From Phycisphaeraceae bacterium (GTDB taxonomy: Bacteria > Planctomycetota > Phycisphaerae > Phycisphaerales > SM1A02): a DNA stretch of 64,000 nucleotides. Below the pieces are notes generated by a model. It was not told where the DNA came from, made no database searches, and saw only the letters and a list, made by a program, of their open reading frames with translations. Shown one piece after another: positions 1-64,000 of this stretch (position 1 is its first letter; each line of letters starts with the position of its first letter). The translations under genes and the position numbers were made by a program. The stretch is from positions 1,302,001 through 1,366,000 of the forward strand of contig CP054178.1 of NCBI GenBank assembly GCA_015709595.1, written 5' to 3'.

Positions 1-1
1 T

Positions 2-1411
2 GCGGCGGGGGACGCCACCTGGCGCGTCGAAGTGCGCACCGCCACCGACGACCTGGTGCCGGATAACAACATCCGTCCCTTCACGATTGAACTGGTCGAT
101 CGTCCGCTGCGCGTGCTCTACGTGGACGGCTACCCCCGCTGGGAGTTCCGCTACCTGCGCTGGCTGCTGATCCGCGAGCAGTCGGTGCAGAGCTCGATCA
201 TGCTGCTCTCGGCGGACCGCGACTTCGCGCAGGAGGGCAACACGCCCATCACGCGCCTGCCGCGCAGCCCGGAGGAGTTCGCCGAGTTCGACGTCATCAT
301 TCTGGGCGATGTGCCGGGCACGTTCTTCTCGCCCAGCCAGCTCGAGATGATCCGCGACCACGTGGCGGAGCGCGGCGCGGGGCTGCTGTGGATCGGCGGC
401 GAACGGTGGACGCCCGCGTCCTTCACGGGCACCGCGGCGGTGCTGGCCGATCTGCTGCCCATCCGCGGCACGCTGTCGCTGCCCGCCATCGGCAGGCCGG
501 TGACCATCGAGCCCACGCCGCTGGCTGATCGGCTGGGCGTGCTGCGGCTGGTGAGCGCGGGGCAGGTGGGTTGGCCGCGCGAGCTGGCCGACCCGAGTTT
601 CCGCTGGTCGCGTCTTCAATGGGCGCAGCGGATTCTGCCCACGCAGCTCAAGCCCACCGCGCAGCCGCTGGCGGTGACCACCGAGCCCATCGGTGGTGCT
701 CAATTGCCGGTGGTCATCCACATGCGATACGGCGCGGGGCAGACAATCTATGTCGCCACCGATGAAATCTGGCGCTGGCGCTACGGGCGAGGCGACCTGC
801 TGCCCGAGCAGTTCTGGGTGCAGATGATCCGCATGCTGGGGCGCGAGACGCTCTCGGGCGGCGACACGCCCGCGCTGCTGGAGGTGGAGCCGAGACGACT
901 GGCCGTCGGCCAGCCCATGCAGATCACGCTTCGGCTGCTCGATGCGCGGCTGGCGGAACTGGACGCCCGCTCCATCCGCGCCACCATCGAGGACGCCGCG
1001 GGGGCGCGGCTGGCGGAAGTCGATCTGCGCCAGGTCGATGGCGCCCCCGGCGAGTACGTGGCGACCATTCTGCCGGACGTGGCCGGCACGCTGCGTGTGC
1101 GCGTGCAGGATGCGCTCATCGCCGCCCAGCCCCTGCTGGCCGACGCCGAGGTCTTCAATCCGGAGAATGAGCTTCGACGCCCGGAGACCGATCATGACCT
1201 GCTCGCCGCCCTCTCGCGCGACACGGGCGGGCGCGTGCTGGAGACGGCGTCGGACATCGAGCGGCTCAACACCACCCTGCTGCGCGACCGGTCGGTGACG
1301 ACGCCCAACCCCCTCACCGAGCGGCTGTGGGACACGCCGCTGGCCTTCCTGCTCGTGCTGCTGCTGCTCGCGTCGGAGTGGGTGGGTCGCAAGGCGCTGC
1401 GGCTGGCGTAG
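2..1411 (+). CDS. membrane protein with glutamine-amidotransferase-like region (5' truncated)
   Basis: The reading frame is open from base 2, so the true start lies outside the window and 469 residues are visible. The segment RPLRVLYVDGYPRWEFRYLR, followed by an FDVIILGDVP strand, is the pattern of the class I glutamine-amidotransferase-like domain in planctomycete BatA/VWA-type membrane proteins. No catalytic Cys-His pair is evident, so it is probably non-enzymatic. A beta-rich middle part follows, and the protein ends in one hydrophobic helix (PLAFLLVLLLLASEWV) with a basic tail, as expected for a C-terminal membrane anchor. The family is usually found beside MoxR ATPase and DUF58 genes; these would lie upstream of the window. 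Function is not established. Confidence 0.75.
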   Translation, partial: AAGDATWRVEVRTATDDLVPDNNIRPFTIELVDRPLRVLYVDGYPRWEFRYLRWLLIREQSVQSSIMLLSADRDFAQEGNTPITRLPRSPEEFAEFDVIILGDVPGTFFSPSQLEMIRDHVAERGAGLLWIGGERWTPASFTGTAAVLADLLPIRGTLSLPAIGRPVTIEPTPLADRLGVLRLVSAGQVGWPRELADPSFRWSRLQWAQRILPTQLKPTAQPLAVTTEPIGGAQLPVVIHMRYGAGQTIYVATDEIWRWRYGRGDLLPEQFWVQMIRMLGRETLSGGDTPALLEVEPRRLAVGQPMQITLRLLDARLAELDARSIRATIEDAAGARLAEVDLRQVDGAPGEYVATILPDVAGTLRVRVQDALIAAQPLLADAEVFNPENELRRPETDHDLLAALSRDTGGRVLETASDIERLNTTLLRDRSVTTPNPLTERLWDTPLAFLLVLLLLASEWVGRKALRLA

Positions 1412-1514
1412 GGACGGCCGTCGTGGTCCTGCCTCTGGGGAGCAGCCCTGGAGCGATCCACCCCCCCCACGCCCCCACGCCCCCACGCCGACGCTTCCCC
1501 CGCTACCCTCTCCC

Positions 1515-3068
1515 GTGTCATCCGCCGCCGATGCATCAGGCCATCCCGCCGCTCCCGACCGTCGCCCGAGGCGGCTGCACCCGCTGTCGCTGTTCTTCCG
1601 CTTCGCCTCCCACGTCCGCAACCTGCTGATCCCGGGGCTGATCGTCCTCTTTCTCGCCCGCGAGCGCGGCGGGTGGGAAGTGTGGCTGATGGCCATGTTC
1701 ATCCCCAGCATTCTGTTCGAGCTCTTCACCTACTTCACGCTGCGATACCGCTTCGCCCAAGGCGAGATCGTCATCAACCGCGGGCTGCTCTTCCGCTCCG
1801 AGCGGCACATTCCCTTCGCGCGCATCCAGAACATCGACCTCACGCAGAACCTCTTCCACCGGCTCTTCCGTCTGGCCGAAGTGCGGCTGGACACGGGAGG
1901 CGGCAACGAGCCGGAGGCGGTGCTCAAGGTCATCACGCTGGGCGCGGTGGATGAGATTCGACAGCGCGTCTTCGCCGGACGCGACCAGCGGGCAGGGGCG
2001 ATTCGAAACGAGGCGGGGGTTGGCTCCGTACCGATCTCGCCGGGCGATGAGACCACCCTTGCCGCCGCCGACGGGACAGTCGTCCTTCACCGACTGCCGC
2101 CCGTCGAACTGCTCAAGCTGGGCGTGGTCGCCAACCGGGGCATCGCACTGGTGGCGGTGGCGGTTGGCGCGGCGTGGGAGTACGACCTGTTCGAACGCAT
2201 CCGCTTCCGTCAGCACGTGGAGAACTACCTGCGCACGCTCGACTGGGCGGGCGGGCTGCTCATCGGGGCGGGCGTGGTGGTGTCCGCGGCGCTGGCGCTT
2301 ACGCTGCTCTCCGTCGTCTGGTCGCTCCTGCGCTTCTGGGGATACACGCTGGAGCGGCGCGGCGACGACCTGCGCGTGCAGTGCGGATTGTTCACCAGGC
2401 GGGCCGCCACCGTGCCCAGGCGGCGCGTGCAGTTCGTCTCCGTGCAGGAGGGGCTGCTCCACCGTCTCTTTCGGCGCGTGTCGATCCGCATCGAGACGGC
2501 GGGGGGCGGCAAGGATGAGGACGACACCGTCTCGGGCCGCTGGTTCGTGCCCCTCGTGCCGCGCGACGACGCCCCGCGCGTGCTGCGCGAGATTCACCCG
2601 GCCTTCGACGTACTCCAGCCGGCGGAATGGCGACCCGTTCATCCCCGCGGGCGTCGAAGACTGCTCTTCTCGCACATCGTCGGCTGGCTGATCGTGGCGA
2701 CGTTCTTTTCGCTCGTCTTCCGCCCCTGGGGGCTGGCGTCGGTTCCGCTGCTGACGGGGTTCGCGGTGTGGGTGGCCCTGCGGGAGTATCGCTTCATGCG
2801 TTACGCCCTGAGTGACGGCAGCGTGCTCTTTCGCAGCGGAGCGGTGAGGCGGAAGTGGAGCGCCACCATCATCGAGAAGATTCAGGCCGTCACCCTGCGC
2901 GAGTCGCCCTTCGACCGGCGTCACGGCCACGTGTCGCTCGCCGTGGACACCGCCGGAGCGGGACCGGCGGATCATCGCATCCAGGTGCCCTACCTTGACG
3001 CGGAAACCGGCCACGCCCTGCGGCGCGAGATCGCTGCTCGCACGGGCCGTTCGGCATTCCGGTGGTGA
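1515..3068 (+). CDS. PH domain-containing membrane protein, YdbT-like
   Basis: 517 residues from a GTG start. Hydrophobic pairs lie near residues 37-75, 205-275 and 375-415. Each is followed by a soluble block rich in the signature 'rG...r....iP..riq.v...', for example RGLLFRSERHIPFARIQNID and RRAATVPRRRVQFVSVQEG. This is the three-fold bacterial PH (bPH_2, formerly DUF304) architecture of Bacillus YdbT, which has a similar length. The protein is an inner-membrane protein; members are linked to envelope stress or export, but the biochemical role is unknown. A YdbS partner normally sits directly upstream; none is seen in the 100 bases between this gene and the preceding one. It converges on the next gene. 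Confidence 0.8.
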   Translation: MSSAADASGHPAAPDRRPRRLHPLSLFFRFASHVRNLLIPGLIVLFLARERGGWEVWLMAMFIPSILFELFTYFTLRYRFAQGEIVINRGLLFRSERHIPFARIQNIDLTQNLFHRLFRLAEVRLDTGGGNEPEAVLKVITLGAVDEIRQRVFAGRDQRAGAIRNEAGVGSVPISPGDETTLAAADGTVVLHRLPPVELLKLGVVANRGIALVAVAVGAAWEYDLFERIRFRQHVENYLRTLDWAGGLLIGAGVVVSAALALTLLSVVWSLLRFWGYTLERRGDDLRVQCGLFTRRAATVPRRRVQFVSVQEGLLHRLFRRVSIRIETAGGGKDEDDTVSGRWFVPLVPRDDAPRVLREIHPAFDVLQPAEWRPVHPRGRRRLLFSHIVGWLIVATFFSLVFRPWGLASVPLLTGFAVWVALREYRFMRYALSDGSVLFRSGAVRRKWSATIIEKIQAVTLRESPFDRRHGHVSLAVDTAGAGPADHRIQVPYLDAETGHALRREIAARTGRSAFRW

Positions 3069-3090
3069 GGTTGCGCGGCAGGCCGCCCGA

Positions 3091-3474
3091 TCACGCCGCC
3101 AGGCGGAAGGAGCCGCGCTCGCCGGGGTCGCCGACGCGACCATCGATATGGCGTTCCTCATCCCAGTCGTATCTGGTCGCCCAGTTCTCTCGCACCAGCC
3201 GCTCGGCGTACTTGCGCCCCGCCGCGGTGAGATCCTTGGCGGGACGGAAGCCCAGCCCCTTGGGCGTCGATCCGGGCGTGAGCCAGCCGGCCTCGGTCAT
3301 GGCTTCGACGTGCTTCTCCTTCACGTCCGCGAAGGGTCGGGTGCGCCCCGGCTGAAACAGGCACCAGCCGCGCCCGTCCACCAGGCGAAGCAGCCAGCCC
3401 TCGTAGATGGCCAGCATCACCATCTTCTGCGTGTTGGTGGCGCCGTGGATCTTCATGCCGTTGATCTTCATCAT
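3091..3474 (-). CDS. conserved hypothetical protein, small, basic
   Basis: 127 residues beginning MMKINGMKIHG. The start at 3474 is chosen because AGGGGAAG precedes it at suitable spacing; the frame runs further upstream but would overlap the divergent thioredoxin gene. The sequence has no signal peptide or membrane segment. It contains a short helical region and a GRKYAERLVREN segment reminiscent of a winged-helix wing or C-terminal helix, but I cannot assign a family. It is divergent from the thioredoxin gene and convergent with the PH-domain gene, so it is probably transcribed alone. Confidence 0.6.
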   Translation of the reverse strand: MMKINGMKIHGATNTQKMVMLAIYEGWLLRLVDGRGWCLFQPGRTRPFADVKEKHVEAMTEAGWLTPGSTPKGLGFRPAKDLTAAGRKYAERLVRENWATRYDWDEERHIDGRVGDPGERGSFRLAA

Positions 3475-3640
3475 GGTGCTTCCCCTGTCTGTGTCGGTTG
3501 TCTTCTCACCATCGGCGGTTTTCGGACGCGGATTCAGTGGGAACAATCCTCCAGCATCCAGTGTTTCCCTCTTGGTGGACGGCTCAGGCGCAGATGCTGC
3601 GCCGCCGCGATACGATGGACGGGGAAAGGATGCATTCCTC

Positions 3641-4249
3641 ATGGCGACCGCCTCAACGATTCTCAAGATCATGGCCATTCCCGCGGTCCTGGCCGGATAC
3701 GTCGTCGTGGCGGGCTCGACCGGGTTCTGCCCCGCCTGCACCGCGGTGCTGAGCGCCGTGACGGGCGGTTCCACCGGCGCGGCGGCCCACTCGGATCAAC
3801 CGATCCGCGGCGATGAGATGTCCATCCGTGGGATGACCGCTCGCACCCTGGACGGACGCGCCGTGGACCTGGGCGAGTACCTTGATGGAACGACGCCCGT
3901 CATCCTGGATTTCTGGGCCACCTGGTGCCCGCCCTGCCGCGACCAGCGGAAGACCTTCGCCGACATGGCGGATGAACTGGCCGGACGGGCCGTGGTTCTT
4001 TCGCTCTCGGTGGACGACACGGACGACAAGGTGCGCGATTTCATCACGCGGGAGCGGCGCAGCGGCATGTCGGACGGTCATGGCATCGACCTGATGGCCT
4101 CGCTCGAAACCGCCAACGCATTCAACATTCGCGCCATTCCCACGCTCATCTATGCCGATGGGCGCGGGGTGATCCGCTTCATCCGCACCGGGGCGCAGTC
4201 CGCCTCGAGCGTGCGCCGCGACCTGCACATGGTCGCCTCCGGGCCGTGA
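3641..4249 (+). CDS. TlpA-like membrane-anchored thioredoxin
   Basis: 202 residues. An N-terminal hydrophobic helix (ILKIMAIPAVLAGYVVVAGS) would export the protein or anchor it to the membrane. It is followed by a thioredoxin fold with the active-site motif WCPPC in the sequence FWATWCPPCRDQRK, and by the cis-proline loop AIPTLIY. Redoxins of the TlpA/ResA type reduce disulfides outside the cytoplasm. An extra FCPAC pair sits just after the membrane helix, which is unusual and could be a second redox or metal site. The ATG at 3641 follows GGAAAGGA. Confidence 0.85.
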   Translation: MATASTILKIMAIPAVLAGYVVVAGSTGFCPACTAVLSAVTGGSTGAAAHSDQPIRGDEMSIRGMTARTLDGRAVDLGEYLDGTTPVILDFWATWCPPCRDQRKTFADMADELAGRAVVLSLSVDDTDDKVRDFITRERRSGMSDGHGIDLMASLETANAFNIRAIPTLIYADGRGVIRFIRTGAQSASSVRRDLHMVASGP

Positions 4250-4292
4250 ACCATGCGGCGGGTCGGGCGACCGGCGCCGCGAATCGCCGCGA

Positions 4293-4314
4293 TGACGCGC
4301 GACGCGGCGCGTCA
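4293..4314. terminator. GC hairpin between convergent genes
   Basis: Perfect 8-bp stem TGACGCGC / GCGCGTCA with a 6-nt loop, lying between the 3' ends of the thioredoxin and P-type ATPase genes. There is no T tract, so termination is only inferred from position. Confidence 0.35.
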
Positions 4315-4327
4315 CGCCATCCACGCG

Positions 4328-7183
4328 TCAGCCGCGACGCGCGGCGCGTCGGCGCATCCACTTCTCGAACGAGACGATCAGCGCGACGAACCACGACGCG
4401 CCGATGACCGCGCCCCACGACGCCAGGTCCAGCGGCGCCGTCTGGAAGAGACGGTTGGCGACCGGCACGTGCGCGACGCCCGCCTGGAGCAGGGTCATGG
4501 CCGCCACGCCAGCCCACGCCAGCGGATTGGTGAACCAGCCGACCGATGACACCGATCGCACCAGTGAGCGGCAGTTGAACAGGTAGAACGCCTCGCCGAA
4601 CACCACCACCGAAACGGCGATGGTGCGCGCCTGCGCATCGCTCAATCCGCGCCACTGCGCCCACTCGAACAACCCGTAGCCGGCGATGGTCAGCAGCAGC
4701 GACATCAACCCCGTGCGCATGAAGAGTTCGAAGGTGAAGATGGGCTGCCGGGGATCGCGCGGCGGACGCGCCATCACGTCCGCCTCGCGCGGCTCGAAGG
4801 CCAGCGGCAGACCCAGCAGAACCGCCGTGGTCATGTTGATGTAGAGCGCCTGCACCGGCAGGATGGGCAGCTGCTGCCCCGCCACCACGGCGGCGAGGAT
4901 GATCATCGCCTCCGCCCCGTTGGTCGGCAGGGTCCAGACGATGAACTTGGTCAGGTTGTCGAAGACGGTGCGGCCTTCCTCCACCGCCGCCTCGATCGAG
5001 GCGAAGTTGTCATCCGCCAGCACCATGTCGGCGGCCTCCTTGGCGACCTCGGTGCCCCCCAGTCCCATCGCCACGCCGATGTCGGCCTGCCTGAGCGCGG
5101 GCGCGTCGTTGACCCCGTCGCCCGTCATCGCCACCACGTGCCCGCGGGATTGCAGGGCCTTCACCAGACGCAGCTTCTGCTCGGGCGTCATGCGGGCGAA
5201 GACATGGGTTCGCTCCGCCAGGTCCGGCAGATCGGCGTCGGGCGTCTGCTCCATCGTTGCGCCCGTGACCACCTGCGGCGCGGGCTCGGTCACACCAGCG
5301 GGCGAGCCATCCGCACCACTCGCCCGTCCGTGCCCAGCGGAAGCGGATGCTCCGCGGCCGGGGCCCAGGTCGATCATCCGAGCGATCGCCGCCGCCGTAC
5401 CGGCGTGGTCGCCCGTGATCATCTTCACCGTGATGCCCGCGTCGCGGCACGTGGCCACGGCGTCGATCGCCTCCGGACGGGGCGGGTCGAGCATCCCCTG
5501 AAGCCCCAGGAACGTCAGCCCACGCTCCGCCTGCTCGCGCGAGAGCGACGAAGCCCCGGGCGGCGCCGCGCCGCGCGCGAACGCCAGCACGCGCAGCCCT
5601 CGCCGGGAGAGTCGCTCCGCCTCGGCCAGTATGACCGGAGCATTCAGCGGGGCGCGGCGTCCCTCATGGTCAAGCATGTCCACGGACATGCCCAGCACGC
5701 GCTCCACCGAGCCCTTGACGCAGATCAGCCGCCCGGCGGACCCTCCTGTCCCCGGAGCGCTCGCTTCCCCGTCCGCTCCCTCACGGACGCTGCTCGCCTC
5801 GGGCGCCGCGTGCAGCGTGGCCATGTACTGATGCTCCGATTCGAATGGAATCACGTCGATCCGTGGAGAAGCCGCTTCAATGGTCGTCTGCGTCATTCCC
5901 GCCTTGTGCGCCGCCACGATCAGCGCGGCTTCGGTGGGATCGCCCTGGATCGTCCATCGCCCGTCGGCGCGGAGCAGCGAGGCGTCGTTGCACAGCAGCC
6001 CCGCCCGCAGGCACTCCAGCAGGGCGGGATGCGCGGCGGGGTCCGCGGCCGCGGCGCCTTCGCGGATTTCGCCGGCGGGGTCGTACCCCGTTCCTGTCAC
6101 CTCGAAGCCCCGCCCCCCGGCCCAGACGTGCTGGACGGTCATCTGGTTCTCGGTGAGCGTTCCGGTCTTGTCGGAGCAGATGACCGTGGTGCTGCCCAGC
6201 GCCTCGACCGCCGGGAGTTTGCGGATGATGGCCCGGCGCGACGCCATGCGCGACACTCCCACCGCCAGCATGATGGTCATGGCGGCGGGGAGGCCCTCGG
6301 GAATCGCGCCAATCGCCATCGCCACCGCCGCCATGAAGGTGTCGGACACATCCATGCCCCGCGCCACCCCCACGCCGAACATCGCCGCCGCCACCGCGAT
6401 GATCAGCCACAGCAGCACACCGCTGAACTGCGCCAGTTTGCGGGTGAGAGGCGTGTCGATGCTCTCGACCGAGGCGATCAGTCCGCTGATGCGCCCCACT
6501 TCGGTGTCGTCGCCCGTGGCGATCACCACGCCTACGGCATGGCCGCGCGTCACCAGCGTCGAGGCGTAGGCCATATTGCGCCGATCCGCCAGCGGCGTGG
6601 ACTCGGGCAGCGGGTCGAAACGCTTGGACACCGCCATCGATTCGCCCGTCAGCGCCGATTCATCCACGTGGACGTCGCGCTCGTCCACCACGCGCAGGTC
6701 CGCCGGCACGCGGTCGCCCGCGGCGAGGATCACCACGTCGCCCGGCACGAGCAGCGAGGCGTCGAGGCGACGGCGCTCCCCGTCTCGCAGCACCGTGGCC
6801 TCGGCGCTCAGGGTGCGGGCCAGCGCCTCGATGGCGTGAACCGCGCGCGACTCCTGCACGAAACCCACCACCGCGTTCACCAGCACCACGGCCAGAATCA
6901 CCGCGCTGTCCACCCACTCGCCCAACCCGGCCGTGACCACCACGGCGACCACCAGGATGTAGACCAGCGGAGAGTGAAACTGCGACAGGAATCGCATCAG
7001 CGCGCCGCGCCCGCGCCGCGGCGTGATGACGTTGCGGCCATGTCGCTCCAGTCGCTGACGGACCTCGTCGGCGCTCAGGCCGCGCGTCAGCGTGACGCCC
7101 AGCGCCGAGGCCACCTCCGGAACGGGCATTGCATGCCAGGTCGGGGGGCTGTCGCCGGTCGAGATGGAAGGCGCTGGATGCAT
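4328..7183 (-). CDS. P2-type cation-transporting ATPase
   Basis: 951 residues from the chosen ATG at 7183; in-frame ATGs at 7237 and 7321 are possible but would crowd the panB promoter. It has the full P-type ATPase order: N-terminal cation-ATPase domain, TM1-2, actuator motif TGES (about 179-182), PEGLP in TM4 (about 295-299), phosphorylation motif DKTGT (about 338-342), nucleotide-binding domain, hinge TGDGVNDAP, and four to six C-terminal helices. PEGLP in TM4 groups it with the SERCA/PMR1/Na,K-like P2 pumps, so Ca2+, Mn2+ or a monovalent cation is the likely substrate. It does not look like a copper or zinc P1B pump, since no CPC is present. It sits in the inner membrane. It is divergent from panB. 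Confidence 0.92.
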   Translation of the reverse strand: MHPAPSISTGDSPPTWHAMPVPEVASALGVTLTRGLSADEVRQRLERHGRNVITPRRGRGALMRFLSQFHSPLVYILVVAVVVTAGLGEWVDSAVILAVVLVNAVVGFVQESRAVHAIEALARTLSAEATVLRDGERRRLDASLLVPGDVVILAAGDRVPADLRVVDERDVHVDESALTGESMAVSKRFDPLPESTPLADRRNMAYASTLVTRGHAVGVVIATGDDTEVGRISGLIASVESIDTPLTRKLAQFSGVLLWLIIAVAAAMFGVGVARGMDVSDTFMAAVAMAIGAIPEGLPAAMTIMLAVGVSRMASRRAIIRKLPAVEALGSTTVICSDKTGTLTENQMTVQHVWAGGRGFEVTGTGYDPAGEIREGAAAADPAAHPALLECLRAGLLCNDASLLRADGRWTIQGDPTEAALIVAAHKAGMTQTTIEAASPRIDVIPFESEHQYMATLHAAPEASSVREGADGEASAPGTGGSAGRLICVKGSVERVLGMSVDMLDHEGRRAPLNAPVILAEAERLSRRGLRVLAFARGAAPPGASSLSREQAERGLTFLGLQGMLDPPRPEAIDAVATCRDAGITVKMITGDHAGTAAAIARMIDLGPGRGASASAGHGRASGADGSPAGVTEPAPQVVTGATMEQTPDADLPDLAERTHVFARMTPEQKLRLVKALQSRGHVVAMTGDGVNDAPALRQADIGVAMGLGGTEVAKEAADMVLADDNFASIEAAVEEGRTVFDNLTKFIVWTLPTNGAEAMIILAAVVAGQQLPILPVQALYINMTTAVLLGLPLAFEPREADVMARPPRDPRQPIFTFELFMRTGLMSLLLTIAGYGLFEWAQWRGLSDAQARTIAVSVVVFGEAFYLFNCRSLVRSVSSVGWFTNPLAWAGVAAMTLLQAGVAHVPVANRLFQTAPLDLASWGAVIGASWFVALIVSFEKWMRRRAARRG

Positions 7184-7327
7184 GGATTCTTCGTGCGCGG
7201 CGGGCGCTCGCCACCCCGGACCGCCGATCGGCGACATCAGAGCCGGATCGTCCCGTCTGGTCGAGTGCGGAAAAGTGCGGGAAAGACGGGTGGCCCCCAA
7301 CCATCTCCCACCCCCGTACAATCCTCC

Positions 7328-8260
7328 ATGACCGCCACCCCGTCGCGACCCTCGTCGGTGCCCGAGATCGTACTGGGAGACGCCGCATCCCGCCCGCTCG
7401 CGTCGCCGCGGTTCGAGCCCATCCGCCAGCCGATGACGGCGCGGTCAATCGCCCGGCTTGTCGAAAAGGGCGAGCCCTTCGCCTGCCTCACATGCTACGA
7501 CGCCACCACCGCCCGATGGCTGCAGCAGGCGGGGATTCCCGTCCTGCTGGTGGGCGACACGGCGGCGGAAATGATTCTCGGTCTGCCCAGCACCATCCAT
7601 GCGCCGCTGGACTTCCTCATTCTCATCACCGCGGCGGTGAAGCGAGGCGCTCCCAACTGCCTTGTCATGGCGGACATGCCCTTCATGTCCTACCAGACCA
7701 GCGACGCCGACGGGCTTCGCAACGCCGGTCGCTTCATGACCGAGGGGTTGGCCGACGCGGTGAAACTCGAGGTGGACCGATCATTTACGGGGCTGGTCTC
7801 GAAGATGGCCCACGCCGGCGTGCCCGTGGTCGCCCACCTCGGACTGCGCCCCCAGCACGTGCGGCGGGAGGGCGGATACCGCTTCGCCGGCCGCACCGCG
7901 TCGGAGGCGCGGGAACTGATCGACGCCGCCCGGGCGATGGAGGACGCCGGATCATCCATGCTGCTGCTGGAGGCGATGCCGGCGGAGGTGTCCGAGGCGA
8001 TCGTGAGCGCCGTGAAGATTCCCGTGATCGGATGCGGCGCCGGCCCGGCCTGTCACGGCCAGATCGTGGTGCTGCAGGATCTGCTGGGGCTGACCCCCCG
8101 CCAGCCCCCCTTCGCCCCCCCGCTGACGGATGGCGGCGGACACCTGATGGACGCCGCGGCGAAATGGGCCGACCGGGTGAAGCGGCGCGATCTGGGGGAG
8201 CATCCGTACCGTATGGATGCCGGTGAAATGAACGGGTTGAAGGGTGTTTCCGAAGGATGA
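7328..8260 (+). CDS. panB: 3-methyl-2-oxobutanoate hydroxymethyltransferase
   Basis: 310 residues. PanB transfers a hydroxymethyl group from methylenetetrahydrofolate to 2-oxoisovalerate to make ketopantoate, the first committed step of pantothenate and CoA synthesis, in the cytoplasm. Visible landmarks are FACLTCYDATTARW, LLVGDTAAEMILGL (metal-binding Asp), ADMPFMSYQ, VKLEV, VVAHLGLRPQHV, and VIGCGAGPACHGQIVVLQDLLGL. An N-terminal extension of about 35 residues precedes the usual PanB start; the Met at 7433 is an alternative start giving the normal family length. It is the first gene of a rightward run, with the HtrA gene 34 bases downstream. Confidence 0.93.
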   Translation: MTATPSRPSSVPEIVLGDAASRPLASPRFEPIRQPMTARSIARLVEKGEPFACLTCYDATTARWLQQAGIPVLLVGDTAAEMILGLPSTIHAPLDFLILITAAVKRGAPNCLVMADMPFMSYQTSDADGLRNAGRFMTEGLADAVKLEVDRSFTGLVSKMAHAGVPVVAHLGLRPQHVRREGGYRFAGRTASEARELIDAARAMEDAGSSMLLLEAMPAEVSEAIVSAVKIPVIGCGAGPACHGQIVVLQDLLGLTPRQPPFAPPLTDGGGHLMDAAAKWADRVKRRDLGEHPYRMDAGEMNGLKGVSEG

Positions 8261-8294
8261 GGGGGAGTTCACCGTCGATCAAAAGGAGTTGGGC

Positions 8295-9764
8295 ATGTCA
8301 TCGCGCAATCTGGGCGCGTACGGGCCGAGCGTGGCGGTGCTGGTGACGGTGGCGGCGGTGCTGCTGGCCGGACCGATGGCGGTTCGACAACTCACCTACG
8401 CCCGCACGCAGGCGTCGATCATCCAGGCCAGCGATCGGCTGCGCACGGACAACGTGCTGGAGCAGATCAATCAGGCCCACCGCGACATCGCGGCCAAGGT
8501 CGAGCCGTCGGTGGTCTACATCTCCACGTATCGAAAGGACTCGGAGTCGCGCCTCATGCTGCGCACCGGCCCGCAGGTGCAGCTTTCGTCCGGCTCCGGC
8601 TGGGTCTTCGATGAGGACGGGCACATCGTCACCAACGCCCACGTGATCGAGGAGGCCCAGCGCATCCAGGTGCAACTGCACGACGGCACGCTGCGCGACG
8701 CCGAGGTGGTGGGAACCGACCTGCGCACCGACATCGCCGTGCTGCGCATCGCGCCGGGCGGCCTGCACCCGGCGGAGCGAGCCGACTCGACCACCGTGCG
8801 CCAGGGCGACCGCATCTTCGCCTTCGGGTCGCCCTTCGACTTCCGCTTCTCGATGAGCCAGGGCATCGTCTCCGGCATCGGGCGGGACGCCCAGCTCGAG
8901 ACGCTGCACTATCAGAACTTCATCCAGGTGGACGCCGCCATCAATCCCGGCAACTCGGGCGGACCGCTCACCAACATCTACGGGCAGGTGATCGGCATGA
9001 ACACCGCCATCGCCACGGGGCGGCGGGAATCCACCACCAGCCAGGGCTCCTTTGCGGGCATCGGTCTGGCGATTCCCATGACCATGATCGAGTCCGTCGT
9101 GCCGCAGCTCATCAGCAAGGGCGAGGTGTCGCGCGGCTTCATCGGCGTGCAGCTGCAGCCCGCCATCTCGCAACCCACGCTGGCCCGGGGGTTCCAGGGC
9201 GAGGGGGTGGAGATTCTCAGCGTCAACGAGGGCGGACCGGCGGCGAACGCAGGGCTGCGGCCAGGCGACGTGATCCTCACCGTCGATGGCGGACGCGTGG
9301 CCACCCTGGCGCAGCTGCGGTCGATGGTCTCCTCCCGCTCCCCCGGCGACACCATCTCGCTGGACGTGTGGCGCTACGAGGAGGAGGCGAAGCAGGGCGT
9401 CCGACGCACCGTGGGTGTGACGCTGGCCGAACTGCGCCCCGAGCAGATGGTGCAGCCCGCGCTGCTGCGATTTCTGCGCACGCTGGGGCTGGTGCAGCTC
9501 TCCACCAGCACGCCCGAGCGGGCGCGGCAGCTCAACGTGCCCTTCCGCCGCGGCGTGATCGTGGAGCAGATCCTCGCGGGCCGCCCCGTGGACACCGTCA
9601 TCGACCCAGGCACCATCATCACGCACGTCTTCGACGAGCCGGTCAACAACATCGACGAGTTCTACGCCCGCATGGAGCGGTACTTCTTCTCCTCACCGCG
9701 GGGCGTGGTGGTTCGGCTGGTGACCCCCAGCGGACGCGAGGACGTGATCAACCTGCGGCCGTGA
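8295..9764 (+). CDS. HtrA/DegP-family periplasmic serine protease
   Basis: 489 residues. The start at 8295 is preceded by AAAAGGAG at 6-nt spacing. An N-terminal hydrophobic helix (residues 12-30) acts as signal or anchor. The trypsin-like domain carries the triad His116 (TNAHVIEE), Asp146 (TDIAVLRI) and Ser221 (GNSGGPL). A PDZ domain follows (RGFIGVQL ... GLRPGDVILTVDGG), and then a second, degenerate PDZ region (RGVIVEQI ... NNIDEFYARM). It should degrade or chaperone misfolded envelope proteins. It lies between panB and an ABC ATPase; no functional link is evident. Confidence 0.92.
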   Translation: MSSRNLGAYGPSVAVLVTVAAVLLAGPMAVRQLTYARTQASIIQASDRLRTDNVLEQINQAHRDIAAKVEPSVVYISTYRKDSESRLMLRTGPQVQLSSGSGWVFDEDGHIVTNAHVIEEAQRIQVQLHDGTLRDAEVVGTDLRTDIAVLRIAPGGLHPAERADSTTVRQGDRIFAFGSPFDFRFSMSQGIVSGIGRDAQLETLHYQNFIQVDAAINPGNSGGPLTNIYGQVIGMNTAIATGRRESTTSQGSFAGIGLAIPMTMIESVVPQLISKGEVSRGFIGVQLQPAISQPTLARGFQGEGVEILSVNEGGPAANAGLRPGDVILTVDGGRVATLAQLRSMVSSRSPGDTISLDVWRYEEEAKQGVRRTVGVTLAELRPEQMVQPALLRFLRTLGLVQLSTSTPERARQLNVPFRRGVIVEQILAGRPVDTVIDPGTIITHVFDEPVNNIDEFYARMERYFFSSPRGVVVRLVTPSGREDVINLRP

Positions 9765-9779
9765 TCGCTACGATGGAGC

Positions 9780-10670
9780 GTGACCACCGGCGCCGTGCCA
9801 TCACGAACGGAATCGGTCGGCGCCCCTGAGCAGCATGCCCCCGGCGCGGAAGCCCCGTCGCCTCTCCTGCGCGTGTGCAACCTCCGCGTCCACTTCCCCG
9901 TGCGGGCCGGGCTGCTGCAGCGCATCGCCGGCTGGGTGAAGGCCGTCGAGGATGTGACCTTCGATATCGCGCCCGGCGAGGCGCTGGGGCTGGTGGGCGA
10001 GTCCGGCAGCGGCAAGACCACCGTGGGACGGACCGTGCTGGGGCTGGTCCGGGCCACATCCGGCGAAGTGCTCTTCGACGGGCGACGGATCGTGGATGGA
10101 CCCGCAGTCCGCCTGAGCAAGGCCGACCGCCGCCACGCGCAGATCGTCTTCCAGGACCCCGGTGGCTCGCTCAACCCGCGCCTGCGCGTGAAGACCATCG
10201 TGGGCGAGCCGCTGGAGGTGCATCGCCTCGCTCGGCGAGGCGAGCGGGCCCGCCGCGTGGCCGAACTGCTGGAGCGCGTGGGGCTGTGGTCCGGCGCGGC
10301 GGAGCGCTTCCCGCACGAGTTCTCTGGCGGGCAGAAGCAGCGCATCGCCATCGCCCGTGCCCTGGCGCTCAACCCGCGCCTGCTGGTGCTGGATGAGCCC
10401 ACCAGCGCGCTGGATGTGTCGGTGCAGGCGCAGATTCTCAACCTGCTGGCCGACCTGCGCCGCGACCTTGGGCTGGCGTACCTCTTCATCAGCCACAACC
10501 TGGCGGTGGTGGACCATCTGTGCGACCGCATCGCGGTGATGCGGCAGGGCCGGATCGTCGAAATCGGTCCGCGCGAGCAGGTGATCGACTCGCCCCGGCA
10601 CGAGTACACGCGGGCACTGCTTGCCGCCGTACCCGTGCCGGACCCGAGGCGGCGGATGGCTTTGGCATGA
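9780..10670 (+). CDS. oligopeptide/dipeptide ABC transporter ATP-binding protein (OppF/DppF type)
   Basis: 296 residues from GTG. The ATPase motifs are complete: Walker [11 protein letters not shown]-loop VFQDP, signature FSGGQKQR, Walker [13 protein letters not shown], and switch His in ISHNLAV. The C-terminus carries the oligopeptide-transporter extension ([16 protein letters not shown]) characteristic of OppD/OppF. Normally this subunit pairs with a second ATPase, two permeases and a binding protein. None is adjacent here, so it is an orphan copy or serves components encoded elsewhere. It starts 16 bases after the HtrA stop, suggesting cotranscription. Confidence 0.9.
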
Positions 10671-10734
10671 GGCGCTGAAGCGCGATCCGCTGTTCGATCG
10701 TGCCGGCGCCGCTCGCGCGTTATCATCACCCGAC

Positions 10735-11565
10735 ATGCGTCAGTATCTCGACCTGCTCCGCGACATTCTCGACCACGGCGTGGAGAAGCACGACCGCACA
10801 GGCACGGGCACGTTCTCGCTGTTCGGGCGGCAGATGCGGTTCGACTTGCGCCGGGGCTTTCCGCTGCTCACCACCAAGAAGCTGCACGTCCGCTCGATCA
10901 TCTACGAGCTGCTCTGGTTCCTGCGGGGGAGCACCAACGCGCGCTGGCTCAACGAGCGCGGCGTGACCATCTGGGACGAGTGGGCCGACCCTGCCACGGG
11001 CGAACTCGGTCCGGTGTACGGCCACCAGTGGCGCTCGTGGCCCGCGCCGACGCCGGATGATCCCAACCGAACGATCGACCAGATCAGCATGGTGGTGGAG
11101 CGGATCAAGCGCGACCCGGACTCGCGGCGGCTGATCGTGAGCGCGTGGAACGTGGCGGAGATCGAGCGAATGAAACTGCCGCCCTGTCACGTGCTGTTTC
11201 AGTTCTACGTAACGCCGCCACGTGACGCGGAGCGTCGCGGCACGCTCTCCTGCCAGCTCTACCAGCGCAGCGCGGACGTGTTCCTCGGCGTGCCCTTCAA
11301 CATCGCGTCGTACGCCCTGCTCACGATGATGGTGGCCCAGGTGTGCGACCTGGAGCCGGGGGAGTTCATCCACACGTTCGGCGACGTGCATCTCTACGCC
11401 AACCACGTGGAGCAGGCCCGTCAGCAACTGACCCGCACGCCGGGAGCGCTGCCGCGCATGAAACTCAACGCCGCCCGTCGGTCGATCTTCGACTTCGAGT
11501 ACGAGGACTTCGAACTGCTGGACTACCGCCCGCAGCCGGCGATCCGGGCGCCGGTGGCGGTGTGA
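10735..11565 (+). CDS. thyA: thymidylate synthase
   Basis: 276 residues. ThyA methylates dUMP to dTMP with methylenetetrahydrofolate. Visible are the N-terminal dUMP-binding [19 protein letters not shown], the catalytic Cys151 in [11 protein letters not shown], the [18 protein letters not shown] block and the C-terminal PVAV. Compared with the E. coli enzyme it carries an insertion of about 8 residues at 160-170 ([11 protein letters not shown]), immediately after FQFYV in a surface loop. The insert DNA matches a palindromic repeat found elsewhere in this window. folA lies 240 bases downstream, the usual functional partner since ThyA oxidises the folate cofactor. Confidence 0.97.
11222..11238. 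repeat. palindromic repeat family 1 copy inside thyA
   Basis: Stem GTGACGC / GCGTCGC around loop GGA, one G-T wobble, followed by GGCACG. It differs from the intergenic copy at 12348 at only a few positions and is read in frame as RDAERRGT. Confidence 0.7.
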
Positions 11566-11805
11566 GGGGGAGGAGTTCACCACAGAGGCACGGAGGACAC
11601 AGAGGGGGGAGGAGTCAGAGGTCAGAGCGACAGAACTTCAGACACTCAGCACTCAGCACTCGGAACTCGTGACTCGAAACTCGGAACTCGGAACTCACAA
11701 TCCCCCGGTGGGCCTCGTGGACTCGACCCACCCGACAGCCGAGTCGACTGCCGACTCTCCAATGCCTGGTGCCCAGTGCCTGTCTCCTGATGCCTCATTC
11801 GCCCC
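11566..11805. repeat. repeat-rich thyA-folA spacer with heptamer array
   Basis: No gene is seen here. Bases 11577-11606 hold purine-rich 'CACAGAGGCACGGAGGA'-type sequence. Bases 11644-11699 are eight tandem 7-bp units of form ACTCNNN: ACTCAGC twice, then ACTCGGA, ACTCGTG, ACTCGAA, ACTCGGA, ACTCGGA and ACTCACA. They resemble the short tandemly repeated heptamers known from cyanobacteria. Confidence 0.8.
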
Positions 11806-12297
11806 ATGCTCCTCTCGCTTATTGCCGCCATCTCGAAGAACGGCGTCATCGGACGCGATGGCGGGCTGCCCTGGCGCCTGCCGGATGACCTCAGACGCTT
11901 CAAGCATCTGACGATGGGTCACCACGTCGTCATGGGGCGGCGGACGTTCGACGAGATCAAGCGCCCGCTCCCGGGGCGCACCAACATCGTCATCACCCGT
12001 GACCGCTCATGGGCTCACGAAGGCGTGCAGGTGGCCCATTCCCTGGATGAGGCCATCGCAGGCATCAGCCCCGACGAAACCGAGGCATTCATCATCGGCG
12101 GCGGCGAGATCTATGCGCTGGCCCTGCCGCGGGCCGATCGCCTGTACCTCACGCGGGTCGAGGCGACGATCGAAGGCGACACGTATTTCCCCGCGTTTGA
12201 CGCTTCGACGTGGCGCCTCGTGAGTGCGGAGCATCACGCCGCCGACGAGCGGCACGTCCATGCGATGACGTTCGAGGACTACGTGCGCGTGGAGTGA
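11806..12297 (+). CDS. folA: dihydrofolate reductase
   Basis: 163 residues, the normal DHFR length. It reduces dihydrofolate to tetrahydrofolate with NADPH, regenerating the cofactor consumed by ThyA. Landmarks: LIAAISKNGVIGRDGGLPW, the active-site acid in LPDDLRRFK, MGRRTFDEI, LPGRTNIVITR, and the NADPH glycine stretch IIGGGEIYALAL. The C-terminal strand and D-x-Y-F pattern (EGDTYFPAFD) are also present. It starts at ATG 11806; no strong ribosome-binding site is visible. Confidence 0.96.
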   Translation: MLLSLIAAISKNGVIGRDGGLPWRLPDDLRRFKHLTMGHHVVMGRRTFDEIKRPLPGRTNIVITRDRSWAHEGVQVAHSLDEAIAGISPDETEAFIIGGGEIYALALPRADRLYLTRVEATIEGDTYFPAFDASTWRLVSAEHHAADERHVHAMTFEDYVRVE

Positions 12298-12347
12298 GGC
12301 ACCAAGGCATCGAGGGATCGAGTCGTTGCGGTTGATGGCGCGTGCGC

Positions 12348-12372
12348 GCGACGCGGAGCGTCGCGCCACCCG
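12348..12372. repeat. palindromic repeat family 1
   Basis: Perfect hairpin GCGACGC-GGA-GCGTCGC (12348-12364) followed by GCCACC, lying between the convergent folA and lipoprotein genes. It may also end transcription. Confidence 0.65.
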
Positions 12373-12403
12373 CAGGCCGCCCTGTCGTCAATCGGGAACC
12401 TCG

Positions 12404-12859
12404 CTACTCCGCCGGTTCGGCGCGGATGGCGACGAGGCACACCATCGGAGCGTCCTCCGCCATCTGAATCTCCACCAGGCGCACGGGCGTGGGCACGTCG
12501 GTGCGGAAGAGGCCGCCCGCGTTGATGGTCTCGCCACGCTCATCCCAGAAGTCCCACAGCGACAGCCGCAGCGTGCCGCCCGCGCGAAGCACCTCGACGC
12601 GGCGGACCCAGCGCTGGTTGATCCACAGGTCGAAGTCGCGGTAGGTCGTGGCCGTGGCGTTGCGCAGCTCGATGGACTCACCCTCGCGGAAGACCTGAAT
12701 GTCCACCACGGTGGTCGTATGGAGCGATTCGGGGTAGGCCCGAGTGGCCTTGTCCGCATCGTACAGGGAACGATGACAGCCGAGCGGGGACGCGCCCAGA
12801 ACAAGCGCGGCGCCGAGGCACACGATGAACCGGCGGCCCGTGGAAGGAATCATCCGCAT
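12404..12859 (-). CDS. putative lipoprotein
   Basis: 151 residues. The N-terminus is a lipoprotein signal: basic start, hydrophobic FIVCLGAALVLGASPLGC with the lipobox Cys. The remainder is beta-rich (VVDIQVFREGESIELRN, WVRRVEVLRAGGTLRLSLWDF) and ends in alternating acidic residues. No family is recognised. It is the third gene behind an ECF sigma factor and its putative anti-sigma factor, 79 bases downstream of the latter, so it may be a regulon or operon member. Confidence 0.65.
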   Translation of the reverse strand: MRMIPSTGRRFIVCLGAALVLGASPLGCHRSLYDADKATRAYPESLHTTTVVDIQVFREGESIELRNATATTYRDFDLWINQRWVRRVEVLRAGGTLRLSLWDFWDERGETINAGGLFRTDVPTPVRLVEIQMAEDAPMVCLVAIRAEPAE

Positions 12860-12938
12860 GACGTGATACGGTAGCCGATCCCGGCCAGAAGGGGTAGGCG
12901 AGGGCGCCGGTCACCAGCAGCCATCGGCCCACAGTCGG

Positions 12939-13661
12939 TCACCGACCCTCCCGAATCAGCCCGATCAGGCGCGGCTGGGCGTGGGGCGACACCTCGTTCA
13001 GCGACACCGAGTCCAGCACAGCCCCGTGCTCGAAGACGCCCTCGCGCGCGGCGTCCTTCTCCATCTCATGCTTGGCCTGCTGACCGCCGACCAGCACGGC
13101 CCGCCGGTCGATGAACACCACCACGTCGGCCCCATCCACACGGGCCAGCAGCGCGGCGCACCACGGCGAGACCCTGGGGCACGTCGCCATGCCGCGAACC
13201 TCCACGCCGGACGGAAGATCGCCGATGGCGAGCGGCACGCCCACGTGGTCGCCGACCGCCCGCAACGCAGCGGCCGGATCGGTCAGCGCCTTCTCGGGAA
13301 CGAAGCCCGCCTGACGCAGTGCGAGGAAGGCGTCGAGCCGGGTCAGCTGCGTCTCGCACGCCTCGCCCGCGGGCATGGGGCGGAAGTACGCCCACAGACT
13401 CCAGCCGCTGAACGCAAGCATCGCCAGGCAGGCCGCCACCGCGGCGACGCGCATCCACGCGGGGCGAACCGCGCGTGAAGCGCCCGCCAATGGTCCGGAC
13501 GATGAGGCCGTTCCCGATTCCGCGGCGAACACCGTTGGCGGAATGAACCCCGTCGCCGCCGGCGGCTCGAACCCGCGCGACAGCGCATCGTCAATCATCC
13601 GATCCACCGAGTCCGTTCGGCCATCGTGATGGTCATGGGGCATGGGAACCACTCCGTTCAT
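12939..13661 (-). CDS. putative membrane anti-sigma factor
   Basis: 240 residues. The cytoplasmic N-terminus (about 1-68) includes DSVDRMIDDALSRGFEPP. A single membrane helix follows near 70-92 (VAAVAACLAMLAFSGWSLWAYF), then an extracytoplasmic domain with several Cys residues (CETQ, ATCPRVSPWCA). It overlaps the 3' end of the upstream ECF sigma gene by 29 bases, the usual arrangement for an anti-sigma partner. The sequence has no clear zinc-binding HxxxCxxC motif, so the anti-sigma assignment rests mainly on topology and position. Confidence 0.6.
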   Translation of the reverse strand: MNGVVPMPHDHHDGRTDSVDRMIDDALSRGFEPPAATGFIPPTVFAAESGTASSSGPLAGASRAVRPAWMRVAAVAACLAMLAFSGWSLWAYFRPMPAGEACETQLTRLDAFLALRQAGFVPEKALTDPAAALRAVGDHVGVPLAIGDLPSGVEVRGMATCPRVSPWCAALLARVDGADVVVFIDRRAVLVGGQQAKHEMEKDAAREGVFEHGAVLDSVSLNEVSPHAQPRLIGLIREGR

Positions 13662-14268
13662 CCGGTGCGGCGTCGGGCGGCGTCTGGCGTCCGGAGAGAC
13701 GCTCCCGGAGCGTAGAACGTGTTCGATGCACGTGGCTCATTGCAGTTCCCTCGGGGATGCCGAGGATTGAGGCGATTTCCCTGTACTCCAGCCCTTCCAC
13801 CACGCGAAGCAGCAGGCACGCCCGTGCGATATCGGATACCCCCTGCAGCGCCTTCACCACCGCGTCGTCAAAGCCCGACTGATCGACGCGCAGGCGACCG
13901 GCGCTGTCGATGACGGGCGCCGGGTCCACGACCGCGCCGCCCGGCAAGGCGTGGTCCATCTCCAGCGGGTCCACGCTGGTCGAAAGCCGGTGCTCGGCGC
14001 GGCGACGGTGATTGAGCGACTCGAAGCGGACAATCTGCGCCAGCCACGCGGTGAAGTTGGTGCCGCGACGGTACTGGTCGATCCGGCGCCACGCGATCAG
14101 CGCCGCCTCCTGCACCACGTCGTCGGCGAGCGTTCGGTCGCCGAGAATGCTCACCGCCAGCAGCCACGCCGAACGGAATGACCGTGTGAAGTGCGCGGCG
14201 AACTCCTCCCCGCTCAGGGGACGGGGCTCGACGCCGGGATTCATTGACTCGGGTCGTTCCGCCGACAT
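13633..14268 (-). CDS. ECF-type RNA polymerase sigma factor
   Basis: 211 residues from ATG 14268, preceded by AGGTCACC. Region 2 is visible as FRSAWLLAVSILGDRTLADDVVQEAALIAWRRIDQYRRGTNFTAWL, cited here as positions about 30-74. Region 4 is the helix-turn-helix LEYREIASILGIPEGTAMSHVHRTRSTLRERL near the C-terminus. A linker of about 50 residues connects them. As an ECF factor it directs RNA polymerase to a small regulon, probably including its own operon with the overlapping anti-sigma gene and the downstream lipoprotein. Confidence 0.88.
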   Translation of the reverse strand: MSAERPESMNPGVEPRPLSGEEFAAHFTRSFRSAWLLAVSILGDRTLADDVVQEAALIAWRRIDQYRRGTNFTAWLAQIVRFESLNHRRRAEHRLSTSVDPLEMDHALPGGAVVDPAPVIDSAGRLRVDQSGFDDAVVKALQGVSDIARACLLLRVVEGLEYREIASILGIPEGTAMSHVHRTRSTLRERLSGRQTPPDAAPDERSGSHAP

Positions 14269-14496
14269 GGTGACCTGCCCGCGGCGGAGGGTAGCCGCCG
14301 CCCGCACCAATCTTCTACCAGAAACCGCCGGACGGGGCATGGAAGAAAAAATCCGGCGATCGCCGCAAGACGTGACGGGTGACGCGACATGAATGCGTTG
14401 GCGGGCGTCAAGTCCGGCGTCATCATCACATGCAACGTGGCGCTGCTCGCCGGGGGATGGGGTCGGTCAGGGAGTTGGGAAAGGAGAGTCCTCGTG

Positions 14497-14997
14497 ATGT
14501 TCCTTCGAGCAACGCTGGCGCTGGCGTGCTGTGCGTTCATCGCCCCCGCGGCGATGGCGGATCTGTTCTTCTTCCGATGCGACATGAACGGCCTCAACGA
14601 GGTGCCGCCCAACAACTCGCCGGGCACGGGCAAGGCCCTTCTGACGTTCGACGACACGACCAGCATGCTGACGCTGACCTCCGGCACATACCAGGATCTG
14701 CTGGCCAACTCGGTCGGCGCGCACGTTCACATCGGCCAGGCGGGCGTCAACGGTCCCATCATCATTCACCTGACCCACTCCAACAGCACGTCCGGCGTAC
14801 TGACCGGCTCCGGCCCGCTCAACGCGCAGCAGATCACCGCGCTGTTCAGCGCGGGGCTGTACATCAACGTTCACTCGACGCTGTTCCCCGGCGGAGAGAT
14901 CCGCGGGCAGATCCTCGCCATTCCGTCCCCGGGCGCCATCGCGCTGCTTCCTCTCTCAGCGTGGGTGACGCGTCCGGGCCGGCGGCGCGGCGGCTGA
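14497..14997 (+). CDS. CHRD domain-containing secreted protein with PEP-CTERM-like tail
   Basis: 166 residues from ATG 14497, preceded by AAAGGAG (GTG 14494 is an alternative start). A clear signal peptide (MFLRATLALACCAFIAPAAMA) is followed by a CHRD domain: LNEVPPNNSPGTGKALLTF, AHVHIGQAGVNGPIIIHL, LYINVHSTLFPGGEIRGQI. CHRD domains occur in bacterial surface or exported proteins of unknown role. The C-terminus is Pro-Ser-Pro-Gly, a short hydrophobic stretch and RRR, a shortened version of the PEP-CTERM sorting signal common in Planctomycetes. It lies 229 bases upstream-divergent from the sigma operon. Confidence 0.85.
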   Translation: MFLRATLALACCAFIAPAAMADLFFFRCDMNGLNEVPPNNSPGTGKALLTFDDTTSMLTLTSGTYQDLLANSVGAHVHIGQAGVNGPIIIHLTHSNSTSGVLTGSGPLNAQQITALFSAGLYINVHSTLFPGGEIRGQILAIPSPGAIALLPLSAWVTRPGRRRGG

Positions 14998-15097
14998 TCC
15001 GTGCCCGTTCGGCGCGACACGGAGCGCGTCGAACCAGTGTGAGATCGAGTGCGAGAAGTCGAGGGAGGGACGCTCCGTTCTCTCTCGCTGGGGAAAG

Positions 15098-15134
15098 AGG
15101 CCGGGCCGCGGCGCACGTCGCGGCCCGGCTTATT
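15098..15134 (+). terminator. strong GC hairpin after CHRD gene
   Basis: Perfect 11-bp stem GCCGGGCCGCG / CGCGGCCCGGC (15100-15110 and 15119-15129), 8-nt loop, extended by an A-T and a G-T pair, then TTATTC. It is probably a terminator for the CHRD gene and may work in both directions. Confidence 0.6.
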
Positions 15135-15169
15135 CATCCGACGTCGCACAGGTCCGCGGCTCCGACCGC

Positions 15170-16912
15170 TCACCAGGGCAGGTCGCGCCCGCGCCCCAGC
15201 GACTCGGTGAGCCACTCCAGCAGCATGTCCGGTGTAACGCAGTGATGGGCGTCAAGGTGCAGCCGACCCAGCGACGTGGAGCCCTCGCCGCCCAGTCCGC
15301 GCACGCAACACGAGCCCAGATGCACCGCCAACCGCAATGACGCGGCGCCGAAGCGCTCGCGCTCGTCGCGGTTGATCAGGCGCAGAATGAACGCGGGCGC
15401 GGGGTCGCCGAGCAGTGCGCCGGGCGCGGCGTCCCATTCGATCATCGCGCCCCAGCGCGACCCGCGAAGGTCGAACATGGCGCGACCCACGGGGTCCACC
15501 AGCCGCGGATGCAGGAACGGCGTTGCAATCTCCGGCTCGCCGGGCCAGAGTTCGAGCACGTGGCAGGGCGGCTCGACGGTGACCCGTCGCGGCGGCTCGC
15601 CCACGAATCCGACCGCGCCGTCGATCACCGGAATGGACGCGGCGGGCTGATCGCTCGGCGCCGGTCCGCGCATGAGCACGCCGCGCAGCACGTCGATTCG
15701 GTCGTACAGGTGGTAGTTGCGCATGGCGCGCTGGACGAAGTCCATCGGGTGTCGCGGTCCGCCCGGCAGCGACGCCTGCTTCTCGCCCGGCCACATGCGC
15801 AGTTCCAGCCGCGTGCCTTCGTGCGGACGCACCAGGTTCAGGGTCCAGTGGTCGCCTTCGATGCGGCCTTCGCCGAACCAGCCGCACTCCGTCAGGTCGA
15901 AGACCGGCCTGCGATCCGGGCCGAGCAGGCGCAGCTGCTCCTCGAACCAGTGCGGCGCGATCTCGACCGGGTCGGCGTCGAGCGTGAAGGCGTCCGGCGC
16001 AAGGGTCGCGGGCTGAGCGGGATTCTCCCACCAGCGCGAGTTCGGCGCGGTATCGGTCGGCTTGGGCGCCAGCGACTCGAAATAACCGGCCCTGACGGGG
16101 ATTGCTCTGGGCGACTGACGCGCGGCAGCGTCGATGGCGGCCAGTTCTTCGCGGGCGCGGGTGAGCGACATGACGGACCCGAACGGATCGAGCTTGGCCT
16201 GCTCCACCGCCGGCCAGATGAGCACCTGCCTGATCAGCAGGGGGTCATCCGCATGGACGAGGTGGAACGCGCGGCCGTTCTCGAACGACTCCAGCCCGAA
16301 CAGTCGCCAGCGCGTCCCCAGCGTCGTGAGCAGGTTCCTTCCCGCCCGGTCGCGCAGGGTGAACTGGGTGAGTCGCAGCCCGTCATCGGTTGGGACGACA
16401 TGCAGACGCCCTTCGCCCGCGTCGAAGATGGCCCGCTGCATGGCGCCGTAGTCCAGCCCGGCAGCGTGCATGCTGGCGGCGGCGACGGGGTCGGCCCGCG
16501 GCTGAGGGGCGTCGGGGAGTGGAACGCTGGAACTCGATCCGGCCTGACGCGACGCATCAGGCGCGGCTGGCGCGTGTTTCAGTGTGGGAACGAAAGAACG
16601 AGCGGAAACATGAGTCGGAACAGGGTGAGGGACAGGAATCGAAGCGCGCTGCGGCGGATCGTCATCCTCGGGCTCGGGCACGCCATATGACACGTGCCGC
16701 TGGGTCGCCACGAGCACGTCATACGAATCGACGTCGTCGATGGTGAAGGATTCGACTCCCGCCGCGCTCACCACGGCGAAGCGACGCTCATCCAGCGAGG
16801 TGGCGAGCTGCTCGTGGGTGAGGATGAGGATGGAGCGACCGTCCCTCAGCCGCAGCGCGACGGGGCGGAACGGCCTGGCGCGCCACAGAGCGATGAGTGG
16901 AGAGGAGGGCAT
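15170..16912 (-). CDS. hypothetical protein
   Basis: 580 residues from ATG 16912; a GTG at 16933 is also in frame. I recognise no family. The N-terminal 90 residues (LWRARPFRPVALRLRDGRSILILTHEQ...) form a small beta domain of the type that handles 'rdGr' repeats. A Pro/Ser-rich linker (about 90-150) leads to two large beta-rich parts with recurring RWRLFGLESFENGRAFHLVH- and LELWPGEPEIATPFLHP-like strands, suggesting internal duplication. No signal peptide is present. It is separated by about 40 bases from the upstream minus-strand DUF4276-like gene. Confidence 0.6.
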   Translation of the reverse strand: MPSSPLIALWRARPFRPVALRLRDGRSILILTHEQLATSLDERRFAVVSAAGVESFTIDDVDSYDVLVATQRHVSYGVPEPEDDDPPQRASIPVPHPVPTHVSARSFVPTLKHAPAAPDASRQAGSSSSVPLPDAPQPRADPVAAASMHAAGLDYGAMQRAIFDAGEGRLHVVPTDDGLRLTQFTLRDRAGRNLLTTLGTRWRLFGLESFENGRAFHLVHADDPLLIRQVLIWPAVEQAKLDPFGSVMSLTRAREELAAIDAAARQSPRAIPVRAGYFESLAPKPTDTAPNSRWWENPAQPATLAPDAFTLDADPVEIAPHWFEEQLRLLGPDRRPVFDLTECGWFGEGRIEGDHWTLNLVRPHEGTRLELRMWPGEKQASLPGGPRHPMDFVQRAMRNYHLYDRIDVLRGVLMRGPAPSDQPAASIPVIDGAVGFVGEPPRRVTVEPPCHVLELWPGEPEIATPFLHPRLVDPVGRAMFDLRGSRWGAMIEWDAAPGALLGDPAPAFILRLINRDERERFGAASLRLAVHLGSCCVRGLGGEGSTSLGRLHLDAHHCVTPDMLLEWLTESLGRGRDLPW

Positions 16913-16951
16913 GGTGTGGAACTCGACGACCACTGTAACGATCGCCTGCGG

Positions 16952-17566
16952 TCACCTTGGTGGAAACCACGTTCGAAGAATGTTCAGCAACCGCAGGAAC
17001 GCTCGATCCTGGCATCGTGTGAAACTGACTTTTTGCGCAAGCCGTCCGAAGATGGAGGATGATGGCACGACGCGCCGATGGCGAGTGGCTCGCTCGAACG
17101 CCCGTTTCGGGTCGGGTGGCTTGGGCAACCCTGCGGGCCAGAGTTGTTCGCTGGCGAGCCACTCCCGTAGTTCGCTCGGGGAGTTCCATCCGAGTGCTTC
17201 AGCGACATGCGGCGAATCGCTCCACACCCATGCTTCCACTTCGGGCGCAATGCACACGCAGCGGCATCGATTACCCCAAACGTCATGACATCTTGCTTCA
17301 ACGTCGGATTCGATGCGAGCCGGATCTTGGGAGGGGACTCCGTCCCACGCTAGGTCAAGCAGCACGAGGGCGCATTCGGCTTCGCCCTCGAAGGCCCGGA
17401 GGAGGTCATGTCCGGTGTGATACACGCCCGGATCGCGCCCCGGATGCGTGATGAGTTTGAATGAGTGGAGAGGCCGCATGCCGACACTCTCGGGGCGCAA
17501 GAGCAGGTGGTGGAGCGTCTGTTCGATGTCCTTGTCGGGAACCAGGATGACCAGTTCCGGCGTCAC
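16952..17566 (-). CDS. DUF4276/TOPRIM-like protein, putative effector of ATPase pair
   Basis: 204 residues. The order of features fits a TOPRIM-like fold of the DUF4276 kind: an N-terminal strand LVILVPDKDIEQTLHHLL where the first acidic residue normally lies, CALVLLDLAWDG with Asp71 and Asp75 in DxxxDG-like spacing, and IAPEVEAWVWSD (Glu109, Glu111), the 'E.EaW...D' motif of DUF4276. These acidic residues could bind a metal for nucleic-acid cleavage. The start codon overlaps the stop of the upstream ATPase by four bases (ATGA), so the two are translationally coupled. The TOPRIM relation is inferred from pattern only. Confidence 0.6.
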   Translation of the reverse strand: MTPELVILVPDKDIEQTLHHLLLRPESVGMRPLHSFKLITHPGRDPGVYHTGHDLLRAFEGEAECALVLLDLAWDGVPSQDPARIESDVEARCHDVWGNRCRCVCIAPEVEAWVWSDSPHVAEALGWNSPSELREWLASEQLWPAGLPKPPDPKRAFERATRHRRVVPSSSIFGRLAQKVSFTRCQDRAFLRLLNILRTWFPPR

Positions 17567-18843
17567 CCCAACACCCCCGCGGCGAATAGCGTTCCGAGGT
17601 CCAAGGCACCTTTCCAGTTCTTCAGACGGGGGTGCTCGTCTCCGCGAACGATGTCGGTCGCGCCATGCTCATCCTTGGCGAAGCACAGGAGGTCGGCTGG
17701 CTTGGCGAGACCGAGTATCACGGGCGAGTGCGACGCACAGAGCACCTGTGCGTTGTAGACCGACGAAAGCGACTGGAACACCGTTTCAACCGCCCGCGGG
17801 TGAATACCGTTCTCGGGCTCCTCGATAAGGTACACGCCTTCGATACCGTCGATGAACGCGAGAAGCGTCAGCGCCAGGAGGCGAAGGGTTCCGTCCGACA
17901 CAACCCACGAGGGGGCCTTGAGACCGTTCTCGTACTCCACGACGAGATATCGGTGACGATCCTCCTCGCGCTCAATGGTCGTAACAGTCCTCAGGTCGGG
18001 TATGGCGGTTCGGAAGTGTTCAATCCAGCGGGCAAAACGGTCGCGATCCCGCGTCTCCAGTTCATGGACGACCCACGGCAGATTCGAGCCATCGGGCAGA
18101 AAGTGGCGGGGAGAACCAGGTGGACTCGGACGACGCATTGCCTCGGCGTTCAGCGTCACGCGCCGGATACCTTCCATCAGCACGCGCTTCACCCACGTCG
18201 CCACGGGAAAGCGATCCTCGTCCTCGGGCAGGTTGGCAAGCGCCGATTTTGCGGGGCCAAGCCGGAACGGGTTGTTCCAGCCAGTCGTTTCCGACATGAA
18301 GTAGTCCGTCCCGGCCTCCGTGTTCTTGGTGACGACCTTCTTCCAGCCCTCAGGTTTCTGTCTCCCGGGTGCACGCACGACCGATTCGGGAACGGCGGGA
18401 GGCGTGGGAAAGAGCGTTCGCTCAACGGTCGCACCGGCGTCGTCCGCCGGCGTCAGCCACAGCGTCTCAATGGCAATTCGCACCTCGCCGCGGTCACCCC
18501 CGACTTCGATCCGCGTCTCGTATCTCGCCCGCTTCGTGCGCCCGTTGCCCAACCGCTCCAACCGCGCCGCTGGGATGTCCATCTCGACCGCGAGTTCGAA
18601 CCATCCGCCCTGACGCATCCAGCACAGGTGCATGGGATCGGCGGCACGCTGGGGAACCGCCATCCCTTCGCCTTGAATCGCACGCAGCGGGCCAACCCGA
18701 AGCAGGTCACCGAGAAATCCCACGACGTCCAGAAACGAACTCTTGCCCGATCCGTTCGGACCGACAAGCGTTTGAAAGGGCGAAAGTCGCTCCGACACGT
18801 ATCGGAGTGAGCGGTAGTTCAGTGCTTCGATGCGGGTCAACAC
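17563..18843 (-). CDS. ABC-type AAA ATPase (OLD/RecF-like), putative defence ATPase
   Basis: 426 residues. Walker A is GPNGSGKS (28-35), the ABC-like signature VSDGTLRLLAL (315-325), Walker B VYLIEEPENGIHP (337-349) and the switch ASHSPVIL (370-377). This is the AAA_21/OLD-type ATPase head without a coiled-coil large enough for an SMC protein. Such ATPases are typically paired with a nuclease or TOPRIM protein in phage-defence modules (OLD, Gabija, PARIS). Here the pair is this gene and the overlapping DUF4276-like gene. No signal or membrane segment is seen. Base composition looks less GC-rich than in the neighbours. Confidence 0.8.
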   Translation of the reverse strand: MLTRIEALNYRSLRYVSERLSPFQTLVGPNGSGKSSFLDVVGFLGDLLRVGPLRAIQGEGMAVPQRAADPMHLCWMRQGGWFELAVEMDIPAARLERLGNGRTKRARYETRIEVGGDRGEVRIAIETLWLTPADDAGATVERTLFPTPPAVPESVVRAPGRQKPEGWKKVVTKNTEAGTDYFMSETTGWNNPFRLGPAKSALANLPEDEDRFPVATWVKRVLMEGIRRVTLNAEAMRRPSPPGSPRHFLPDGSNLPWVVHELETRDRDRFARWIEHFRTAIPDLRTVTTIEREEDRHRYLVVEYENGLKAPSWVVSDGTLRLLALTLLAFIDGIEGVYLIEEPENGIHPRAVETVFQSLSSVYNAQVLCASHSPVILGLAKPADLLCFAKDEHGATDIVRGDEHPRLKNWKGALDLGTLFAAGVLG

Positions 18844-18935
18844 GCGCGGGCCTCGGGGAACGGACCAATCAGAGCATCGTAGCGAGTCGTGCCAACGTCG
18901 CCATCGGCTGCCACCGCGCCCGGTTCCTGCATTTG

Positions 18936-18967
18936 AAGAAAACAGCCGCGGCGACCACCGCGGCTGT
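18936..18967 (-). terminator. intrinsic terminator of S9 peptidase gene
   Basis: Stem ACAGCCGCGG / CCGCGGCTGT with 6-nt loop. On the minus strand it is followed by TTTCTTC. It lies about 40 bases past the stop codon of the S9 peptidase. Confidence 0.7.
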
Positions 18968-19008
18968 GTCAGGGTGCTCCGAAACGCGCCGCCCGTGCGG
19001 CCATGCGG

Positions 19009-21036
19009 TCACTTCAGCCCCGTGATCAACTCCGCCCCGGCGGGCACCTGGGCGCTGGACTTCTTCACGTCATCATCAATCGGCTGGTACTGCCCGCCGA
19101 GATGCTGGGCCAGGAAGACCTCCGTCACGGCGAAGAACGCCATGCTGTTCTCAGGCCGGGCGAAGCCGTGGCCCTCGTCGGGGAAGAGCACATACGTCAC
19201 CGGGATATTGCGCTCCTGCATGGCGCGCACGATCTGCTCGCTCTCGGCCTCCTTGACGCGCGGGTCGTTCTTGCCCTGACCGATGAGCAGCGGCCGCCTG
19301 ATCTGATCGACCCTGGTGAGCGGCGAGATCGAATCGAGATACTCCTTCTCGTGCGCCGCGCCCACGCGGGTCTCGAACATGGCCTTGATCGGCTCCCAGT
19401 AGGGCGGAATGGAGGCCAGCAGCGTGCCCACGTGGCTGGGGCCGACGATGTCCACGCCCGCCGCGAACACGTCCGGCGTGAAGGTCAGACCGACGAGCGT
19501 GGCGTATCCGCCATATGACCCGCCCATGATGGCCACGCGGCGCGGATCGGCGATGCCCTTCTCCACCGCCCAGTTGACGGCGTCGATCAGGTCATCGTGC
19601 ATCTTGCCCGCCCACTCGCGGTTGGCGGCGTTGATGAACGCCTTGCCGAAGCCCGTCGAACCGCGGAAGTTGACGCTCAGCACCGCGTAGCCGCGGTTGG
19701 AGAGCCACTGGTGCAGCGAGTTGTACCCCCACGAATCGCGCGCCCACGGGCCGCCATGCACCAGCAGCACCATCGGAAGGTGATTCGCAGGTCCATGCAC
19801 CGGCTTGGTGAGATACGACACCAGTTCCAGCCCGTCGCGGGAGGGAATGATCACCGGCTCCATCTTCGCCAGCTTCAGCCCTTCCAGCGCCGGACGGTTG
19901 GAGAACAGGTACGTCGCCTTGCCGGCGGCACGGTCGTACAGGTAGTACTTCACCGGCCCGTCATCGACCACGTAGTTGACGACCCATTTGTCATCGGTGC
20001 GGCTGCGCGAGGTGATGTTCATCTCGCCATCTTCCACGGTGGACAGGTAGTCCCAATCCTTCTGGATGGAGGGGTCGAGGATGGTCCACTCCCGCCTTGC
20101 GTACTCCCACGACACCGCCTGCGGCCTGCCGGTCCTGGGGTCGCCCACCGCGCCGCTCAGGTCGGCCTTCTCGCTGGAGGCCACCAGCGTGCGCGGCATG
20201 GCGGGGTCGCTCACGTCCACCGAGAAGAGAGCCGCGGTGTTGCGGTCCGCCGAATCCAGCAGGTACAGCGTCTTGCCGTCGCGGGTGAACCCCATGGGGC
20301 TGGATGTCAGGGCGTCCTGCTGATCCCACTCCGCGAACCTGGTCCACTCGCCCTCGCCGGCGGGACGCAGGAACGCCGTGATGCCGCCGTCGGGTCGATA
20401 CCGCAGCGCGCCGCGCACGCGATACTGGCTGTCGGCGATGACGCCCGCGAAGCCCTCGGTGTTCTCATGCACCAGCGTGCGGGCGCCCGTGCGGGTGTTC
20501 ACACGCCAGGTGTCATGCAGCTGCGGCACGCGGTTGTTCACCGCGATGAGCATTTCGTCCGGGAAGTTCTCGTCCGACGCCACCACGCGGGCCTGCACGT
20601 GCTCGAAGGGCGTCAGGTCGACTTCCGCTCCGGTCTTCAGGTCCACGGCGTAGAGATGCCAGTTCTCATCGCCGCCGCGGTCCTGCAGGTAGATGATCTG
20701 ATCGTTGTTCTCCGCCCAGAAGTACTGACGGATGGGGCGTCCGGTGGAGTTGGTGACGGGCCGCGCGTCCTGTTTCCCGACCGTCTGCACCCACACGTTC
20801 ATCACGCCGTTGTGCGGCGCGATGTAGCCGAGCCGCGTACCGTCCGGGCTGATCTGCACCGCGGCCCGCTCGGGGTTGCCGAAGAAAACGTCGCGGGGAA
20901 TCAGGTTCCCGGATCGTGGGGCGGCCTCAACCTCCACGCCCGCGCCGCCGGAAATGGTCTGAGCCAGACCGGCGGAGGGGAGCAGGAACGACGTGCTCAG
21001 CACCAGCGCCGAGCAGAACAGGCGGGATTCCAGCAT
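19009..21036 (-). CDS. S9 family prolyl oligopeptidase-like peptidase, secreted
   Basis: 675 residues from ATG 21036, preceded by GGAGA. A signal peptide (LFCSALVLSTSFLLPSAGLAQ) exports it. Residues about 45-400 form the beta-propeller (VQISPDGTRLGYIAP, repeated SPDG/YLQDRGGDENWHLY-like blades). The C-terminal alpha/beta-hydrolase domain has HGGPWARDSWGYN, nucleophile Ser in GGSYGGYATL, and DEGHGF with the catalytic His. It belongs to the dipeptidyl/acylaminoacyl peptidase type (S9C-like) and probably cleaves small peptides in the periplasm. The divergent AbgT transporter gene begins 272 bases away. Confidence 0.92.
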   Translation of the reverse strand: MLESRLFCSALVLSTSFLLPSAGLAQTISGGAGVEVEAAPRSGNLIPRDVFFGNPERAAVQISPDGTRLGYIAPHNGVMNVWVQTVGKQDARPVTNSTGRPIRQYFWAENNDQIIYLQDRGGDENWHLYAVDLKTGAEVDLTPFEHVQARVVASDENFPDEMLIAVNNRVPQLHDTWRVNTRTGARTLVHENTEGFAGVIADSQYRVRGALRYRPDGGITAFLRPAGEGEWTRFAEWDQQDALTSSPMGFTRDGKTLYLLDSADRNTAALFSVDVSDPAMPRTLVASSEKADLSGAVGDPRTGRPQAVSWEYARREWTILDPSIQKDWDYLSTVEDGEMNITSRSRTDDKWVVNYVVDDGPVKYYLYDRAAGKATYLFSNRPALEGLKLAKMEPVIIPSRDGLELVSYLTKPVHGPANHLPMVLLVHGGPWARDSWGYNSLHQWLSNRGYAVLSVNFRGSTGFGKAFINAANREWAGKMHDDLIDAVNWAVEKGIADPRRVAIMGGSYGGYATLVGLTFTPDVFAAGVDIVGPSHVGTLLASIPPYWEPIKAMFETRVGAAHEKEYLDSISPLTRVDQIRRPLLIGQGKNDPRVKEAESEQIVRAMQERNIPVTYVLFPDEGHGFARPENSMAFFAVTEVFLAQHLGGQYQPIDDDVKKSSAQVPAGAELITGLK

Positions 21037-21307
21037 GAGGGGTTCTCCGGATGGGCGACGCCGGAGCGTCCGGCCCGTGGGTGAGCGGTCGAAGGTGATC
21101 GTATTCCGCGGGAATCGCGGCTCAAGTTGTTGGGCGAGCAGGCCGGGACGTTGCAGTGGGCACTTGCGTGACTCGGTTTCATCGCGAAGATGGTTCCGGC
21201 GCGAGGAACGCGAGATCGATCCCCGCTCCCTCACGGTCGCGGCTCTCCTGAGGTCGTGGGTGTCGCCACGCGCTCCGTCAGTCCGTGCTCGAGGAAGGAA
21301 CAACGCC

Positions 21308-22957
21308 ATGACCAGCCCCGCCGATGGAACGACGGCAAGCCCCGCGCCTCGCCCGCCGCGCGGCGGTTTCATCGCGCGCTTCCTCACGCTGGTCGAGTGG
21401 CTGGGCAACCTGCTGCCGCACCCGGTGACGCTCTTCGCCCTGTGCGCCGTCGCGGTGGCGATCATCAGCGCGATCACTACGTACTTCGGCGTGAGCGTGG
21501 CCGATCCGCGTCCCGCCGCCGCGGACGGCGCCATGCTCACCACCACCAACCTGCTCAACGCCGACGGCATCCGCTGGATCGCCCAGAACCTCGTTCACAA
21601 CTTCGTCTCGTTCGTGCCGCTGGGCACGGTGCTGGTCGCGCTGCTGGGCGTGGGCGTGGCGGAGAAGTCCGGGCTGCTCTCGGCGGCCATTCGCGCGCTG
21701 ATCCTCGCCGCCCCGCCTCAGCTGGTCACGCTCGTGGTGGTCTTTGCGGGGGTCATCAGCAATACCGCCAGCGAGATGGGCTACGTGGTGCTGATCCCGC
21801 TGGCGATGGCCGTCTTCGCCGGGCTGGGGCGGCATCCGCTGGCGGGCATGGCCGCGGCGTTCTGCGGGGTGAGCGGCGGCTACAGCGCCAACATCTTCAT
21901 CGGCACCGTCGATCCCCTGCTGGCGGGCATCACCGAGGAAGCCGCGCGGCTGATCGACCCGGGCTACGAAGTCCACCCCGCCGTCAATTGGTATTTCATG
22001 TCCGCCAGCACGTTCCTGGTCACGGCCATCGGCTGGTTCATCACCGCCCGCATCGTCGAGCCCCGTCTGGGGAAGTACAACCCGGCGGACGCGGACGACG
22101 CCGACGGTCCGCCCCCCAGCGCCGCCATGAACACCGTAACTGCGCGGGAGAGGAAGGGCCTGCTCGCCGCCGGGCTGGCCGCGCTCATCGTCGCGCTGGG
22201 CTTCGTGGTGCTGGCCGGTCCGCGCGTGGCGTGGCTCGACTGGGCGTCCTTCCTGCCCGGCTGGGGCGTGCTGCGCGACCCGGACGGCTCGCTCACCGGA
22301 CCGGACTCCTTCCGCCCCATGCTGCGCAGCGTGGTGACGATGATCCTGATCTTCTTCGTGATCCCTGGCTTCGTGTACGGCCGGGTCGTGGGCACGATGA
22401 AGTCCGACCGCGACATCATCGACGCCATGGCCGGGGCCATGCGCTCGATGGGGCTGTACATCGTGCTGGTGTTCTTCGCCGCCCAGTTCGTGGCGTTCTT
22501 CAACTACTCCGGGCTGGGGCAGATCCTGGCCGTGGTGGGCGCGGACTGGCTGGTGGCGATGAAACTCGACAACCCGCTGGTGTTCATTCCCTTCATCCTG
22601 ATGTGCTGCTTCGTGAACCTGATGATCGGCTCCGCCAGCGCCCAGTGGGCGGTGACGGCGCCCATCTTCGTGCCCATGCTCATGACCGTGGGCTACAGCC
22701 CGGAGGTGATCCAGGCCGCCTACCGCATCGGCGACAGCACCACCAACATCGTCACGCCCATGATGTCCTACTTCGGGCTGATCCTGGCGGTGGCGGTGCG
22801 CTACCAGAAGAACCTGGGCATCGGCACCATGATCGCCACCATGCTGCCCTACTCGATCGCGCTCATCATCGGCTGGACCGCCCTGTTCTACGTATGGGTG
22901 TTCCTGCTGGGTCTGCCGGTGGGCCCGGGGGCGCCCACGTATTACCCGGCGGGGTGA
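21308..22957 (+). CDS. AbgT family transporter
   Basis: 549 residues from ATG 21308, preceded by GAGGAAGGAA. It has about a dozen hydrophobic helices with the AbgT landmarks: LPHPVTLFALCAVAVA, FVPLGTVLVALLGVGVAEKSGLL, SNTASEMGYVVLIPLAMAVFAGLGRHP, GGYSANIFIGTVDPLLAGI, and a second repeat with NLMIGSASAQWAVTAPIFVPM and RIGDSTTNIVTPMMSYFGLI. The family moves p-aminobenzoyl-glutamate or effluxes sulfonamides across the inner membrane. Placement opposite an S9 peptidase hints at a peptide or amino-acyl substrate, but this is only inference. Confidence 0.92.
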   Translation: MTSPADGTTASPAPRPPRGGFIARFLTLVEWLGNLLPHPVTLFALCAVAVAIISAITTYFGVSVADPRPAAADGAMLTTTNLLNADGIRWIAQNLVHNFVSFVPLGTVLVALLGVGVAEKSGLLSAAIRALILAAPPQLVTLVVVFAGVISNTASEMGYVVLIPLAMAVFAGLGRHPLAGMAAAFCGVSGGYSANIFIGTVDPLLAGITEEAARLIDPGYEVHPAVNWYFMSASTFLVTAIGWFITARIVEPRLGKYNPADADDADGPPPSAAMNTVTARERKGLLAAGLAALIVALGFVVLAGPRVAWLDWASFLPGWGVLRDPDGSLTGPDSFRPMLRSVVTMILIFFVIPGFVYGRVVGTMKSDRDIIDAMAGAMRSMGLYIVLVFFAAQFVAFFNYSGLGQILAVVGADWLVAMKLDNPLVFIPFILMCCFVNLMIGSASAQWAVTAPIFVPMLMTVGYSPEVIQAAYRIGDSTTNIVTPMMSYFGLILAVAVRYQKNLGIGTMIATMLPYSIALIIGWTALFYVWVFLLGLPVGPGAPTYYPAG

Positions 22958-23080
22958 TCGGCCTGGTGATTTGACAACCTGGCGTGACCGGGGTGGCGAT
23001 CGAGACGAGTTCTCTCGTCGCATGACACGATCCGACGCCCGGCAGGATTCGCCTCACCGGCGGAGGTCTCCGCGGCTTCC

Positions 23081-24322
23081 TCACGACAACCGGCGGCGGA
23101 CGATGAACATCACCGTCAGCCCCGCGGCGCCGAACAGGGCCGCCAGCAGAAACGCCGTCGCGTCGTGGCCCGCCTGCAGCAGCAGCCCGACGTACACGCT
23201 CGACGCCATGTCGCCCACCGCGTTGCCGCAGGCGAGGATGCCGAAGCCAAGACTGCGCAGATGCCGCGGCAGCAGTTCCGCCGCCACCGCCTTCTCCAGC
23301 GTCTCCTCGATCGAGATATAGACGCCCGAGAGCACGATGGCGACCACCACCATCGCGATCGATCCGCTTCCGACCGCCAGCAGCAGGTTCACCACCACGC
23401 CCAGCCCGTACCCCGCCGCCAGCACGCCCCGCTTCGAGCGCCGGTCGCCGACGTGTCCCGCCGGATACGCCGCCAGCGCCGCCACCAGGTTGTGACCCGC
23501 GTACAACAGCACCGCCATCGACAGCACGCCTCCCGTGGAAAAGTCCGCTCCCATGGATCGCGCCGCGATCCAGATCAGGAACGTGCGCGAGAAGTCGCCC
23601 ATGCCGAACAGCACCACCACGATCAGGAACAGCCAGAACGCCCGCGGAAAGCCCGGCCAGCGCCCGGATCGTCCGGCCTCCCGCGCCGCGCCCACCGGAT
23701 CGGCGACCTCCGCGTGGTGATCGCCCTTCTCCCGCGCGATGAAGAACAGCGCCCCCGCCGCGATCAGGCCCGGCACGACCGTCCACAGGATCAACTCGCT
23801 GAATCCCAGCCCCAGGGCGATCGCGCCCGCCGCGATCAGCGGACCCACCACCGCGCCCAGCATGTCGCCGGCGCGCTCCAGCCCGTAGGCCCGACCGAAG
23901 TGCGTCGGCTCCACCGCGTCCGCCAGCAGGTAATCGCGCAATGGCGAGCGGAACCCCCGTCCGATCCACGCCGTCGTGCGCAGCGACACGATGGCGCCCA
24001 GGGCGCCCACCAGCCCGATCGCCGCCGTCGCCAGCGTGGTCACCAGGTATCCCAGCGAAGCCCACGGTTTCTTGCGCTTCACGTGATGGCCCAGGTAGCC
24101 GCCCCCGAGCTTGGAGATGCTCACGAAGAAGTCCGCGACGCCCTCGATCAGTCCCAGCCCTGCTGGTCCCAGCCCGACCGTCGCCAGGTAGAAGGGCAGC
24201 ACCGCCGTCGCCATCTCATGACTGACGTCGGAGAAGAACGTGGCCAGCACGATGCCCAGCACGGTGCGCGTGATCCATCGCCGGGATGGAGCCGTCCCGC
24301 TCGCGGAGTCAGTTGCAGCCAT
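23081..24322 (-). CDS. MFS transporter
   Basis: 413 residues from ATG 24322; a longer form from 24391 is open but its first 23 residues look non-coding. Twelve hydrophobic helices are visible, with an MFS-type motif after TM2 (ISKLGGGYLGHHVKRKKP), the TM4-TM5 region (GRGFRSPLRDYLLADAV) and a second-half loop (GHVGDRRSKRGVLAAGYGL). The FRSPLRD motif is shared with a subgroup of uncharacterised bacterial MFS proteins. Substrate is unknown. It converges on the AbgT gene. Confidence 0.85.
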   Translation of the reverse strand: MAATDSASGTAPSRRWITRTVLGIVLATFFSDVSHEMATAVLPFYLATVGLGPAGLGLIEGVADFFVSISKLGGGYLGHHVKRKKPWASLGYLVTTLATAAIGLVGALGAIVSLRTTAWIGRGFRSPLRDYLLADAVEPTHFGRAYGLERAGDMLGAVVGPLIAAGAIALGLGFSELILWTVVPGLIAAGALFFIAREKGDHHAEVADPVGAAREAGRSGRWPGFPRAFWLFLIVVVLFGMGDFSRTFLIWIAARSMGADFSTGGVLSMAVLLYAGHNLVAALAAYPAGHVGDRRSKRGVLAAGYGLGVVVNLLLAVGSGSIAMVVVAIVLSGVYISIEETLEKAVAAELLPRHLRSLGFGILACGNAVGDMASSVYVGLLLQAGHDATAFLLAALFGAAGLTVMFIVRRRLS

Positions 24323-24519
24323 GACCGCAAGGATACAGCGTCTGACCGGCGCATGACCACGCCGCCCGAACATGACGACGGCGAACCGCAAGTGCGTGTC
24401 GTCCGGGCGTCAGGCGCAAGGGCAAGGGCGACCCGAGGCCCCTTCCACGCTCCTGAAGGGTTCATCCGCGATGGGGCAATCCAGGTTCCGGGGCCAGTTT
24501 CTGACGTGCGTTCTTTTCT

Positions 24520-25233
24520 CTATCCCCCGACGTGCTTGCGCAGATCCTGCATGAAGCGCATGATCTGGCCCTGCTCGGAGGGGGTGGCGACGGACTCCAC
24601 CTCGCGGCGCCAGAAGTCCATGATGCGAACCGCGTCGCGCTCGCTCCACTGGCTGGCGTCCGGACCGCGCTGGGCCTCGCGCTCGCGCCCACGGGCGGCG
24701 TCGCGCTTGACCATGGCGAGCCGATCCTCGTCGCTCATGGCGCGTTCCTCGCCTCGCTCCATGCGCTCGCCGAACTTCATCCACTCCACCAGCCATTGAT
24801 CGAGGTACCGGGCGCGCTCCTCGGGCGGGATGCTGAAGTAGCCGCTGGCGCCCTCCTTCATGAAGTCGCGGGCCAGGATGCGCACGTTTTCGCGCAGCTG
24901 GTCCATCGTCTTGCCGGTCAGGCCCGCCATGAAGGCCGAGAGCACCGCCGACTCCGACTGCGTCAGCCCCTGAAAGCGCTTGACGAAGTTGCCGATCAGC
25001 TCCATCCGCTCCTGCACCGAGAGCCGGTTGAAGTCGGGCGAGACGAAGAACGACGCCACGTCGTCGACGGGCGTGTCGAAGATGCTGGGGGGCCGGCGCG
25101 TGCGCCCCTCGAAGAACCAGTACCCGGCGACAACCACGATGAGCAGCACCAGCGCGGCGATCGCCATGCGGCGAATCCGCGCACCGTGGTCGCGGAAGAA
25201 GCGGTCGATCTCGTATCGGTCGGGAAGTCGCAT
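24520..25233 (-). CDS. hypothetical single-pass membrane protein
   Basis: 237 residues. The chosen start at 25233 places one membrane helix near residues 23-42 (MAIAALVLLIVVVAGYWFF), followed by a predicted all-helical, charged domain (LSVQERMELIGNFVKRFQGLT, DRLAMVKRDAARGREREAQR). No family is recognised. It lies 67 bases downstream of the pseudopilin gene on the same strand and may share its transcript. A role at the membrane in pilus or secretion assembly is possible but not shown. Confidence 0.65.
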   Translation of the reverse strand: MRLPDRYEIDRFFRDHGARIRRMAIAALVLLIVVVAGYWFFEGRTRRPPSIFDTPVDDVASFFVSPDFNRLSVQERMELIGNFVKRFQGLTQSESAVLSAFMAGLTGKTMDQLRENVRILARDFMKEGASGYFSIPPEERARYLDQWLVEWMKFGERMERGEERAMSDEDRLAMVKRDAARGREREAQRGPDASQWSERDAVRIMDFWRREVESVATPSEQGQIMRFMQDLRKHVGG

Positions 25234-25253
25234 GGGTGTTCTGCGTGCCGCGA

Positions 25254-25283
25254 GAGTACGGAGTTCCGAGTCCGAGTTCCGAG
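25254..25283. repeat. short ACTCNNN-type heptamer repeat
   Basis: On the minus strand the units ACTCGGA, ACTCGG (one base short), ACTCGGA and ACTCCGT lie in tandem. They are the same unit type as the array between thyA and folA. The spacer between pseudopilin and hypothetical gene contains them. Confidence 0.6.
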
Positions 25284-25300
25284 CTTTGATGCCTGACGCC

Positions 25301-25933
25301 TCACCCCTCCGGAATCGTGAACGGCTCGCCCACGCGCTCGGTGCGCCCGTCAATGTACAGGCCGTTGCGCGGCAGTGCGGTGCCGATGGGGTGACGATCC
25401 TCGCTGTCCCACACGATGGGAATCGAGTTGGCGGCCTGCTTTTCGAAGTACTCCGTCACCTGCCGCGCCGCCGGGAAGGGATCGGGCGGCAGGAAGAGCA
25501 TAAACGCCCCCGCCACGTAGAAGTAGCTGGCGCTGACCCGCCCGCGCACGTGCCGGTGGTCGGCGGGACAGACCCAGGTGTCGCTGGTGGGGTCGATGAA
25601 GTGCTTCAAGGCCCCGCACAGCCCGTCGGGCTCGCTGAAGGGGTCGCCGCTGGGCAGAGGGGCGACGCGCGGCAGGAGCCGGTTGTGATTCTGCCGGTAC
25701 CCCTCGATGGCCACGCCGATCTGGCGCAGGTTGGCCAGGCACCCCGCCTCGTGGCTCTTGTCGCGCACCGTGTCCATGACGGGCAGCAGAATCCCCACCA
25801 GCAGGGCCAGGATGCCCATGACCACCAGCAACTCCACCAGCGTGAAGCCCGCGCCCGCATGGCGCGACCGCGGGTGGCGACGGCGAAACCGCCCGGCTTG
25901 CACCGCCCCGGATTGTCCCGCCTTCGGTCCCAT
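25301..25933 (-). CDS. prepilin-type pseudopilin
   Basis: 210 residues from ATG 25933 (upstream GTG codons are also in frame). The type IV prepilin processing site is clear: basic leader ending AG, then FTLVELLVVMGILALLVGILLP, cleaved before Phe with Glu at +5. The C-terminal domain contains CLANLRQIGVAIEGYRQNHN and CPADHRH, typical of planctomycete pseudopilins of the general-secretion type. It would need a prepilin peptidase and the GspE/PilM-O machinery, which this window encodes at 40-46 kb. The upstream 370-base region holds no gene. Confidence 0.85.
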   Translation of the reverse strand: MGPKAGQSGAVQAGRFRRRHPRSRHAGAGFTLVELLVVMGILALLVGILLPVMDTVRDKSHEAGCLANLRQIGVAIEGYRQNHNRLLPRVAPLPSGDPFSEPDGLCGALKHFIDPTSDTWVCPADHRHVRGRVSASYFYVAGAFMLFLPPDPFPAARQVTEYFEKQAANSIPIVWDSEDRHPIGTALPRNGLYIDGRTERVGEPFTIPEG

Positions 25934-26305
25934 TCGCACGTTCACGCGACTCCACCAGACGCCATGAGTTCCTGCCCGCCCCATTCTTCGGGCGACGCCC
26001 GATGGCCGTTTCACGCTTCCCGGACTGTTCCCGCGCCCCACCCGCACCGACGGAACGATTGGCGCGGAGTTGTCCACAATCCATCCTTTTTCACTTGCAC
26101 ATCGCACGATCACGATTCATCATGGACGCACCAACACCGGGACCACATCCCGGTCACGAGCGACGTCCGCGGCGTCGTTCACCTTGAAGCAACGGGGCGA
26201 TTTTGACGAGTCGCCCCGATGCTTTTGGTGAGAGGGAGTGCTGGCCAGCCGGTCACCCCAGTCGGATGATCGGCGTCGGTGACGGGTGCGGTTCGCACGC
26301 GGCGC
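25934..26305. other. gene-free spacer with GC hairpin
   Basis: 372 bases between the pseudopilin start and the rnhA stop. No convincing ORF or RNA gene is seen. Bases 26187-26226 form AAGCA / TGCTT plus CGGGGCGA / TCGCCCCG with one A-A mismatch between the two segments and a 10-nt loop. TTTT follows on the plus strand. This may be the rnhA-side terminator or a regulatory hairpin. Confidence 0.5.
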
Positions 26306-26788
26306 TCAGCTGGGGCGGTGCCGCTCCACCTGCTCCACCGCCAGCCGGTCGCATCGCTCGTTTTCGGGATGGTCGTTGTGCCCGCGCACCCAGTGACTGC
26401 GGATGGTGTGAACCTGACGCAGGTCGTCGAGCCGCCGCCACAGATCGAGATTCACCACCGGGTGCTTGCCGCGTTTCCAGCCCTTGTTCTTCCACCCGTC
26501 CATCCATTCGTTGAGCCCGTTGACGACGTACTGACTGTCCGAGTACAGGTCAACGATTGTGGGGCGTTTGAGCGCCGAAAGCCCCTCGATGACCGCGGTC
26601 AGCTCCATGCGATTGTTGGTGGTGCGGACCTCGCCGCCCGCGCGCTCGACTTCCTTGCCCGACTCGGGGTGTCGCAGGATGTACGCCCACCCGCCCGGCC
26701 CGGGGTTGCCCGAGCAGGCCCCGTCGGTGAACAGCTCCACGCGGGTCATCACGCCCGCTTCATGCTCCCCACGACCACCGGAACTCAT
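26306..26788 (-). CDS. rnhA: ribonuclease HI
   Basis: 160 residues from ATG 26788, which follows AAGGAG; an internal Met at 26749 is the alternative. RNase HI cleaves the RNA strand of RNA-DNA hybrids. All catalytic carboxylates are in place: Asp in FTDGACSGNPGPGGWAYIL, Glu in NRMELTAVIEGL, Asp in YSDSQYVVNG and Asp in NERCDRLA. The handle region WKNKGWKRGKHPVVN and WVRGHNDHPENE match the E. coli-type enzyme, so it is a full-length RnhA. Confidence 0.95.
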   Translation of the reverse strand: MSSGGRGEHEAGVMTRVELFTDGACSGNPGPGGWAYILRHPESGKEVERAGGEVRTTNNRMELTAVIEGLSALKRPTIVDLYSDSQYVVNGLNEWMDGWKNKGWKRGKHPVVNLDLWRRLDDLRQVHTIRSHWVRGHNDHPENERCDRLAVEQVERHRPS

Positions 26789-26906
26789 TGAACACGCTCC
26801 TTGCACCGACCCGGTCTGACGCACGCCGACCGTTCCCGATTCATCTTCCGTATGACAACGCCGGGGAGAAACAGTATGCTGGCCTCAACTTCTTCGAGGG
26901 AGCCCC

Positions 26907-27074
26907 ATGATCATCATCAAGATTATCTTTGCCATCATTCTGCCGCCCGTCGCCGCCGCGCTGCAGGTGGGCATCTCCACCCACTTCTGGATCAACCTGG
27001 CCCTCACCCTGCTGGGCGGCATCCCCGGCGTGATCCACGCCCTGTGGCTGATTGTGACTGACAAGCGCGCCTAA
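26907..27074 (+). CDS. YqaE/Pmp3-family small membrane peptide
   Basis: 55 residues, MIIIKIIFAIILPPVAAALQ at the N-terminus, then VGISTHFWINLALTLLGGIPGVIHALWLI and a basic end (TDKRA). Two hydrophobic helices with the 'ILPP.a..lq.G....f.iNl.LtllG.iPG.iHAlw.i' pattern are diagnostic of the Pmp3/YqaE/UPF0057 family. Members are small inner-membrane proteins linked to salt and cold stress. GAGGGAG precedes the ATG at good spacing. Confidence 0.9.
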   Translation: MIIIKIIFAIILPPVAAALQVGISTHFWINLALTLLGGIPGVIHALWLIVTDKRA

Positions 27075-27238
27075 CTTGCGTCTGCACGTCATCGACCAGC
27101 CAACCACGACCGAGAGCGGCATGAAGCCGCGGACGAACATTGAAGGCCGCCGATGCCCGGCTTCGGGTCTTTCACCCGGTATCGGTGATCAGCCGTGGTT
27201 CCGTTCACCGGCTGCTTCCTGAACCGGTACCATCAACC

Positions 27239-28795
27239 ATGCGTACCGTCCGTCTGCTGCCGCTCGTCCTGATCCTGCTCGCCTCCTGCGCCGCCGCCCA
27301 GGGAGATCGTTATGTCATCACGCTCGACCCCGCCGCCCGCGTCGAACCCGCCACGGGTCGGCTGCTGCTCTTCTTTCTGACCGAAGGCAGCCCGGACTGG
27401 GGCGCGAGCCCCATCGACGGCCCGTTCTTCGACCGCCCCGAGCCGATCGCCGGGGTGGACGTGACCGACTGGAGGCCCGGTACATCCATCACCATCGACG
27501 GCGCCGCGATGGCGTTTCCGCACTCGATCGACCACCTGCACGGATCAATCCGCGTGCAGGCGATTCTCGACATCGACCGCACGGAGCGATCGTTCCAGCA
27601 TGGTCCCGGCAACATGTTCAGCGATGTCATCTCCGCGCGTGTTGATCGCAGCAGGCCGGATGAGGTGAAACTGACGCTCTCGCACGTCGTGAAGCCGCGC
27701 GAGTTGCCCGCCGAGCAGGGGAATCTGAAGTGGGTGCAGGTCCGCAGCGAGCGGCTGAGCGCGTTCTACGGGCGTGATGTCTACCACCGCGCCGGGGTGG
27801 CGCTGCCCAGGGGCTGGTTCGACCCCGCGCAGCCGGAGAAGAAGTGGCCGGCGATCTACATCGTTCCGGGCTTCGGCGGGCGTGAGGAATCCGCCGCCAA
27901 CTACGCCGAGATGCTGGCGACCGTCGAGCCGGAGTACGCCCCGCAGGCGGTGATCATCGTGCTCGACCCTGAGTCGCCGCTGGGGCATCATGGCTTCGTC
28001 GATAACGACAACCACGGACCGCGCGGCAGCACGCTGGTGGAAGAGTTCATTCCCGAACTGGAGAAACGCTTCCGACTCGACGCCCGGCCCGACCGCCGCC
28101 TGCTCTACGGCCACTCCTCCGGCGGGTGGACGGTGCTGTGGCTGCAGCTCAACTGGCCCGCGTTCTTCGGGGGCTGCTGGTCCAGCGCGCCGGACCCGGT
28201 GGACTTCGCCGCGTTCCAGATGACCAACCTGTACACGGACGGCAACCTGTTCACCATCGCCACGGGCGCGGACGCCACGGCCCGCAATGACACCCCCTCG
28301 TACCGCACGGTGGACTTCGAGGGCCGCGATGTCGTCCACATGACGGTGCGGCAGGAGGCCGGCATGGAGCGCATCATCGCCCCCGACGGCACGAGCGGCC
28401 TGCAATGGGACGCATGGGAGGCGATGTTCTCCCCCCGCGACGGAGCCACCGGCCTGCCGCGGCCCATGTTCGACGCCCTCACCGGCGTCATCGACAAACA
28501 GGTGGTCGAGCACTGGTCGCGCTTCGACATCGCGCTTCGGCTGCGCGACAACTGGGAGACACTCGGCCCGGTGATGCGGCAGAAGGTGCGGCTCTTCTGC
28601 GGCGAGCACGACTCGTTCTACCTGGACCGCGCGGTCAGGCGGGTCAAGGAGATGGTGGACCTGCGGTCGCCTGACCTGCCGCCGGGGCCGGGGTACGTGG
28701 AGATCGTGCGCTTCGCCTCGCACGGCTCGCTGGTCAACCTGACGGCGGAGCGCGTGCACAAGGAGATGATCGAGCAGTTGAAGCGCACGGAGTAG
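27239..28795 (+). CDS. secreted esterase-like alpha/beta hydrolase
   Basis: 518 residues from ATG 27239. It begins with a signal sequence (LLPLVLILLASCAAAQ) that may be a lipobox ending at the Cys in LASC. The second half is an esterase D/feruloyl-type domain (PF00756-like): WPAIYIVPGFGGREES, nucleophile Ser in YGHSSGGWTVL, and a late His in FASHGSL. The first half (about 20-210) is beta-rich and may be a binding domain. The catalytic domain is plausible; substrate is unknown. Exported. Confidence 0.8.
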   Translation: MRTVRLLPLVLILLASCAAAQGDRYVITLDPAARVEPATGRLLLFFLTEGSPDWGASPIDGPFFDRPEPIAGVDVTDWRPGTSITIDGAAMAFPHSIDHLHGSIRVQAILDIDRTERSFQHGPGNMFSDVISARVDRSRPDEVKLTLSHVVKPRELPAEQGNLKWVQVRSERLSAFYGRDVYHRAGVALPRGWFDPAQPEKKWPAIYIVPGFGGREESAANYAEMLATVEPEYAPQAVIIVLDPESPLGHHGFVDNDNHGPRGSTLVEEFIPELEKRFRLDARPDRRLLYGHSSGGWTVLWLQLNWPAFFGGCWSSAPDPVDFAAFQMTNLYTDGNLFTIATGADATARNDTPSYRTVDFEGRDVVHMTVRQEAGMERIIAPDGTSGLQWDAWEAMFSPRDGATGLPRPMFDALTGVIDKQVVEHWSRFDIALRLRDNWETLGPVMRQKVRLFCGEHDSFYLDRAVRRVKEMVDLRSPDLPPGPGYVEIVRFASHGSLVNLTAERVHKEMIEQLKRTE

Positions 28796-28828
28796 ATGTT
28801 GGCGTGGGCGCGGCTCACGGAGTGGTGG

Positions 28829-28848
28829 GGCAGGCGTCCCCGCCTGCC
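28829..28848. repeat. palindromic repeat family 3
   Basis: GGCAGGCG-TCCC-CGCCTGCC perfect hairpin in the esterase-DinB spacer. Confidence 0.65.
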
Positions 28849-28870
28849 GATCGTCCGACGCTGAAGAGAT

Positions 28871-28889
28871 CGCAGGCGCGACGCCTGCG
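28871..28889. repeat. palindromic repeat family 3
   Basis: CGCAGGCG-CGA-CGCCTGCG perfect hairpin, 23 bases after the previous copy. Confidence 0.65.
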
Positions 28890-28948
28890 CCATCTGGCGG
28901 AGCAACCTGAGCAAGAATATCGTTGCTGCACAAGTGAAAGCAGCCGCC

Positions 28949-29461
28949 ATGTCCTCCCCCAACCTCCCCCACAACCCCCCCCACAACCCCATCGACATCC
29001 TCCTCGATCACAACCTTTGGGCCACGCGGCAGGTGCTGGACGCCTGCGCCGCGCTCTCGCCCGAGCAGTTCCACCGCCGCTTCGAGATGGGCGTCGGCTC
29101 GCTGCACGACACGGCGAGGCACATCCTCGGCGCCATGCGGGTGTGGACCGATCTGTTGGCGGGGCGCGCCTACCGCCCGCGGCTGGAAGATGGGCCGCAG
29201 CTCGCCATCAGTGAACTCATCGCCTTGCTCGATGACGCCGCGGCGGACCTGAAGCGGCACGCCCACGCCCACCCGCTCGACGGCACGGTCACGCGCGAGC
29301 GGGGCGGCAGGTCATACACCTTCACCCGCGGCGCGGTGCTCACCCATGTCGCCACGCACGGCATGCACCACCGGGCGCAGATGCTCAACATGCTGCGGCA
29401 TCTGGGCGTCAGCGTGCTGCCGCAGAGCAGCGTGGTGGAGTGGTGTCGCGCGTTGAGTTGA
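28949..29461 (+). CDS. DinB family protein
   Basis: 170 residues from ATG 28949; a GTG at 28934 is possible. The four-helix DinB fold is suggested by HNLWATRQVLDACAALSPEQF, GSLHDTARHILGAMRVWTDLL and the C-terminal LTHVATHGMHHRAQMLNMLRH. The three metal-binding His of DinB (one in the second helix and two in THGMHHRAQ) are present. DinB/YfiT-like proteins bind divalent metals and act in thiol transfer or damage response; the substrate is unknown. Confidence 0.85.
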   Translation: MSSPNLPHNPPHNPIDILLDHNLWATRQVLDACAALSPEQFHRRFEMGVGSLHDTARHILGAMRVWTDLLAGRAYRPRLEDGPQLAISELIALLDDAAADLKRHAHAHPLDGTVTRERGGRSYTFTRGAVLTHVATHGMHHRAQMLNMLRHLGVSVLPQSSVVEWCRALS

Positions 29462-29504
29462 GAGACATGCTCACGTCGGCTTGGCGACGGGCACATTGAG
29501 TCGA

Positions 29505-30302
29505 TCATGCCGCGCGTCGCCGCGCCTCCTGATCCTGGGCGGCGCTCTGACCGGCGATGCACGATGATCCGGGTGTGCCTGCGGGTTTCATTGGCGCCGT
29601 CTTCGGCGATGTCGGTTCCTCACGTCCCAGCCGTGCGAAGAACCCGCCTCCCTCCGCCGCCCGCATGTCGGAAGCGATGATCGCCGCGTGACCGACGTCA
29701 ATCGCTTCGCCGCGCTCGATCAGCGCCTCTTCCAGCGTGGTGCTGCCGGTCTTGAAGGCCGTGCCCGCCGCCAGCACGGCGCAGAACGTGCCGAACAGGC
29801 CGAAGTCGAACAGCAGCGCGAAGGGCGTGAACAGGGCGGCGGCCTCGTCGCTTCCCTCGGTGAGCATCGACATGAACTCCTCCTGCTCCGTCTCGCTCAT
29901 GTCGGTCCAGCGGTCGGTGGCCTCGTCGTAGACTTCGGGCAGGTAGTCCTCCTCCTGCTCGTCCCACACTTCGTAGCCCTCCTCCTCCCACTCCTCGGCC
30001 ACGCCGTAGGCGATCTCGTTGATGACATTCTCCTCGCTGACGGCGAGGTGGGATTGAATCTCGTTGTTCACCACGATGAAGCGCACGCCGAAGATGGCGA
30101 AGAGCGTGAGCCCCGCCGCCAGCACGCCGGCTGGGAAGCCGCCGCGCATCTGCGTGCCGCGCATCATGCCGTACCCCGCCGCCCCGCCCACGATGGGCGC
30201 CAGCACCCACAGCGACCAGCCGGTAATCTCGATGATCACGAACCACACCAATGCGCCGACCACCGCGCCCACGACGGCGAATGTGAAGCCCTTGCCAAGC
30301 AT
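29505..30302 (-). CDS. hypothetical multi-pass membrane protein
   Basis: 265 residues from ATG 30302, which follows AGGGAGAA. Membrane helices are visible near 5-26 (FTFAVVGAVVGALVWFVII), 33-50 (LWVLAPIVGGAAGYGMM), 62-80 (GVLAAGLTLFAIFGVRFIVV) and about 165-190 (FALLFDFGLFGTFCAVLAAGTAF). Between the third and fourth lies a strongly acidic segment (EEWEEEGYEVWDEQEEDYLPE). The basic, Gly-rich C-terminus may be cytoplasmic. No family is recognised. It is divergent from the thiC riboswitch region. Confidence 0.65.
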   Translation of the reverse strand: MLGKGFTFAVVGAVVGALVWFVIIEITGWSLWVLAPIVGGAAGYGMMRGTQMRGGFPAGVLAAGLTLFAIFGVRFIVVNNEIQSHLAVSEENVINEIAYGVAEEWEEEGYEVWDEQEEDYLPEVYDEATDRWTDMSETEQEEFMSMLTEGSDEAAALFTPFALLFDFGLFGTFCAVLAAGTAFKTGSTTLEEALIERGEAIDVGHAAIIASDMRAAEGGGFFARLGREEPTSPKTAPMKPAGTPGSSCIAGQSAAQDQEARRRAA

Positions 30303-30548
30303 GATGCGTTCTCCCTGCGAGTCCACGGCGCTGGCCGATGGCGAGTCCTCCGGCGCGGCGCCGCGGCGGACTCCTCAATGATGACCGATCCGCGGAATTC
30401 TCGTATGGGAATCGTCCCGAGCGAACCACCGGTTGAGGCGGATGCACGACTCGGCACGGCGTGCGGCAGTTTCTCCGGGCTCGGAAGGTCCGTAAACACG
30501 GATCGTCCGCGGCGAAAACGTGATCGGACCCGGCTACGATGGATCAAA

Positions 30549-30651
30549 CGCTCGGGGCGCGGACGAGTCACAGGCGGGACGCCTGTGCCGCTGACGTTCG
30601 CTGAGAAGCACCCGTGGAACCTGATCCGGTTCGAACCGGCGGAGGGAAGCG
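30549..30651 (+). promoter_or_regulatory. TPP (THI-element) riboswitch upstream of thiC
   Basis: The TPP aptamer core is plain: CTCGGGGCGC at 30551-30560, GCTGAGA at 30600-30606, ACCCGTGGAACCTGATCCGG at 30610-30629, and GGCGGAGGGA at 30638-30647. P1 is CGCT / AGCG (30549-30552, 30648-30651). P3 is GCGGACG / CGTTCGC, extended by an 8-bp hairpin at 30569-30587. The thiC ATG follows P1 by three bases, and the GGAGGGA of the aptamer is the only Shine-Dalgarno-like sequence. TPP binding is therefore expected to block ribosome access directly. Confidence 0.9.
30569..30587. repeat. palindromic repeat family 3 inside riboswitch P3
   Basis: CACAGGCG-GGA-CGCCTGTG perfect hairpin. The same sequence type occurs at 28829 and 28871. 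Confidence 0.6.
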
Positions 30652-30654
30652 ACC

Positions 30655-32727
30655 ATGACGCATTCGATGACATCCAACGGTCATTCCTCGAACGGGCACG
30701 CCACGAACAGAGCCAGTGTCGGCTCGGCTCCGGCCTCCGACGCGCCATCACGACGGCCGGAGGTCGGCGGCTTTCCGCTGCCTCTGCACGGCGCGATCAA
30801 CCCCGGCGACACGCCCAACGTCACCACGCCAGGCAGTTTTGCGCTCAGACCCGACATCGGCGGCCCGCGCATGTTCGCCAGCCCAGACACGCCCGGCATG
30901 CCCGCGCCCAGCGACAAGACCGCCTGGGACTTCATGCCCGACGGCTGGCTGGTCGAGATCCTCGGCGAGCGCGAGGCGGCCGCCGCTCCGCGCGGCTGCG
31001 CTTCCTCTCCCTGCGCCGCGTGCGAGTCGTACACCTTCGCCGACGCCCGCGGCATTGTCCGCCGCGTGACGCCCCCGCCGGGTTTCAAGCCCGTCACGCA
31101 ACTGGAGCACGCGCGACTCGGCATCGTCACGCCGCAGATGCGCCGTGTCGCGCAGCGCGAGCCGCACTTCGAGACGCTCTTCCCCGGCAGGGCCGCGGAG
31201 GCGGTGCGCGACGAGGTCGCGGCGGGCCGGATGGTCATCCCCGCGAACATCAACCACCTGAAGTTCAACCTCGACCCGATGTGCATCGGGCGTGCCAGCC
31301 GCACCAAGGTGAACGCGAACATGGGCGCCTCGCCCGTTTCGTCGGGCACCGACGAAGAAGTCGAGAAACTCAGGTGGGCCGAGAAATGGGGCGCGGACAC
31401 GGTGATGGACCTCTCCACCGGCGGCGACCTCGACGCCTGCCGCGAGGCCATCATCCGCGCCAGCACCGTGCCCATCGGCACCGTGCCCATCTACTCGATG
31501 ATCATCGGGAAGAAGATCGAGGACCTCGACTGGGCGACGATCGAGGCCTCGCTGCACCATCAGGCGCGGCAGGGCGTCGACTACTTCACCATCCACGCGG
31601 GCGTGCGCCGCGCGCACCTCAAGCACGTCAAGAACCGCCTGATCGGCATCGTCTCGCGCGGCGGGTCGCTGCTGGCCAAGTGGATGCTCGTCCACAACCG
31701 CGAGAACATCATGTACGAGCGGTGGGAGGACATCTGCGACATCCTCCGCGCCTACGACGTGACCTTCAGCATCGGCGACGGCCTGCGCCCCGGCGGGCTG
31801 GCCGACGCCACCGACGCCGCCCAGATCGCCGAACTCGAAACGCTCGGCGAACTGACCGAGCGTGCGTGGCGCCGCGGCGTGCAGGTGATGATCGAAGGCC
31901 CCGGGCACGTGCCCTTCGACCAGATCGAGTGGAACGCGAAGGTGCAGCGGGCGATCTGCCACGGCGCGCCGTTCTACGTGCTCGGACCGCTCGTGACCGA
32001 CATGTTCCCTGGCTACGACCACATCACGTCTTGCATCGGCGCGACCGCGATGGCGTACCACGGGGCGGCGATGCTGTGCTACGTCACGCCCAAGGAGCAC
32101 CTGGGCCTGCCGAAGAAGGACGACGTGAAGCAGGGGTGCATCGCGTACAAGATCGCGGCCCATGCGGCGGACGTGGCGCTCGGAATCCCCGGCACGCGCG
32201 ACCGCGACGACGAACTCACCAAGGCCCGCGCGGCCCTCAACTGGGAGAAGCACTTCGAGTTGTCCTTCGACCCCGACACGGCCCGCGCGTATCACGACGA
32301 GGACCTCGACGTGGACACGGACTTCTGCGCCATGTGCGGGCACGACTGGTGCAGCGTGCGCATCAGCAAGGAGATCCAGGAGTTCGCCAGCGGCAAGGCC
32401 CCCGGCTTCGAGCGACTGGGCGGCCGCGACCGAACCATCCCCGGCGCCCCCGTCCGTTCCGAGGCCCTGACCCCCGAGCAGCAGGCAATCCTCGCCCGTC
32501 GCGGCGTTCTCAGCCCGGACGAAATCCACCGGCTGGCGGCGAAGGGGAGGAAGCCGTCGGCCATCGGCCACCAGCAACCGACCGCCGACACCCCCGCGGC
32601 CAAACGCTCCTGCCACTCCGACTACGTGCCCGATGCGGAAGAGGCCAAGCGCATCCAGCGCGAGACGCTCGTGCCGCTCAACACCGCCCCGGCCCACAAC
32701 ATCCCGACGCATGACTCGGTGATCTGA
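30655..32727 (+). CDS. thiC: phosphomethylpyrimidine synthase
   Basis: 690 residues. ThiC is a radical-SAM enzyme that rearranges aminoimidazole ribotide to hydroxymethylpyrimidine phosphate for thiamine. Landmarks include [98 protein letters not shown] and the Fe-S motif [10 protein letters not shown] near residue 560. The C-terminus is extended by about 100 residues beyond the Fe-S motif with a Pro/Ala-rich segment (residues about 590-660). The TPP riboswitch directly upstream represses it when TPP is plentiful. No other thiamine gene is adjacent. Confidence 0.97.
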
Positions 32728-32946
32728 GCGAAGCGGGCCGGCTCCGGGTCCAACAAGGGGGCCGTGGTGAGCAGGAGCTGGGGGCGGCGCCCGGCTGATC
32801 GCCGACTTTCGCAGCGTCGGCTTCCGCCACCCCGCACAGGCCGCACATCTTCACCCGGTTTCCCGACAGTCACGCTTCGATCTGGTCGAGTTGTTTCGTA
32901 CGGTTGATGCATCGGGTCGGTGCGTGGCCGCCCGGAGGGAACTGCC

Positions 32947-33420
32947 ATGATGCGTCTCGTGATTGACAGTCTGGTCGCGGTGATGCTGGCGGCGGTGCTG
33001 GCGGGGGTCATCATCCACAATCGCGGGCAGGATGAGCAGATGCTCGCGGTGGAGACGACGCGGACCTCGTTGCGCCAGATTGACCGGCAGCTGGCTCTCC
33101 GCATCACGCTCGAACAGGTGGACCTCACCGACACGGGCCATCCTCGAACGATCGACCCGTCGTGGTTCCAGGGCGAGCTGCCCCGCAACACGCTGCTCGA
33201 CGCCGCCCGCCCGTGGATGGACATCGCCGGGCTGGAGGACCGCGACCGGGTGCACCCGTGGAACATCGCCGCCACCGACGGCAGGACGGCGGCCTTCTGG
33301 TACAACCCCTATCAGGGCGTGGTGCGGGCTCGCGTGCCGCAGGCCCTCACCGACCGCGAGATGCTCGACCTCTACAACCGCGTGAACGCCACCAAGCTGG
33401 AGTCGATGACGGGCCGGTGA
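32947..33420 (+). CDS. hypothetical pilin-like single-pass protein
   Basis: 157 residues from ATG 32947, preceded by GGAGGGA. The N-terminal helix LVIDSLVAVMLAAVLAGVII is membrane-spanning. A predicted helix follows (DEQMLAVETTRTSLRQIDRQLALRI), then a small domain with WYNPYQGVVRARVPQAL, resembling the overall form of a minor pseudopilin. A leader Gly before the helix is absent, so it is not a canonical prepilin. It stands alone between thiC and dapB. Confidence 0.6.
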   Translation: MMRLVIDSLVAVMLAAVLAGVIIHNRGQDEQMLAVETTRTSLRQIDRQLALRITLEQVDLTDTGHPRTIDPSWFQGELPRNTLLDAARPWMDIAGLEDRDRVHPWNIAATDGRTAAFWYNPYQGVVRARVPQALTDREMLDLYNRVNATKLESMTGR

Positions 33421-33533
33421 CGCACGCGCCTGTCAGCGATGGATGAGGCGAGTCGGACGCCGATCCGCGCACGGGTCGGCGTTGTTGTTGATGAGCCCAG
33501 GGCGCCCCGCCGCACCTCGACGTGCGGCGTGAA

Positions 33534-34259
33534 TCACGACGACGAGTCGAGCCCGATGGCCTGCTCGATCTCGTACCGGCCCGGCGTCCGCCGCGCCAGC
33601 CACGCGCCCGCCCGCAGCGCGCCGAGCACGAAGAGGTCGCGCGTGGTGGCTCGGTGAGTGATCTCGAGATACTCGCCCTGCCCCATGAAACGAAGCGAAT
33701 GCTCGCCCACGATGTCGCCCCCGCGTGCGGCGAGGATCGCCTCGCGCGGGAAGGGTCGTCCCGCGGCCCGCTCCACGGCCTCGGCCAGCCGCAGCGCCGT
33801 GCCGCTGGGCGCGTCCTTCTTCGCATTGTGGTGGTGCTCGACCAGCCCCACGTCCCAGGTCGGCCCGAGCAGGCGCGCCGCGGTCGCCGCCAGGTGCTTC
33901 ATCACCGCCACGCCCACGCTCATGTTGGGCGCGATCATGACGGGAATCTCGCTCGACGCGCCCGCGAGCGATTGCCGCGTTTCCTCGGCGATTCCCGTGG
34001 TTCCCACGAGCAGCGCCGCCTTCGCCCCCCGCGCCAGCGACAGCGCGCCGCGGGCTCCGGCGTCGGAGGAGACGTCGATCACCAGGTCGAACGCGCCGCG
34101 CGACAGCGCTTCGGCGCCCTCGACGGGCCCGTCACGATCGACCGCGCCGACGAGTGCGAAGCGAGGATCACCCGACGCCAGTGCGCGGATTCGAGCGCCC
34201 ATGCGCCCCAGCGCGCCGGTCACGACGAGCCGAATCGGATCAGTCCGGTTGTGGGTCAC
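33534..34259 (-). CDS. dapB: 4-hydroxy-tetrahydrodipicolinate reductase
   Basis: 241 residues from GTG 34259, a length close to other DapB proteins; the frame runs on upstream without family similarity. DapB reduces the DapA product in lysine/diaminopimelate synthesis. Visible are the nucleotide-binding VVTGALGRMGARI, FDLVIDVSSD, LVGTTG, APNMSVGVAVM and the active-site EHHHNAKKDAPSGTALRLAE. The C-terminal substrate region has GEHSLRFMGQGEYLEITHRAT. Divergent from the Lys/Ala-rich peptide gene. Confidence 0.93.
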   Translation of the reverse strand: MTHNRTDPIRLVVTGALGRMGARIRALASGDPRFALVGAVDRDGPVEGAEALSRGAFDLVIDVSSDAGARGALSLARGAKAALLVGTTGIAEETRQSLAGASSEIPVMIAPNMSVGVAVMKHLAATAARLLGPTWDVGLVEHHHNAKKDAPSGTALRLAEAVERAAGRPFPREAILAARGGDIVGEHSLRFMGQGEYLEITHRATTRDLFVLGALRAGAWLARRTPGRYEIEQAIGLDSSS

Positions 34260-34399
34260 GCCAAAGATTCCACAAGGAAAAGTGTCAAGCCCCTTTCTTT
34301 TCGCTTCCGATAGTAGTACAACAATGGCGGCGGGTGGTCCGCCGATGTGTTTCGCTTCGCTGCTCCGACAAGCTCGCGAAAGCAAATGGAGACTTGAAC

Positions 34400-34495
34400 A
34401 TGGCAAAGAAACGCGCCACGAAGAAGGCCGCCAAGAAGGCGACCAAGAAGGCCGGCAAGAAGAAGGCCAAGAAGAAGGCCACCAAGAAGATGTGA
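34400..34495 (+). CDS. 31-residue Lys/Ala-rich histone H1-like peptide
   Basis: The whole peptide is built from AKK/ATKK repeats, MAKKRATKKAAKKATKKAGK at the start and GKKKAKKKATKKM at the end. More than half the residues are Lys and most others Ala. GGAG precedes the ATG. Such tails occur in histone H1-like Hc1/HU-type bacterial chromatin proteins, so DNA or RNA binding is plausible. A stem-loop overlaps the stop codon and a strong terminator lies 135 bases later, supporting real expression. No homologue search was possible. Confidence 0.6.
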   Translation: MAKKRATKKAAKKATKKAGKKKAKKKATKKM

Positions 34496-34509
34496 GATCG
34501 TCTCACATC
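34489..34509 (+). other. 9-bp hairpin overlapping stop codon
   Basis: Perfect stem GATGTGAGA / TCTCACATC with loop TCG, starting in the last Lys codon and covering the final Met codon and stop codon of the Lys/Ala-rich peptide gene. Confidence 0.6.
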
Positions 34510-34629
34510 GCCGGGGGCTGAACGTCACCAACCCACAACTCCAACAGGCAGGCGGAGAGAGACTGATCGAGAACGAGACGGGGGCCAGCCGGGGCGAACC
34601 CGGCCCAACAACGAGCGAAACACGGGAAA

Positions 34630-34661
34630 GGGGCCGGCTCACGCCGGCCCCGATCCTTTTT
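34630..34661 (+). terminator. intrinsic terminator
   Basis: Stem GGGGCCGGC / GCCGGCCCC (9 bp, perfect) with a 4-nt loop, then GATCC and five T. It is a textbook rho-independent terminator and is oriented with the Lys/Ala-rich peptide gene. Confidence 0.85.
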
Positions 34662-34787
34662 GCCGCGCTGCGTCGCACACGGGCCGCGCGCGAATGGAAC
34701 CCGCGTGCCGGAAGGATCGACGAAGCGACCGAGGCCCGGGCTCCAGCAGGCGCCGCCGCGGCGCGCGTCACCGCACGTCCCTGCGTC

Positions 34788-34817
34788 TTGCCGATCCCGC
34801 CTGTTCCCGGCTAGGAT
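34788..34817 (+). promoter_or_regulatory. possible sigma70-type promoter of ferredoxin
   Basis: TTGCCG and TAGGAT separated by 18 bases, 40 bases upstream of the ferredoxin start. Confidence 0.4.
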
Positions 34818-34857
34818 CGGGTCCGCTCCCCACGACTCGCCGAGAGGACCACGCCAC

Positions 34858-35121
34858 ATGGCCCACGTGATCGCAGAGCCCTGCATCGGCACCAAGGACG
34901 CCTCCTGCGTCGAGGTCTGCCCGGTCGATTGCATCCACCCCACCAAGGATGAAGCCGACCACGCCGACGCCCAGATGCTCTACATCGACCCCGACACCTG
35001 CATCGACTGCGGGCTGTGCGTGGATGAGTGCCCCGTGCAGGCCATCTACCCCGAGGAAGACCTGCCCGACGAGTGGCGCAAGTACGTGCAGATCAACGCT
35101 GACTACTACGCGGCGAAGTGA
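34858..35121 (+). CDS. ferredoxin with two Fe-S sites (FdxA-like)
   Basis: 87 residues. The first half has CIGTKDASCVEVCPVDCIHP and the second CIDCGLCVDECPVQA, the pattern of seven- or eight-iron ferredoxins of the FdxA kind. The extended first spacing (Cys-x7-Cys) fits a [3Fe-4S] plus [4Fe-4S] protein. It is a soluble electron carrier. GAGAGGA precedes the start. No redox partner is adjacent. Confidence 0.93.
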   Translation: MAHVIAEPCIGTKDASCVEVCPVDCIHPTKDEADHADAQMLYIDPDTCIDCGLCVDECPVQAIYPEEDLPDEWRKYVQINADYYAAK

Positions 35122-35139
35122 GGCGCACCCGCCGTGTGC

Positions 35140-35158
35140 CACGGCTCCGTGAGCCGTG
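35140..35158. repeat. palindromic repeat family 2
   Basis: CACGGCTC-CGT-GAGCCGTG, between the ferredoxin and ada genes. Confidence 0.7.
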
Positions 35159-35331
35159 CGGGTGTTCGCCGTCGGGCGGCTCGCCTGCACGACTCGACCG
35201 CATCGTCACCGCCCATCACTCGCACCAACGCACGGCCGATACGGCCGGGGCACACGCAGGTGGAGCACCATTCCGAATAGCGCGCTCAGGAACCGGTGGA
35301 GCGCCGCCGAACCCATCGGTACCGTGGCGGC

Positions 35332-36390
35332 ATGATCAGAACCCTCCCCAGCCCGGATGAGATGTACCAGGCCCTGCTGCAGCGCGACCCCGCGTGGGAC
35401 GGGCTGTTCGTGGTCGGCGTGCGAACCACGGGCATCTTCTGTCGTCCGGTCTGTCCGGCGCGCAAACCCCGGCGTGAGAACGTGGAGTTCTTCGCCGACC
35501 CGCGCGAGGCGCTGCTCGCGGGCTACCGACCCTGCCGCCTCTGCCGCCCGGTGGATGGCGCGGCGGCTCGGCCCCAGTGGGTCACGCGCGTCATCGACGC
35601 CATCGAGCACGAGCCCGCCGCCCGGCTGACCGACCAGCGGCTCCGCGAGCTGGCCATCGAACCCGTCCGCGCCCGCCGCTACTTCAAACGGCACTTCGGC
35701 ATGACCGTTCACGGCTACGCTCGGGCGCGGCGGATGGGCTCCGCGCTCTCGCTGGTGCGCAATGGTCGGGCGCCCGGCCGCACCGCGCACCACGCAGGGT
35801 ACGCGAGCGAAAGCGGCTTCCGCGAGGCCTTCGCCAAGGTGTTCGGCGTGCCGCCCGGCAAGGCCGGCGGCGTCGCCGCCCTGCTGGCGGAGTGGATCGA
35901 CACCCCGCTGGGGCCGATGCTGGCGGTCGCCTCCGAGCGCGGGCTGTGCCTGCTGGAGTTCGTCGATCGTCGCGCCCTGCAGTCGCAGATCGAGGCCATC
36001 CGTCGTCGCTTCAGCGCCGCCATCACGCCGGGCGACAACGACCATCTGCGACTGACGGCGCGCCAGGTCGCCGCCTACTTCGCGGGCGAGTTGCGACGCT
36101 TCACCGTCCCGCTCGACCAGCGCGGCACGCCCTTTCAGCGGAACGTGTGGGACGCGCTGCGGCGGATTCCGCATGGCGAAACACGCTCCTACGCCGATAT
36201 CGCCCGACAGGTGGGTTCGCCCGGCGCGGTGCGCGCCGTCGGCCGCGCCAACGGACAGAACCCGCTGGCCATCATCGTCCCATGCCACCGCGTGGTGCGG
36301 GCCGATGGAACCCTGTGCGGCTACGGCGGCGGCGTGTGGCGCAAGCAGTGGCTGCTGGAGCACGAGCGAGGCGCAACCGCCCGGCGCTGA
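35332..36390 (+). CDS. ada: bifunctional Ada protein, methyl-phosphotriester sensor and O6-alkylguanine transferase
   Basis: 352 residues from ATG 35332. The N-terminal zinc domain has Cys37 (FCRPVC), Cys41, Cys68 and Cys71 (YRPCRLC). Next is an AraC-type helix-turn-helix (ARLTDQRLRELAIEPVRARR; HAGYASESGFREAFAKVFG). The C-terminal MGMT domain ends in the acceptor motif PCHRV with GYGGGVWRKQWLLEHE. It is a full Ada: it repairs methyl damage and activates its own regulon. No alkB or aidB is adjacent. Confidence 0.94.
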   Translation: MIRTLPSPDEMYQALLQRDPAWDGLFVVGVRTTGIFCRPVCPARKPRRENVEFFADPREALLAGYRPCRLCRPVDGAAARPQWVTRVIDAIEHEPAARLTDQRLRELAIEPVRARRYFKRHFGMTVHGYARARRMGSALSLVRNGRAPGRTAHHAGYASESGFREAFAKVFGVPPGKAGGVAALLAEWIDTPLGPMLAVASERGLCLLEFVDRRALQSQIEAIRRRFSAAITPGDNDHLRLTARQVAAYFAGELRRFTVPLDQRGTPFQRNVWDALRRIPHGETRSYADIARQVGSPGAVRAVGRANGQNPLAIIVPCHRVVRADGTLCGYGGGVWRKQWLLEHERGATARR

Positions 36391-36751
36391 GGCCGCGCCG
36401 CGCGCCATCGCCCTGAGAGCCGTACCGCATGGGGCGCCACGGCCCTGCAAGGTGCGCCACGGCTGTCTCAGCCGTGCGAGCGGCCCGAGGGTCCGATCGC
36501 GTCGCATGGACGGGGGCTCTCACCTCACTCACGTGAGGCGGCTCCAGCACGACTCCATTCATCCTTCCGCCGCACGTCCGCCGCGTGAGCACATGTCCTA
36601 CACGGCCGTCGCATACCGTGCGGGTCTTTCGTGCGGGGTTCCATTGGTGTACCATCAAGCCCAGTTCGGCGGTGTGTTGTTGACTTGACTTGTTCACGTC
36701 GTCGCGGGCTTGCTTGCCCATTGTCAGACCGGATTCTGGCGGGAGGTTGTC
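36391..36751. other. spacer with family 2 palindrome
   Basis: 361 bases with no gene. A family 2 palindrome lies at 36458-36476 (CACGGCTG-TCT-CAGCCGTG). A second hairpin CCTCAC-TCAC-GTGAGG lies near 36525-36540, and TTGACTTGACTTG near 36679 may be part of a promoter for the next gene. Confidence 0.5.
36458..36476. repeat. palindromic repeat family 2
   Basis: CACGGCTG-TCT-CAGCCGTG. Its inner stem pair differs from other copies in a compensated way. Confidence 0.7.
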
Positions 36752-38119
36752 ATGATGCGTTCCGCGTGCCTCGTCGTGCTGTTGCTTGCCGCGTCGCCGC
36801 GCCTTGAGGCGCTTTCAGCCCGCTCCGCCCCCCCCGACCCGGAGCAGGTGCTGGACGAGCAGGTCGAGAACATCCGCACGGTGCTTCGGCAGAACCGGGT
36901 GGACCCGGCGCGGGATGGCATGCTTGACATTCTCACGAAGAAACAAAACGTGCGGCAGGCCGTAAGCGATGCCTCGACCGCGGTCGTGACGTCGGCGTTC
37001 GACCTCTCGGCGGTGATGCGCCATGTCGTTACGCTGCGCAACGACACGCACCCGCGACTATCGGGACGGGTGATCCACGTGGGACCGGATCAAGTGATTC
37101 AGACACTGCGCGGCGCGCTGCTCGCTGCCGCACCCGGTGATCTGATCCTGCTTGACGAGGGGGAGTATGAACTTGGCATGGAACGTCGCGGGCCGTATCG
37201 AGACGTGCCGCAGGATGTCGCCATCGTCGGCCTGGGGCCGGAAAGGACGACGCTGCTCGGAACGACTGTGGGATCGGCTCCTCGCACCCTTCTGGAGGGT
37301 CTTCGGATCGAGTGCCGCAACTCTCCCATCACGGACATCCGCTCCAATGGCGCCTTCATGCTGCGGAACTGCCGCATCACCGGGTACAACTCCGGCGCGG
37401 GTGGTTCCAATGCGCTCTCCGCCAGTGGAGGCAGCATTCTGTTCATCGAGCGCTGCATCTTCGACGGCTGGCCCGGTCGCTCCACCGATGGCGGGCGCCT
37501 GTCGAGCGGCGGCGTCGCCTTCGACTTGCGCGGCGACTTCGCGCTGTTCGTCCGCCACTCACAGTTTCTCGACAATTTCGGGATTGTTCACGCCACCGGA
37601 CCGGTTGTGTTCGACGGATGCATCAATCTGAATCGGGAGGGTCGTTCGCAAGGCATATCCCCCCACCCCGTCGGGCTGACTTTGGTGCGGGAGAATCGTG
37701 TGGAAATCCACAATCCCAACAGCGCCGCCGTCCGGGAGTTCACCATCGCCACGGATGACCCGCCGTTCGTCGAGTTTGTCGCGGGACGGGCGGCCGCGCC
37801 GAGTGCCGAAGCCCGCGATCTGGCCGCGGCCCTGCAACTGGAGCGTTCGCTGCCCTACTGGATCGGCCTGATCCGCCATGAGGACGCCTCGGTGCGGGCC
37901 ATCGCGGTCGAGCGCGTGCGGGCCCTGGCGGGCGTCACGGTCGCCGACGCCGAGCCGAACGCGCCCAACGAATCGCTGCGCGACCTGGGCGCAATCTTCC
38001 GCGCCGAGGTGGAGGCCGGGCGGCTCCTCAACTGGTGGGACAGCGTGCGCGCCCGCCTGAAGTGGGACGACGCGGCCGGAGTGTACCGCGAGCGACCGGT
38101 GGACCAAGCGGGACAATGA
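36752..38119 (+). CDS. exported protein with parallel beta-helix-like region
   Basis: 455 residues from ATG 36752, preceded by GGGAGG. A signal peptide (CLVVLLLAASPRLEALSA) leads to a charged helical segment. Residues about 115-300 show the repeat pattern of a pectate-lyase-type beta-helix: GALLAAAPGDLILLDEGEYEL, VAIVGLGPERTTLLG, LEGLRIECRNSPI, FMLRNCRITGYNSG, SILFIERCIFDGW, FVRHSQFLDNFG. No catalytic site is identified. The next gene begins inside the stop codon (ATGA overlap), so they are cotranslated. Confidence 0.75.
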   Translation: MMRSACLVVLLLAASPRLEALSARSAPPDPEQVLDEQVENIRTVLRQNRVDPARDGMLDILTKKQNVRQAVSDASTAVVTSAFDLSAVMRHVVTLRNDTHPRLSGRVIHVGPDQVIQTLRGALLAAAPGDLILLDEGEYELGMERRGPYRDVPQDVAIVGLGPERTTLLGTTVGSAPRTLLEGLRIECRNSPITDIRSNGAFMLRNCRITGYNSGAGGSNALSASGGSILFIERCIFDGWPGRSTDGGRLSSGGVAFDLRGDFALFVRHSQFLDNFGIVHATGPVVFDGCINLNREGRSQGISPHPVGLTLVRENRVEIHNPNSAAVREFTIATDDPPFVEFVAGRAAAPSAEARDLAAALQLERSLPYWIGLIRHEDASVRAIAVERVRALAGVTVADAEPNAPNESLRDLGAIFRAEVEAGRLLNWWDSVRARLKWDDAAGVYRERPVDQAGQ

Positions 38120-38871
38120 GTCGTCGTGGTCGAGTCCATCGCTGGGTGATTCGCATCGGAGTCATCTTCGCCGCGCTGCTCATCGGGGCGGCGACCAACA
38201 TCCTCAACGTGTGGCGGCTGGCGGCGACGGGGCCGGAGTTTCTGCCGGAGCGAGGCCCGGATTGGTCAGTCCACTCCGGTGACGGGTGGTATGTCATTCA
38301 CTCCACCGCGCCCGGCTCGGACCGATTCGACGGTCTGTCCGTACCCGCGTGGGTCGTCGCAGGGCGCGGGGACGCCTTGCCCATCCCCCTGCCCCCGTGG
38401 AGCCGTCTGCGGAACCCGCCTGCCGACCCGTCCAAGACGACGCGGCTGATTGAAGACGCCCGGGGCTGGCCGTTTCGATCGCTGACTTGCGCGTTCGAGG
38501 TGGATGGCCGCACCATCCGTACACCGGGTGACCCGCGCGGCGCGCCGCCGCGGCTGGTGGACGGGCGTGAGTTGTCGGCCGTCAATCCTCCCGGTCCGTT
38601 CATCGGGCCGCGACCGGCGTCGCTGCCTCGTGTAATGCCGATGAAGCCCTGGTGGCCGGGCATGATCGGCAACACCCTGTTCTTCGGCGTGCTGGCGTGG
38701 GTGGCGATGCTGACAGCAATGCTCGGCTGGCGTGGGCTGCGTGCCGCGCGGGCGTGGCTGCGCCGTCGGCGCGGCCGCTGCCCCCACTGCGCCTATGTAC
38801 TCATCGAAGGACTCATTCACGGATGCCCGGAATGCGGTTGGAAACGAGCCAGTGCGGATTCGCCCGAGTGA
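38116..38871 (+). CDS. membrane protein with C-terminal zinc ribbon
   Basis: 251 residues. The start overlaps the preceding stop (ATGA). One helix lies near residues 10-30 (VIRIGVIFAALLIGAATNIL) and another near 200-220 (MIGNTLFFGVLAWVAMLTAML). After a basic RRRRGR stretch the C-terminus has CPHCAYVLIEGLIHGCPECG, a two-CxxC zinc ribbon. This helix-plus-ribbon arrangement is frequent in Planctomycetes, function unknown. It is coupled to the beta-helix protein gene. Confidence 0.75.
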   Translation: MSRRGRVHRWVIRIGVIFAALLIGAATNILNVWRLAATGPEFLPERGPDWSVHSGDGWYVIHSTAPGSDRFDGLSVPAWVVAGRGDALPIPLPPWSRLRNPPADPSKTTRLIEDARGWPFRSLTCAFEVDGRTIRTPGDPRGAPPRLVDGRELSAVNPPGPFIGPRPASLPRVMPMKPWWPGMIGNTLFFGVLAWVAMLTAMLGWRGLRAARAWLRRRRGRCPHCAYVLIEGLIHGCPECGWKRASADSPE

Positions 38872-39024
38872 CGCGACGCCGCCGCCCAACCGGATCGCAC
38901 CACCTTCCGGACGGAAGCTCCCTCCGACGCACGGGTCTCGTTGGATACGATCATCCCGAGGCGACGGATCACCTCCGCCGGCTGGTGCCGGACTCGTTTC
39001 GCCATTTCTGACAAGGATCCATGC

Positions 39025-40056
39025 ATGCACGTTGTTCCACCAGCCACACGCTGGCTCACCCTGCTGCTCGGGTTCGGACTGATCGCATCCGGCGGCGCGC
39101 CCTTAACGGACGCGCGAGGGAAGCACCACTCCCTCGCAGCCGTGGCTCACGTCGCGCCGATGACACCCCCCGCCGCCCCGCCGCACGCGCCGCCTGTCGA
39201 TGGCGAGCCGGCCGTCCGGCCCCACGTCCTGACGCGCGTGGTCGCCATCGGCGCCAGCGCCACGTACGGGTTCGGGGTGGAGATACGCGTGCCCAAGAAG
39301 CCCGCACCGCCCAGGCCCGCAGGCGAGGGTGAAACCGACGGCGAGACCGCAGTCGACACCGAGATTCACCGCGTCCCCCTCGGGCTGGTCATCGACGCCG
39401 CCATCATGCGCCAGCACGAGCCGGTGCGCACCTACGCCAACCTCGGCTTCTTCGGCAATCCGACGGTCATCGGCCCTCGGCTGGCCGTCGCCGCCAGCAA
39501 GGTCAACCCCACGCTGATCGTGGCGGCGGACTTCCTGTTCTGGTTCGGCTACGGGCACGCCGACCCGCAGCGCCGGCTCATCACCGATGAAGCCCAGCGG
39601 CTGGACCTGCTGGAGGAAGGGCTGAAGCACCTGGAGATCTTCACCTGTCCGGTGATCGTGGGCGACTTCCCCGACATGTCGCCCGCGGTGGGGCTGATGC
39701 TGCGGGCCGAGCAGGCGCCCAGGCCCGAAACGCTCAAGGCCATGAACAATCGAATCCGCGAATGGGCGGCGGCGCGACCCAACATCATCGTCATGCCGCT
39801 GGGCGAGATGATCGAGCGCATCGGCCGCGGCGAGGCGATCACCATCGGCCAGCAGTCGTGGACGGCGGACGAGGCGAAGAACTTCGTGCTGTTCGACAAA
39901 CTGCACCCATCGCTCGACGGATTGATCGCCATCACCCACCTGATCGTTCGGCAGGTGATGGAGTCGGAACTCGGAGCGGACGAGGCGGACTTCACGCTCG
40001 ATCGGGAGACGATGCTGACGCGGCTGCGAGAGCGGCTGATGAAACTGGCCGGGTGA
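39025..40056 (+). CDS. SGNH/GDSL-type hydrolase, exported
   Basis: 343 residues from ATG 39025, which follows AAGGA. A signal peptide (ATRWLTLLLGFGLIASGGA) is followed by the SGNH block I VVAIGASATYGFG, where Ser is the likely nucleophile, and by LHPSLDGLIAI, the block V Asp-x-x-His-like segment reading D-K-L-H-P. YANLGFFGNPTVIG and ADFLFWFGYGHAD fit blocks II/III. A Lys/Pro/Glu-rich insert follows block I. Substrate unknown, probably an ester or acylated polysaccharide outside the cytoplasm. Confidence 0.8.
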   Translation: MHVVPPATRWLTLLLGFGLIASGGAPLTDARGKHHSLAAVAHVAPMTPPAAPPHAPPVDGEPAVRPHVLTRVVAIGASATYGFGVEIRVPKKPAPPRPAGEGETDGETAVDTEIHRVPLGLVIDAAIMRQHEPVRTYANLGFFGNPTVIGPRLAVAASKVNPTLIVAADFLFWFGYGHADPQRRLITDEAQRLDLLEEGLKHLEIFTCPVIVGDFPDMSPAVGLMLRAEQAPRPETLKAMNNRIREWAAARPNIIVMPLGEMIERIGRGEAITIGQQSWTADEAKNFVLFDKLHPSLDGLIAITHLIVRQVMESELGADEADFTLDRETMLTRLRERLMKLAG

Positions 40057-40156
40057 TGGAGCCGCCCGACGGCGCGACGGGTTGCGAAGGTGGCGTGGGG
40101 CTGGGGTTGCCTCGCATCAGAATGCTCGTCCGAAGAACCAATCCGTCATTCCTGGC

Positions 40157-40188
40157 CGAACAATGTCGTTCGTACACTCCATTGTTCG
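40157..40188 (-). terminator. inverted repeat after pil operon
   Basis: Perfect 9-bp arms CGAACAATG / CATTGTTCG with a 14-nt spacer, 15 bases past the GspE stop and between convergent genes. No T tract is seen, so termination is inferred from position. Confidence 0.45.
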
Positions 40189-40202
40189 CTTGAAGTTGTC
40201 TG

Positions 40203-42194
40203 TCAGATCGTCGATTCCGTCACGCGCAGCACTTCCTCGACGGTGGTGAACCCGCCCTTGACCTTCTTGAAGCCGTCCTCGCGCAGGGTGACCATGCCGC
40301 GCTCCGAGCAGATGCGCCGGAACTCGGTGACGTTGGGGTTGCGGGCCACCGCGTCGCGCAGGAAGTCGTCGAGCACGAGCATTTCGTAGAGGCCCAGGCG
40401 GCCCGTGTAACCGGTTTCGCGGCACTTGGAGCAGCCCTTGCCGTGGGGCAGGGCGTCGGCGGCGATGCCGTGCATGGTGAGGAAGTCCACCATCTCCGGC
40501 TTGACGGGGATCTGCTCCTTGCAGCCCTCGCAGATGCGCCTCACCAGGCGCTGGGCCAGCACCGCGTTCAGCGCGGCGCCGATGAGGAACGGTTCGATGC
40601 CGATGTTGATCAAGCGCGTCACCGAGCCGGGCGCGTCGTTGGTGTGCAGGGTGGAGAGCACCAGGTGGCCCGTGAGCGCCGCCTGAATGGCGATGGTGGC
40701 GGTGTCCATGTCGCGGATTTCGCCCACCATGATCACGTCAGGGTCCTGACGCAGCAGGGCCTTGAGGGCCGTGGCGAAGGTCATGCCGATGCGCTCGTGC
40801 GTCTGCGTCTGCGTGATGCCCGCCAGGTTGTACTCGACGGGATCCTCGACCGTGGAGACGTTGAGCCGCTGCGTGTCCATCTGCCGCAGCGAGGCGTAGA
40901 GCGTGGTCGTCTTGCCCGAGCCAGTGGGTCCGGTGACCAGGATGATGCCGTGCGGCTGGTCGATCTGGTTCTTCCAGATCGTCAGGGTGTCCTGCTCGAA
41001 GCCGAGTTGATCCAGCGACACCTGGATCGAGCGGTTGTCGAGGATGCGCATCACCACCTTCTCGCCGTGCGCGCTGGGCAGGGTGGAGACGCGCAGGTCC
41101 AGCTTGCGCCCCAGCACGGTGGCGCGGATGCGACCGTCCTGGGGGAGGCGGCGCTCGGCAATGTCGAGGTTCGCCATGATCTTGATGCGCGAGGTGAGGG
41201 CCGCCTGCATCTTCCAGGGCGGGTTCATCATCTCGAAGAGCACGCCGTCGATGCGGAAACGCACCTTCAGCTTCTTCTCGCCCGGCTCGATGTGGATGTC
41301 GCTGGCGCCTTCCTTCACCGCGGTCTGGATGATGTGGTTGACGTAGCGGACGACCGGGGACGACTCCGCCTCCTCGGCGAAGTTGTCGTCGCCCTTCTCC
41401 TCCTTGACGACCTCCACGTCATCCTCGTCAACGTCGGCGAGAATCTCGTTGACGTCGTACTCCTGATTGTCGGGCTGCTCCTCGGTGCTGGTCTCGATGA
41501 CGCCGCGAACGTCGGTGGCGGCGACGAGCACGTGACGGATCGACAGCACGCCCAGCTTGCGCCGCACCTCGTCAAGCAGAAACACGTCCTCGGGCCGGGT
41601 GGTGCCGACGACCATGCGGGCGCCCTCGCGCCGCAGCGGAAGGACGAGATTGGCCTTGCAGTAATCCGCTCCCAGGCGCTTGAAGGCCTTGGCGTCGACG
41701 GCGTTGTCAGCGGTGAAATCCACCCGTTCAAAGGGCAGACGGGCCACTTCCGCCACGCCCTGCTGCAGGGCGTGCTCGTCCACGCCCATTTCCAGCAGCG
41801 TGCTCACCAGGCGCTTGCCGGGCGTCTGCTTCATCACGCGCACGGCGTTGGCCAGCTGGTCCGGCTTGATGACGTCGTTCTTGAGCAGCACCTGCCCCAG
41901 GTCCAGCAGCGGGCCGCGCTGCGCCAGATCAGGCGAGTACAGCGGCGCCAGGGCGTCCGTGGGTCGGATGCGCCCGGCGTCGGGCTGAGCCGCGGCGGGG
42001 GCGGCGGGAACCGTGTCGCCCAGCCCCCTGCCGGACGGGTCGGGCGGACGGGGCGTGTCGGCGGGGTTGTTGCGCACAAAGACGGGCGGCGGTTCAACCG
42101 GACGGCTGGCGACCGCGTCCCCCGGCTCGCGCGGCGCGTCCGGGTGGGGCTCCGCCAGCTCCTTCAGCAACTCGTCGAGGTTGAACTGACCCAC
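40203..42194 (-). CDS. type II secretion / type IV pilus assembly ATPase GspE/PilB
   Basis: 663 residues from GTG 42194. A Pro-rich N-terminal region precedes a GspE-N domain (LLDLGQVLLKNDVIKPDQLANAV). The ATPase core has Walker A GPTGSGKTTTLYASL, Asp box, Walker B GEIRDMDTATIA and His box STLHTNDAPG. A tetra-Cys zinc site is CEGC ... CSKCRETGYTGRLG. It is a cytoplasmic hexameric ATPase that powers pilin assembly or secretion. It is the last gene of the pilM-N-O cluster; no GspF/PilC membrane partner or secretin is in the window. Confidence 0.93.
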   Translation of the reverse strand: MGQFNLDELLKELAEPHPDAPREPGDAVASRPVEPPPVFVRNNPADTPRPPDPSGRGLGDTVPAAPAAAQPDAGRIRPTDALAPLYSPDLAQRGPLLDLGQVLLKNDVIKPDQLANAVRVMKQTPGKRLVSTLLEMGVDEHALQQGVAEVARLPFERVDFTADNAVDAKAFKRLGADYCKANLVLPLRREGARMVVGTTRPEDVFLLDEVRRKLGVLSIRHVLVAATDVRGVIETSTEEQPDNQEYDVNEILADVDEDDVEVVKEEKGDDNFAEEAESSPVVRYVNHIIQTAVKEGASDIHIEPGEKKLKVRFRIDGVLFEMMNPPWKMQAALTSRIKIMANLDIAERRLPQDGRIRATVLGRKLDLRVSTLPSAHGEKVVMRILDNRSIQVSLDQLGFEQDTLTIWKNQIDQPHGIILVTGPTGSGKTTTLYASLRQMDTQRLNVSTVEDPVEYNLAGITQTQTHERIGMTFATALKALLRQDPDVIMVGEIRDMDTATIAIQAALTGHLVLSTLHTNDAPGSVTRLINIGIEPFLIGAALNAVLAQRLVRRICEGCKEQIPVKPEMVDFLTMHGIAADALPHGKGCSKCRETGYTGRLGLYEMLVLDDFLRDAVARNPNVTEFRRICSERGMVTLREDGFKKVKGGFTTVEEVLRVTESTI

Positions 42195-42242
42195 CGTGTC
42201 ACCCTTCCTTGAGCGTCCGCGGACGACGCGACATCTCCGCGG

Positions 42243-43016
42243 TCAATCCAGCTTGAGCAGTCGCAGCGTGATGTCGTGGGTCAACCCGATCTCGGGCTTC
42301 TCACCGCGGATCACCACGGCGTCCCGCGTGATCTCGACCACCGTGAACTCGATGTCGGACTTGGCGTCGGCGATGATGTCGCCCACGCGCACCACGCGAC
42401 CGCTCACGTTGGCCATGTCGCGCATGATCATCTTGACCATGAGCTTGGCGGACGCCTTCTCGAAGGCGACGCGGGCGTCCTGCCGGGCCGTCTCAAGCCG
42501 GGCGGCCTCGGCGGCGGCGTTGTCAGTGGGCGGCTTGGGCGCGGACGACGTCGTCGCCGGCTTGTCCTCCACGGGCAGCACGAAGGGATTCTTCTGCACG
42601 CCGTCCAGCGGCACCTGGCGGTCGGTGCGGTTGTCCACCAGCACATCGCCCGCGCCGGCCTCGGCGGAGCCCACCAGCACGCGATCGGCGTTGCGCTCGT
42701 CCTTGCCGGCGATGGAGTTGAGGAACGACTCGATGGTCTTCTCGATGCCGGCGTCGCCGGACTTGGAGGAGGCCACCGCCCGCGCGATGGAGCGCATCGA
42801 GTACAGCCCGCCCGCCGCCAGCAGCACCAGCGCGATGAGCAGGATGGTGCCGGAGCCGAAGCGGCGCGAGGGGGGCGCGTCGGACTCGCCCGCGGCGCCG
42901 TCGCCTTCGAACCCGCCCACGCCCAGCGGCATGACGCGCTCATCCGGTTCAGAACCCGACTCGGGGCGCGGACCAGCGGCGTTGAACGTCGTGAAATTGG
43001 GATGCTCGGATTGCAC
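42243..43016 (-). CDS. PilP-position membrane protein of pilus cluster
   Basis: 257 residues from GTG 43016, preceded by GGGAGAAG. One membrane helix near residues 56-75 ([19 protein letters not shown]) is followed by a long Pro/Ala-rich periplasmic linker and a small C-terminal beta domain ([33 protein letters not shown]). It lies where PilP lies in type IV pilus operons, between PilO and the ATPase. It has no PilP lipobox, so it is a functional analogue at best. Confidence 0.65.
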
Positions 43017-43031
43017 GGTGGCTTCTCCCGA

Positions 43032-43631
43032 TCACTGGCCGGAGGCGACGCGTCGCCCGGCCTCGTAGTAGATGCTCAGGGTGAACTCGGCGTACATGGC
43101 GCCGGGTGGGATGACCTCGTCGGGCTTGGGCTTGGGCGCTCGGCGCGACGACTTGCCGTACCCCACCCGCGTGATCATCAACTGATGCACGCGCGTGATG
43201 CGCGGCAGCTGCTCCAGCTCCAGCAGAAACTGGTAGAAGGCGTCGAAGTCACCCATGATCTCCACCTTCAGGGGCAGCTCCATGTAGGCGGCGGTGGGCA
43301 CCGCCGGTTCGGCCTGGGTCGCCAGGATGGTCAGCCGGTTCTTCTCGGTGAGGTTCCACACCTGCTCGAGAATCTCCTCGATGCCCTGCTCGGATGGCAG
43401 CTTGCCCTCGACGATGCGCACCGCCTCGCGCCACTCCTCGATGGCCTCGCCGATGTTCTCGATCCGCCCGCTGATCTCGCGCAGCTTGTCGAGCTTGGCC
43501 GTCTTGGTCTCCACTTCCTTCGCCGCCTGGCGGATCTCTTCGTTGCGCGGCTTGAAGACGAAGATGAACGACGCCACCGGCACCGAGAGGAGCACGGCCA
43601 GGAACAGCAGTTCACGAAGTCCGAATCGCAT
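43032..43631 (-). CDS. PilO-like pilus assembly protein
   Basis: 199 residues; AGGAGAGG precedes ATG 43631. A short cytoplasmic tail and one membrane helix ([19 protein letters not shown]) lead to a coiled-coil ([20 protein letters not shown] to about residue 60) and a ferredoxin-like periplasmic domain ([29 protein letters not shown]). This is PilO architecture: an inner-membrane alignment subunit that pairs with PilN. Confidence 0.8.
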
Positions 43632-43649
43632 GGTCCACCTCTCCTTGAC

Positions 43650-44411
43650 TCACTGCCCGGGGATCGTCGTCCGCGGGGGTCCCGCCACCGGAGCGCCCCA
43701 TCCGCGCGGCACCAGCAGCGGCCTGACGTTGCGCACGTCGGCCCGCGGATCGAGCCGCATCTCCACCCGGAACTCGCGCAGCGTCTCGTCGTTGATCGTC
43801 GTCTGCACCGAGTACTTCAGCGTCACATCCTTCAGCAGCGGGTAGGCGTTGAGTTCGCTGATATATCGCGAGATCTCCAGATCGGTGGCGGCCACCCCGA
43901 CCATCACCACCTCCACGTTGAACTCCGGCGCCTGCACCGTCCGCTCCTCGGTCGCCTCCTCCTTCGTCTTGGCGCGGTCGGCGGCCGACTTGCGCTCCGA
44001 CAGGCGGCTCGTCGTCGTCGACTGCTTGGGCGGGGCCTTCTTCACCGCCACCGAACGCAGCTGGAACTCCTGCAGCGACAGGCGGCTGGGCATGCGGTTG
44101 ATGAGTTCGGCCAGCAGGATCGAGCGGGGCACGCGCTCCACCAGGGCGGCGGCGATCTCCGCCTTGTTGAGCATGCGCTCCTTCTGCTCCTCGAGCTGGT
44201 TGAGCTCCTCGATGCGCAGGGCCGCCTCCTTGAACTGGGCGTTGATCGACGCCTGCGCCGCCTTGATCTGCGCCGCCTGGCGGTTGGTCACCAGGAACGC
44301 GCCGAACACCGCCGCCATCACCACCACGAACAGCGTCAGCGACAGCGCGTTGGTGCGCCGCTCCGCCTGACGGGCCAGGTAGTCCTCGGGAAGGAAACTC
44401 GTGTCAGCCAT
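43650..44411 (-). CDS. PilN-like pilus assembly protein
   Basis: 253 residues from ATG 44411. The N-terminus has a short PilN-like motif FLPEDYLARQAERR, the region that in PilN binds PilM. A membrane helix follows (LSLTLFVVVMAAVFGAFLV), then a coiled-coil (AQASINAQFKEAALRIEELNQLEEQK) and a periplasmic ferredoxin-like part containing FNVEVVMVGVAATDLEISRYISEL. It is the PilM-binding inner-membrane subunit and lies between the pilM-like and pilO-like genes. Confidence 0.82.
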   Translation of the reverse strand: MADTSFLPEDYLARQAERRTNALSLTLFVVVMAAVFGAFLVTNRQAAQIKAAQASINAQFKEAALRIEELNQLEEQKERMLNKAEIAAALVERVPRSILLAELINRMPSRLSLQEFQLRSVAVKKAPPKQSTTTSRLSERKSAADRAKTKEEATEERTVQAPEFNVEVVMVGVAATDLEISRYISELNAYPLLKDVTLKYSVQTTINDETLREFRVEMRLDPRADVRNVRPLLVPRGWGAPVAGPPRTTIPGQ

Positions 44412-44428
44412 GATTCATGCTCTCCCGT

Positions 44429-45673
44429 TCACTGATCCGACCCGGCGCACAGACCGCAGGCCACCGACCAGCCCGGCTGCACGCGACCGAACGCCACGTT
44501 GCCCGCGTCGCCGCCCTCGACCTTCACGCGCGCCAGCGGATCGCCCAGCATCGCTGGCAGCTCGAGTCGCTCGGCAATGACGCGGCACAGTTCCAGTTGA
44601 CGCGCTTCCCCGCCCGTGAAGATCACCCGGCTCGCCGGACGCGACTCGAAGAATGACTGGTGGTAGCGCAGGCACATGGCCAGTTCATCCACGATCGAGT
44701 CCACCAGGTCCCCGCAGTCCACCCCGCCGGGCGCCAGGGCGGTCCCGGTACGCTCGCCCGCCTCCAGCAGCGACCGGGGTCGTCCCGCGCCGCGACGGTC
44801 GGTCGCCACCGCGGTCGAGACGGCGCCGGCCTCCCGCGCCTCGTGCGCGCGAATCAGCCCGGTGTCGAGGATCGCCGAGCCCGTGGTGGCGGCGCGCGAT
44901 CCCGCCAGCGTGGCCGCCCGCAGCGATTCCTCCGCCGCCGCCACTCGGTGCGCCCGGGCGGTGGCCAGGTCGCAGTGCAGCGTGTCGGCGATGCGCTGAT
45001 CGAAGTGCCATCCCCCGATGGGGATGCCCTTGGCGAACACCAGCGAGGCGCCGTGACTGATCGCCACGCGCGTGCCGCTCCACCCCAGGTCCACGAACAG
45101 ATTGGTGATGCGGTCATCCCCCTGACGACGATGCAGATGCCCGTACGCCCACACCATCGCCTGCTGTTCGCTGTGAACGCTCGACGCCTCCAGCCGACAC
45201 CGCTTGATGAGATCGATGTATCGCATCACCACGTCGCGCGGCACGGCGAAGCAGATGGTCTCACGGATCGGGCCGCTTTCATGGATCGCGTCCGTCACGT
45301 TGACCGTTCGGATGACCATGTTGCCCGGCGACATGCCGGTGTACACCTGAAGCTGGGTGCGGATGTATTCATCCGGGTCCGCGCCGCCCGAGGTGGGGGC
45401 CTGGAAGTGCTGCACGAACGTGTGCGCTCCGGGAATCGCGCAGGTGGCCCGACGCCCCTTGAACTTCCCCTTGCGCAGCGCCTTGGGCAGTTCCTCGGCC
45501 AGGTACTCCAGCCGCTTCCCCACGTCCATGCGAGCCGACTCGGGAATCGCCACCTCGCAGGCGCTCACCAGGCCGGGGTCGTCGCCCGACCCCAGCTGCA
45601 GCACCTTCACTGACGCGGCGCCGAAGTCGATGGCGATCGGCGACGGCTGCGATGTGAACATCGAGATCGGCAT
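44429..45673 (-). CDS. PilM-like actin-fold pilus assembly protein
   Basis: 414 residues from ATG 45673, which follows TTGGAG. The PilM/FtsA actin fold is visible: IAIDFGAASVKVLQL (phosphate 1 motif), TNLFVDLGWSGTRVAIS (phosphate 2), and SRVIFTGGEARQLELCRVIAERLELPA (adenosine motif). A 'CAIPGAHTFVQHFQAP' segment matches the PilM SHS2 insertion. It is a cytoplasmic ATP-binding protein that binds the PilN tail. First gene of the operon. Confidence 0.88.
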   Translation of the reverse strand: MPISMFTSQPSPIAIDFGAASVKVLQLGSGDDPGLVSACEVAIPESARMDVGKRLEYLAEELPKALRKGKFKGRRATCAIPGAHTFVQHFQAPTSGGADPDEYIRTQLQVYTGMSPGNMVIRTVNVTDAIHESGPIRETICFAVPRDVVMRYIDLIKRCRLEASSVHSEQQAMVWAYGHLHRRQGDDRITNLFVDLGWSGTRVAISHGASLVFAKGIPIGGWHFDQRIADTLHCDLATARAHRVAAAEESLRAATLAGSRAATTGSAILDTGLIRAHEAREAGAVSTAVATDRRGAGRPRSLLEAGERTGTALAPGGVDCGDLVDSIVDELAMCLRYHQSFFESRPASRVIFTGGEARQLELCRVIAERLELPAMLGDPLARVKVEGGDAGNVAFGRVQPGWSVACGLCAGSDQ

Positions 45674-45955
45674 GGTGACTCCAACCGCGCCCCGTACCGC
45701 CACGGTCGCGTTCCGACCCCATCGAATCGACCCGATCGACCCACCGGTTGAGGTTGGGTGGTCTGTACCGGCGGAAACACGTCTCCCCGATCCGCACAAC
45801 CCCCAGCCCCACAATCGCACGAGAAGACAAGTCCCGTAATATCCCCGCTGACAAGACGAATTTTTCTTCAGATCAACCAGACCCATGAGGTACACTGCCC
45901 TCAAGCTGCAGTTCTTGCTTCCGGCGGTCGAATCAACCATGCTCAGGTATCCCCC

Positions 45956-46690
45956 ATGCGCACCCACGGCCACATCCCGGCGCTGACATGCCTGTCGGCG
46001 CTGACGTTCCTGCCCCTGGTCGGCTGCTCCACGCCTCGAACCGGCGAGTCGGTCACGGCGGCCCCCCGTGACGCCGCCCCTTCTGACGTTTCCCTCGTCG
46101 CCTCGACCACCGACCCGACCGACAACCCCAAGCAGGCGGCGTGGAAGGCCGCCACGCGCGGGCTGCACTTCGACACGGGTCGCCTGGTGGTCGACCCCCA
46201 GGGGCCGCCGGACGCTGACGCCGCCTTCCGTCACTACCGTGATGGCCGGCGCTTCTTCGCCGAGAACCGCTTCGTTGACGCCATCGGCGCCTACCGCGAC
46301 GCCCTGTCACGCTGGTTCGACTCGCCCGAGACCATCGAGGCCCTCGGCGACGCCTGTCACATGAAGGGCGAGACCGGATGGGCCATCGCCTGTTACCGCA
46401 CCCTGCTGGATGACGAGCCGACCCGCGCGGACGTGCGATTCAAACTGGCGACCATGCTCTGGGCCGACAGCCAGTCGAACGACGCCGTCGCTGAGATGAC
46501 GCGGGTGACCGAACTCGATCCCGCCCGCGCCGACGCTCACGAGCGACTGGCGATCTGGCACTACTACCTGGACGATCCCGCGACGGCGTGGCGCCATGTC
46601 CACGCCGCCCGCGCCGCCGGAGGCGACGTGCCGCCCCAGTTCATTCCGCTGCTCAGCACGCGAATGGCGGACCCCGGCGCAGGGCGGTGA
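45956..46690 (+). CDS. TPR-repeat lipoprotein
   Basis: 244 residues. The N-terminus is a lipoprotein signal with lipobox LPLVGC. The C-terminal two-thirds carries tetratricopeptide-like repeats: FRHYRDGRRFFAENRFVDAIGAYRDAL, TIEALGDACHMKGETGWAIACYRTLL, DVRFKLATMLWADSQSNDAVAEMTRV, and a fourth, degenerate one. It may be a scaffold lipoprotein such as a PilF/Tgl-like pilotin, and its position divergent from pilM is compatible with this. That link is inference. Confidence 0.75.
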   Translation: MRTHGHIPALTCLSALTFLPLVGCSTPRTGESVTAAPRDAAPSDVSLVASTTDPTDNPKQAAWKAATRGLHFDTGRLVVDPQGPPDADAAFRHYRDGRRFFAENRFVDAIGAYRDALSRWFDSPETIEALGDACHMKGETGWAIACYRTLLDDEPTRADVRFKLATMLWADSQSNDAVAEMTRVTELDPARADAHERLAIWHYYLDDPATAWRHVHAARAAGGDVPPQFIPLLSTRMADPGAGR

Positions 46691-46699
46691 CGGCGGACA

Positions 46700-46800
46700 C
46701 AGCACCGCACAGCACGGCTCGCAGAGCCGTGGCACACCACCGGATGGCGTGAGTTGGTCGGCGCCGTGTGCCACGGCCGTCTCGGCCGTGCGGGCGTCCG
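46700..46800. repeat. composite of two family 2 palindromes
   Basis: CACGGCTC-GCA-GAGCCGTG at 46713-46731 and CACGGCCG-TCT-CGGCCGTG at 46772-46790, separated by the spacer 'GGCACACCACCGGATGGCGT...'. The whole is a near-identical inverted copy of 55383-55460. Confidence 0.75.
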
Positions 46801-46811
46801 CGAAATCAGTC

Positions 46812-48140
46812 CTACTCGATGATGCCCAGCTGGCGGTACTTCTCGAGGTACTTGTCGTAGAGCCGCTTGTGGCGGCTGCCCAGATCGATGTTGCGCCCGT
46901 CGATGAAGGCCATCAGGGTGTCGCTCGTGATCTCCAGCGGGTCGCCGGTGGTGACGATGAGCGTGGCGCTCTTGCCGCTCTCCAGCGAGCCGTACTGGTC
47001 GGCGATGCCGAGGATTTCGGCGGCGGAAAGCGTCACCGCCCGCAGGGCCTCGTGTCTTGGCAGGCCGTAGGCGGCGGCAGTGGCGGCCACGTGGTTGAGG
47101 TCGCGCTCGTGGGCCGTCTCGGCGCCCGAGGCGATGGCGAATCGCACGCCCGCCTCGTACAGCCGCGCGGGCAGCGTGAAGGCGTCGTCGTAGGCGTCGT
47201 GACGGCGGGTGGGCACGCGGTGCGTGCCCCCGATGATGACGGGGATGTCGTGCTTCTTGAGCACCGCCGCCGCCTCATCCGCCTCGCTGCCGCCCACGAT
47301 GATGATTCTCAGTCCGCGCTTCAGCGACCACGCCACCGCCGACTCGATCTGGCCGGCGGAGTTGGCCCGCACGTACACGGGGGTGCGGCCTTCGAGCGTG
47401 GAGCGCATGGCCTCGAAGCGCAGGTCGGTGTTGAGCGAGGGATTGGCCTCCTTGGCCTTCAGATACGCGCTCGCCTCGTCGAAGAAGTCGTCGATCTTCT
47501 TCATGGTTTCCTTGAAGCGGTCGGCCGGGCTGCCGCCCTCGCCCTCGGGGCGGAACGAGCCGCGACCGAAGAAGGCCGGCTCGGTGCGAGGCCAGTTGAT
47601 GACCAGCCCCGCCTCGGGCGTGATGGCCATCTCCTCCCACGTCCAGCCGTCGTAGCGGATGATCGAGCACCGGCCCGAAATGATCCCGCCCGTCGGGAAT
47701 GTCAACCCCAGCATGATGCCGTTGGCCCGCGTGACCGGCAGCAGGTCGCTGTCGGGGTTGACGGCGACCACGGCCCTCACCTCCGGGGTGAAGTCCCCCA
47801 GTTCGCGCATGTCCAGCGTCACATCCACGCTGGCGGTCTCGGTGAGCCCCAGCGTGGTGTCGGTGGAGATGAGCGAGGGGTAGACGTGCAGTCCATCGGC
47901 GTTGAAGCGCTGCGCCCCGGGAATCTCGGGCGCTGGGCCCTGCCCGATCTGCGCGATGCGCCCGTTCTCGAACACGATGAACGCCGGGCCTTCGATGGTC
48001 TCGCCCGGCCGCGGATGGATCACCGCGTTCTCGATGACGATGGGCTTCTGCTGAGGCGGCGCGGGCACCTGGGCGGATTGGGCCAGGGCGGGGGCGGCGA
48101 CGAGCAATGACATGGTGAGCAGGGCAAGTTGGCGAACCAT
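46812..48140 (-). CDS. amidohydrolase-fold protein, exported, metal His missing
   Basis: 442 residues from ATG 48140, preceded by AGAAGG. A signal peptide (QLALLTMSLLVAAPALAQ) exports it. The composite amidohydrolase domain is seen at IVIENAVIHPRPGETIEGPAFIVFENGRIAQIG and at the C-terminal ALRAVTLSAAEILGIADQYGSLESGKSATLIVTTGDPL. The canonical 'PGLIDxHxH' metal-binding strand reads LHVYPSLISTDTTLG, without His, so the enzyme is probably inactive or uses another site. It is 66 bases downstream of a larger homologue. Confidence 0.78.
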   Translation of the reverse strand: MVRQLALLTMSLLVAAPALAQSAQVPAPPQQKPIVIENAVIHPRPGETIEGPAFIVFENGRIAQIGQGPAPEIPGAQRFNADGLHVYPSLISTDTTLGLTETASVDVTLDMRELGDFTPEVRAVVAVNPDSDLLPVTRANGIMLGLTFPTGGIISGRCSIIRYDGWTWEEMAITPEAGLVINWPRTEPAFFGRGSFRPEGEGGSPADRFKETMKKIDDFFDEASAYLKAKEANPSLNTDLRFEAMRSTLEGRTPVYVRANSAGQIESAVAWSLKRGLRIIIVGGSEADEAAAVLKKHDIPVIIGGTHRVPTRRHDAYDDAFTLPARLYEAGVRFAIASGAETAHERDLNHVAATAAAYGLPRHEALRAVTLSAAEILGIADQYGSLESGKSATLIVTTGDPLEITSDTLMAFIDGRNIDLGSRHKRLYDKYLEKYRQLGIIE

Positions 48141-48205
48141 GGTTGAACCTTCTGTTGTCAGTGATCGTTTGTTGGTCGTCAGTCGATGCAGGAATCGCGT
48201 GAGAG

Positions 48206-51200
48206 TCACTTCGAGTCGACCAGGAAACCCGGTTGACCTGTTCCCGGGGTTCCTCCGGGGGTTCCGGGGTTTCCGCCCGGCGTCGGTCGCGTTCCGCCCG
48301 GCCGTCCGCCTCGCCCCCCTGTTCCTCCCGGCCCGCCGGGACCGGCGCCTTCACCGCCGCGACCTTCGCCCTCGCCGCCGCCCGCTCCCCCGCCTGTCTT
48401 GGCCGGGTCGCCGTGGGCGAGCGTGAGGATCTTCTGGATGAGCCGCTGCCGCTCTCTGGCCACCTGTCGGCGCAGTTCCTGATCCTGCTCGATGGAGAAA
48501 TACCGAGCGCCTTCGATCCACGTCTGCTCGCAGCGGGTGTACGTTGAAAGCGGGTCGCCCGACCAGATGACGAAGTCCGCGTCCTTGCCCGGCTCCAGCG
48601 AGCCGGTGCGGTGGTCGATGCGCAGCTGCCTGGCGGGGTTGATGGTGACGAACTTGAGGGCATCGACCGGCGACACCCCGCCGTACCGCACCGCCTTGCT
48701 GGCCTCGGTGTTCATGCGGCGGGCCAGTTCGTTGGAATCGGAGTTGAAGGACACGGTGATGCCGGCGGCGGCCATGATGGCGCCGTTGTAGGGGATCGCG
48801 TCCATCACCTCCACCTTGTAGGCCCACCAGTCGCTGAAACTGCTGGCCCCCGCGCCGTGGGCGGCGATGGCCTCGGCCACCTTGTACCCTTCGAGAATGT
48901 GCTGCAGCGTGCCAATCTTGAAGCCGAAGTCGTCGGCCACGCGGATCAGCATGAGAATCTCATCCTGCCGGTACGAGTGGCAGTGGACCAGCCGCTTGCC
49001 CTCGAGAATCTCGACGAGGGCGTCGAGCTCCAGATCCTTGCGGGGCGGCATGGTGCGATCCTGCACGTCGCGCGGCAGGGCGAGGTAGCGATCCCATTCC
49101 GCCTTGTACTCGCGGGCGGCGGTGAAGGAGTCGCGGATGATCGTCTCCACGCCCATGCGCGTGTTGGGATAGCGGTTCTGGCTGCGCTTGACGTTCTCGC
49201 CCAGAGCGAACTTGATGCCGGGAATGGCGTCACGGATGGGGAAGTCCTCCGCGCCGCCTCCCCATTTGAGCTTGACCACCGAATTCTGACCGCCGATCGG
49301 GTTGGCCGAGCCGTGCAACTGGTTGGCCGCGGTCAGCCCGCCGGCCAGTTGCCGATACCAGTTGATGTCGTCGGGGTCGATGACGTCGGCGATGCGCACT
49401 TCGGCGGTCACCGCCTGCGAGCCCTCGTTCACCCCGCCGGAGATGCCGGTGTGGCTGTGACAGTCGATCAGCCCGGGCGTGACGTGCTTGCCCGTGGCGT
49501 CGATCACCAGCACGTCGGGCCCGATGGCTCCGGGCGCGAAGGGCCGGTTGCTGACGGCGGCGATGCGGCCGTCCTCCACCAGCATGTGTCCGTTCTCGAT
49601 GACGCCCTGAGGACCGCTGGTCCAGATGGTGGCGTTCTTGATGAGCACGCGCTGAGGCCTGGGCGGCTCGGAGAGCCCGTACTCGCCCAGCGGGTACATC
49701 ACGGTGATGGGCGCGGGCGTCTCCTCGGCCCCCTCGCCTCGCCCGCCGCGCCCTCCAGCGCCGCTTCCTCCGCTCGCGGCGGCGCGCACGCTGCGCGAGG
49801 CGGCGAGGTCGGCGTTGAAGCCCTGACCCGAGACGCGCCCCGTCATGGCGTTGCCCTGCACCGTCGCCTCGGTGCGCGTGGTCATGCCGCTGCCGGTCAC
49901 GGTGAACGCCACCTGTCCCGAGGCGCGGTCGAACGTGCCGTCGGTGATGTCCGCCGTGAAGAAGTCGGATGACAGATTGCCCGTGAGCACGCCTCGCTCG
50001 AAGCGCAGCGTGAGAGTCATGGGAATGCCGTCGGGCATCTGCTCGGAGGTGACGATCGCCGACCACTCGCCGGTGATGCCGTCATCCATGCCGGGGCCGG
50101 AGCCGGGAGCGGCGGCCCGCTCGCCCGCGGCGCCCTCCTCCGGCTTCTCGTCATCGGCGGCGGCGACCTCCACCGGATCATCCGTGGGCGTGATGGTGAA
50201 GGTGAAGCGCGAGAGATCAGGCATCGCGCCCGAACCGGTGAAGGAGCCATCCGTCAGCGCGCCGGTGAACTGCACGTAGCCCGGCTGTCCGAACAGGCGG
50301 CCCTCGATGAGGAAGGACAGCCGCGTCCCGTCGAAGGTGATCGTCCGCGCCCTGGCCTGTTCGCCCGTGGGCAGGTCCATGCTCAGCGTCTTCCTGGCGG
50401 TGTCGATGACGACCTTGGTTTCGACTGGCTGGCCGTCCGCCGCTACCACGCGCAGCAGGCCCGCGCCCTTGTACGACGGCGCGTCGGGGGGCGTGATCTC
50501 GTAGCGGCGTCCATCGATCCACGTGTCGCGGATCTTGGTGTCCCTGGCGAAGAGCGGTCCGTCGGCGACAACCAGGTTCGCCGCCTTGCCCGGCTCGATC
50601 GTTCCCATCACGTGCGACAGCCCGAGCAGCCGCGCTGGCGTGGTCGTCAGCGCGGCGAGGGCCTGATCCTCCGTCAGCCCGTTGACCATCGCCAGACGCA
50701 CGTTGGCCCGGAAGTTCGACTTGTTCCGCAGTGCGTGCGTGGTGAGGGCGATGGTGGCCCCCGCATCCGCCAGCCGCTTGGCGTTGGTGGGCGCCTGCTC
50801 CCACGTGAGCATGGTCTGCAGCGTGGTGTTGTCCGCCTGTGTGAGCGTGGAGACATCCGGCCGCTCGGGGTAGTTGACGGGCACGATGATCGGCAGTCCG
50901 GCGGCGACCACGTCGCTCAGCCGCCGGAACTCGGTGCCGCTGCCGAGGATGACGCCCTCGATGTCGAACTCGCGCATCACCCTGGCGGCGCGGAGCAGGT
51001 TGTGCTCGTCGCTCACGTCAAAGAGCACCTGCTGACGGCGCGAGATCACATCATCCAGAGCGGCCAGTGCGTCGGAGCGCGGCGGGGGTTCGTTGCCCTG
51101 GGGGTAGCCCTCCCACACCCGGCGCGAGCGCTGGTACCACTGCGCGTCATACAACGTCTGGCGGAACGCGGCGATCGAGCCCATCAGCGAGCCGGGATAC

Positions 51201-51799
51201 CCGCCGCCCCGGTCGAAGCCCACGGCCATCATCGCCCGCTCGCGGTACATGGCGGGACGGTTGCCATCGCCAGCCAGCGACACCACCGCGCCCGTGCCGC
51301 GGAAGATGCCCGCATCCGGGTACACCGCCGCCGCCGTGAACCCCAGTTCGCGCAGCGACTTGGCGACGGCCTCGCCCGGCATGTCGCGCGTGGCGGCGTT
51401 GATCTCGGGTCGAACGTGGCGATTCCAGTGCGAACCGGGCCCGCGCTCGATGACGCCCGGCGTCACCAGCACCGAGGGATCGATCAGCCCCGCGTAGATG
51501 CGCTTGCCCGAGGCGTCCCACACCCGCGCATCGCGCGGCACGGTGAGCCCCACGCCCACCGCCTCGATGACGCCGTCGCGAATGAGGATGGTCGCGCCCT
51601 CCAGCACCTCGCCGGGCCGGGTAACGACCGTGGCCCCGACGATGGCGTGCGCTCGAAGGTCGGCCGGACGCATGCCGTTGATGGGTTCATCCTGGGCGAA
51701 GACGGACAGGGTGACGGCGGCTGAAGCGACCGCCGACGCCATCCCAACGGCGACTGTGGCGAGGGCGGCAAGCGAGGAGCGGCGAAGAGCGAGAAACAT
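48206..51799 (-). CDS. tandem amidohydrolase-fold protein, exported, Gly/Pro-rich tail
   Basis: 1197 residues from ATG 51799, which follows TGGAG. After a signal peptide there are two amidohydrolase-like halves. The first has HAIVGATVVTRPGEVLEGATILIRDG and ends with GTIEPGKAANLVVADGPLF; its metal strand reads IYAGLIDPSVLVTPG, without the HxH pair. A beta-rich linker (about 520-680) follows. The second half has VTPGLIDCHSHTGISGG with an intact HxH and GSLEPGKDADFVIWSGDP. The last 60 residues are Gly/Pro/Thr repeats. Only the second half looks catalytic. Confidence 0.82.
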   Translation of the reverse strand: MFLALRRSSLAALATVAVGMASAVASAAVTLSVFAQDEPINGMRPADLRAHAIVGATVVTRPGEVLEGATILIRDGVIEAVGVGLTVPRDARVWDASGKRIYAGLIDPSVLVTPGVIERGPGSHWNRHVRPEINAATRDMPGEAVAKSLRELGFTAAAVYPDAGIFRGTGAVVSLAGDGNRPAMYRERAMMAVGFDRGGGYPGSLMGSIAAFRQTLYDAQWYQRSRRVWEGYPQGNEPPPRSDALAALDDVISRRQQVLFDVSDEHNLLRAARVMREFDIEGVILGSGTEFRRLSDVVAAGLPIIVPVNYPERPDVSTLTQADNTTLQTMLTWEQAPTNAKRLADAGATIALTTHALRNKSNFRANVRLAMVNGLTEDQALAALTTTPARLLGLSHVMGTIEPGKAANLVVADGPLFARDTKIRDTWIDGRRYEITPPDAPSYKGAGLLRVVAADGQPVETKVVIDTARKTLSMDLPTGEQARARTITFDGTRLSFLIEGRLFGQPGYVQFTGALTDGSFTGSGAMPDLSRFTFTITPTDDPVEVAAADDEKPEEGAAGERAAAPGSGPGMDDGITGEWSAIVTSEQMPDGIPMTLTLRFERGVLTGNLSSDFFTADITDGTFDRASGQVAFTVTGSGMTTRTEATVQGNAMTGRVSGQGFNADLAASRSVRAAASGGSGAGGRGGRGEGAEETPAPITVMYPLGEYGLSEPPRPQRVLIKNATIWTSGPQGVIENGHMLVEDGRIAAVSNRPFAPGAIGPDVLVIDATGKHVTPGLIDCHSHTGISGGVNEGSQAVTAEVRIADVIDPDDINWYRQLAGGLTAANQLHGSANPIGGQNSVVKLKWGGGAEDFPIRDAIPGIKFALGENVKRSQNRYPNTRMGVETIIRDSFTAAREYKAEWDRYLALPRDVQDRTMPPRKDLELDALVEILEGKRLVHCHSYRQDEILMLIRVADDFGFKIGTLQHILEGYKVAEAIAAHGAGASSFSDWWAYKVEVMDAIPYNGAIMAAAGITVSFNSDSNELARRMNTEASKAVRYGGVSPVDALKFVTINPARQLRIDHRTGSLEPGKDADFVIWSGDPLSTYTRCEQTWIEGARYFSIEQDQELRRQVARERQRLIQKILTLAHGDPAKTGGGAGGGEGEGRGGEGAGPGGPGGTGGRGGRPGGTRPTPGGNPGTPGGTPGTGQPGFLVDSK

Positions 51800-52135
51800 G
51801 GGCAAACTCCAGACGGCGCGAACTGTCGAGGCGAAGGACAGCAAGGCAAAGGGCGGCGAGGTGAAGCGATCTCACGAGCACCCGGTCGAGCCGAGTCATC
51901 CCGCAAACGATGGGCGCACCGAACCGGCCCGGCGAGCCGACGAAGGGAGACGCCCCGTCCCACCCATTGGCAGGGCGTCCAGCCGGACCGGCGAATCGGC
52001 TCCACATGGTAACGGATTACGGGGCGGAGGTTGAGGGGGTGGGACGGCATCATCGTTTCCCTCGGCTTCGCTGATGGTCGATGTCACTCCAATCCGGTGG
52101 ACGCAGGAGGGTGTGGCGGCGACCCTCCAAGAGCT
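51800..52135. other. divergent spacer with possible controller operator
   Basis: 336 bases without a gene, carrying promoters for the tandem amidohydrolase (minus) and the restriction-modification-like operon (plus). A hairpin GGAGGGT / ACCCTCC (52106-52112, 52122-52128) lies just ahead of the controller gene. One arm of an inverted repeat is at 52080-52089. Confidence 0.5.
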
Positions 52136-52156
52136 ATGCCGCGTCCGAGTGACATC
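52080..52156 (+). promoter_or_regulatory. inverted repeat, candidate controller-protein operator
   Basis: GATGTCACTC (52080-52089) and its exact reverse complement GAGTGACATC (52147-52156) flank the controller start codon with 57 bases between. Arms of this kind could bind a dimeric Xre-type regulator on both sides of its own start. Confidence 0.4.
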
Positions 52157-52378
52157 CTCTGCCGTCGATTCGGTCGTGCTGTTCGTGAACGGCGATTGGA
52201 ACTTGGGTTGACGCAGGAAGCGCTCGCCGTCCGCGCCAAGCTGAATCGCTCGTACATCACCGATGTCGAGCGAGGAGCCAGGAATATCGCACTGGTCAAC
52301 ATGGCACGACTCGTTCGTGCGTTGGACATGACCGTGATCGAATTTTTCCGCAGGTATGACCTGGAAGGGAGTGAGTGA
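52136..52378 (+). CDS. Xre-family controller-like (C) regulator
   Basis: 80 residues, the size of C proteins of restriction-modification systems (70-85 residues). The helix-turn-helix is FGRAVRERRLELGLTQEALAVRAKLNRSYITDVERGARN (residues about 12-50), with the recognition helix NRSYITDVERG. The gene is followed directly by the putative nuclease with TGATG overlap. C proteins delay nuclease expression until the methyltransferase has acted. Position, size and fold make this the likely role. Confidence 0.75.
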   Translation: MPRPSDILCRRFGRAVRERRLELGLTQEALAVRAKLNRSYITDVERGARNIALVNMARLVRALDMTVIEFFRRYDLEGSE

Positions 52379-53400
52379 TGCCAACCCTTCTGGAAACAGT
52401 GCTGGCGGCCTCGGATCTTTTCGATGTCGAGGCGGTGATTGCTCGGTACCCGTGGGTGGTGGGGAGCGGACACGACTGCATTCTCAGCCCCGACGCCGAC
52501 GGTCAGCTCTGCGGGCTGCTGCTTTCCAATGCACTCGGATGGCGAATCCGCGGCTTCTACGACGGCAAAGCGCTTGTCGTTGACGCAGGAGTGGACCCGT
52601 CCCGCTGCATCTACGTGGACATGGAGATCTGTCGTGCAGGCGTGCGGAGTTTCGGGAACCACATGCTGGCGTTCAATCTCGGTCGCAGGTCCGATGATTG
52701 GGACGTGAGATTCGCGGACTGTTTTTCCATCAATAACTGGCGATCGCATGATCGACGGGCCTTCAACCGGAAGTACCCGTTCGCTTCGATCCACTTTCTC
52801 CTGCCCACTCTCGCGGCGCGATTCCCGATCACCGTCCCGCCCACTGCGGCAGGCCCACTGTTGTTTGCCGATGGCGTCTACAAGATATTGCTCCAGTACA
52901 CCGAGAACGCGTGGGACTGGATGCGCTACCTTGGCGTGGAACGATCCGAGAGTCCGCTTCATTCGCTGTTTCACAGCCCCGATCTCAGTGTCTATGAGGT
53001 GATGACGAAGATGCTCGATTTCTGGCGCCGCCGTGACGAGTTGAGCACGACGGGACACCGCGGAGATCGAATCGCCATCACGGAGCGCGGCGGCGACGGT
53101 CGCGTCGTCAACCTGATCGAATCGGGAAGCGGATCGGCTCGTACGTGGAGGTACGCCGATGAACCACGGGGGCGAATCGAGACGTTTCTTACCATGCTTG
53201 GCGAGTTGACCGGCTGGCCCTACCGGAAGTCGATGTGGACGTGGAGCGGATGGCGGCTGGTCGAGTTTGAGAAACGCATCGCGAGCGACGTCACCGACCT
53301 CGCGGCGTTCAGGGGGATCATGGACCGGTCGCCGCTTTCATGGGCGATCACCGCGCGAGACCGTGTCGAGTACACACTGGACCCACACGGCGTTTTCTGA
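52378..53400 (+). CDS. putative restriction nuclease, DHH-like residue pattern
   Basis: 340 residues from ATG 52378 (GTG 52375 is also in frame), coupled to the controller stop. I recognise no restriction-endonuclease fold. The N-terminal half has HDCILSPDADGQLCGLLLSN (DADG at 39-42), IYVDMEICRAGV (Asp81, Glu83), GNHMLAFN (His95) and LLFADGVYK (Asp165). Order and spacing recall the DxDG, D, H and D motifs of DHH-family phosphoesterases such as RecJ, with the DHH triplet replaced. A nuclease role is inferred from this and from location. Base composition looks less GC-rich than in neighbours. Confidence 0.55.
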   Translation: MPTLLETVLAASDLFDVEAVIARYPWVVGSGHDCILSPDADGQLCGLLLSNALGWRIRGFYDGKALVVDAGVDPSRCIYVDMEICRAGVRSFGNHMLAFNLGRRSDDWDVRFADCFSINNWRSHDRRAFNRKYPFASIHFLLPTLAARFPITVPPTAAGPLLFADGVYKILLQYTENAWDWMRYLGVERSESPLHSLFHSPDLSVYEVMTKMLDFWRRRDELSTTGHRGDRIAITERGGDGRVVNLIESGSGSARTWRYADEPRGRIETFLTMLGELTGWPYRKSMWTWSGWRLVEFEKRIASDVTDLAAFRGIMDRSPLSWAITARDRVEYTLDPHGVF

Positions 53401-53410
53401 CCGGTCAGAA
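53395..53410. terminator. 16-bp palindrome shared by two convergent stop codons
   Basis: TTCTGACC / GGTCAGAA, perfect. The nuclease stop (TGA) and the methyltransferase stop (TCA on the plus strand) both lie in it. It may act as a bidirectional terminator (stem TTCTGA, loop CCGG) or a protein site. Confidence 0.6.
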
Positions 53411-54268
53411 CAGGAGGTTCGCGTCCTTGCCAAGCCGTTGCCGAACCAGTTCACAGTACTCAGCGCTGATGTCGAAGCCGATGAAATGGCGGCCCATCTG
53501 CTTCGCCGCGACGGCTGTCGTTCCGCACCCCATGAACGGGTCGAGAACAATACCCCCCTCCGGGCAGAAGCACTGAATCGTGTCACGCGGAATCGCATCC
53601 GGGAACACCGCCGGGTGCTTCCGCTTGAGCGGATCCTTGTCACCGGCCATCAGATAGGGCCAGACAGTCCCACGGCACTTCATCTCATTGATCGGCCGAC
53701 GCACCGTGGAGTTGGTTTCCCCATCGGTACGCCGGTTGCCGCTTCCGCTCATCACCTTGCCGCCGTGCTTCGAGGGCACTTTCAGCGGCTCCTTGTTGAA
53801 GTACGCCGGACGGTCGCCCTTGAGAAACAGTGGGATGTACTCGTGATCTACGCGAAATCGATGCGTCCACCACGCGCCCTCCGACCCGTGCTTGCGATAG
53901 ATGACGCACTCGAACAACTTGAAGCCGATGCGGTCGCACCAGTCCACGATCGTGCGGAAGGATGTCAACGACTTGCCGAACTTGATCGTCTGGTCCTGAA
54001 TGACCATTGCGGCGATGGCGCCGTCCTTGAGCACCCTGAAGAGCTCCTCGCCGGTCCGAGCGAGGTCGTACGAGAACCCCTTGTAGGTACGAATCTGGTC
54101 GTACGGCGGAGAGAACACCGCGTGGTCGATACAGACGTCTGGTAGCTGGCGCATCCCCTCAACGCAGTCCATGCACTGCACCGTGTCGAGCCACGAGGCG
54201 ATCGGGTCCATCGGCGTCGCCGCCGGACTGGTCATGGTCGCCACGCTGACATCGCCGTTCCGTACCAT
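53405..54268 (-). CDS. beta-class DNA methyltransferase (N4-cytosine or N6-adenine)
   Basis: 287 residues from ATG 54268. The order of motifs is catalytic first and AdoMet-binding last: SPPY (53-56), then GTVWPYL, KHPAVFP and DPFMGCGT (243-250). This is the beta-class circular order; SPPY is most often found in N4-cytosine enzymes. The HPA-FP block and the C-terminal FDISAEYCELVRQRL match the family. A target-recognition segment lies at about 100-200. It is convergent with the nuclease candidate, with only 4 bases between stops. The recognition site cannot be deduced. Confidence 0.9.
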   Translation of the reverse strand: MVRNGDVSVATMTSPAATPMDPIASWLDTVQCMDCVEGMRQLPDVCIDHAVFSPPYDQIRTYKGFSYDLARTGEELFRVLKDGAIAAMVIQDQTIKFGKSLTSFRTIVDWCDRIGFKLFECVIYRKHGSEGAWWTHRFRVDHEYIPLFLKGDRPAYFNKEPLKVPSKHGGKVMSGSGNRRTDGETNSTVRRPINEMKCRGTVWPYLMAGDKDPLKRKHPAVFPDAIPRDTIQCFCPEGGIVLDPFMGCGTTAVAAKQMGRHFIGFDISAEYCELVRQRLGKDANLLF

Positions 54269-54479
54269 GCGATCAGGGTACTGGTTGTAGCGTTGAGGAG
54301 CAACAGCAGCTCACACAACCTCGGCCAACCACACCAGCGCCCTACTTCTCGCCCCCGTCCACCCCAGCCGCGCCGCGGCCAGCGACGACGCCGCCTCGCG
54401 GCGCAGCGTCTCCACGGGCGGCTCTGCTGCGGCGACACAGGGGGAGCACAGTCGGGGATGGGGTCGAAGGCAAAAGGAT

Positions 54480-54516
54480 GGATGCTGATCATCCGCTCGT
54501 CAGACGATCAGCATCC
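54480..54516 (-). terminator. intrinsic terminator
   Basis: Perfect 11-bp stem GGATGCTGATC / GATCAGCATCC, 15-nt loop; read on the minus strand it is followed by ATCCTTTTG, about 28 bases past the stop of the following minus-strand gene. Confidence 0.7.
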
Positions 54517-54543
54517 AGTTCGGCCGACCGGGTGGTCTGCGGC

Positions 54544-55146
54544 TCAGTTGTTTCCGTGGCTCTTCTCCACCTCATCCAACCCCACCGGCTCACGCTTCAT
54601 CGCTTCCTTCGCCCACTTCAGCGCCTGCTCGGAGGGGTTGAACAGGGCCACCAGCTCCATGGTGATGTCCACGGCCTCCACGCCCTCGGCGCGGTGGTTG
54701 ACCTCGAAGGCGATGGCATCCAGGTCCAGCCGCTTCGCCAGAGCGGGGAGCTGGTCCTTCACCGCTTCCAGCAGGTCGGTCACGGGCACGCGGGCGAAGC
54801 CCTGGCGGTGGAGTTGCCGCTGATGCTGCTGGCCCCACGCCTCCAGTTCCTTCACTTTGGCCGCGTCGCCCGCCTTTCTGGCGGCCTCGAACTCCTTCAT
54901 CTTCTCACCCACCGGGTTGAACTTCGACCCGGCGTAGGCGATCGCCACGGCCCGGCTGTCATAGGTGCCGATGCGGATGGCCCCGCCGGACGCGGCGGCC
55001 TCACGCGGCGCGGTCGAAGCCCCATCCTGCGGGCCGGCCCCGCCGGACGCGGCGAAGCCCCGGCCCGCGCCCATGCCCAGCCCCGCGGCGACGGCGCAGA
55101 CGGCGAGCGTGCAGAGAATGGAAGCGAGAAGCGTGCGGTTCAACAT
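54544..55146 (-). CDS. exported hypothetical protein
   Basis: 200 residues from ATG 55146, preceded by AGGAG. A signal peptide (LLASILCTLAVCAVAAGLGMG) is followed by a Gly/Ala-rich segment and a mainly helical domain: IRIGTYDSRAVAIAYAGS, KMKEFEAARKAGDAAKVKELEAWG and LALAKRLDLDAIAFEVNH-like. No family is recognised; the charged helices are reminiscent of OmpH-like chaperones, but this is only a resemblance. A good promoter lies upstream and a terminator downstream, so it is a single-gene unit. Confidence 0.65.
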   Translation of the reverse strand: MLNRTLLASILCTLAVCAVAAGLGMGAGRGFAASGGAGPQDGASTAPREAAASGGAIRIGTYDSRAVAIAYAGSKFNPVGEKMKEFEAARKAGDAAKVKELEAWGQQHQRQLHRQGFARVPVTDLLEAVKDQLPALAKRLDLDAIAFEVNHRAEGVEAVDITMELVALFNPSEQALKWAKEAMKREPVGLDEVEKSHGNN

Positions 55147-55228
55147 GATGCGACTCCTGAGAAACGGACCTTGATGCACCCGCCCGGCAGACGACCCCGC
55201 GACGCCGGACAATGTGTTAGTGCGTGCT

Positions 55229-55256
55229 AGTATATTCGGCGAACGGCCCGAGTCAA
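55229..55256 (-). promoter_or_regulatory. sigma70-type promoter of exported protein
   Basis: On the minus strand TTGACT and TATACT separated by 16 bases, close to consensus (TTGACA, TATAAT). It lies 83 bases before the gene start, in an AT-richer island. Confidence 0.7.
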
Positions 55257-55327
55257 TTTCACGACTTCAGAAAAAAGGGGACGGGACGGATCAAGCCCCG
55301 CAGGCGGCGGATCGGGGCCTGGCATGG

Positions 55328-55515
55328 GTGTGCCACGGCTCTGCGAGCCGTGCTGTGTGGTGCTGTGACGCGGCGGCGCCCGCACGGCCGAGACGGCCGT
55401 GGCACACGGCGCCGACGAACTCGCGCCATCCGGTGGTGTGCCACGGCTCTGCGAGCCGTGCTGTGCTGTGACGCGGCGGCGCCCGCACGGCCGAGACGGC
55501 CGTGGCACACGGCGC
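55328..55515. repeat. tandem duplication of a composite palindrome unit
   Basis: Four family 2 palindromes (55334-55352, 55383-55401, 55442-55460, 55486-55504) are arranged as two copies of a unit of about 108 bases. The second copy lacks a short TGTGG-type segment. The first unit runs into 'GCGCCATCCGGTG', also found at 46740. Confidence 0.75.
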
Positions 55516-55527
55516 CGGTGAACTTAC

Positions 55528-55550
55528 GCGACGCGGAGCGCCGCGCCACC
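55528..55550. repeat. palindromic repeat family 1
   Basis: GCGACGC-GGA-GCGCCGC (one A-C mismatch), followed by GCCACC. Confidence 0.6.
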
Positions 55551-55569
55551 CAGGGCGCGGCACTTCCAG

Positions 55570-56484
55570 TCACTTCTCCCCTACGAGGTACGCGATCCAG
55601 CCGGGACACGCCTCGCCGCGCATGGTGGGCGTGAAGACGCCGTCGCCTTCGTTCGTCTCGGGGTCGGTGCCCTCCCAGTAGACGGTGACGTGGCGGAATC
55701 CCGCTTCCTCGAGCATCTCGCGCAGTTCGGGCAGGGTCCACAACCGCCAGTCGTACTCGAAGGCGCTGCGGATCTCGGTGCCGTCAGGGAAGCGGAAGTG
55801 AATGCGGTTGATGACCTCGCCGGTGACGGGGTTGTAGAGGTGCTGATCCCAGACGTAGGTGAATCCGTCCAGGTCGCGTTCCTCCTCCATCTCCTCGAAG
55901 GACTCGCTGCCGCCGTAGGCGTCCATGAAGAAGATGCCGCCCCTTGCCAGGTTGGCGTGGACGGTGCGCAGATATCGCAGCATCGCCGGGCGCGTCTTGA
56001 AAATGAACGAGGAGAAGTTCATCGCCACGATGGATTCGACCCTGGGCGTGCGCGCCGTGAGCACGTCGCCCTGCACCAGCACGAGGCGTCGTCGCTGGGC
56101 GGAGGTGAGGCGCCCGGGCAGCCGCGCCGCGGCCCACGCCAGCACCGCGGGGTTGACGTCCACGCCCCACGCGCGGTTCTCGCGGCGGCGCTTCACCCAT
56201 GCGCACGAGGCGATCGCGCTGCCGCAGAAGTCCTCGCGCAACGTACGGGCCAGGCGGCCTCGGCGCTCGGTCCATACGCGGTCGATGAAGTCCATCTCCG
56301 CGTCCGGATCCTGCACCGAGAGTTCGTAGAGCTCCTGCGGGTCGCTGGTCGAGGCGCTGCGCCAGCCGGGCTTCTTTGACTTCGCGGCGCGGACCGGACG
56401 CGTTGAGGCGACGCGCCGCTTGGCTGACCGCGAAGAACGCTTCGAAGCGCCGCGCTGCATGCTGGAAGGAGATCGCGTGGGCAT
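55570..56484 (-). CDS. SAM-dependent methyltransferase
   Basis: 304 residues from ATG 56484 (a GTG at 56568 would add 28). A basic N-terminal region precedes a class I methyltransferase: REDFCGSAIASCAWVKRRRENRAWGVDVNPAVLAWA, where the glycine motif is replaced by DFCGSA and Asp in GVDVNP contacts SAM, VQGDVLTA, and VAMNFSSFIF. The C-terminal domain has RIHFRFPDGTEIRSAFEYDWRLWTLPELREMLEEAGF. The substrate is unknown. It lies about 245 bases downstream of the SPOR-like lipoprotein gene. Confidence 0.8.
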   Translation of the reverse strand: MPTRSPSSMQRGASKRSSRSAKRRVASTRPVRAAKSKKPGWRSASTSDPQELYELSVQDPDAEMDFIDRVWTERRGRLARTLREDFCGSAIASCAWVKRRRENRAWGVDVNPAVLAWAAARLPGRLTSAQRRRLVLVQGDVLTARTPRVESIVAMNFSSFIFKTRPAMLRYLRTVHANLARGGIFFMDAYGGSESFEEMEEERDLDGFTYVWDQHLYNPVTGEVINRIHFRFPDGTEIRSAFEYDWRLWTLPELREMLEEAGFRHVTVYWEGTDPETNEGDGVFTPTMRGEACPGWIAYLVGEK

Positions 56485-56585
56485 GGGGGCGGCAGTGTAG
56501 AACCATCCCGGCGTGCTCTCCCGCGCCGGGGGCGCCGGATCGCGGTGATCGTCGAACTCCGGTTTCACCGCAGCGTCCCGGGGAG

Positions 56586-56635
56586 CGCTGAGCCCGAGGT
56601 TTCGGCACTGTCTCCGCCACGTCAGCGGCTCAGCG
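56586..56635 (-). terminator. possible hairpin after lipoprotein gene
   Basis: Arms CGCTGAGCC (56586-56594) and GGCTCAGCG (56627-56635) are exact complements with a 32-nt loop. Adjacent bases TTCACCG and CGGTGAA extend the symmetry. No T tract is seen. Confidence 0.3.
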
Positions 56636-56729
56636 GTGAATCCGGGTTGTTCGCGCGGTCATGCAGGATGACGCCGCCCTCGCTCAGACCCTCTCCCAGG
56701 GGAGCGGGAGTCGAAGTCGGACAAGCGAC

Positions 56730-57968
56730 TCAATCCAGCTTCACCGGCACGCGCACCATCGCCGGCTGCTGCGTCACGCGCGACTTGGGATCGATCATCG
56801 GTTCGCCGTTCACCAGCCGCTGCGGGAACTGCGCCATCAGTTTGCGCACGTCCGGGGTGTACAGGTGGCTCACCGGGTTCACCGCTGTACGGTCGAACTT
56901 GCCCACCGTGACCGACGTGATGCGCTGCGTCTCGTCGTGGTAGAAGTACGCCTCGTACCCCTGGGCGCGCAGTTGGGCGGCGTAGGCCTCGGCGCGGCGA
57001 CGGCAGTCGCGCCACGAGGCGTCGTTCTCCTCCGCGATCCACACCGCCACGTCCAGCGTGTAGAGCGGGTCCACCTTGGGGAACTGACGCCGAAGCGTCC
57101 GCAGGTCGTGCGGGTGGGCGGCGTTCGACTGGCCCAGCCGCACCGGTGCGAGCCGGGCCGCCACGAAGGGCGTGCGATCCTCGACACGCATCTCCTTGAT
57201 GAACCGCAGGTGGGCCTGGGCGGCGGGATCATCCACCGAGCCAAAACGCCCGCTGAGGACCATCGACCCGCGTTCCGAGCCGTGCAGCCACAGGTCGCCG
57301 ACCTGCGGGGCGGCGGCGCGGATGTTGTTCGCCACCGCCAGGGCCTGCTGGGCATGACCGTCGCCGGTGGTGGTGGCCAGCACGACCGTCCACACCGTCT
57401 CCGGTTCACCTGCTGAAGCGCCTGTTGCGGAAGAACCCCCGGAACCGCCGCCGGCAACGGGATCCACGGGACGGGGCGTCATGGGACCGGGGGCCGCGCT
57501 CCCTCCGCTTCCACCGCCCGCGCCGGACGCCACGGTCGGATCGCGGGGCGCCGCACCGGCGCCGGTCCCACCCCCCCCACCGCTTCCACCCGGCGAGGCG
57601 ACGGGGTTGCGCGAGGTGGTGGTCGCATCGCCTGGTCCGGGAGTTCCGGGAGTTCCGGGGGTTCCGGGGGTTCCGGCGGGGATTCCGGGGGTTCCGCCGC
57701 GCCGCGCCGCCTGGTCGGCCGCCTTCTGCTGGGCGAGCAGCATCTCCCGTTCCTTCTCACGCTGCTTGAGGCGCTCGCGGTCGCGCATCACCTGCTCGGC
57801 GGTGATGATCTTGGTGGTGTGAACGTCCACGAAGTTCGTGGTGGGCGACTTGGAATCGATGGAGCTGGTCCGCGAACCGTCATCGCCGCACGATGCCAGC
57901 ACGATCGCGGCGACGCATCCCGCGACGACCCATCGAAGCGATCGACCTGTCGAAGCGACGAGAATCAT
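56730..57968 (-). CDS. lipoprotein with GTP-repeat linker
   Basis: 412 residues from ATG 57968 (longer starts at 57998 and 58040). A lipobox VLASC follows the signal helix. A coiled-coil segment (RDRERLKQREKEREMLLAQQ) leads to a Gly/Pro/Thr repeat linker (GTPGIPAGTPGTPGTPGTPG and Gly/Ser-rich stretch). The C-terminal half (about 190-410) has WTVVLATTTGDGHAQQALAVANNI, FVAARLAPVRLGQ and RRAEAYAAQLRAQGYEAYFYHDE, a pattern recalling SPOR-like fold pairs. Function is unknown. Confidence 0.65.
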   Translation of the reverse strand: MILVASTGRSLRWVVAGCVAAIVLASCGDDGSRTSSIDSKSPTTNFVDVHTTKIITAEQVMRDRERLKQREKEREMLLAQQKAADQAARRGGTPGIPAGTPGTPGTPGTPGPGDATTTSRNPVASPGGSGGGGGTGAGAAPRDPTVASGAGGGSGGSAAPGPMTPRPVDPVAGGGSGGSSATGASAGEPETVWTVVLATTTGDGHAQQALAVANNIRAAAPQVGDLWLHGSERGSMVLSGRFGSVDDPAAQAHLRFIKEMRVEDRTPFVAARLAPVRLGQSNAAHPHDLRTLRRQFPKVDPLYTLDVAVWIAEENDASWRDCRRRAEAYAAQLRAQGYEAYFYHDETQRITSVTVGKFDRTAVNPVSHLYTPDVRKLMAQFPQRLVNGEPMIDPKSRVTQQPAMVRVPVKLD

Positions 57969-58413
57969 GACATCACACCCGACGGGGAATCGCACCATGC
58001 CGACATGGTCCACGCAGCCCGCCCGACACGATTCGCGCAACCCGTGTGCTCGGCGTCACGGTCCTTCGACCCGCCGATACGGCCGCCGAGTCACGTCCTC
58101 CACATGACTTGGACAGTGTAGCGGACGAATCCCGCCGCATCGTCGGGCAGGAACCGGGAATCTGACGTGTCCCACGACGGGACATGTCAGCGGTTTGCTC
58201 TTCGGATCGTCTGCAAATCACGGAATCGGCATGAGTTGCGCGATTGTGGATGAATTGGGCAAAGTTCAAGCGTTTTCGACAGCCGGACCGATCAATATGG
58301 CGGAGCAACGGGCCACGATCTGCCCGCCGGACCGCCATGACCGCGGGACAATGCGTGAGGAGAAAGGTGGCGGAAGCGTCCTCACGAAACCGATAGCCCG
58401 AAGGGAGTGTTCG
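57969..58413. other. spacer upstream of flgM-like gene
   Basis: 445 bases with no supported gene. It contains a 12-bp hairpin CTGACGTGTCCC / GGGACATGTCAG (58162-58190, one G-T wobble, 5-nt loop). A weak sigma28-like CAAAGTTC lies at about 58259. Neither is proven. Confidence 0.45.
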
Positions 58414-58716
58414 ATGTCAGATTTCGCGCCGATCGGCCCGGCGGGTGCGCCCGGGCAGGTGTCCCGTTCACACCTGAACGGGCACGCCGGAAGAGCCCAC
58501 GCGCCCACGACGACACCAATTGAGATCAAACTCGATCGCGATGATCGCGTCGAGTTGTCCGACCGAGCCGTGCTTCTGGAAGAGCTGCGACGGCTGCCGG
58601 ACATCCGTCAGGACCGCGTGGAAGCCGCTCGGCAAGCCATCGCCCGGGGCGAGTACCCCACCGACGCCCAGGTGGATGCCGCGCTGGAGCGACTGCTGGA
58701 GGATCTGGCCGAGTAA
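58414..58716 (+). CDS. FlgM-like anti-sigma-28 factor
   Basis: 100 residues; AAGGGAG precedes ATG 58414. The disordered, Gly/Ala/His-rich N-terminus precedes the FlgM C-terminal motif: LPDIRQDRVEAARQAIARGEYPTDAQVDAALERLLEDL. FlgM binds FliA (sigma28) and holds late flagellar genes silent until it is exported. No flagellar gene is adjacent, so this is an isolated copy; a general FlgM-fold anti-sigma role is the alternative. A terminator follows. Confidence 0.8.
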   Translation: MSDFAPIGPAGAPGQVSRSHLNGHAGRAHAPTTTPIEIKLDRDDRVELSDRAVLLEELRRLPDIRQDRVEAARQAIARGEYPTDAQVDAALERLLEDLAE

Positions 58717-58746
58717 GCCGCGCCGTATCCATCACCGATCCACCCC

Positions 58747-58782
58747 ACGGGGCGTCGCAGCAGTGCGGCGCCCCGTTTTCTT
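58747..58782 (+). terminator. intrinsic terminator
   Basis: Stem ACGGGGCGTCGC / GCGGCGCCCCGT (12 bp, one G-T), 6-nt loop, then TTTTCTT. Ends the FlgM-like transcript. Confidence 0.85.
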
Positions 58783-58855
58783 GAGTCGGCGCCGTCGCGC
58801 GTCCGGCACGCCGGGGCGTACGATCTCCCCCCATCGTCCCGACGGAGCGCCGCGC

Positions 58856-59350
58856 GTGACCCCGCCCCACCCCATGCCCCAGGCGATCGACCCGGCTTCC
58901 GCCGCGGCGCGACGGCGCGTGGTGGTCGCCGCCGTGCTTCTGCTGGTCGCGGGCGGGTTCACACTGTGGACGGAGGTCCAGGGCCGGGGCTCCAGCATGG
59001 CCTTCGCTTATCCGATCGGCTTCGCGCTGCAGCTGTTCTTCGGGCTGATCGCCCTGCATGCGGCGTCGCACGCCTGGGCGGGGGGTGCGGGACGGGTGCG
59101 CACGAGCGCCCTGCTGCTGGGCGGCTGCTATGCGGCCGTCGACGCCCTGCACTACCTGCTCGACACGCAGGCCAGCGGCGCCCCCGGGCCGCTGGCGGCG
59201 GGCGCCATCGCACTGACGCACCTGTCGCTGGTGGCGGCGCTCTTCCGGCTGCGACTGGCCAACGCGCTGTGGCTGGGGTCGGTGACGTTTCTCATCAAGG
59301 TGGCGGGACTGGCCAGCGTGCCCAACACGCTGTACACGCTGTTCGTGTGA
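58856..59350 (+). CDS. hypothetical four-helix membrane protein
   Basis: 164 residues from GTG 58856, which follows GGAG; ATG 58874 is an alternative. Four hydrophobic helices: VVVAAVLLLVAGGFTLWTE, FAYPIGFALQLFFGLIALHAASH, ALLLGGCYAAVDALHYLLD and LTHLSLVAALFRLRLANALW, with a final VTFLIKVAGLASV. It shows the density of an integral membrane protein, but I recognise no family. Confidence 0.65.
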   Translation: MTPPHPMPQAIDPASAAARRRVVVAAVLLLVAGGFTLWTEVQGRGSSMAFAYPIGFALQLFFGLIALHAASHAWAGGAGRVRTSALLLGGCYAAVDALHYLLDTQASGAPGPLAAGAIALTHLSLVAALFRLRLANALWLGSVTFLIKVAGLASVPNTLYTLFV

Positions 59351-59402
59351 TGGCTTGGCGAGGTCGGCAGGCGAAGACGTCCGCTCCCCCACCCATCCAT
59401 GC

Positions 59403-60455
59403 TCACACCATCCGCGCCCCGTTGGCCCGCGCCGAGGCCACGATCCGCTCCGCCGTGCGCACCGCGGCGAAGCCCGCCTCGGCGTCCACCAGCGGCTCTT
59501 TCTCGCCCCGCACCGCCGCCAGAAAGTCCTGAATCTGCAGCGTCAGCGCGTCGGCAGGATCGACCTTCAGCGGCTCCACCTGCACCAGTTCCAGGTAGTT
59601 CACGCTCGACAGGTCCGCGCCCTGCCTGAGCTGCTCGCGCACGCGGGCCAGTTGCTCGGCGTTGGCGGTCTTGCGCACCACCGTGCCCTCGCGCTTCACG
59701 AAGTCGGCGGAGATGTAGCAGTCCTCGGAAATGATGCGGAGTTTCCGCTCCGTCTTGAGCGCCAGACGGCTGGCGGTGACGTTGGCCACGCAGCGCACTC
59801 CGTCCGGCCCGGGCGGAAACGTCAGCCGCGCGTTGCACACGTCCTCCTGTTCACCCATCACGCACACGGCGTTGGCGTCCACGCGCTCGGGCTCCACGCC
59901 GCCCATGAACATGAGCAGCAGGTCCAGGTCGTGGATCATCATGTCCAGCACCACGCCCACGTCCACGCTGCGGAAGGTCATGGGGCTGATGCGATCGACC
60001 TCGATGAAGCGCGGCGTGACGCCTTCGATGGCGCGAATCGCCCGCATCACCGGGTCGTAGCGCACCACGTGGCCCACCTGCAGCACCGCGCCGCTCTTCG
60101 CCGCGGCGTCGGCGATGGCCCGCGCCTCGGTGACGTCGGGCGCGAGCGGCTTCTCGATGAGGCACGCCACCCCCGCCGCCAGCAGCTCCTCCGCCGCGGC
60201 GCGGTGATGCACCGTGGGCGTGGCGATGGTGACGGCCTTCACGCCCGCGTCGATCATCGCGCGCACGCTGTCGAACCCGGCGCCGCCCCACTCGCCGGTG
60301 ATGTCGCGCACACGCTCGGGGTTGCGGTCAACGACGCCGAGGAAGTTCACGCCCGGAAGTTGCGAGTAGATGCGGGCGTGGTGGCGGCCCATGCGCCCCA
60401 CGCCGATCACGCCGCAGGGAATGGGTGAGCGGGGAGAATGGATGGCTGGCGTCAT
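59403..60455 (-). CDS. Gfo/Idh/MocA family oxidoreductase
   Basis: 350 residues from ATG 60455. The Rossmann fold begins GVIGVGRMGRHHARIY with Asp in GVVDRNPERV. EKPLAPDVTEARAIADAA holds the conserved EKP. The C-terminal half has FIEVDRISPMTFRSVDVGVVLDMMIHDLDLLLMFMG and a final AERIVASARANG. The family is NAD(P)-dependent sugar or sugar-derivative oxidoreductases; UDP-N-acetylglucosamine-type dehydrogenases are similar in this FRSVDVGVVLDMMIHDLD block. Substrate unproven. Confidence 0.88.
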   Translation of the reverse strand: MTPAIHSPRSPIPCGVIGVGRMGRHHARIYSQLPGVNFLGVVDRNPERVRDITGEWGGAGFDSVRAMIDAGVKAVTIATPTVHHRAAAEELLAAGVACLIEKPLAPDVTEARAIADAAAKSGAVLQVGHVVRYDPVMRAIRAIEGVTPRFIEVDRISPMTFRSVDVGVVLDMMIHDLDLLLMFMGGVEPERVDANAVCVMGEQEDVCNARLTFPPGPDGVRCVANVTASRLALKTERKLRIISEDCYISADFVKREGTVVRKTANAEQLARVREQLRQGADLSSVNYLELVQVEPLKVDPADALTLQIQDFLAAVRGEKEPLVDAEAGFAAVRTAERIVASARANGARMV

Positions 60456-60616
60456 CGGTCGCTCCGTGTCATCCGGTCGAACCCTCGCCGACGCGGCGAC
60501 CCGGCACTGTATTCGTCCGGCGGCGATCCGCCACGACGGGACAGTCCTGCGCGAGGCGGCCCCTGACGCCGCGAGGGACGCGCCTCGACCGGGCGGCCGC
60601 CCGAGGCGCCGCATGG

Positions 60617-61393
60617 TCAGGAAGCCATCCGATCCCCCGCCGCACCACCCGGCGTGCGCATCCGTCGCCCCTTCTCGTCCGCCACCGCGAGCACGGCGGC
60701 GATGACGCGGACCGCTCCCAGCTCGCGCAGCATCCTGGCGCAGGTTCGCAGCGTCGCGCCGGTGGTCTTGATGTCGTCGATGAGGACGACCGTGGCGCGG
60801 GCCAGCGGCCAGCCGCCCCAGCGCTTTCTCGCGACAATCCAGCCCTTGCGCGGACGCCGTCGCTCGGCGGCGGACAGCGAGGCCTGGGCCGGCTCCAGGC
60901 GCTTGCGCAGCACGCAGGCGACCTCCAGCTTCATCTCGCGGGCGGCGCCGTCGGCGATGAGGCGCGTGTGGTCGATGCCGCGGTACAGTCGCCGCTGCCA
61001 CGGCATCGGCACGGGCACGATGATCGAGCGGCGCGGCTCGAGCGCGTGTTGAGCGGCCACGGCGCGCCCCAGCAGGGCGCCCAGGGCTTCGAGCATCTCG
61101 CTCCACCCATCATACTTGCCCGCCGTCACCCAGTCGCGCAGCGGGCCGTCGTAGACGCCCAGCCGCACGAAGGCGTCGGCGATGGACGGCTCGTCGCGGC
61201 AGGAGGCGCATCCATCCGCTCCGCCCTCACCCGGACCGACCGATCCGCCGCAGCGCGGGCACCACGATGCGGGCGCATCCGGCGCGAAACCCGCCTGCCT
61301 GATGGCGCGATGGACCGGCGGACAGGACAGCCCGAACACGCGCTCCACCAGCGCATCCACGGCATCGCGGCATCGGACCAGCGTCCCCGCCAT
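60617..61393 (-). CDS. ComF-family phosphoribosyltransferase-like protein
   Basis: 258 residues from ATG 61393. The N-terminal zinc site is WCPRCGGSVGPGEGGADGCASC. The type I PRTase core follows: IIVPVPMPWQRRLYRGIDHTRLIADGAA and VVLIDDIKTTGATLRTCARMLRELGA, where the DD and TTGAT form the PRPP-binding loop. ComF proteins are needed for DNA uptake in naturally competent bacteria. No competence partner is adjacent. Confidence 0.88.
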   Translation of the reverse strand: MAGTLVRCRDAVDALVERVFGLSCPPVHRAIRQAGFAPDAPASWCPRCGGSVGPGEGGADGCASCRDEPSIADAFVRLGVYDGPLRDWVTAGKYDGWSEMLEALGALLGRAVAAQHALEPRRSIIVPVPMPWQRRLYRGIDHTRLIADGAAREMKLEVACVLRKRLEPAQASLSAAERRRPRKGWIVARKRWGGWPLARATVVLIDDIKTTGATLRTCARMLRELGAVRVIAAVLAVADEKGRRMRTPGGAAGDRMAS

Positions 61394-61484
61394 GAGGGCA
61401 GTGTAGCGGATATGGGGCGCTCGTTGAGCCCACAGAGGCCGCCTCACGCCTTCCACGGCGACGCTTTTCGCGTCAAGAACGCCC

Positions 61485-61507
61485 GCGACGCGGAGCGCCG
61501 CGCCACC
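61485..61507. repeat. palindromic repeat family 1
   Basis: GCGACGC-GGA-GCGCCGC (one A-C mismatch), then GCCACC, between the divergent comF and DCC genes. Confidence 0.6.
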
Positions 61508-61597
61508 CCCGCGTTCTCCTGTCATGGCTTCCCACCGCACTCCGCTCGCGTGACGTCATCGTGCCCCTACCATTCGAGGGTGCTTCGGGAGTCCGCC

Positions 61598-62017
61598 ATG
61601 TGGTCGCCGCCCGACGATTCTCGCACGCTGGTGCTGATCTACGACGGACGATGCGCCTTCTGCGAGCGGAACTCCGCCCGGCTGGTGCGATGGGTCCGGC
61701 GCGGATCGCTGGTGCGGGTGAGCTCCTCCGAACCAGGCGTGCTGGAGCGGTACCCCTCGCTCACGCGGGAGCAATGCGACCGCGCCATGCAGCTGGTGCT
61801 TCCGGACGGCCGCATCGTGTCGGGGGCGCAGGCCGCGGCGGAAGCACTCAAGACCCGCCGCTGGACGGGCTGGCTGGCCAGCGTGTACTACCTGCCGGGG
61901 CTGCGATGGGTGTTCGATCGCCTGTACAACTGGGTCGCGCGGAACCGGTATCGATTCTCTCGCAGCGCGACGGTCTGCACGACCAGTGGCTGCGCGGTCG
62001 CGGCGAAGCGGCCGTAG
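61598..62017 (+). CDS. DCC family (DUF393) thiol-disulfide oxidoreductase-like protein
   Basis: 139 residues from ATG 61598, preceded by GGGAG. The diagnostic DxxCxxC motif is YDGRCAFCERN near residue 15. LVRVSSSEPGVLERYPSL, QLVLPDGRIVSGAQAAAEAL and YYLPGLRWVFDRLYNWVARNRYRF match the family from start to end. Role unknown; disulfide chemistry is suggested by the Cys pair. Confidence 0.88.
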   Translation: MWSPPDDSRTLVLIYDGRCAFCERNSARLVRWVRRGSLVRVSSSEPGVLERYPSLTREQCDRAMQLVLPDGRIVSGAQAAAEALKTRRWTGWLASVYYLPGLRWVFDRLYNWVARNRYRFSRSATVCTTSGCAVAAKRP

Positions 62018-62263
62018 CGCGGGTGCGCACCGCTCGAGTCCGAGGCGTCAGTGGCACGGGCATTCCGCCTGTGAACCCGATTGCAGTGGCGCAGGCGTCC
62101 CGCCTGTGTGCGTCAGTTCACCACCAGATGCGAGAGACTCTCCCGATTCCCGCATTCACCGCCAAGCCGCGGAGAGCACGGACGTCGGAATCGCGGATGA
62201 TTTCTCCCCGCCGCCTCGGTGGCCCCACGGTTCCATATGCCTCTGGGAATTCCAGGACAGTCG
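62018..62263. repeat. spacer with family 3 palindromes
   Basis: 246 bases with no gene. Bases 62091-62107 read GCAGGCG-TCC-CGCCTGT, and 62054-62073 are a degenerate copy (CACGGGCATTCCGCCTGTG). Bases near 62155-62190 resemble the purine-rich 'CACAGAGGCACGGAGG' spacer sequence after thyA. Confidence 0.5.
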
Positions 62264-62725
62264 CTACAGACCGTACTCCGCCCACGAGGTGGGCGTCTCG
62301 GTCACGCGCACGCGCTCCAGCACCAGGTGTCGCGGCAGAGGGTACGCGGCGCCTTCGTCATCGTGGAACACCTGCCCCGACGCGATGGCCGCGGACAGAT
62401 GATCGAACAGGCGCTTCGCCAGCACCTCGGTGGTGGGATCGACGTTGTCGAAGACCACCAGCCGCTGCTCCGACCCCTTGAGCCGCCCGATGAGCGGGTC
62501 GCGGCTGTTGACGGCGAGCGCGTGATCGAACTGGTCAAGATACTCGCTCAGCGCCAGCTTGATCGCCTTGAAGTCGCACACCATGTCGCGCTCGTCCAGC
62601 CGGTCGCTGGCCACGACCACATCCACCCGCCGCGAATGCCCGTGGGGGAAGCGGCAGCGACCCGGATGCTTGGAGAGCACGTGGCCCGTCTCGACGTGGA
62701 ACGACTTGCAGATGCGGTACTTCAT
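62264..62725 (-). CDS. queD: 6-carboxytetrahydropterin synthase
   Basis: 153 residues from ATG 62725; a GTG at 62752 is possible. The motif CRFPHGHSRRV carries the catalytic Cys and two zinc His; a third zinc ligand is His in VETGHVLSKHPG. MVCDFKAIKLAL and LDQFDHALAVN contain the catalytic Asp and His. QueD makes 6-carboxy-tetrahydropterin from dihydroneopterin triphosphate, the first step of queuosine/7-deazaguanine synthesis. Reading order is queC, queE, queD. Confidence 0.9.
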   Translation of the reverse strand: MKYRICKSFHVETGHVLSKHPGRCRFPHGHSRRVDVVVASDRLDERDMVCDFKAIKLALSEYLDQFDHALAVNSRDPLIGRLKGSEQRLVVFDNVDPTTEVLAKRLFDHLSAAIASGQVFHDDEGAAYPLPRHLVLERVRVTETPTSWAEYGL

Positions 62726-62758
62726 GGACGTGGAAGGCGTCGGATGCGCCACGGGGAA

Positions 62759-63541
62759 TCACGTGCCGCGGCGGTGGCCGAAGAGCTCGATGTGCAGACG
62801 GTGACAGTATCGCCACCCGCGGCTGAGACAAAGCCCCAGCACCAGTTGCCGCCTGGCCTCGTCCGGCGGGGTGACGCCCTCGGGCATGAGCAGGATGTCC
62901 TCCTTCGCCCATCCGCGCAGGCGGGCCAGGAGGGATTCGATCTCCGCCGCATCATCCGCGCGGGCGACGACGAACTTGAGCTGCCGCTCGGGGTGGGCGT
63001 CGATCAGTTGCTGCAGCGGCTCGATGTTGAGGCGGCGTTCCTCATGCCGCTTCAACCAGGCGCCATGCTCCGGGCCGGGGGTCGAGTTGGCGAGTTTCGG
63101 GCTGATCGACATCAGGTCGCACGTCACGGGCCGGAGAACCGTGCCTGCTGTCTCGATGGTGATGTGAAACCCCGCCTCGTGGAGTCGGCGCGTGAGTTCC
63201 GTCACCGGCTCGAAGATCATCGGCTCGCCGCCGGTGAGAACGACGTGGCGCACGCCCGACCGCCGCGCTTCATCCACCAGGGAGTCGATCGAGCGTGCCT
63301 CGCCCTCCGGGTTCCAGCTTGCATAGGGCGTGTCGCACCAGGCGCAGCGCAGGTTGCAGCCGCTGACGCGGATGAAGAACGACGGCATTCCGGCGAGTCT
63401 GCCCTCGCCCTGGATGGACGTGAACGTCTCGGCGATGGGAATCGCGTTGTGGATGGCGCGATGCCCCGCGTCGTGCGACGCCCCGACCCCTGCGGCGATC
63501 GAATCCCCGGTCGGTCGTTCTGATCCATCGCGCCCGCTCAT
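62759..63541 (-). CDS. queE: 7-carboxy-7-deazaguanine synthase
   Basis: 260 residues. The radical-SAM motif is [15 protein letters not shown] (CxxxCxxC). [20 protein letters not shown] at the start and [10 protein letters not shown] are typical of QueE. It converts 6-carboxytetrahydropterin to 7-carboxy-7-deazaguanine. ATG 63541 overlaps the queC stop by four bases (ATGA), so the two are coupled. Confidence 0.95.
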
Positions 63542-64000
63542 GGCGCCACCCCGCCGACGTATTCGGTGGGATCCTCCACGCCCGCCTCGAGAAACCCCCG
63601 TGCCCGCAGGCGGCAGCTATCGCACCGCCCGCAGGCGCGGCCGTGCGCATCCGGGTCGTAGCAACTGAACGTCAGCCCGTAATCGACGCCCAACTCCGTC
63701 CCGCGATGAATGATCTGCGACTTGGTCCAATGCACCAGCGGCGCGTGGATGCGCAGCGGGCTGCCGGTGACGCCCGCCTTCGTGCCCAGGTTCGCCACGC
63801 GCTCGAACTGCTCCACGAACTCCGGGCGGCAGTCCGGGTAACCGGAGTAATCCAGCGCGTTGACGCCGATGAAGACATCCCGCGCCCCCAGCGGCTCGGC
63901 GAACGCCACCGCCAGCGACAGGAATACGAGGTTGCGGGCGGGAACGTAGGTGACGGGAATGATCCCGGGAGGAACGCCGTCGCGGGGCACTTCAGCGCCA
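63538..64000 (-). CDS. queC: 7-cyano-7-deazaguanine synthase, truncated at window end
   Basis: The C-terminal 153 residues are visible; the frame stays open to base 64000 so the start lies outside. Landmarks are [63 protein letters not shown] and the zinc cluster [15 protein letters not shown]. QueC converts 7-carboxy-7-deazaguanine to preQ0 with ATP and ammonia. No other queuosine gene is seen within the window. Confidence 0.95.

Follow-up and report, generated by a model that had tools for sequence, protein, structure and literature searches.

What kind of system is encoded by the compact gene cluster at positions 52,136 to 54,268 of the window, by which we mean the whole stretch of 64,000 nucleotides analysed here, and what is the role of its unrecognised 340-residue protein? 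The first-pass annotation had described a controller-size Xre gene coupled to this open reading frame and convergent with a beta-class methyltransferase gene, and all three genes lie where it had placed them. The Xre/controller gene (C; 52136..52378, forward strand, 80 aa) matches HTH_3 at 1.8e-11 and the PADLOC Control_protein model at 1.7e-16. Its TGA stop codon (52376-52378) overlaps by a single base the ATG at 52378 that opens R, the gene of a candidate DHH-type restriction endonuclease on the same strand (52378..53400; 340 aa from this ATG, or 341 codons from an alternative in-frame GTG at 52375). R converges with the methyltransferase gene, M, on the reverse strand (53405..54268; 287 aa; PADLOC oMTase/MTase_II), and 4 bp separate their stop codons. 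The GC content of the cassette is 60.8%, against 68.3% in the rest of the window; among 619 sliding windows of equal length only 2 reach so low a value, and since each of the 12 lowest overlaps the cassette, it is the window's lowest-GC stretch. Type I and type III readings were set aside, as inspection by eye of the neighbouring open reading frames of the window revealed neither a helicase nor a specificity gene. The explanation we favour, and consider moderately probable, is a type II-like restriction-modification system that is mobile and whose restriction endonuclease, R, is of the DHH type.

M matches N6_N4_Mtase (PF01555) at 1.8e-34, carries SPPY near its N-terminus and DPFMGCGTT near its C-terminus, and over residues 210-281 matches an N4-cytosine methyltransferase in the PDB (2.9e-18). 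We take the SPPY-first, DPFMGCGTT-last order to denote the beta class, and SPPY presumably leans towards N4-cytosine methylation. The PF01555 domain, the SPPY and DPFxGxG motifs and the PDB matches are held in common with beta-class N4/N6 methyltransferases such as the PvuII methylase, CcrM, MboIIA and an N4-cytosine methyltransferase; unlike these enzymes, the M proteins of the R family are paired with a DHH-type protein and, in 21 of 69 loci, are fused to LexA.

The window's R gave no match in Pfam, NCBIfam, PADLOC, PHROGs or PDB sequences, and its relatives returned only weak, unrelated or unnamed matches (among them PADLOC PDC-M33C at 0.02, PHROG 16833 at 0.014, DUFs at 0.0067 or above). 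Scans of Pfam, NCBIfam and PADLOC produced no match of R to PD-(D/E)XK, HNH, GIY-YIG, PLD or half-pipe nucleases, and no restriction fold is found among the best 50 VIA rows listed for R. The residues in which the first-pass annotation had seen a likeness to DHH-family phosphoesterases are present. With numbering from the ATG at 52378 and all positions on the forward strand, motif I is D39-A-D41 (52492..52500; D39-x-D41-G), motif II is the D81 of D-M-E (52618..52620; D81-x-E83), motif III is N94-H95 (52657..52662) and motif IV is D165 (52870..52872). The alignment comprises 54 sequences and motif invariance was counted in 55; D39, D41, D81, H95 and D165 are invariant in all 55, so that the motifs are not a matter of chance, and they are retained in the distant P0014 and P0020 too. 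Motif III reads G-[HNQ]-H in place of the literal D-H-H, which is absent: G93 and H95 are invariant, and position 94 is H in 32, Q in 17 and N in 6 of the 55.

An AlphaFold2 model of R (pLDDT 94.5, pTM 0.92) places the D-x-D of motif I after strand 33-36, D81 after strand 78-80 and D165 within helix 155-173. With the full model, the first 43 VIA rows (Z 7.0-4.1, then a drop to 3.3) belong to the DHH superfamily, apart from 6mtz, which carries no family name in its title, and with the catalytic domain alone the first 38 rows are DHH (Z 7.3-4.5; next row 4.3); rows were taken to be DHH by title or by the known identity of the protein, the lists re-rank Foldseek candidates only, and a Z below 8 may mean a common arrangement. 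RecJ and Cdc45 proteins head the lists, in which NrnA, GdpP, DhhP, PggH and pyrophosphatases also appear. By the VIA ranking of its predicted fold R resembles the DHH superfamily (RecJ, archaeal RecJ/GAN, NrnA, DhhP, GdpP, Cdc45), with which it also has in common the order D-x-D, D, H, D, and since model residues 13-336 align with 0-450 of P. furiosus RecJ, the C-terminal part may correspond too. It differs in motif III, in its linkage to a methyltransferase, in a motif II-III spacing of 13-14 residues against about 24 in the relatives' RecJ, and in having no detectable profile similarity: DHH families (PF01368 or similar) matched none of 54 R members at E 0.1, the R-family profile A4 hit nothing among PDB sequences at E 10, its best real score against 14 RecJ/NrnA proteins was no higher than scores reached with 20 shuffled versions of each, and comparing profiles with a set of 13 RecJ/NrnA proteins from this lineage likewise gave scores no better than those of shuffled sequences. 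By eye, a 'KYPFG' in R resembles 'YPFG' in the RecJ of the same genome, a lead only.

These comparisons leave some room for R to be a non-DHH alpha/beta fold with an active site of its own, DHH-like in arrangement only. The missing profile match and missing D-H-H would fit such a fold, as would a Z of at most 7.3 and Foldseek searches that were not significant, with unrelated proteins interleaved (best E 7.9e-3 for the full model, NAD synthetases appearing from rank 4; best E 0.13 for the domain, most listed rows not being DHH proteins). We nevertheless consider it very improbable, as DHH proteins, one untitled, occupy the leading VIA places and the invariant residues keep their DHH order, standing at the ends of strands and within a helix. 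The DHH-like active site first proposed draws support from the invariant residues and from the VIA ranking of the predicted fold, but no profile reaches RecJ, the Z is moderate, Foldseek lacks significance and G replaces the first D of D-H-H. Nothing marks the predicted fold clearly as that of a non-nuclease, although DHH folds include pyrophosphatases and nucleotide phosphodiesterases.

The observation reaches further than the single sequence could show. Patterns made from R only recovered 62 related loci in many phyla, all in metagenome bins by record title, and the family occurs in scattered bacteria and archaea. An M gene lies within 60 bp of R in 58 of 62 distinct full-length copies, 56 of them tail-to-tail; of the other two pairs, whose genes run in the same direction, one has M directly downstream and the other has it directly upstream. 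The chance of a random position falling that near an M end is on average 2.5% (63 loci), and most M-linked loci were recovered with R-derived patterns only. Homologues that never occur beside methyltransferases, an outcome the first-pass annotation had allowed for, are not what was found. R and M distances are correlated (r = 0.59, 0 of 2000 permutations, 55 pairs), with common host descent contributing too. A plasmid copy (L019) has dnaE and primase genes as its neighbours and lacks M.

Short R genes were seen in seven loci. In three of these M is intact, R being interrupted by an IS1 transposase in L078 and carrying internal deletions in L083 and L084; M is damaged as well in L079, two R fragments have no M found (L081, L085), and L082 lies at a contig end. 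The converse, an M broken internally next to a full-length R, was not seen, and only 3 of the 58 pairs have an M of fewer than 240 residues, all at a contig end. Such R-first decay is the pattern expected of a toxic cutter itself. It sits less well with R as an accessory of the cassette, either a DHH exonuclease degrading ends or a specificity subunit, with another nuclease cutting first. Two loci favour that arrangement. L011 has a possible extra PD-(D/E)xK open reading frame between M and R (P0015; 218 aa with a D...DxK pattern, the assignment made by eye), for which no plasmid relative and no convincing family were found, and L023 has a PLD nuclease adjoining a copy of R that has lost the equivalents of D81, H95 and D165, with no M found. 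Characterised DHH nucleases such as RecJ are also known as exonucleases that degrade single strands from an end, so that a DHH enzyme cutting duplex DNA at specific sequences would break with this pattern. Against this, the 58 linked loci are compact arrays of R and M, often joined by C, and no further nuclease was noticed there in an unsystematic view of the flanks; we regard an accessory role as unlikely.

By HMM, 29 of the 62 full-length loci, that of the window among them, have a C gene within 60 bp upstream of R, and an additional one was seen by eye in L025; about half of the full-length loci are without a recognised C gene. Operators were searched for in 29 upstream regions, 12 with a first C type and 17 with a second. 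The exact GACTnnnAGTC box occurs in 2 of the 12 first-type regions (L060, L067), L067 having the clearest C-box. AACTnTAGTnTGTnG is present in 5 of these 12, and TTCCAnnnTGGnATAT, with up to 2 mismatches, in 15 of the 17 second-type regions as against 13 of 1700 shuffles, both patterns having been derived from the very loci scored. A clear GACTnnnAGTC box was not found in the window copy; a possible operator 5' of C (52079..52100, forward strand) shares, by eye, 20 of 22 bases with the region upstream of C in the relative G198 (L007).

In Esp1396I, an established system, a C/R operon is convergent with M (PMC4041747). The cassette has the same layout, a C-R operon facing M, and in several relatives C is preceded by C-box-like operators; unlike in Esp1396I-type systems, family scans assign R to no known restriction-enzyme class. 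The restriction-modification nature of the locus is well supported by the recurrent convergent pairing with M, the C genes and operators of some loci and the R-first decay. The same resemblance to a known type II layout tells against R acting as a DHH phosphodiesterase on a signal nucleotide or nanoRNA, with M regulatory and the cassette an epigenetic or abortive-infection switch that carries out no restriction. Although DhhP, NrnA, GdpP, PggH and pyrophosphatases have the DHH fold and appear in the VIA lists, those lists are headed by RecJ and Cdc45 proteins and the LexA-M fusions point towards DNA damage, and we judge this switch improbable. DHH phosphodiesterases are also described in jumbo phages (PMC7824862).

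Under restriction-modification with R as the cutter, C would be a controller protein timing the C-R operon, and convergent M would mark host DNA, most likely as N4-methylcytosine, and so protect it. Residues D39, D41, D81, H95 and D165 of R would hold two divalent metal ions, and R would hydrolyse DNA lacking M's mark, with cutting that we infer to be site-specific. The cassette may also be mobile. Plasmid tblastn gave one relative with query P0006 and none with P0002 or P0014, phage tblastn none with P0006 or P0014, and pattern scans found no relative in viral contigs with P0002, P0006 or A3, nor in genome contigs with P0002 as the single protein. Comparison of flanking proteins across 21 genomes, its own included, demonstrated no empty insertion site; three flanking proteins were matched in 17, 16 and 6 of these genomes, and in the relatives compared by eye (G312, G316, G345, G363 and G542) the first two lie on different contigs.

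Type II restriction endonucleases are described in a 2014 review as mostly PD-(D/E)XK, HNH and GIY-YIG enzymes with some PLD and PabI-type (half-pipe) members, the remainder being unassignable and possibly of new folds and mechanisms (PMC4081073). R is a plausible candidate for the new nuclease class among restriction enzymes that the first-pass annotation had proposed. If true, the DHH class would lie outside the catalytic classes known for restriction enzymes, would fill part of the unassigned type II gap, and would represent an exonuclease-type fold converted to a duplex cutter; the R family supplies more than 50 sequences suited to cleavage testing. Among the literature matches listed, drawn mostly from open-access papers, there was neither a DHH restriction enzyme nor a LexA-methyltransferase fusion. 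A paper on the catalytic motif of Endo VII (PMC6083498) has 'DHH' 9 times, judging by its title for a different motif.

More broadly, we would give about even chances to a widespread mobile restriction-modification family that uses a sequence-specific DHH-type metal phosphodiesterase as R and includes a mostly-Patescibacteria branch with LexA-fused M, through which broken DNA would act back on both protection and expression. A LexA-M fusion would suit a system capable of damaging its own host's DNA, and such fusions would tie restriction directly to the DNA-damage response. The window's own M has no LexA fusion. In all five fusions scanned, the LexA domains PF01726 and PF00717 exceed the Pfam cut-offs, so that both domains of the LexA repressor are held in common and the difference is the attached DNA methyltransferase; the L030 fusion matches a solved LexA at 6.8e-32.

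The restriction-modification-like island described in the first-pass annotation is real, and comparative evidence gives good support for reading it as a restriction-modification system. All three genes that it named (an Xre gene, a 340-residue ORF and a convergent beta-class methyltransferase) were borne out by coordinates, domain matches and motif order. The controller gene C (52136-52378, 80 residues) encodes an HTH_3 domain and has its top PADLOC score with controller proteins. Its stop codon overlaps by one base the ATG (52378) of R, the 340-residue restriction endonuclease candidate (52378-53400), and the end of R lies four bases from the end of the methyltransferase gene M (53405-54268, opposite strand to R; PF01555, 1.8e-34). 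M has the beta-class motif order; its SPPY catalytic motif is typical of N4-cytosine methyltransferases, and these enzymes are also its top PDB matches. GC content is 60.8% in the cassette versus 68.3% in the remainder of the window, and every one of the 12 lowest-GC windows of cassette length overlaps it, consistent with a recent arrival.

The window R was without match in Pfam, NCBIfam, PADLOC, PHROGs and PDB sequences, and its relatives are rare and scattered in whole-genome searches. Searching with the protein gave relatives in 2 of 294 genomes from the phylum and 6 of 400 from the order, a six-row profile in 7 of 397 from the class and an eight-row profile in 2 of 392 from the phylum; these samples overlap, and each count includes the window's own genome once. 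One relative from the same order, L024 of a Phycisphaeraceae genome, has a protein identical with that of genome G302. Patterns built from six close R proteins gave 62 loci among 84,980 species genomes, labelled as Planctomycetota, Chloroflexi, many Patescibacteria groups, Bacteroidota, Chlorobi, Ignavibacteria, Omnitrophota, Alphaproteobacteria, Tenericutes and Chitinivibrionia, and among archaea as Methanobrevibacter, Methanococci, Pacearchaeota and Altarchaeum; since all 62 are titled as metagenome-assembled genomes or bins, the hosts named for short contigs may be mistaken. The window copy itself lies in a single-contig genome (3.84 Mb, 99% complete). Three scans of viral contigs returned no R relative. 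Eleven further loci (the window copy, nine that genome searches had supplied and one on a plasmid) were added to the 62; after removal of four duplicates there were 69 distinct loci, 62 of them with full-length R.

The association seen in the window recurs in other genomes, M lying within 60 bp of R in 58 of the 62 full-length R loci: 56 are convergent, and of the other two, one has M immediately downstream and the other M immediately upstream, on the same strand. Four loci depart from this. L011 has M 256 bp from R (open-frame ends) with an extra ORF in the gap, and L062 has R starting at the contig edge with no M within 2.8 kb on the other side. The distant R-like protein on the 436 kb Alkaliphilus plasmid pB6464 (L019:7941-9029, plus strand) adjoins dnaE and primase genes and retains all five motif residues; the R-like protein of L023 (2190-4063, minus strand) adjoins a PLD-domain protein with an NgoFVII match below cut-off, and no M was found there. 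The extra ORF (L011:3328-3984, minus strand; 218 residues), placed between M and the R-like gene, has a D...DxK pattern and is possibly a conventional nuclease. All 58 adjacent partners match one M profile strongly except L071 (115 bits, the contig ending there) and L080 (30 bits). The latter is a partner swap: the methyltransferase convergent with R in this Methanococci bin is of another kind, 705 residues long (L080:5941-9101; PF01170, weakly PF01555, DUF1156 below cut-off). Distances of R and M are correlated over 55 pairs (r 0.59, 0 of 2000 permutations as high), to which common host ancestry also contributes.

Short R genes occur at seven of the 69 loci (L078, L079, L081-L085). An IS1 transposase ORF (L078:1246-1986, minus strand; PF03400, 7.6e-27) and other DNA split R into two parts in an Altarchaeum bin, and internal deletions interrupt it in L083 and L084, with M intact in all three. 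L079 has a frameshifted R and a damaged M, L081 and L085 have R fragments with no M found in the available DNA (L081 also a LexA fragment), and L082 runs off the contig edge. M falls below 240 residues in 3 of the 58 loci with adjacent full-length R (L032, L056, L071), all cut by a contig end. The broken part is thus R, in line with an R that would be dangerous without M; these counts are small, and frameshifts in bins may be assembly errors.

A LexA-like segment, complete or partial, with DNA-binding and S24 peptidase regions, is fused to the N-terminus of M at 21 of the 69 loci (L027-L031, L036, L038, L041, L044, L048, L049, L051-L055, L063, L066, L072, L074, L083). LexA_DNA_bind and Peptidase_S24 exceeded Pfam cut-offs in all five fusions scanned, and residues 7-201 of the L030 fusion align to solved LexA (6.8e-32). 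By simple pattern, an [AVI]-A-G-[QEK]-P stretch resembling the LexA cleavage site is kept in 15 of the 21 and a [GN]-x-S-M stretch resembling its serine motif in 17. Nineteen of the 21 genome titles bear Patescibacteria names and two only 'bacterium'; in L035 and L040 the LexA-like gene is separate and adjoins M. The fusion of M to a damage-sensing repressor suits a system able to break host DNA. Nothing on such fusions was among the literature matches listed.

As to catalysis, the first-pass annotation had proposed a DHH-like nuclease, and here the evidence divides. D39, D41, D81, H95 and D165 (numbered from the ATG) are invariant in 55 aligned R proteins, as are N119, R122, K132 and N177, with H, Q or N at residue 94. 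The five are retained in distant P0014 and P0020; P0019 (L023) keeps only D39 and D41 and has lost the equivalents of the others. An AlphaFold2 model from a 54-row alignment (pLDDT 94.5, pTM 0.92) was compared using VIA, which only re-ranks Foldseek candidates and in which Z below 8 may mean just a common arrangement. Its first 43 rows (Z 7.0 to 4.1) belong to the DHH superfamily except 6mtz, titled only 'uncharacterized', and a sugar isomerase follows at 3.3. DHH labels follow entry titles or the known nature of the entries, and replisome chains were taken as Cdc45; the others are archaeal and bacterial RecJ, DhhP, PggH, NrnA, GdpP and family II pyrophosphatase. A model of the catalytic domain by itself (pLDDT 90.6) gave a list led by 38 DHH rows (Z 7.3 to 4.5, then an unrelated row at 4.3), P. 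furiosus RecJ aligning over 145 residues at 4.1 A. However, Foldseek matches were weak for the full model (7.9e-3, NAD synthetases from rank 4 on) and the domain (0.13, rows mostly unrelated), and sequence profiles gave no link with DHH proteins. Neither a literal D-H-H nor a DHH profile match was found in R, and we therefore call it DHH-type rather than a DHH member. The term covers a divergent DHH relative or a look-alike; the DHH-type reading is likely. If true, restriction enzymes would gain a new catalytic class, judging by the literature matches listed, among which there was no DHH restriction enzyme.

We envisage that C would hold back the C-R operon until M had marked the chromosome, probably by methylating one short site, and that R, with two metals held by its five invariant residues, would hydrolyse DNA wherever its sites were unmarked. 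The least secure part of this proposed mechanism is the change of an exonuclease-type fold into an enzyme that cuts duplex DNA site-specifically.

By HMM, 29 of the 62 full-length loci have a C gene that overlaps or adjoins R, and L025 adds one by eye; the C proteins fall into two kinds. Twenty-nine upstream regions were extracted, leaving out some loci, e.g. L007 and L020. Among the 12 of the first kind, GACTnnnAGTC, the usual C-box core, is exact in L060 and L067, and a common AACTnTAGTnTGTnG box occurs in L037, L039, L046, L059 and L061. For the second kind, TTCCAnnnTGGnATAT with at most two mismatches lies upstream in 15 of 17 regions versus 13 of 1700 shuffles; AACTnTAGTnTGTnG and TTCCAnnnTGGnATAT were both derived from these very loci, so their counts are description and no independent test. 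In the window no clear GACTnnnAGTC box lies upstream of C (best three mismatches); by eye, 20 of 22 bases directly upstream of C are identical with genome G198. The family shares its layout of C/R convergent with M with Esp1396I, in which C represses M too (PMC4041747). Elsewhere in the window, 55327-55536 contains directly repeated stretches (85 nt, 87%; 36 nt, 94%) together with inverted arms flanking GTGTGCCACGGCTCTGCGAGCCGTGC, perhaps a repetitive palindromic element.
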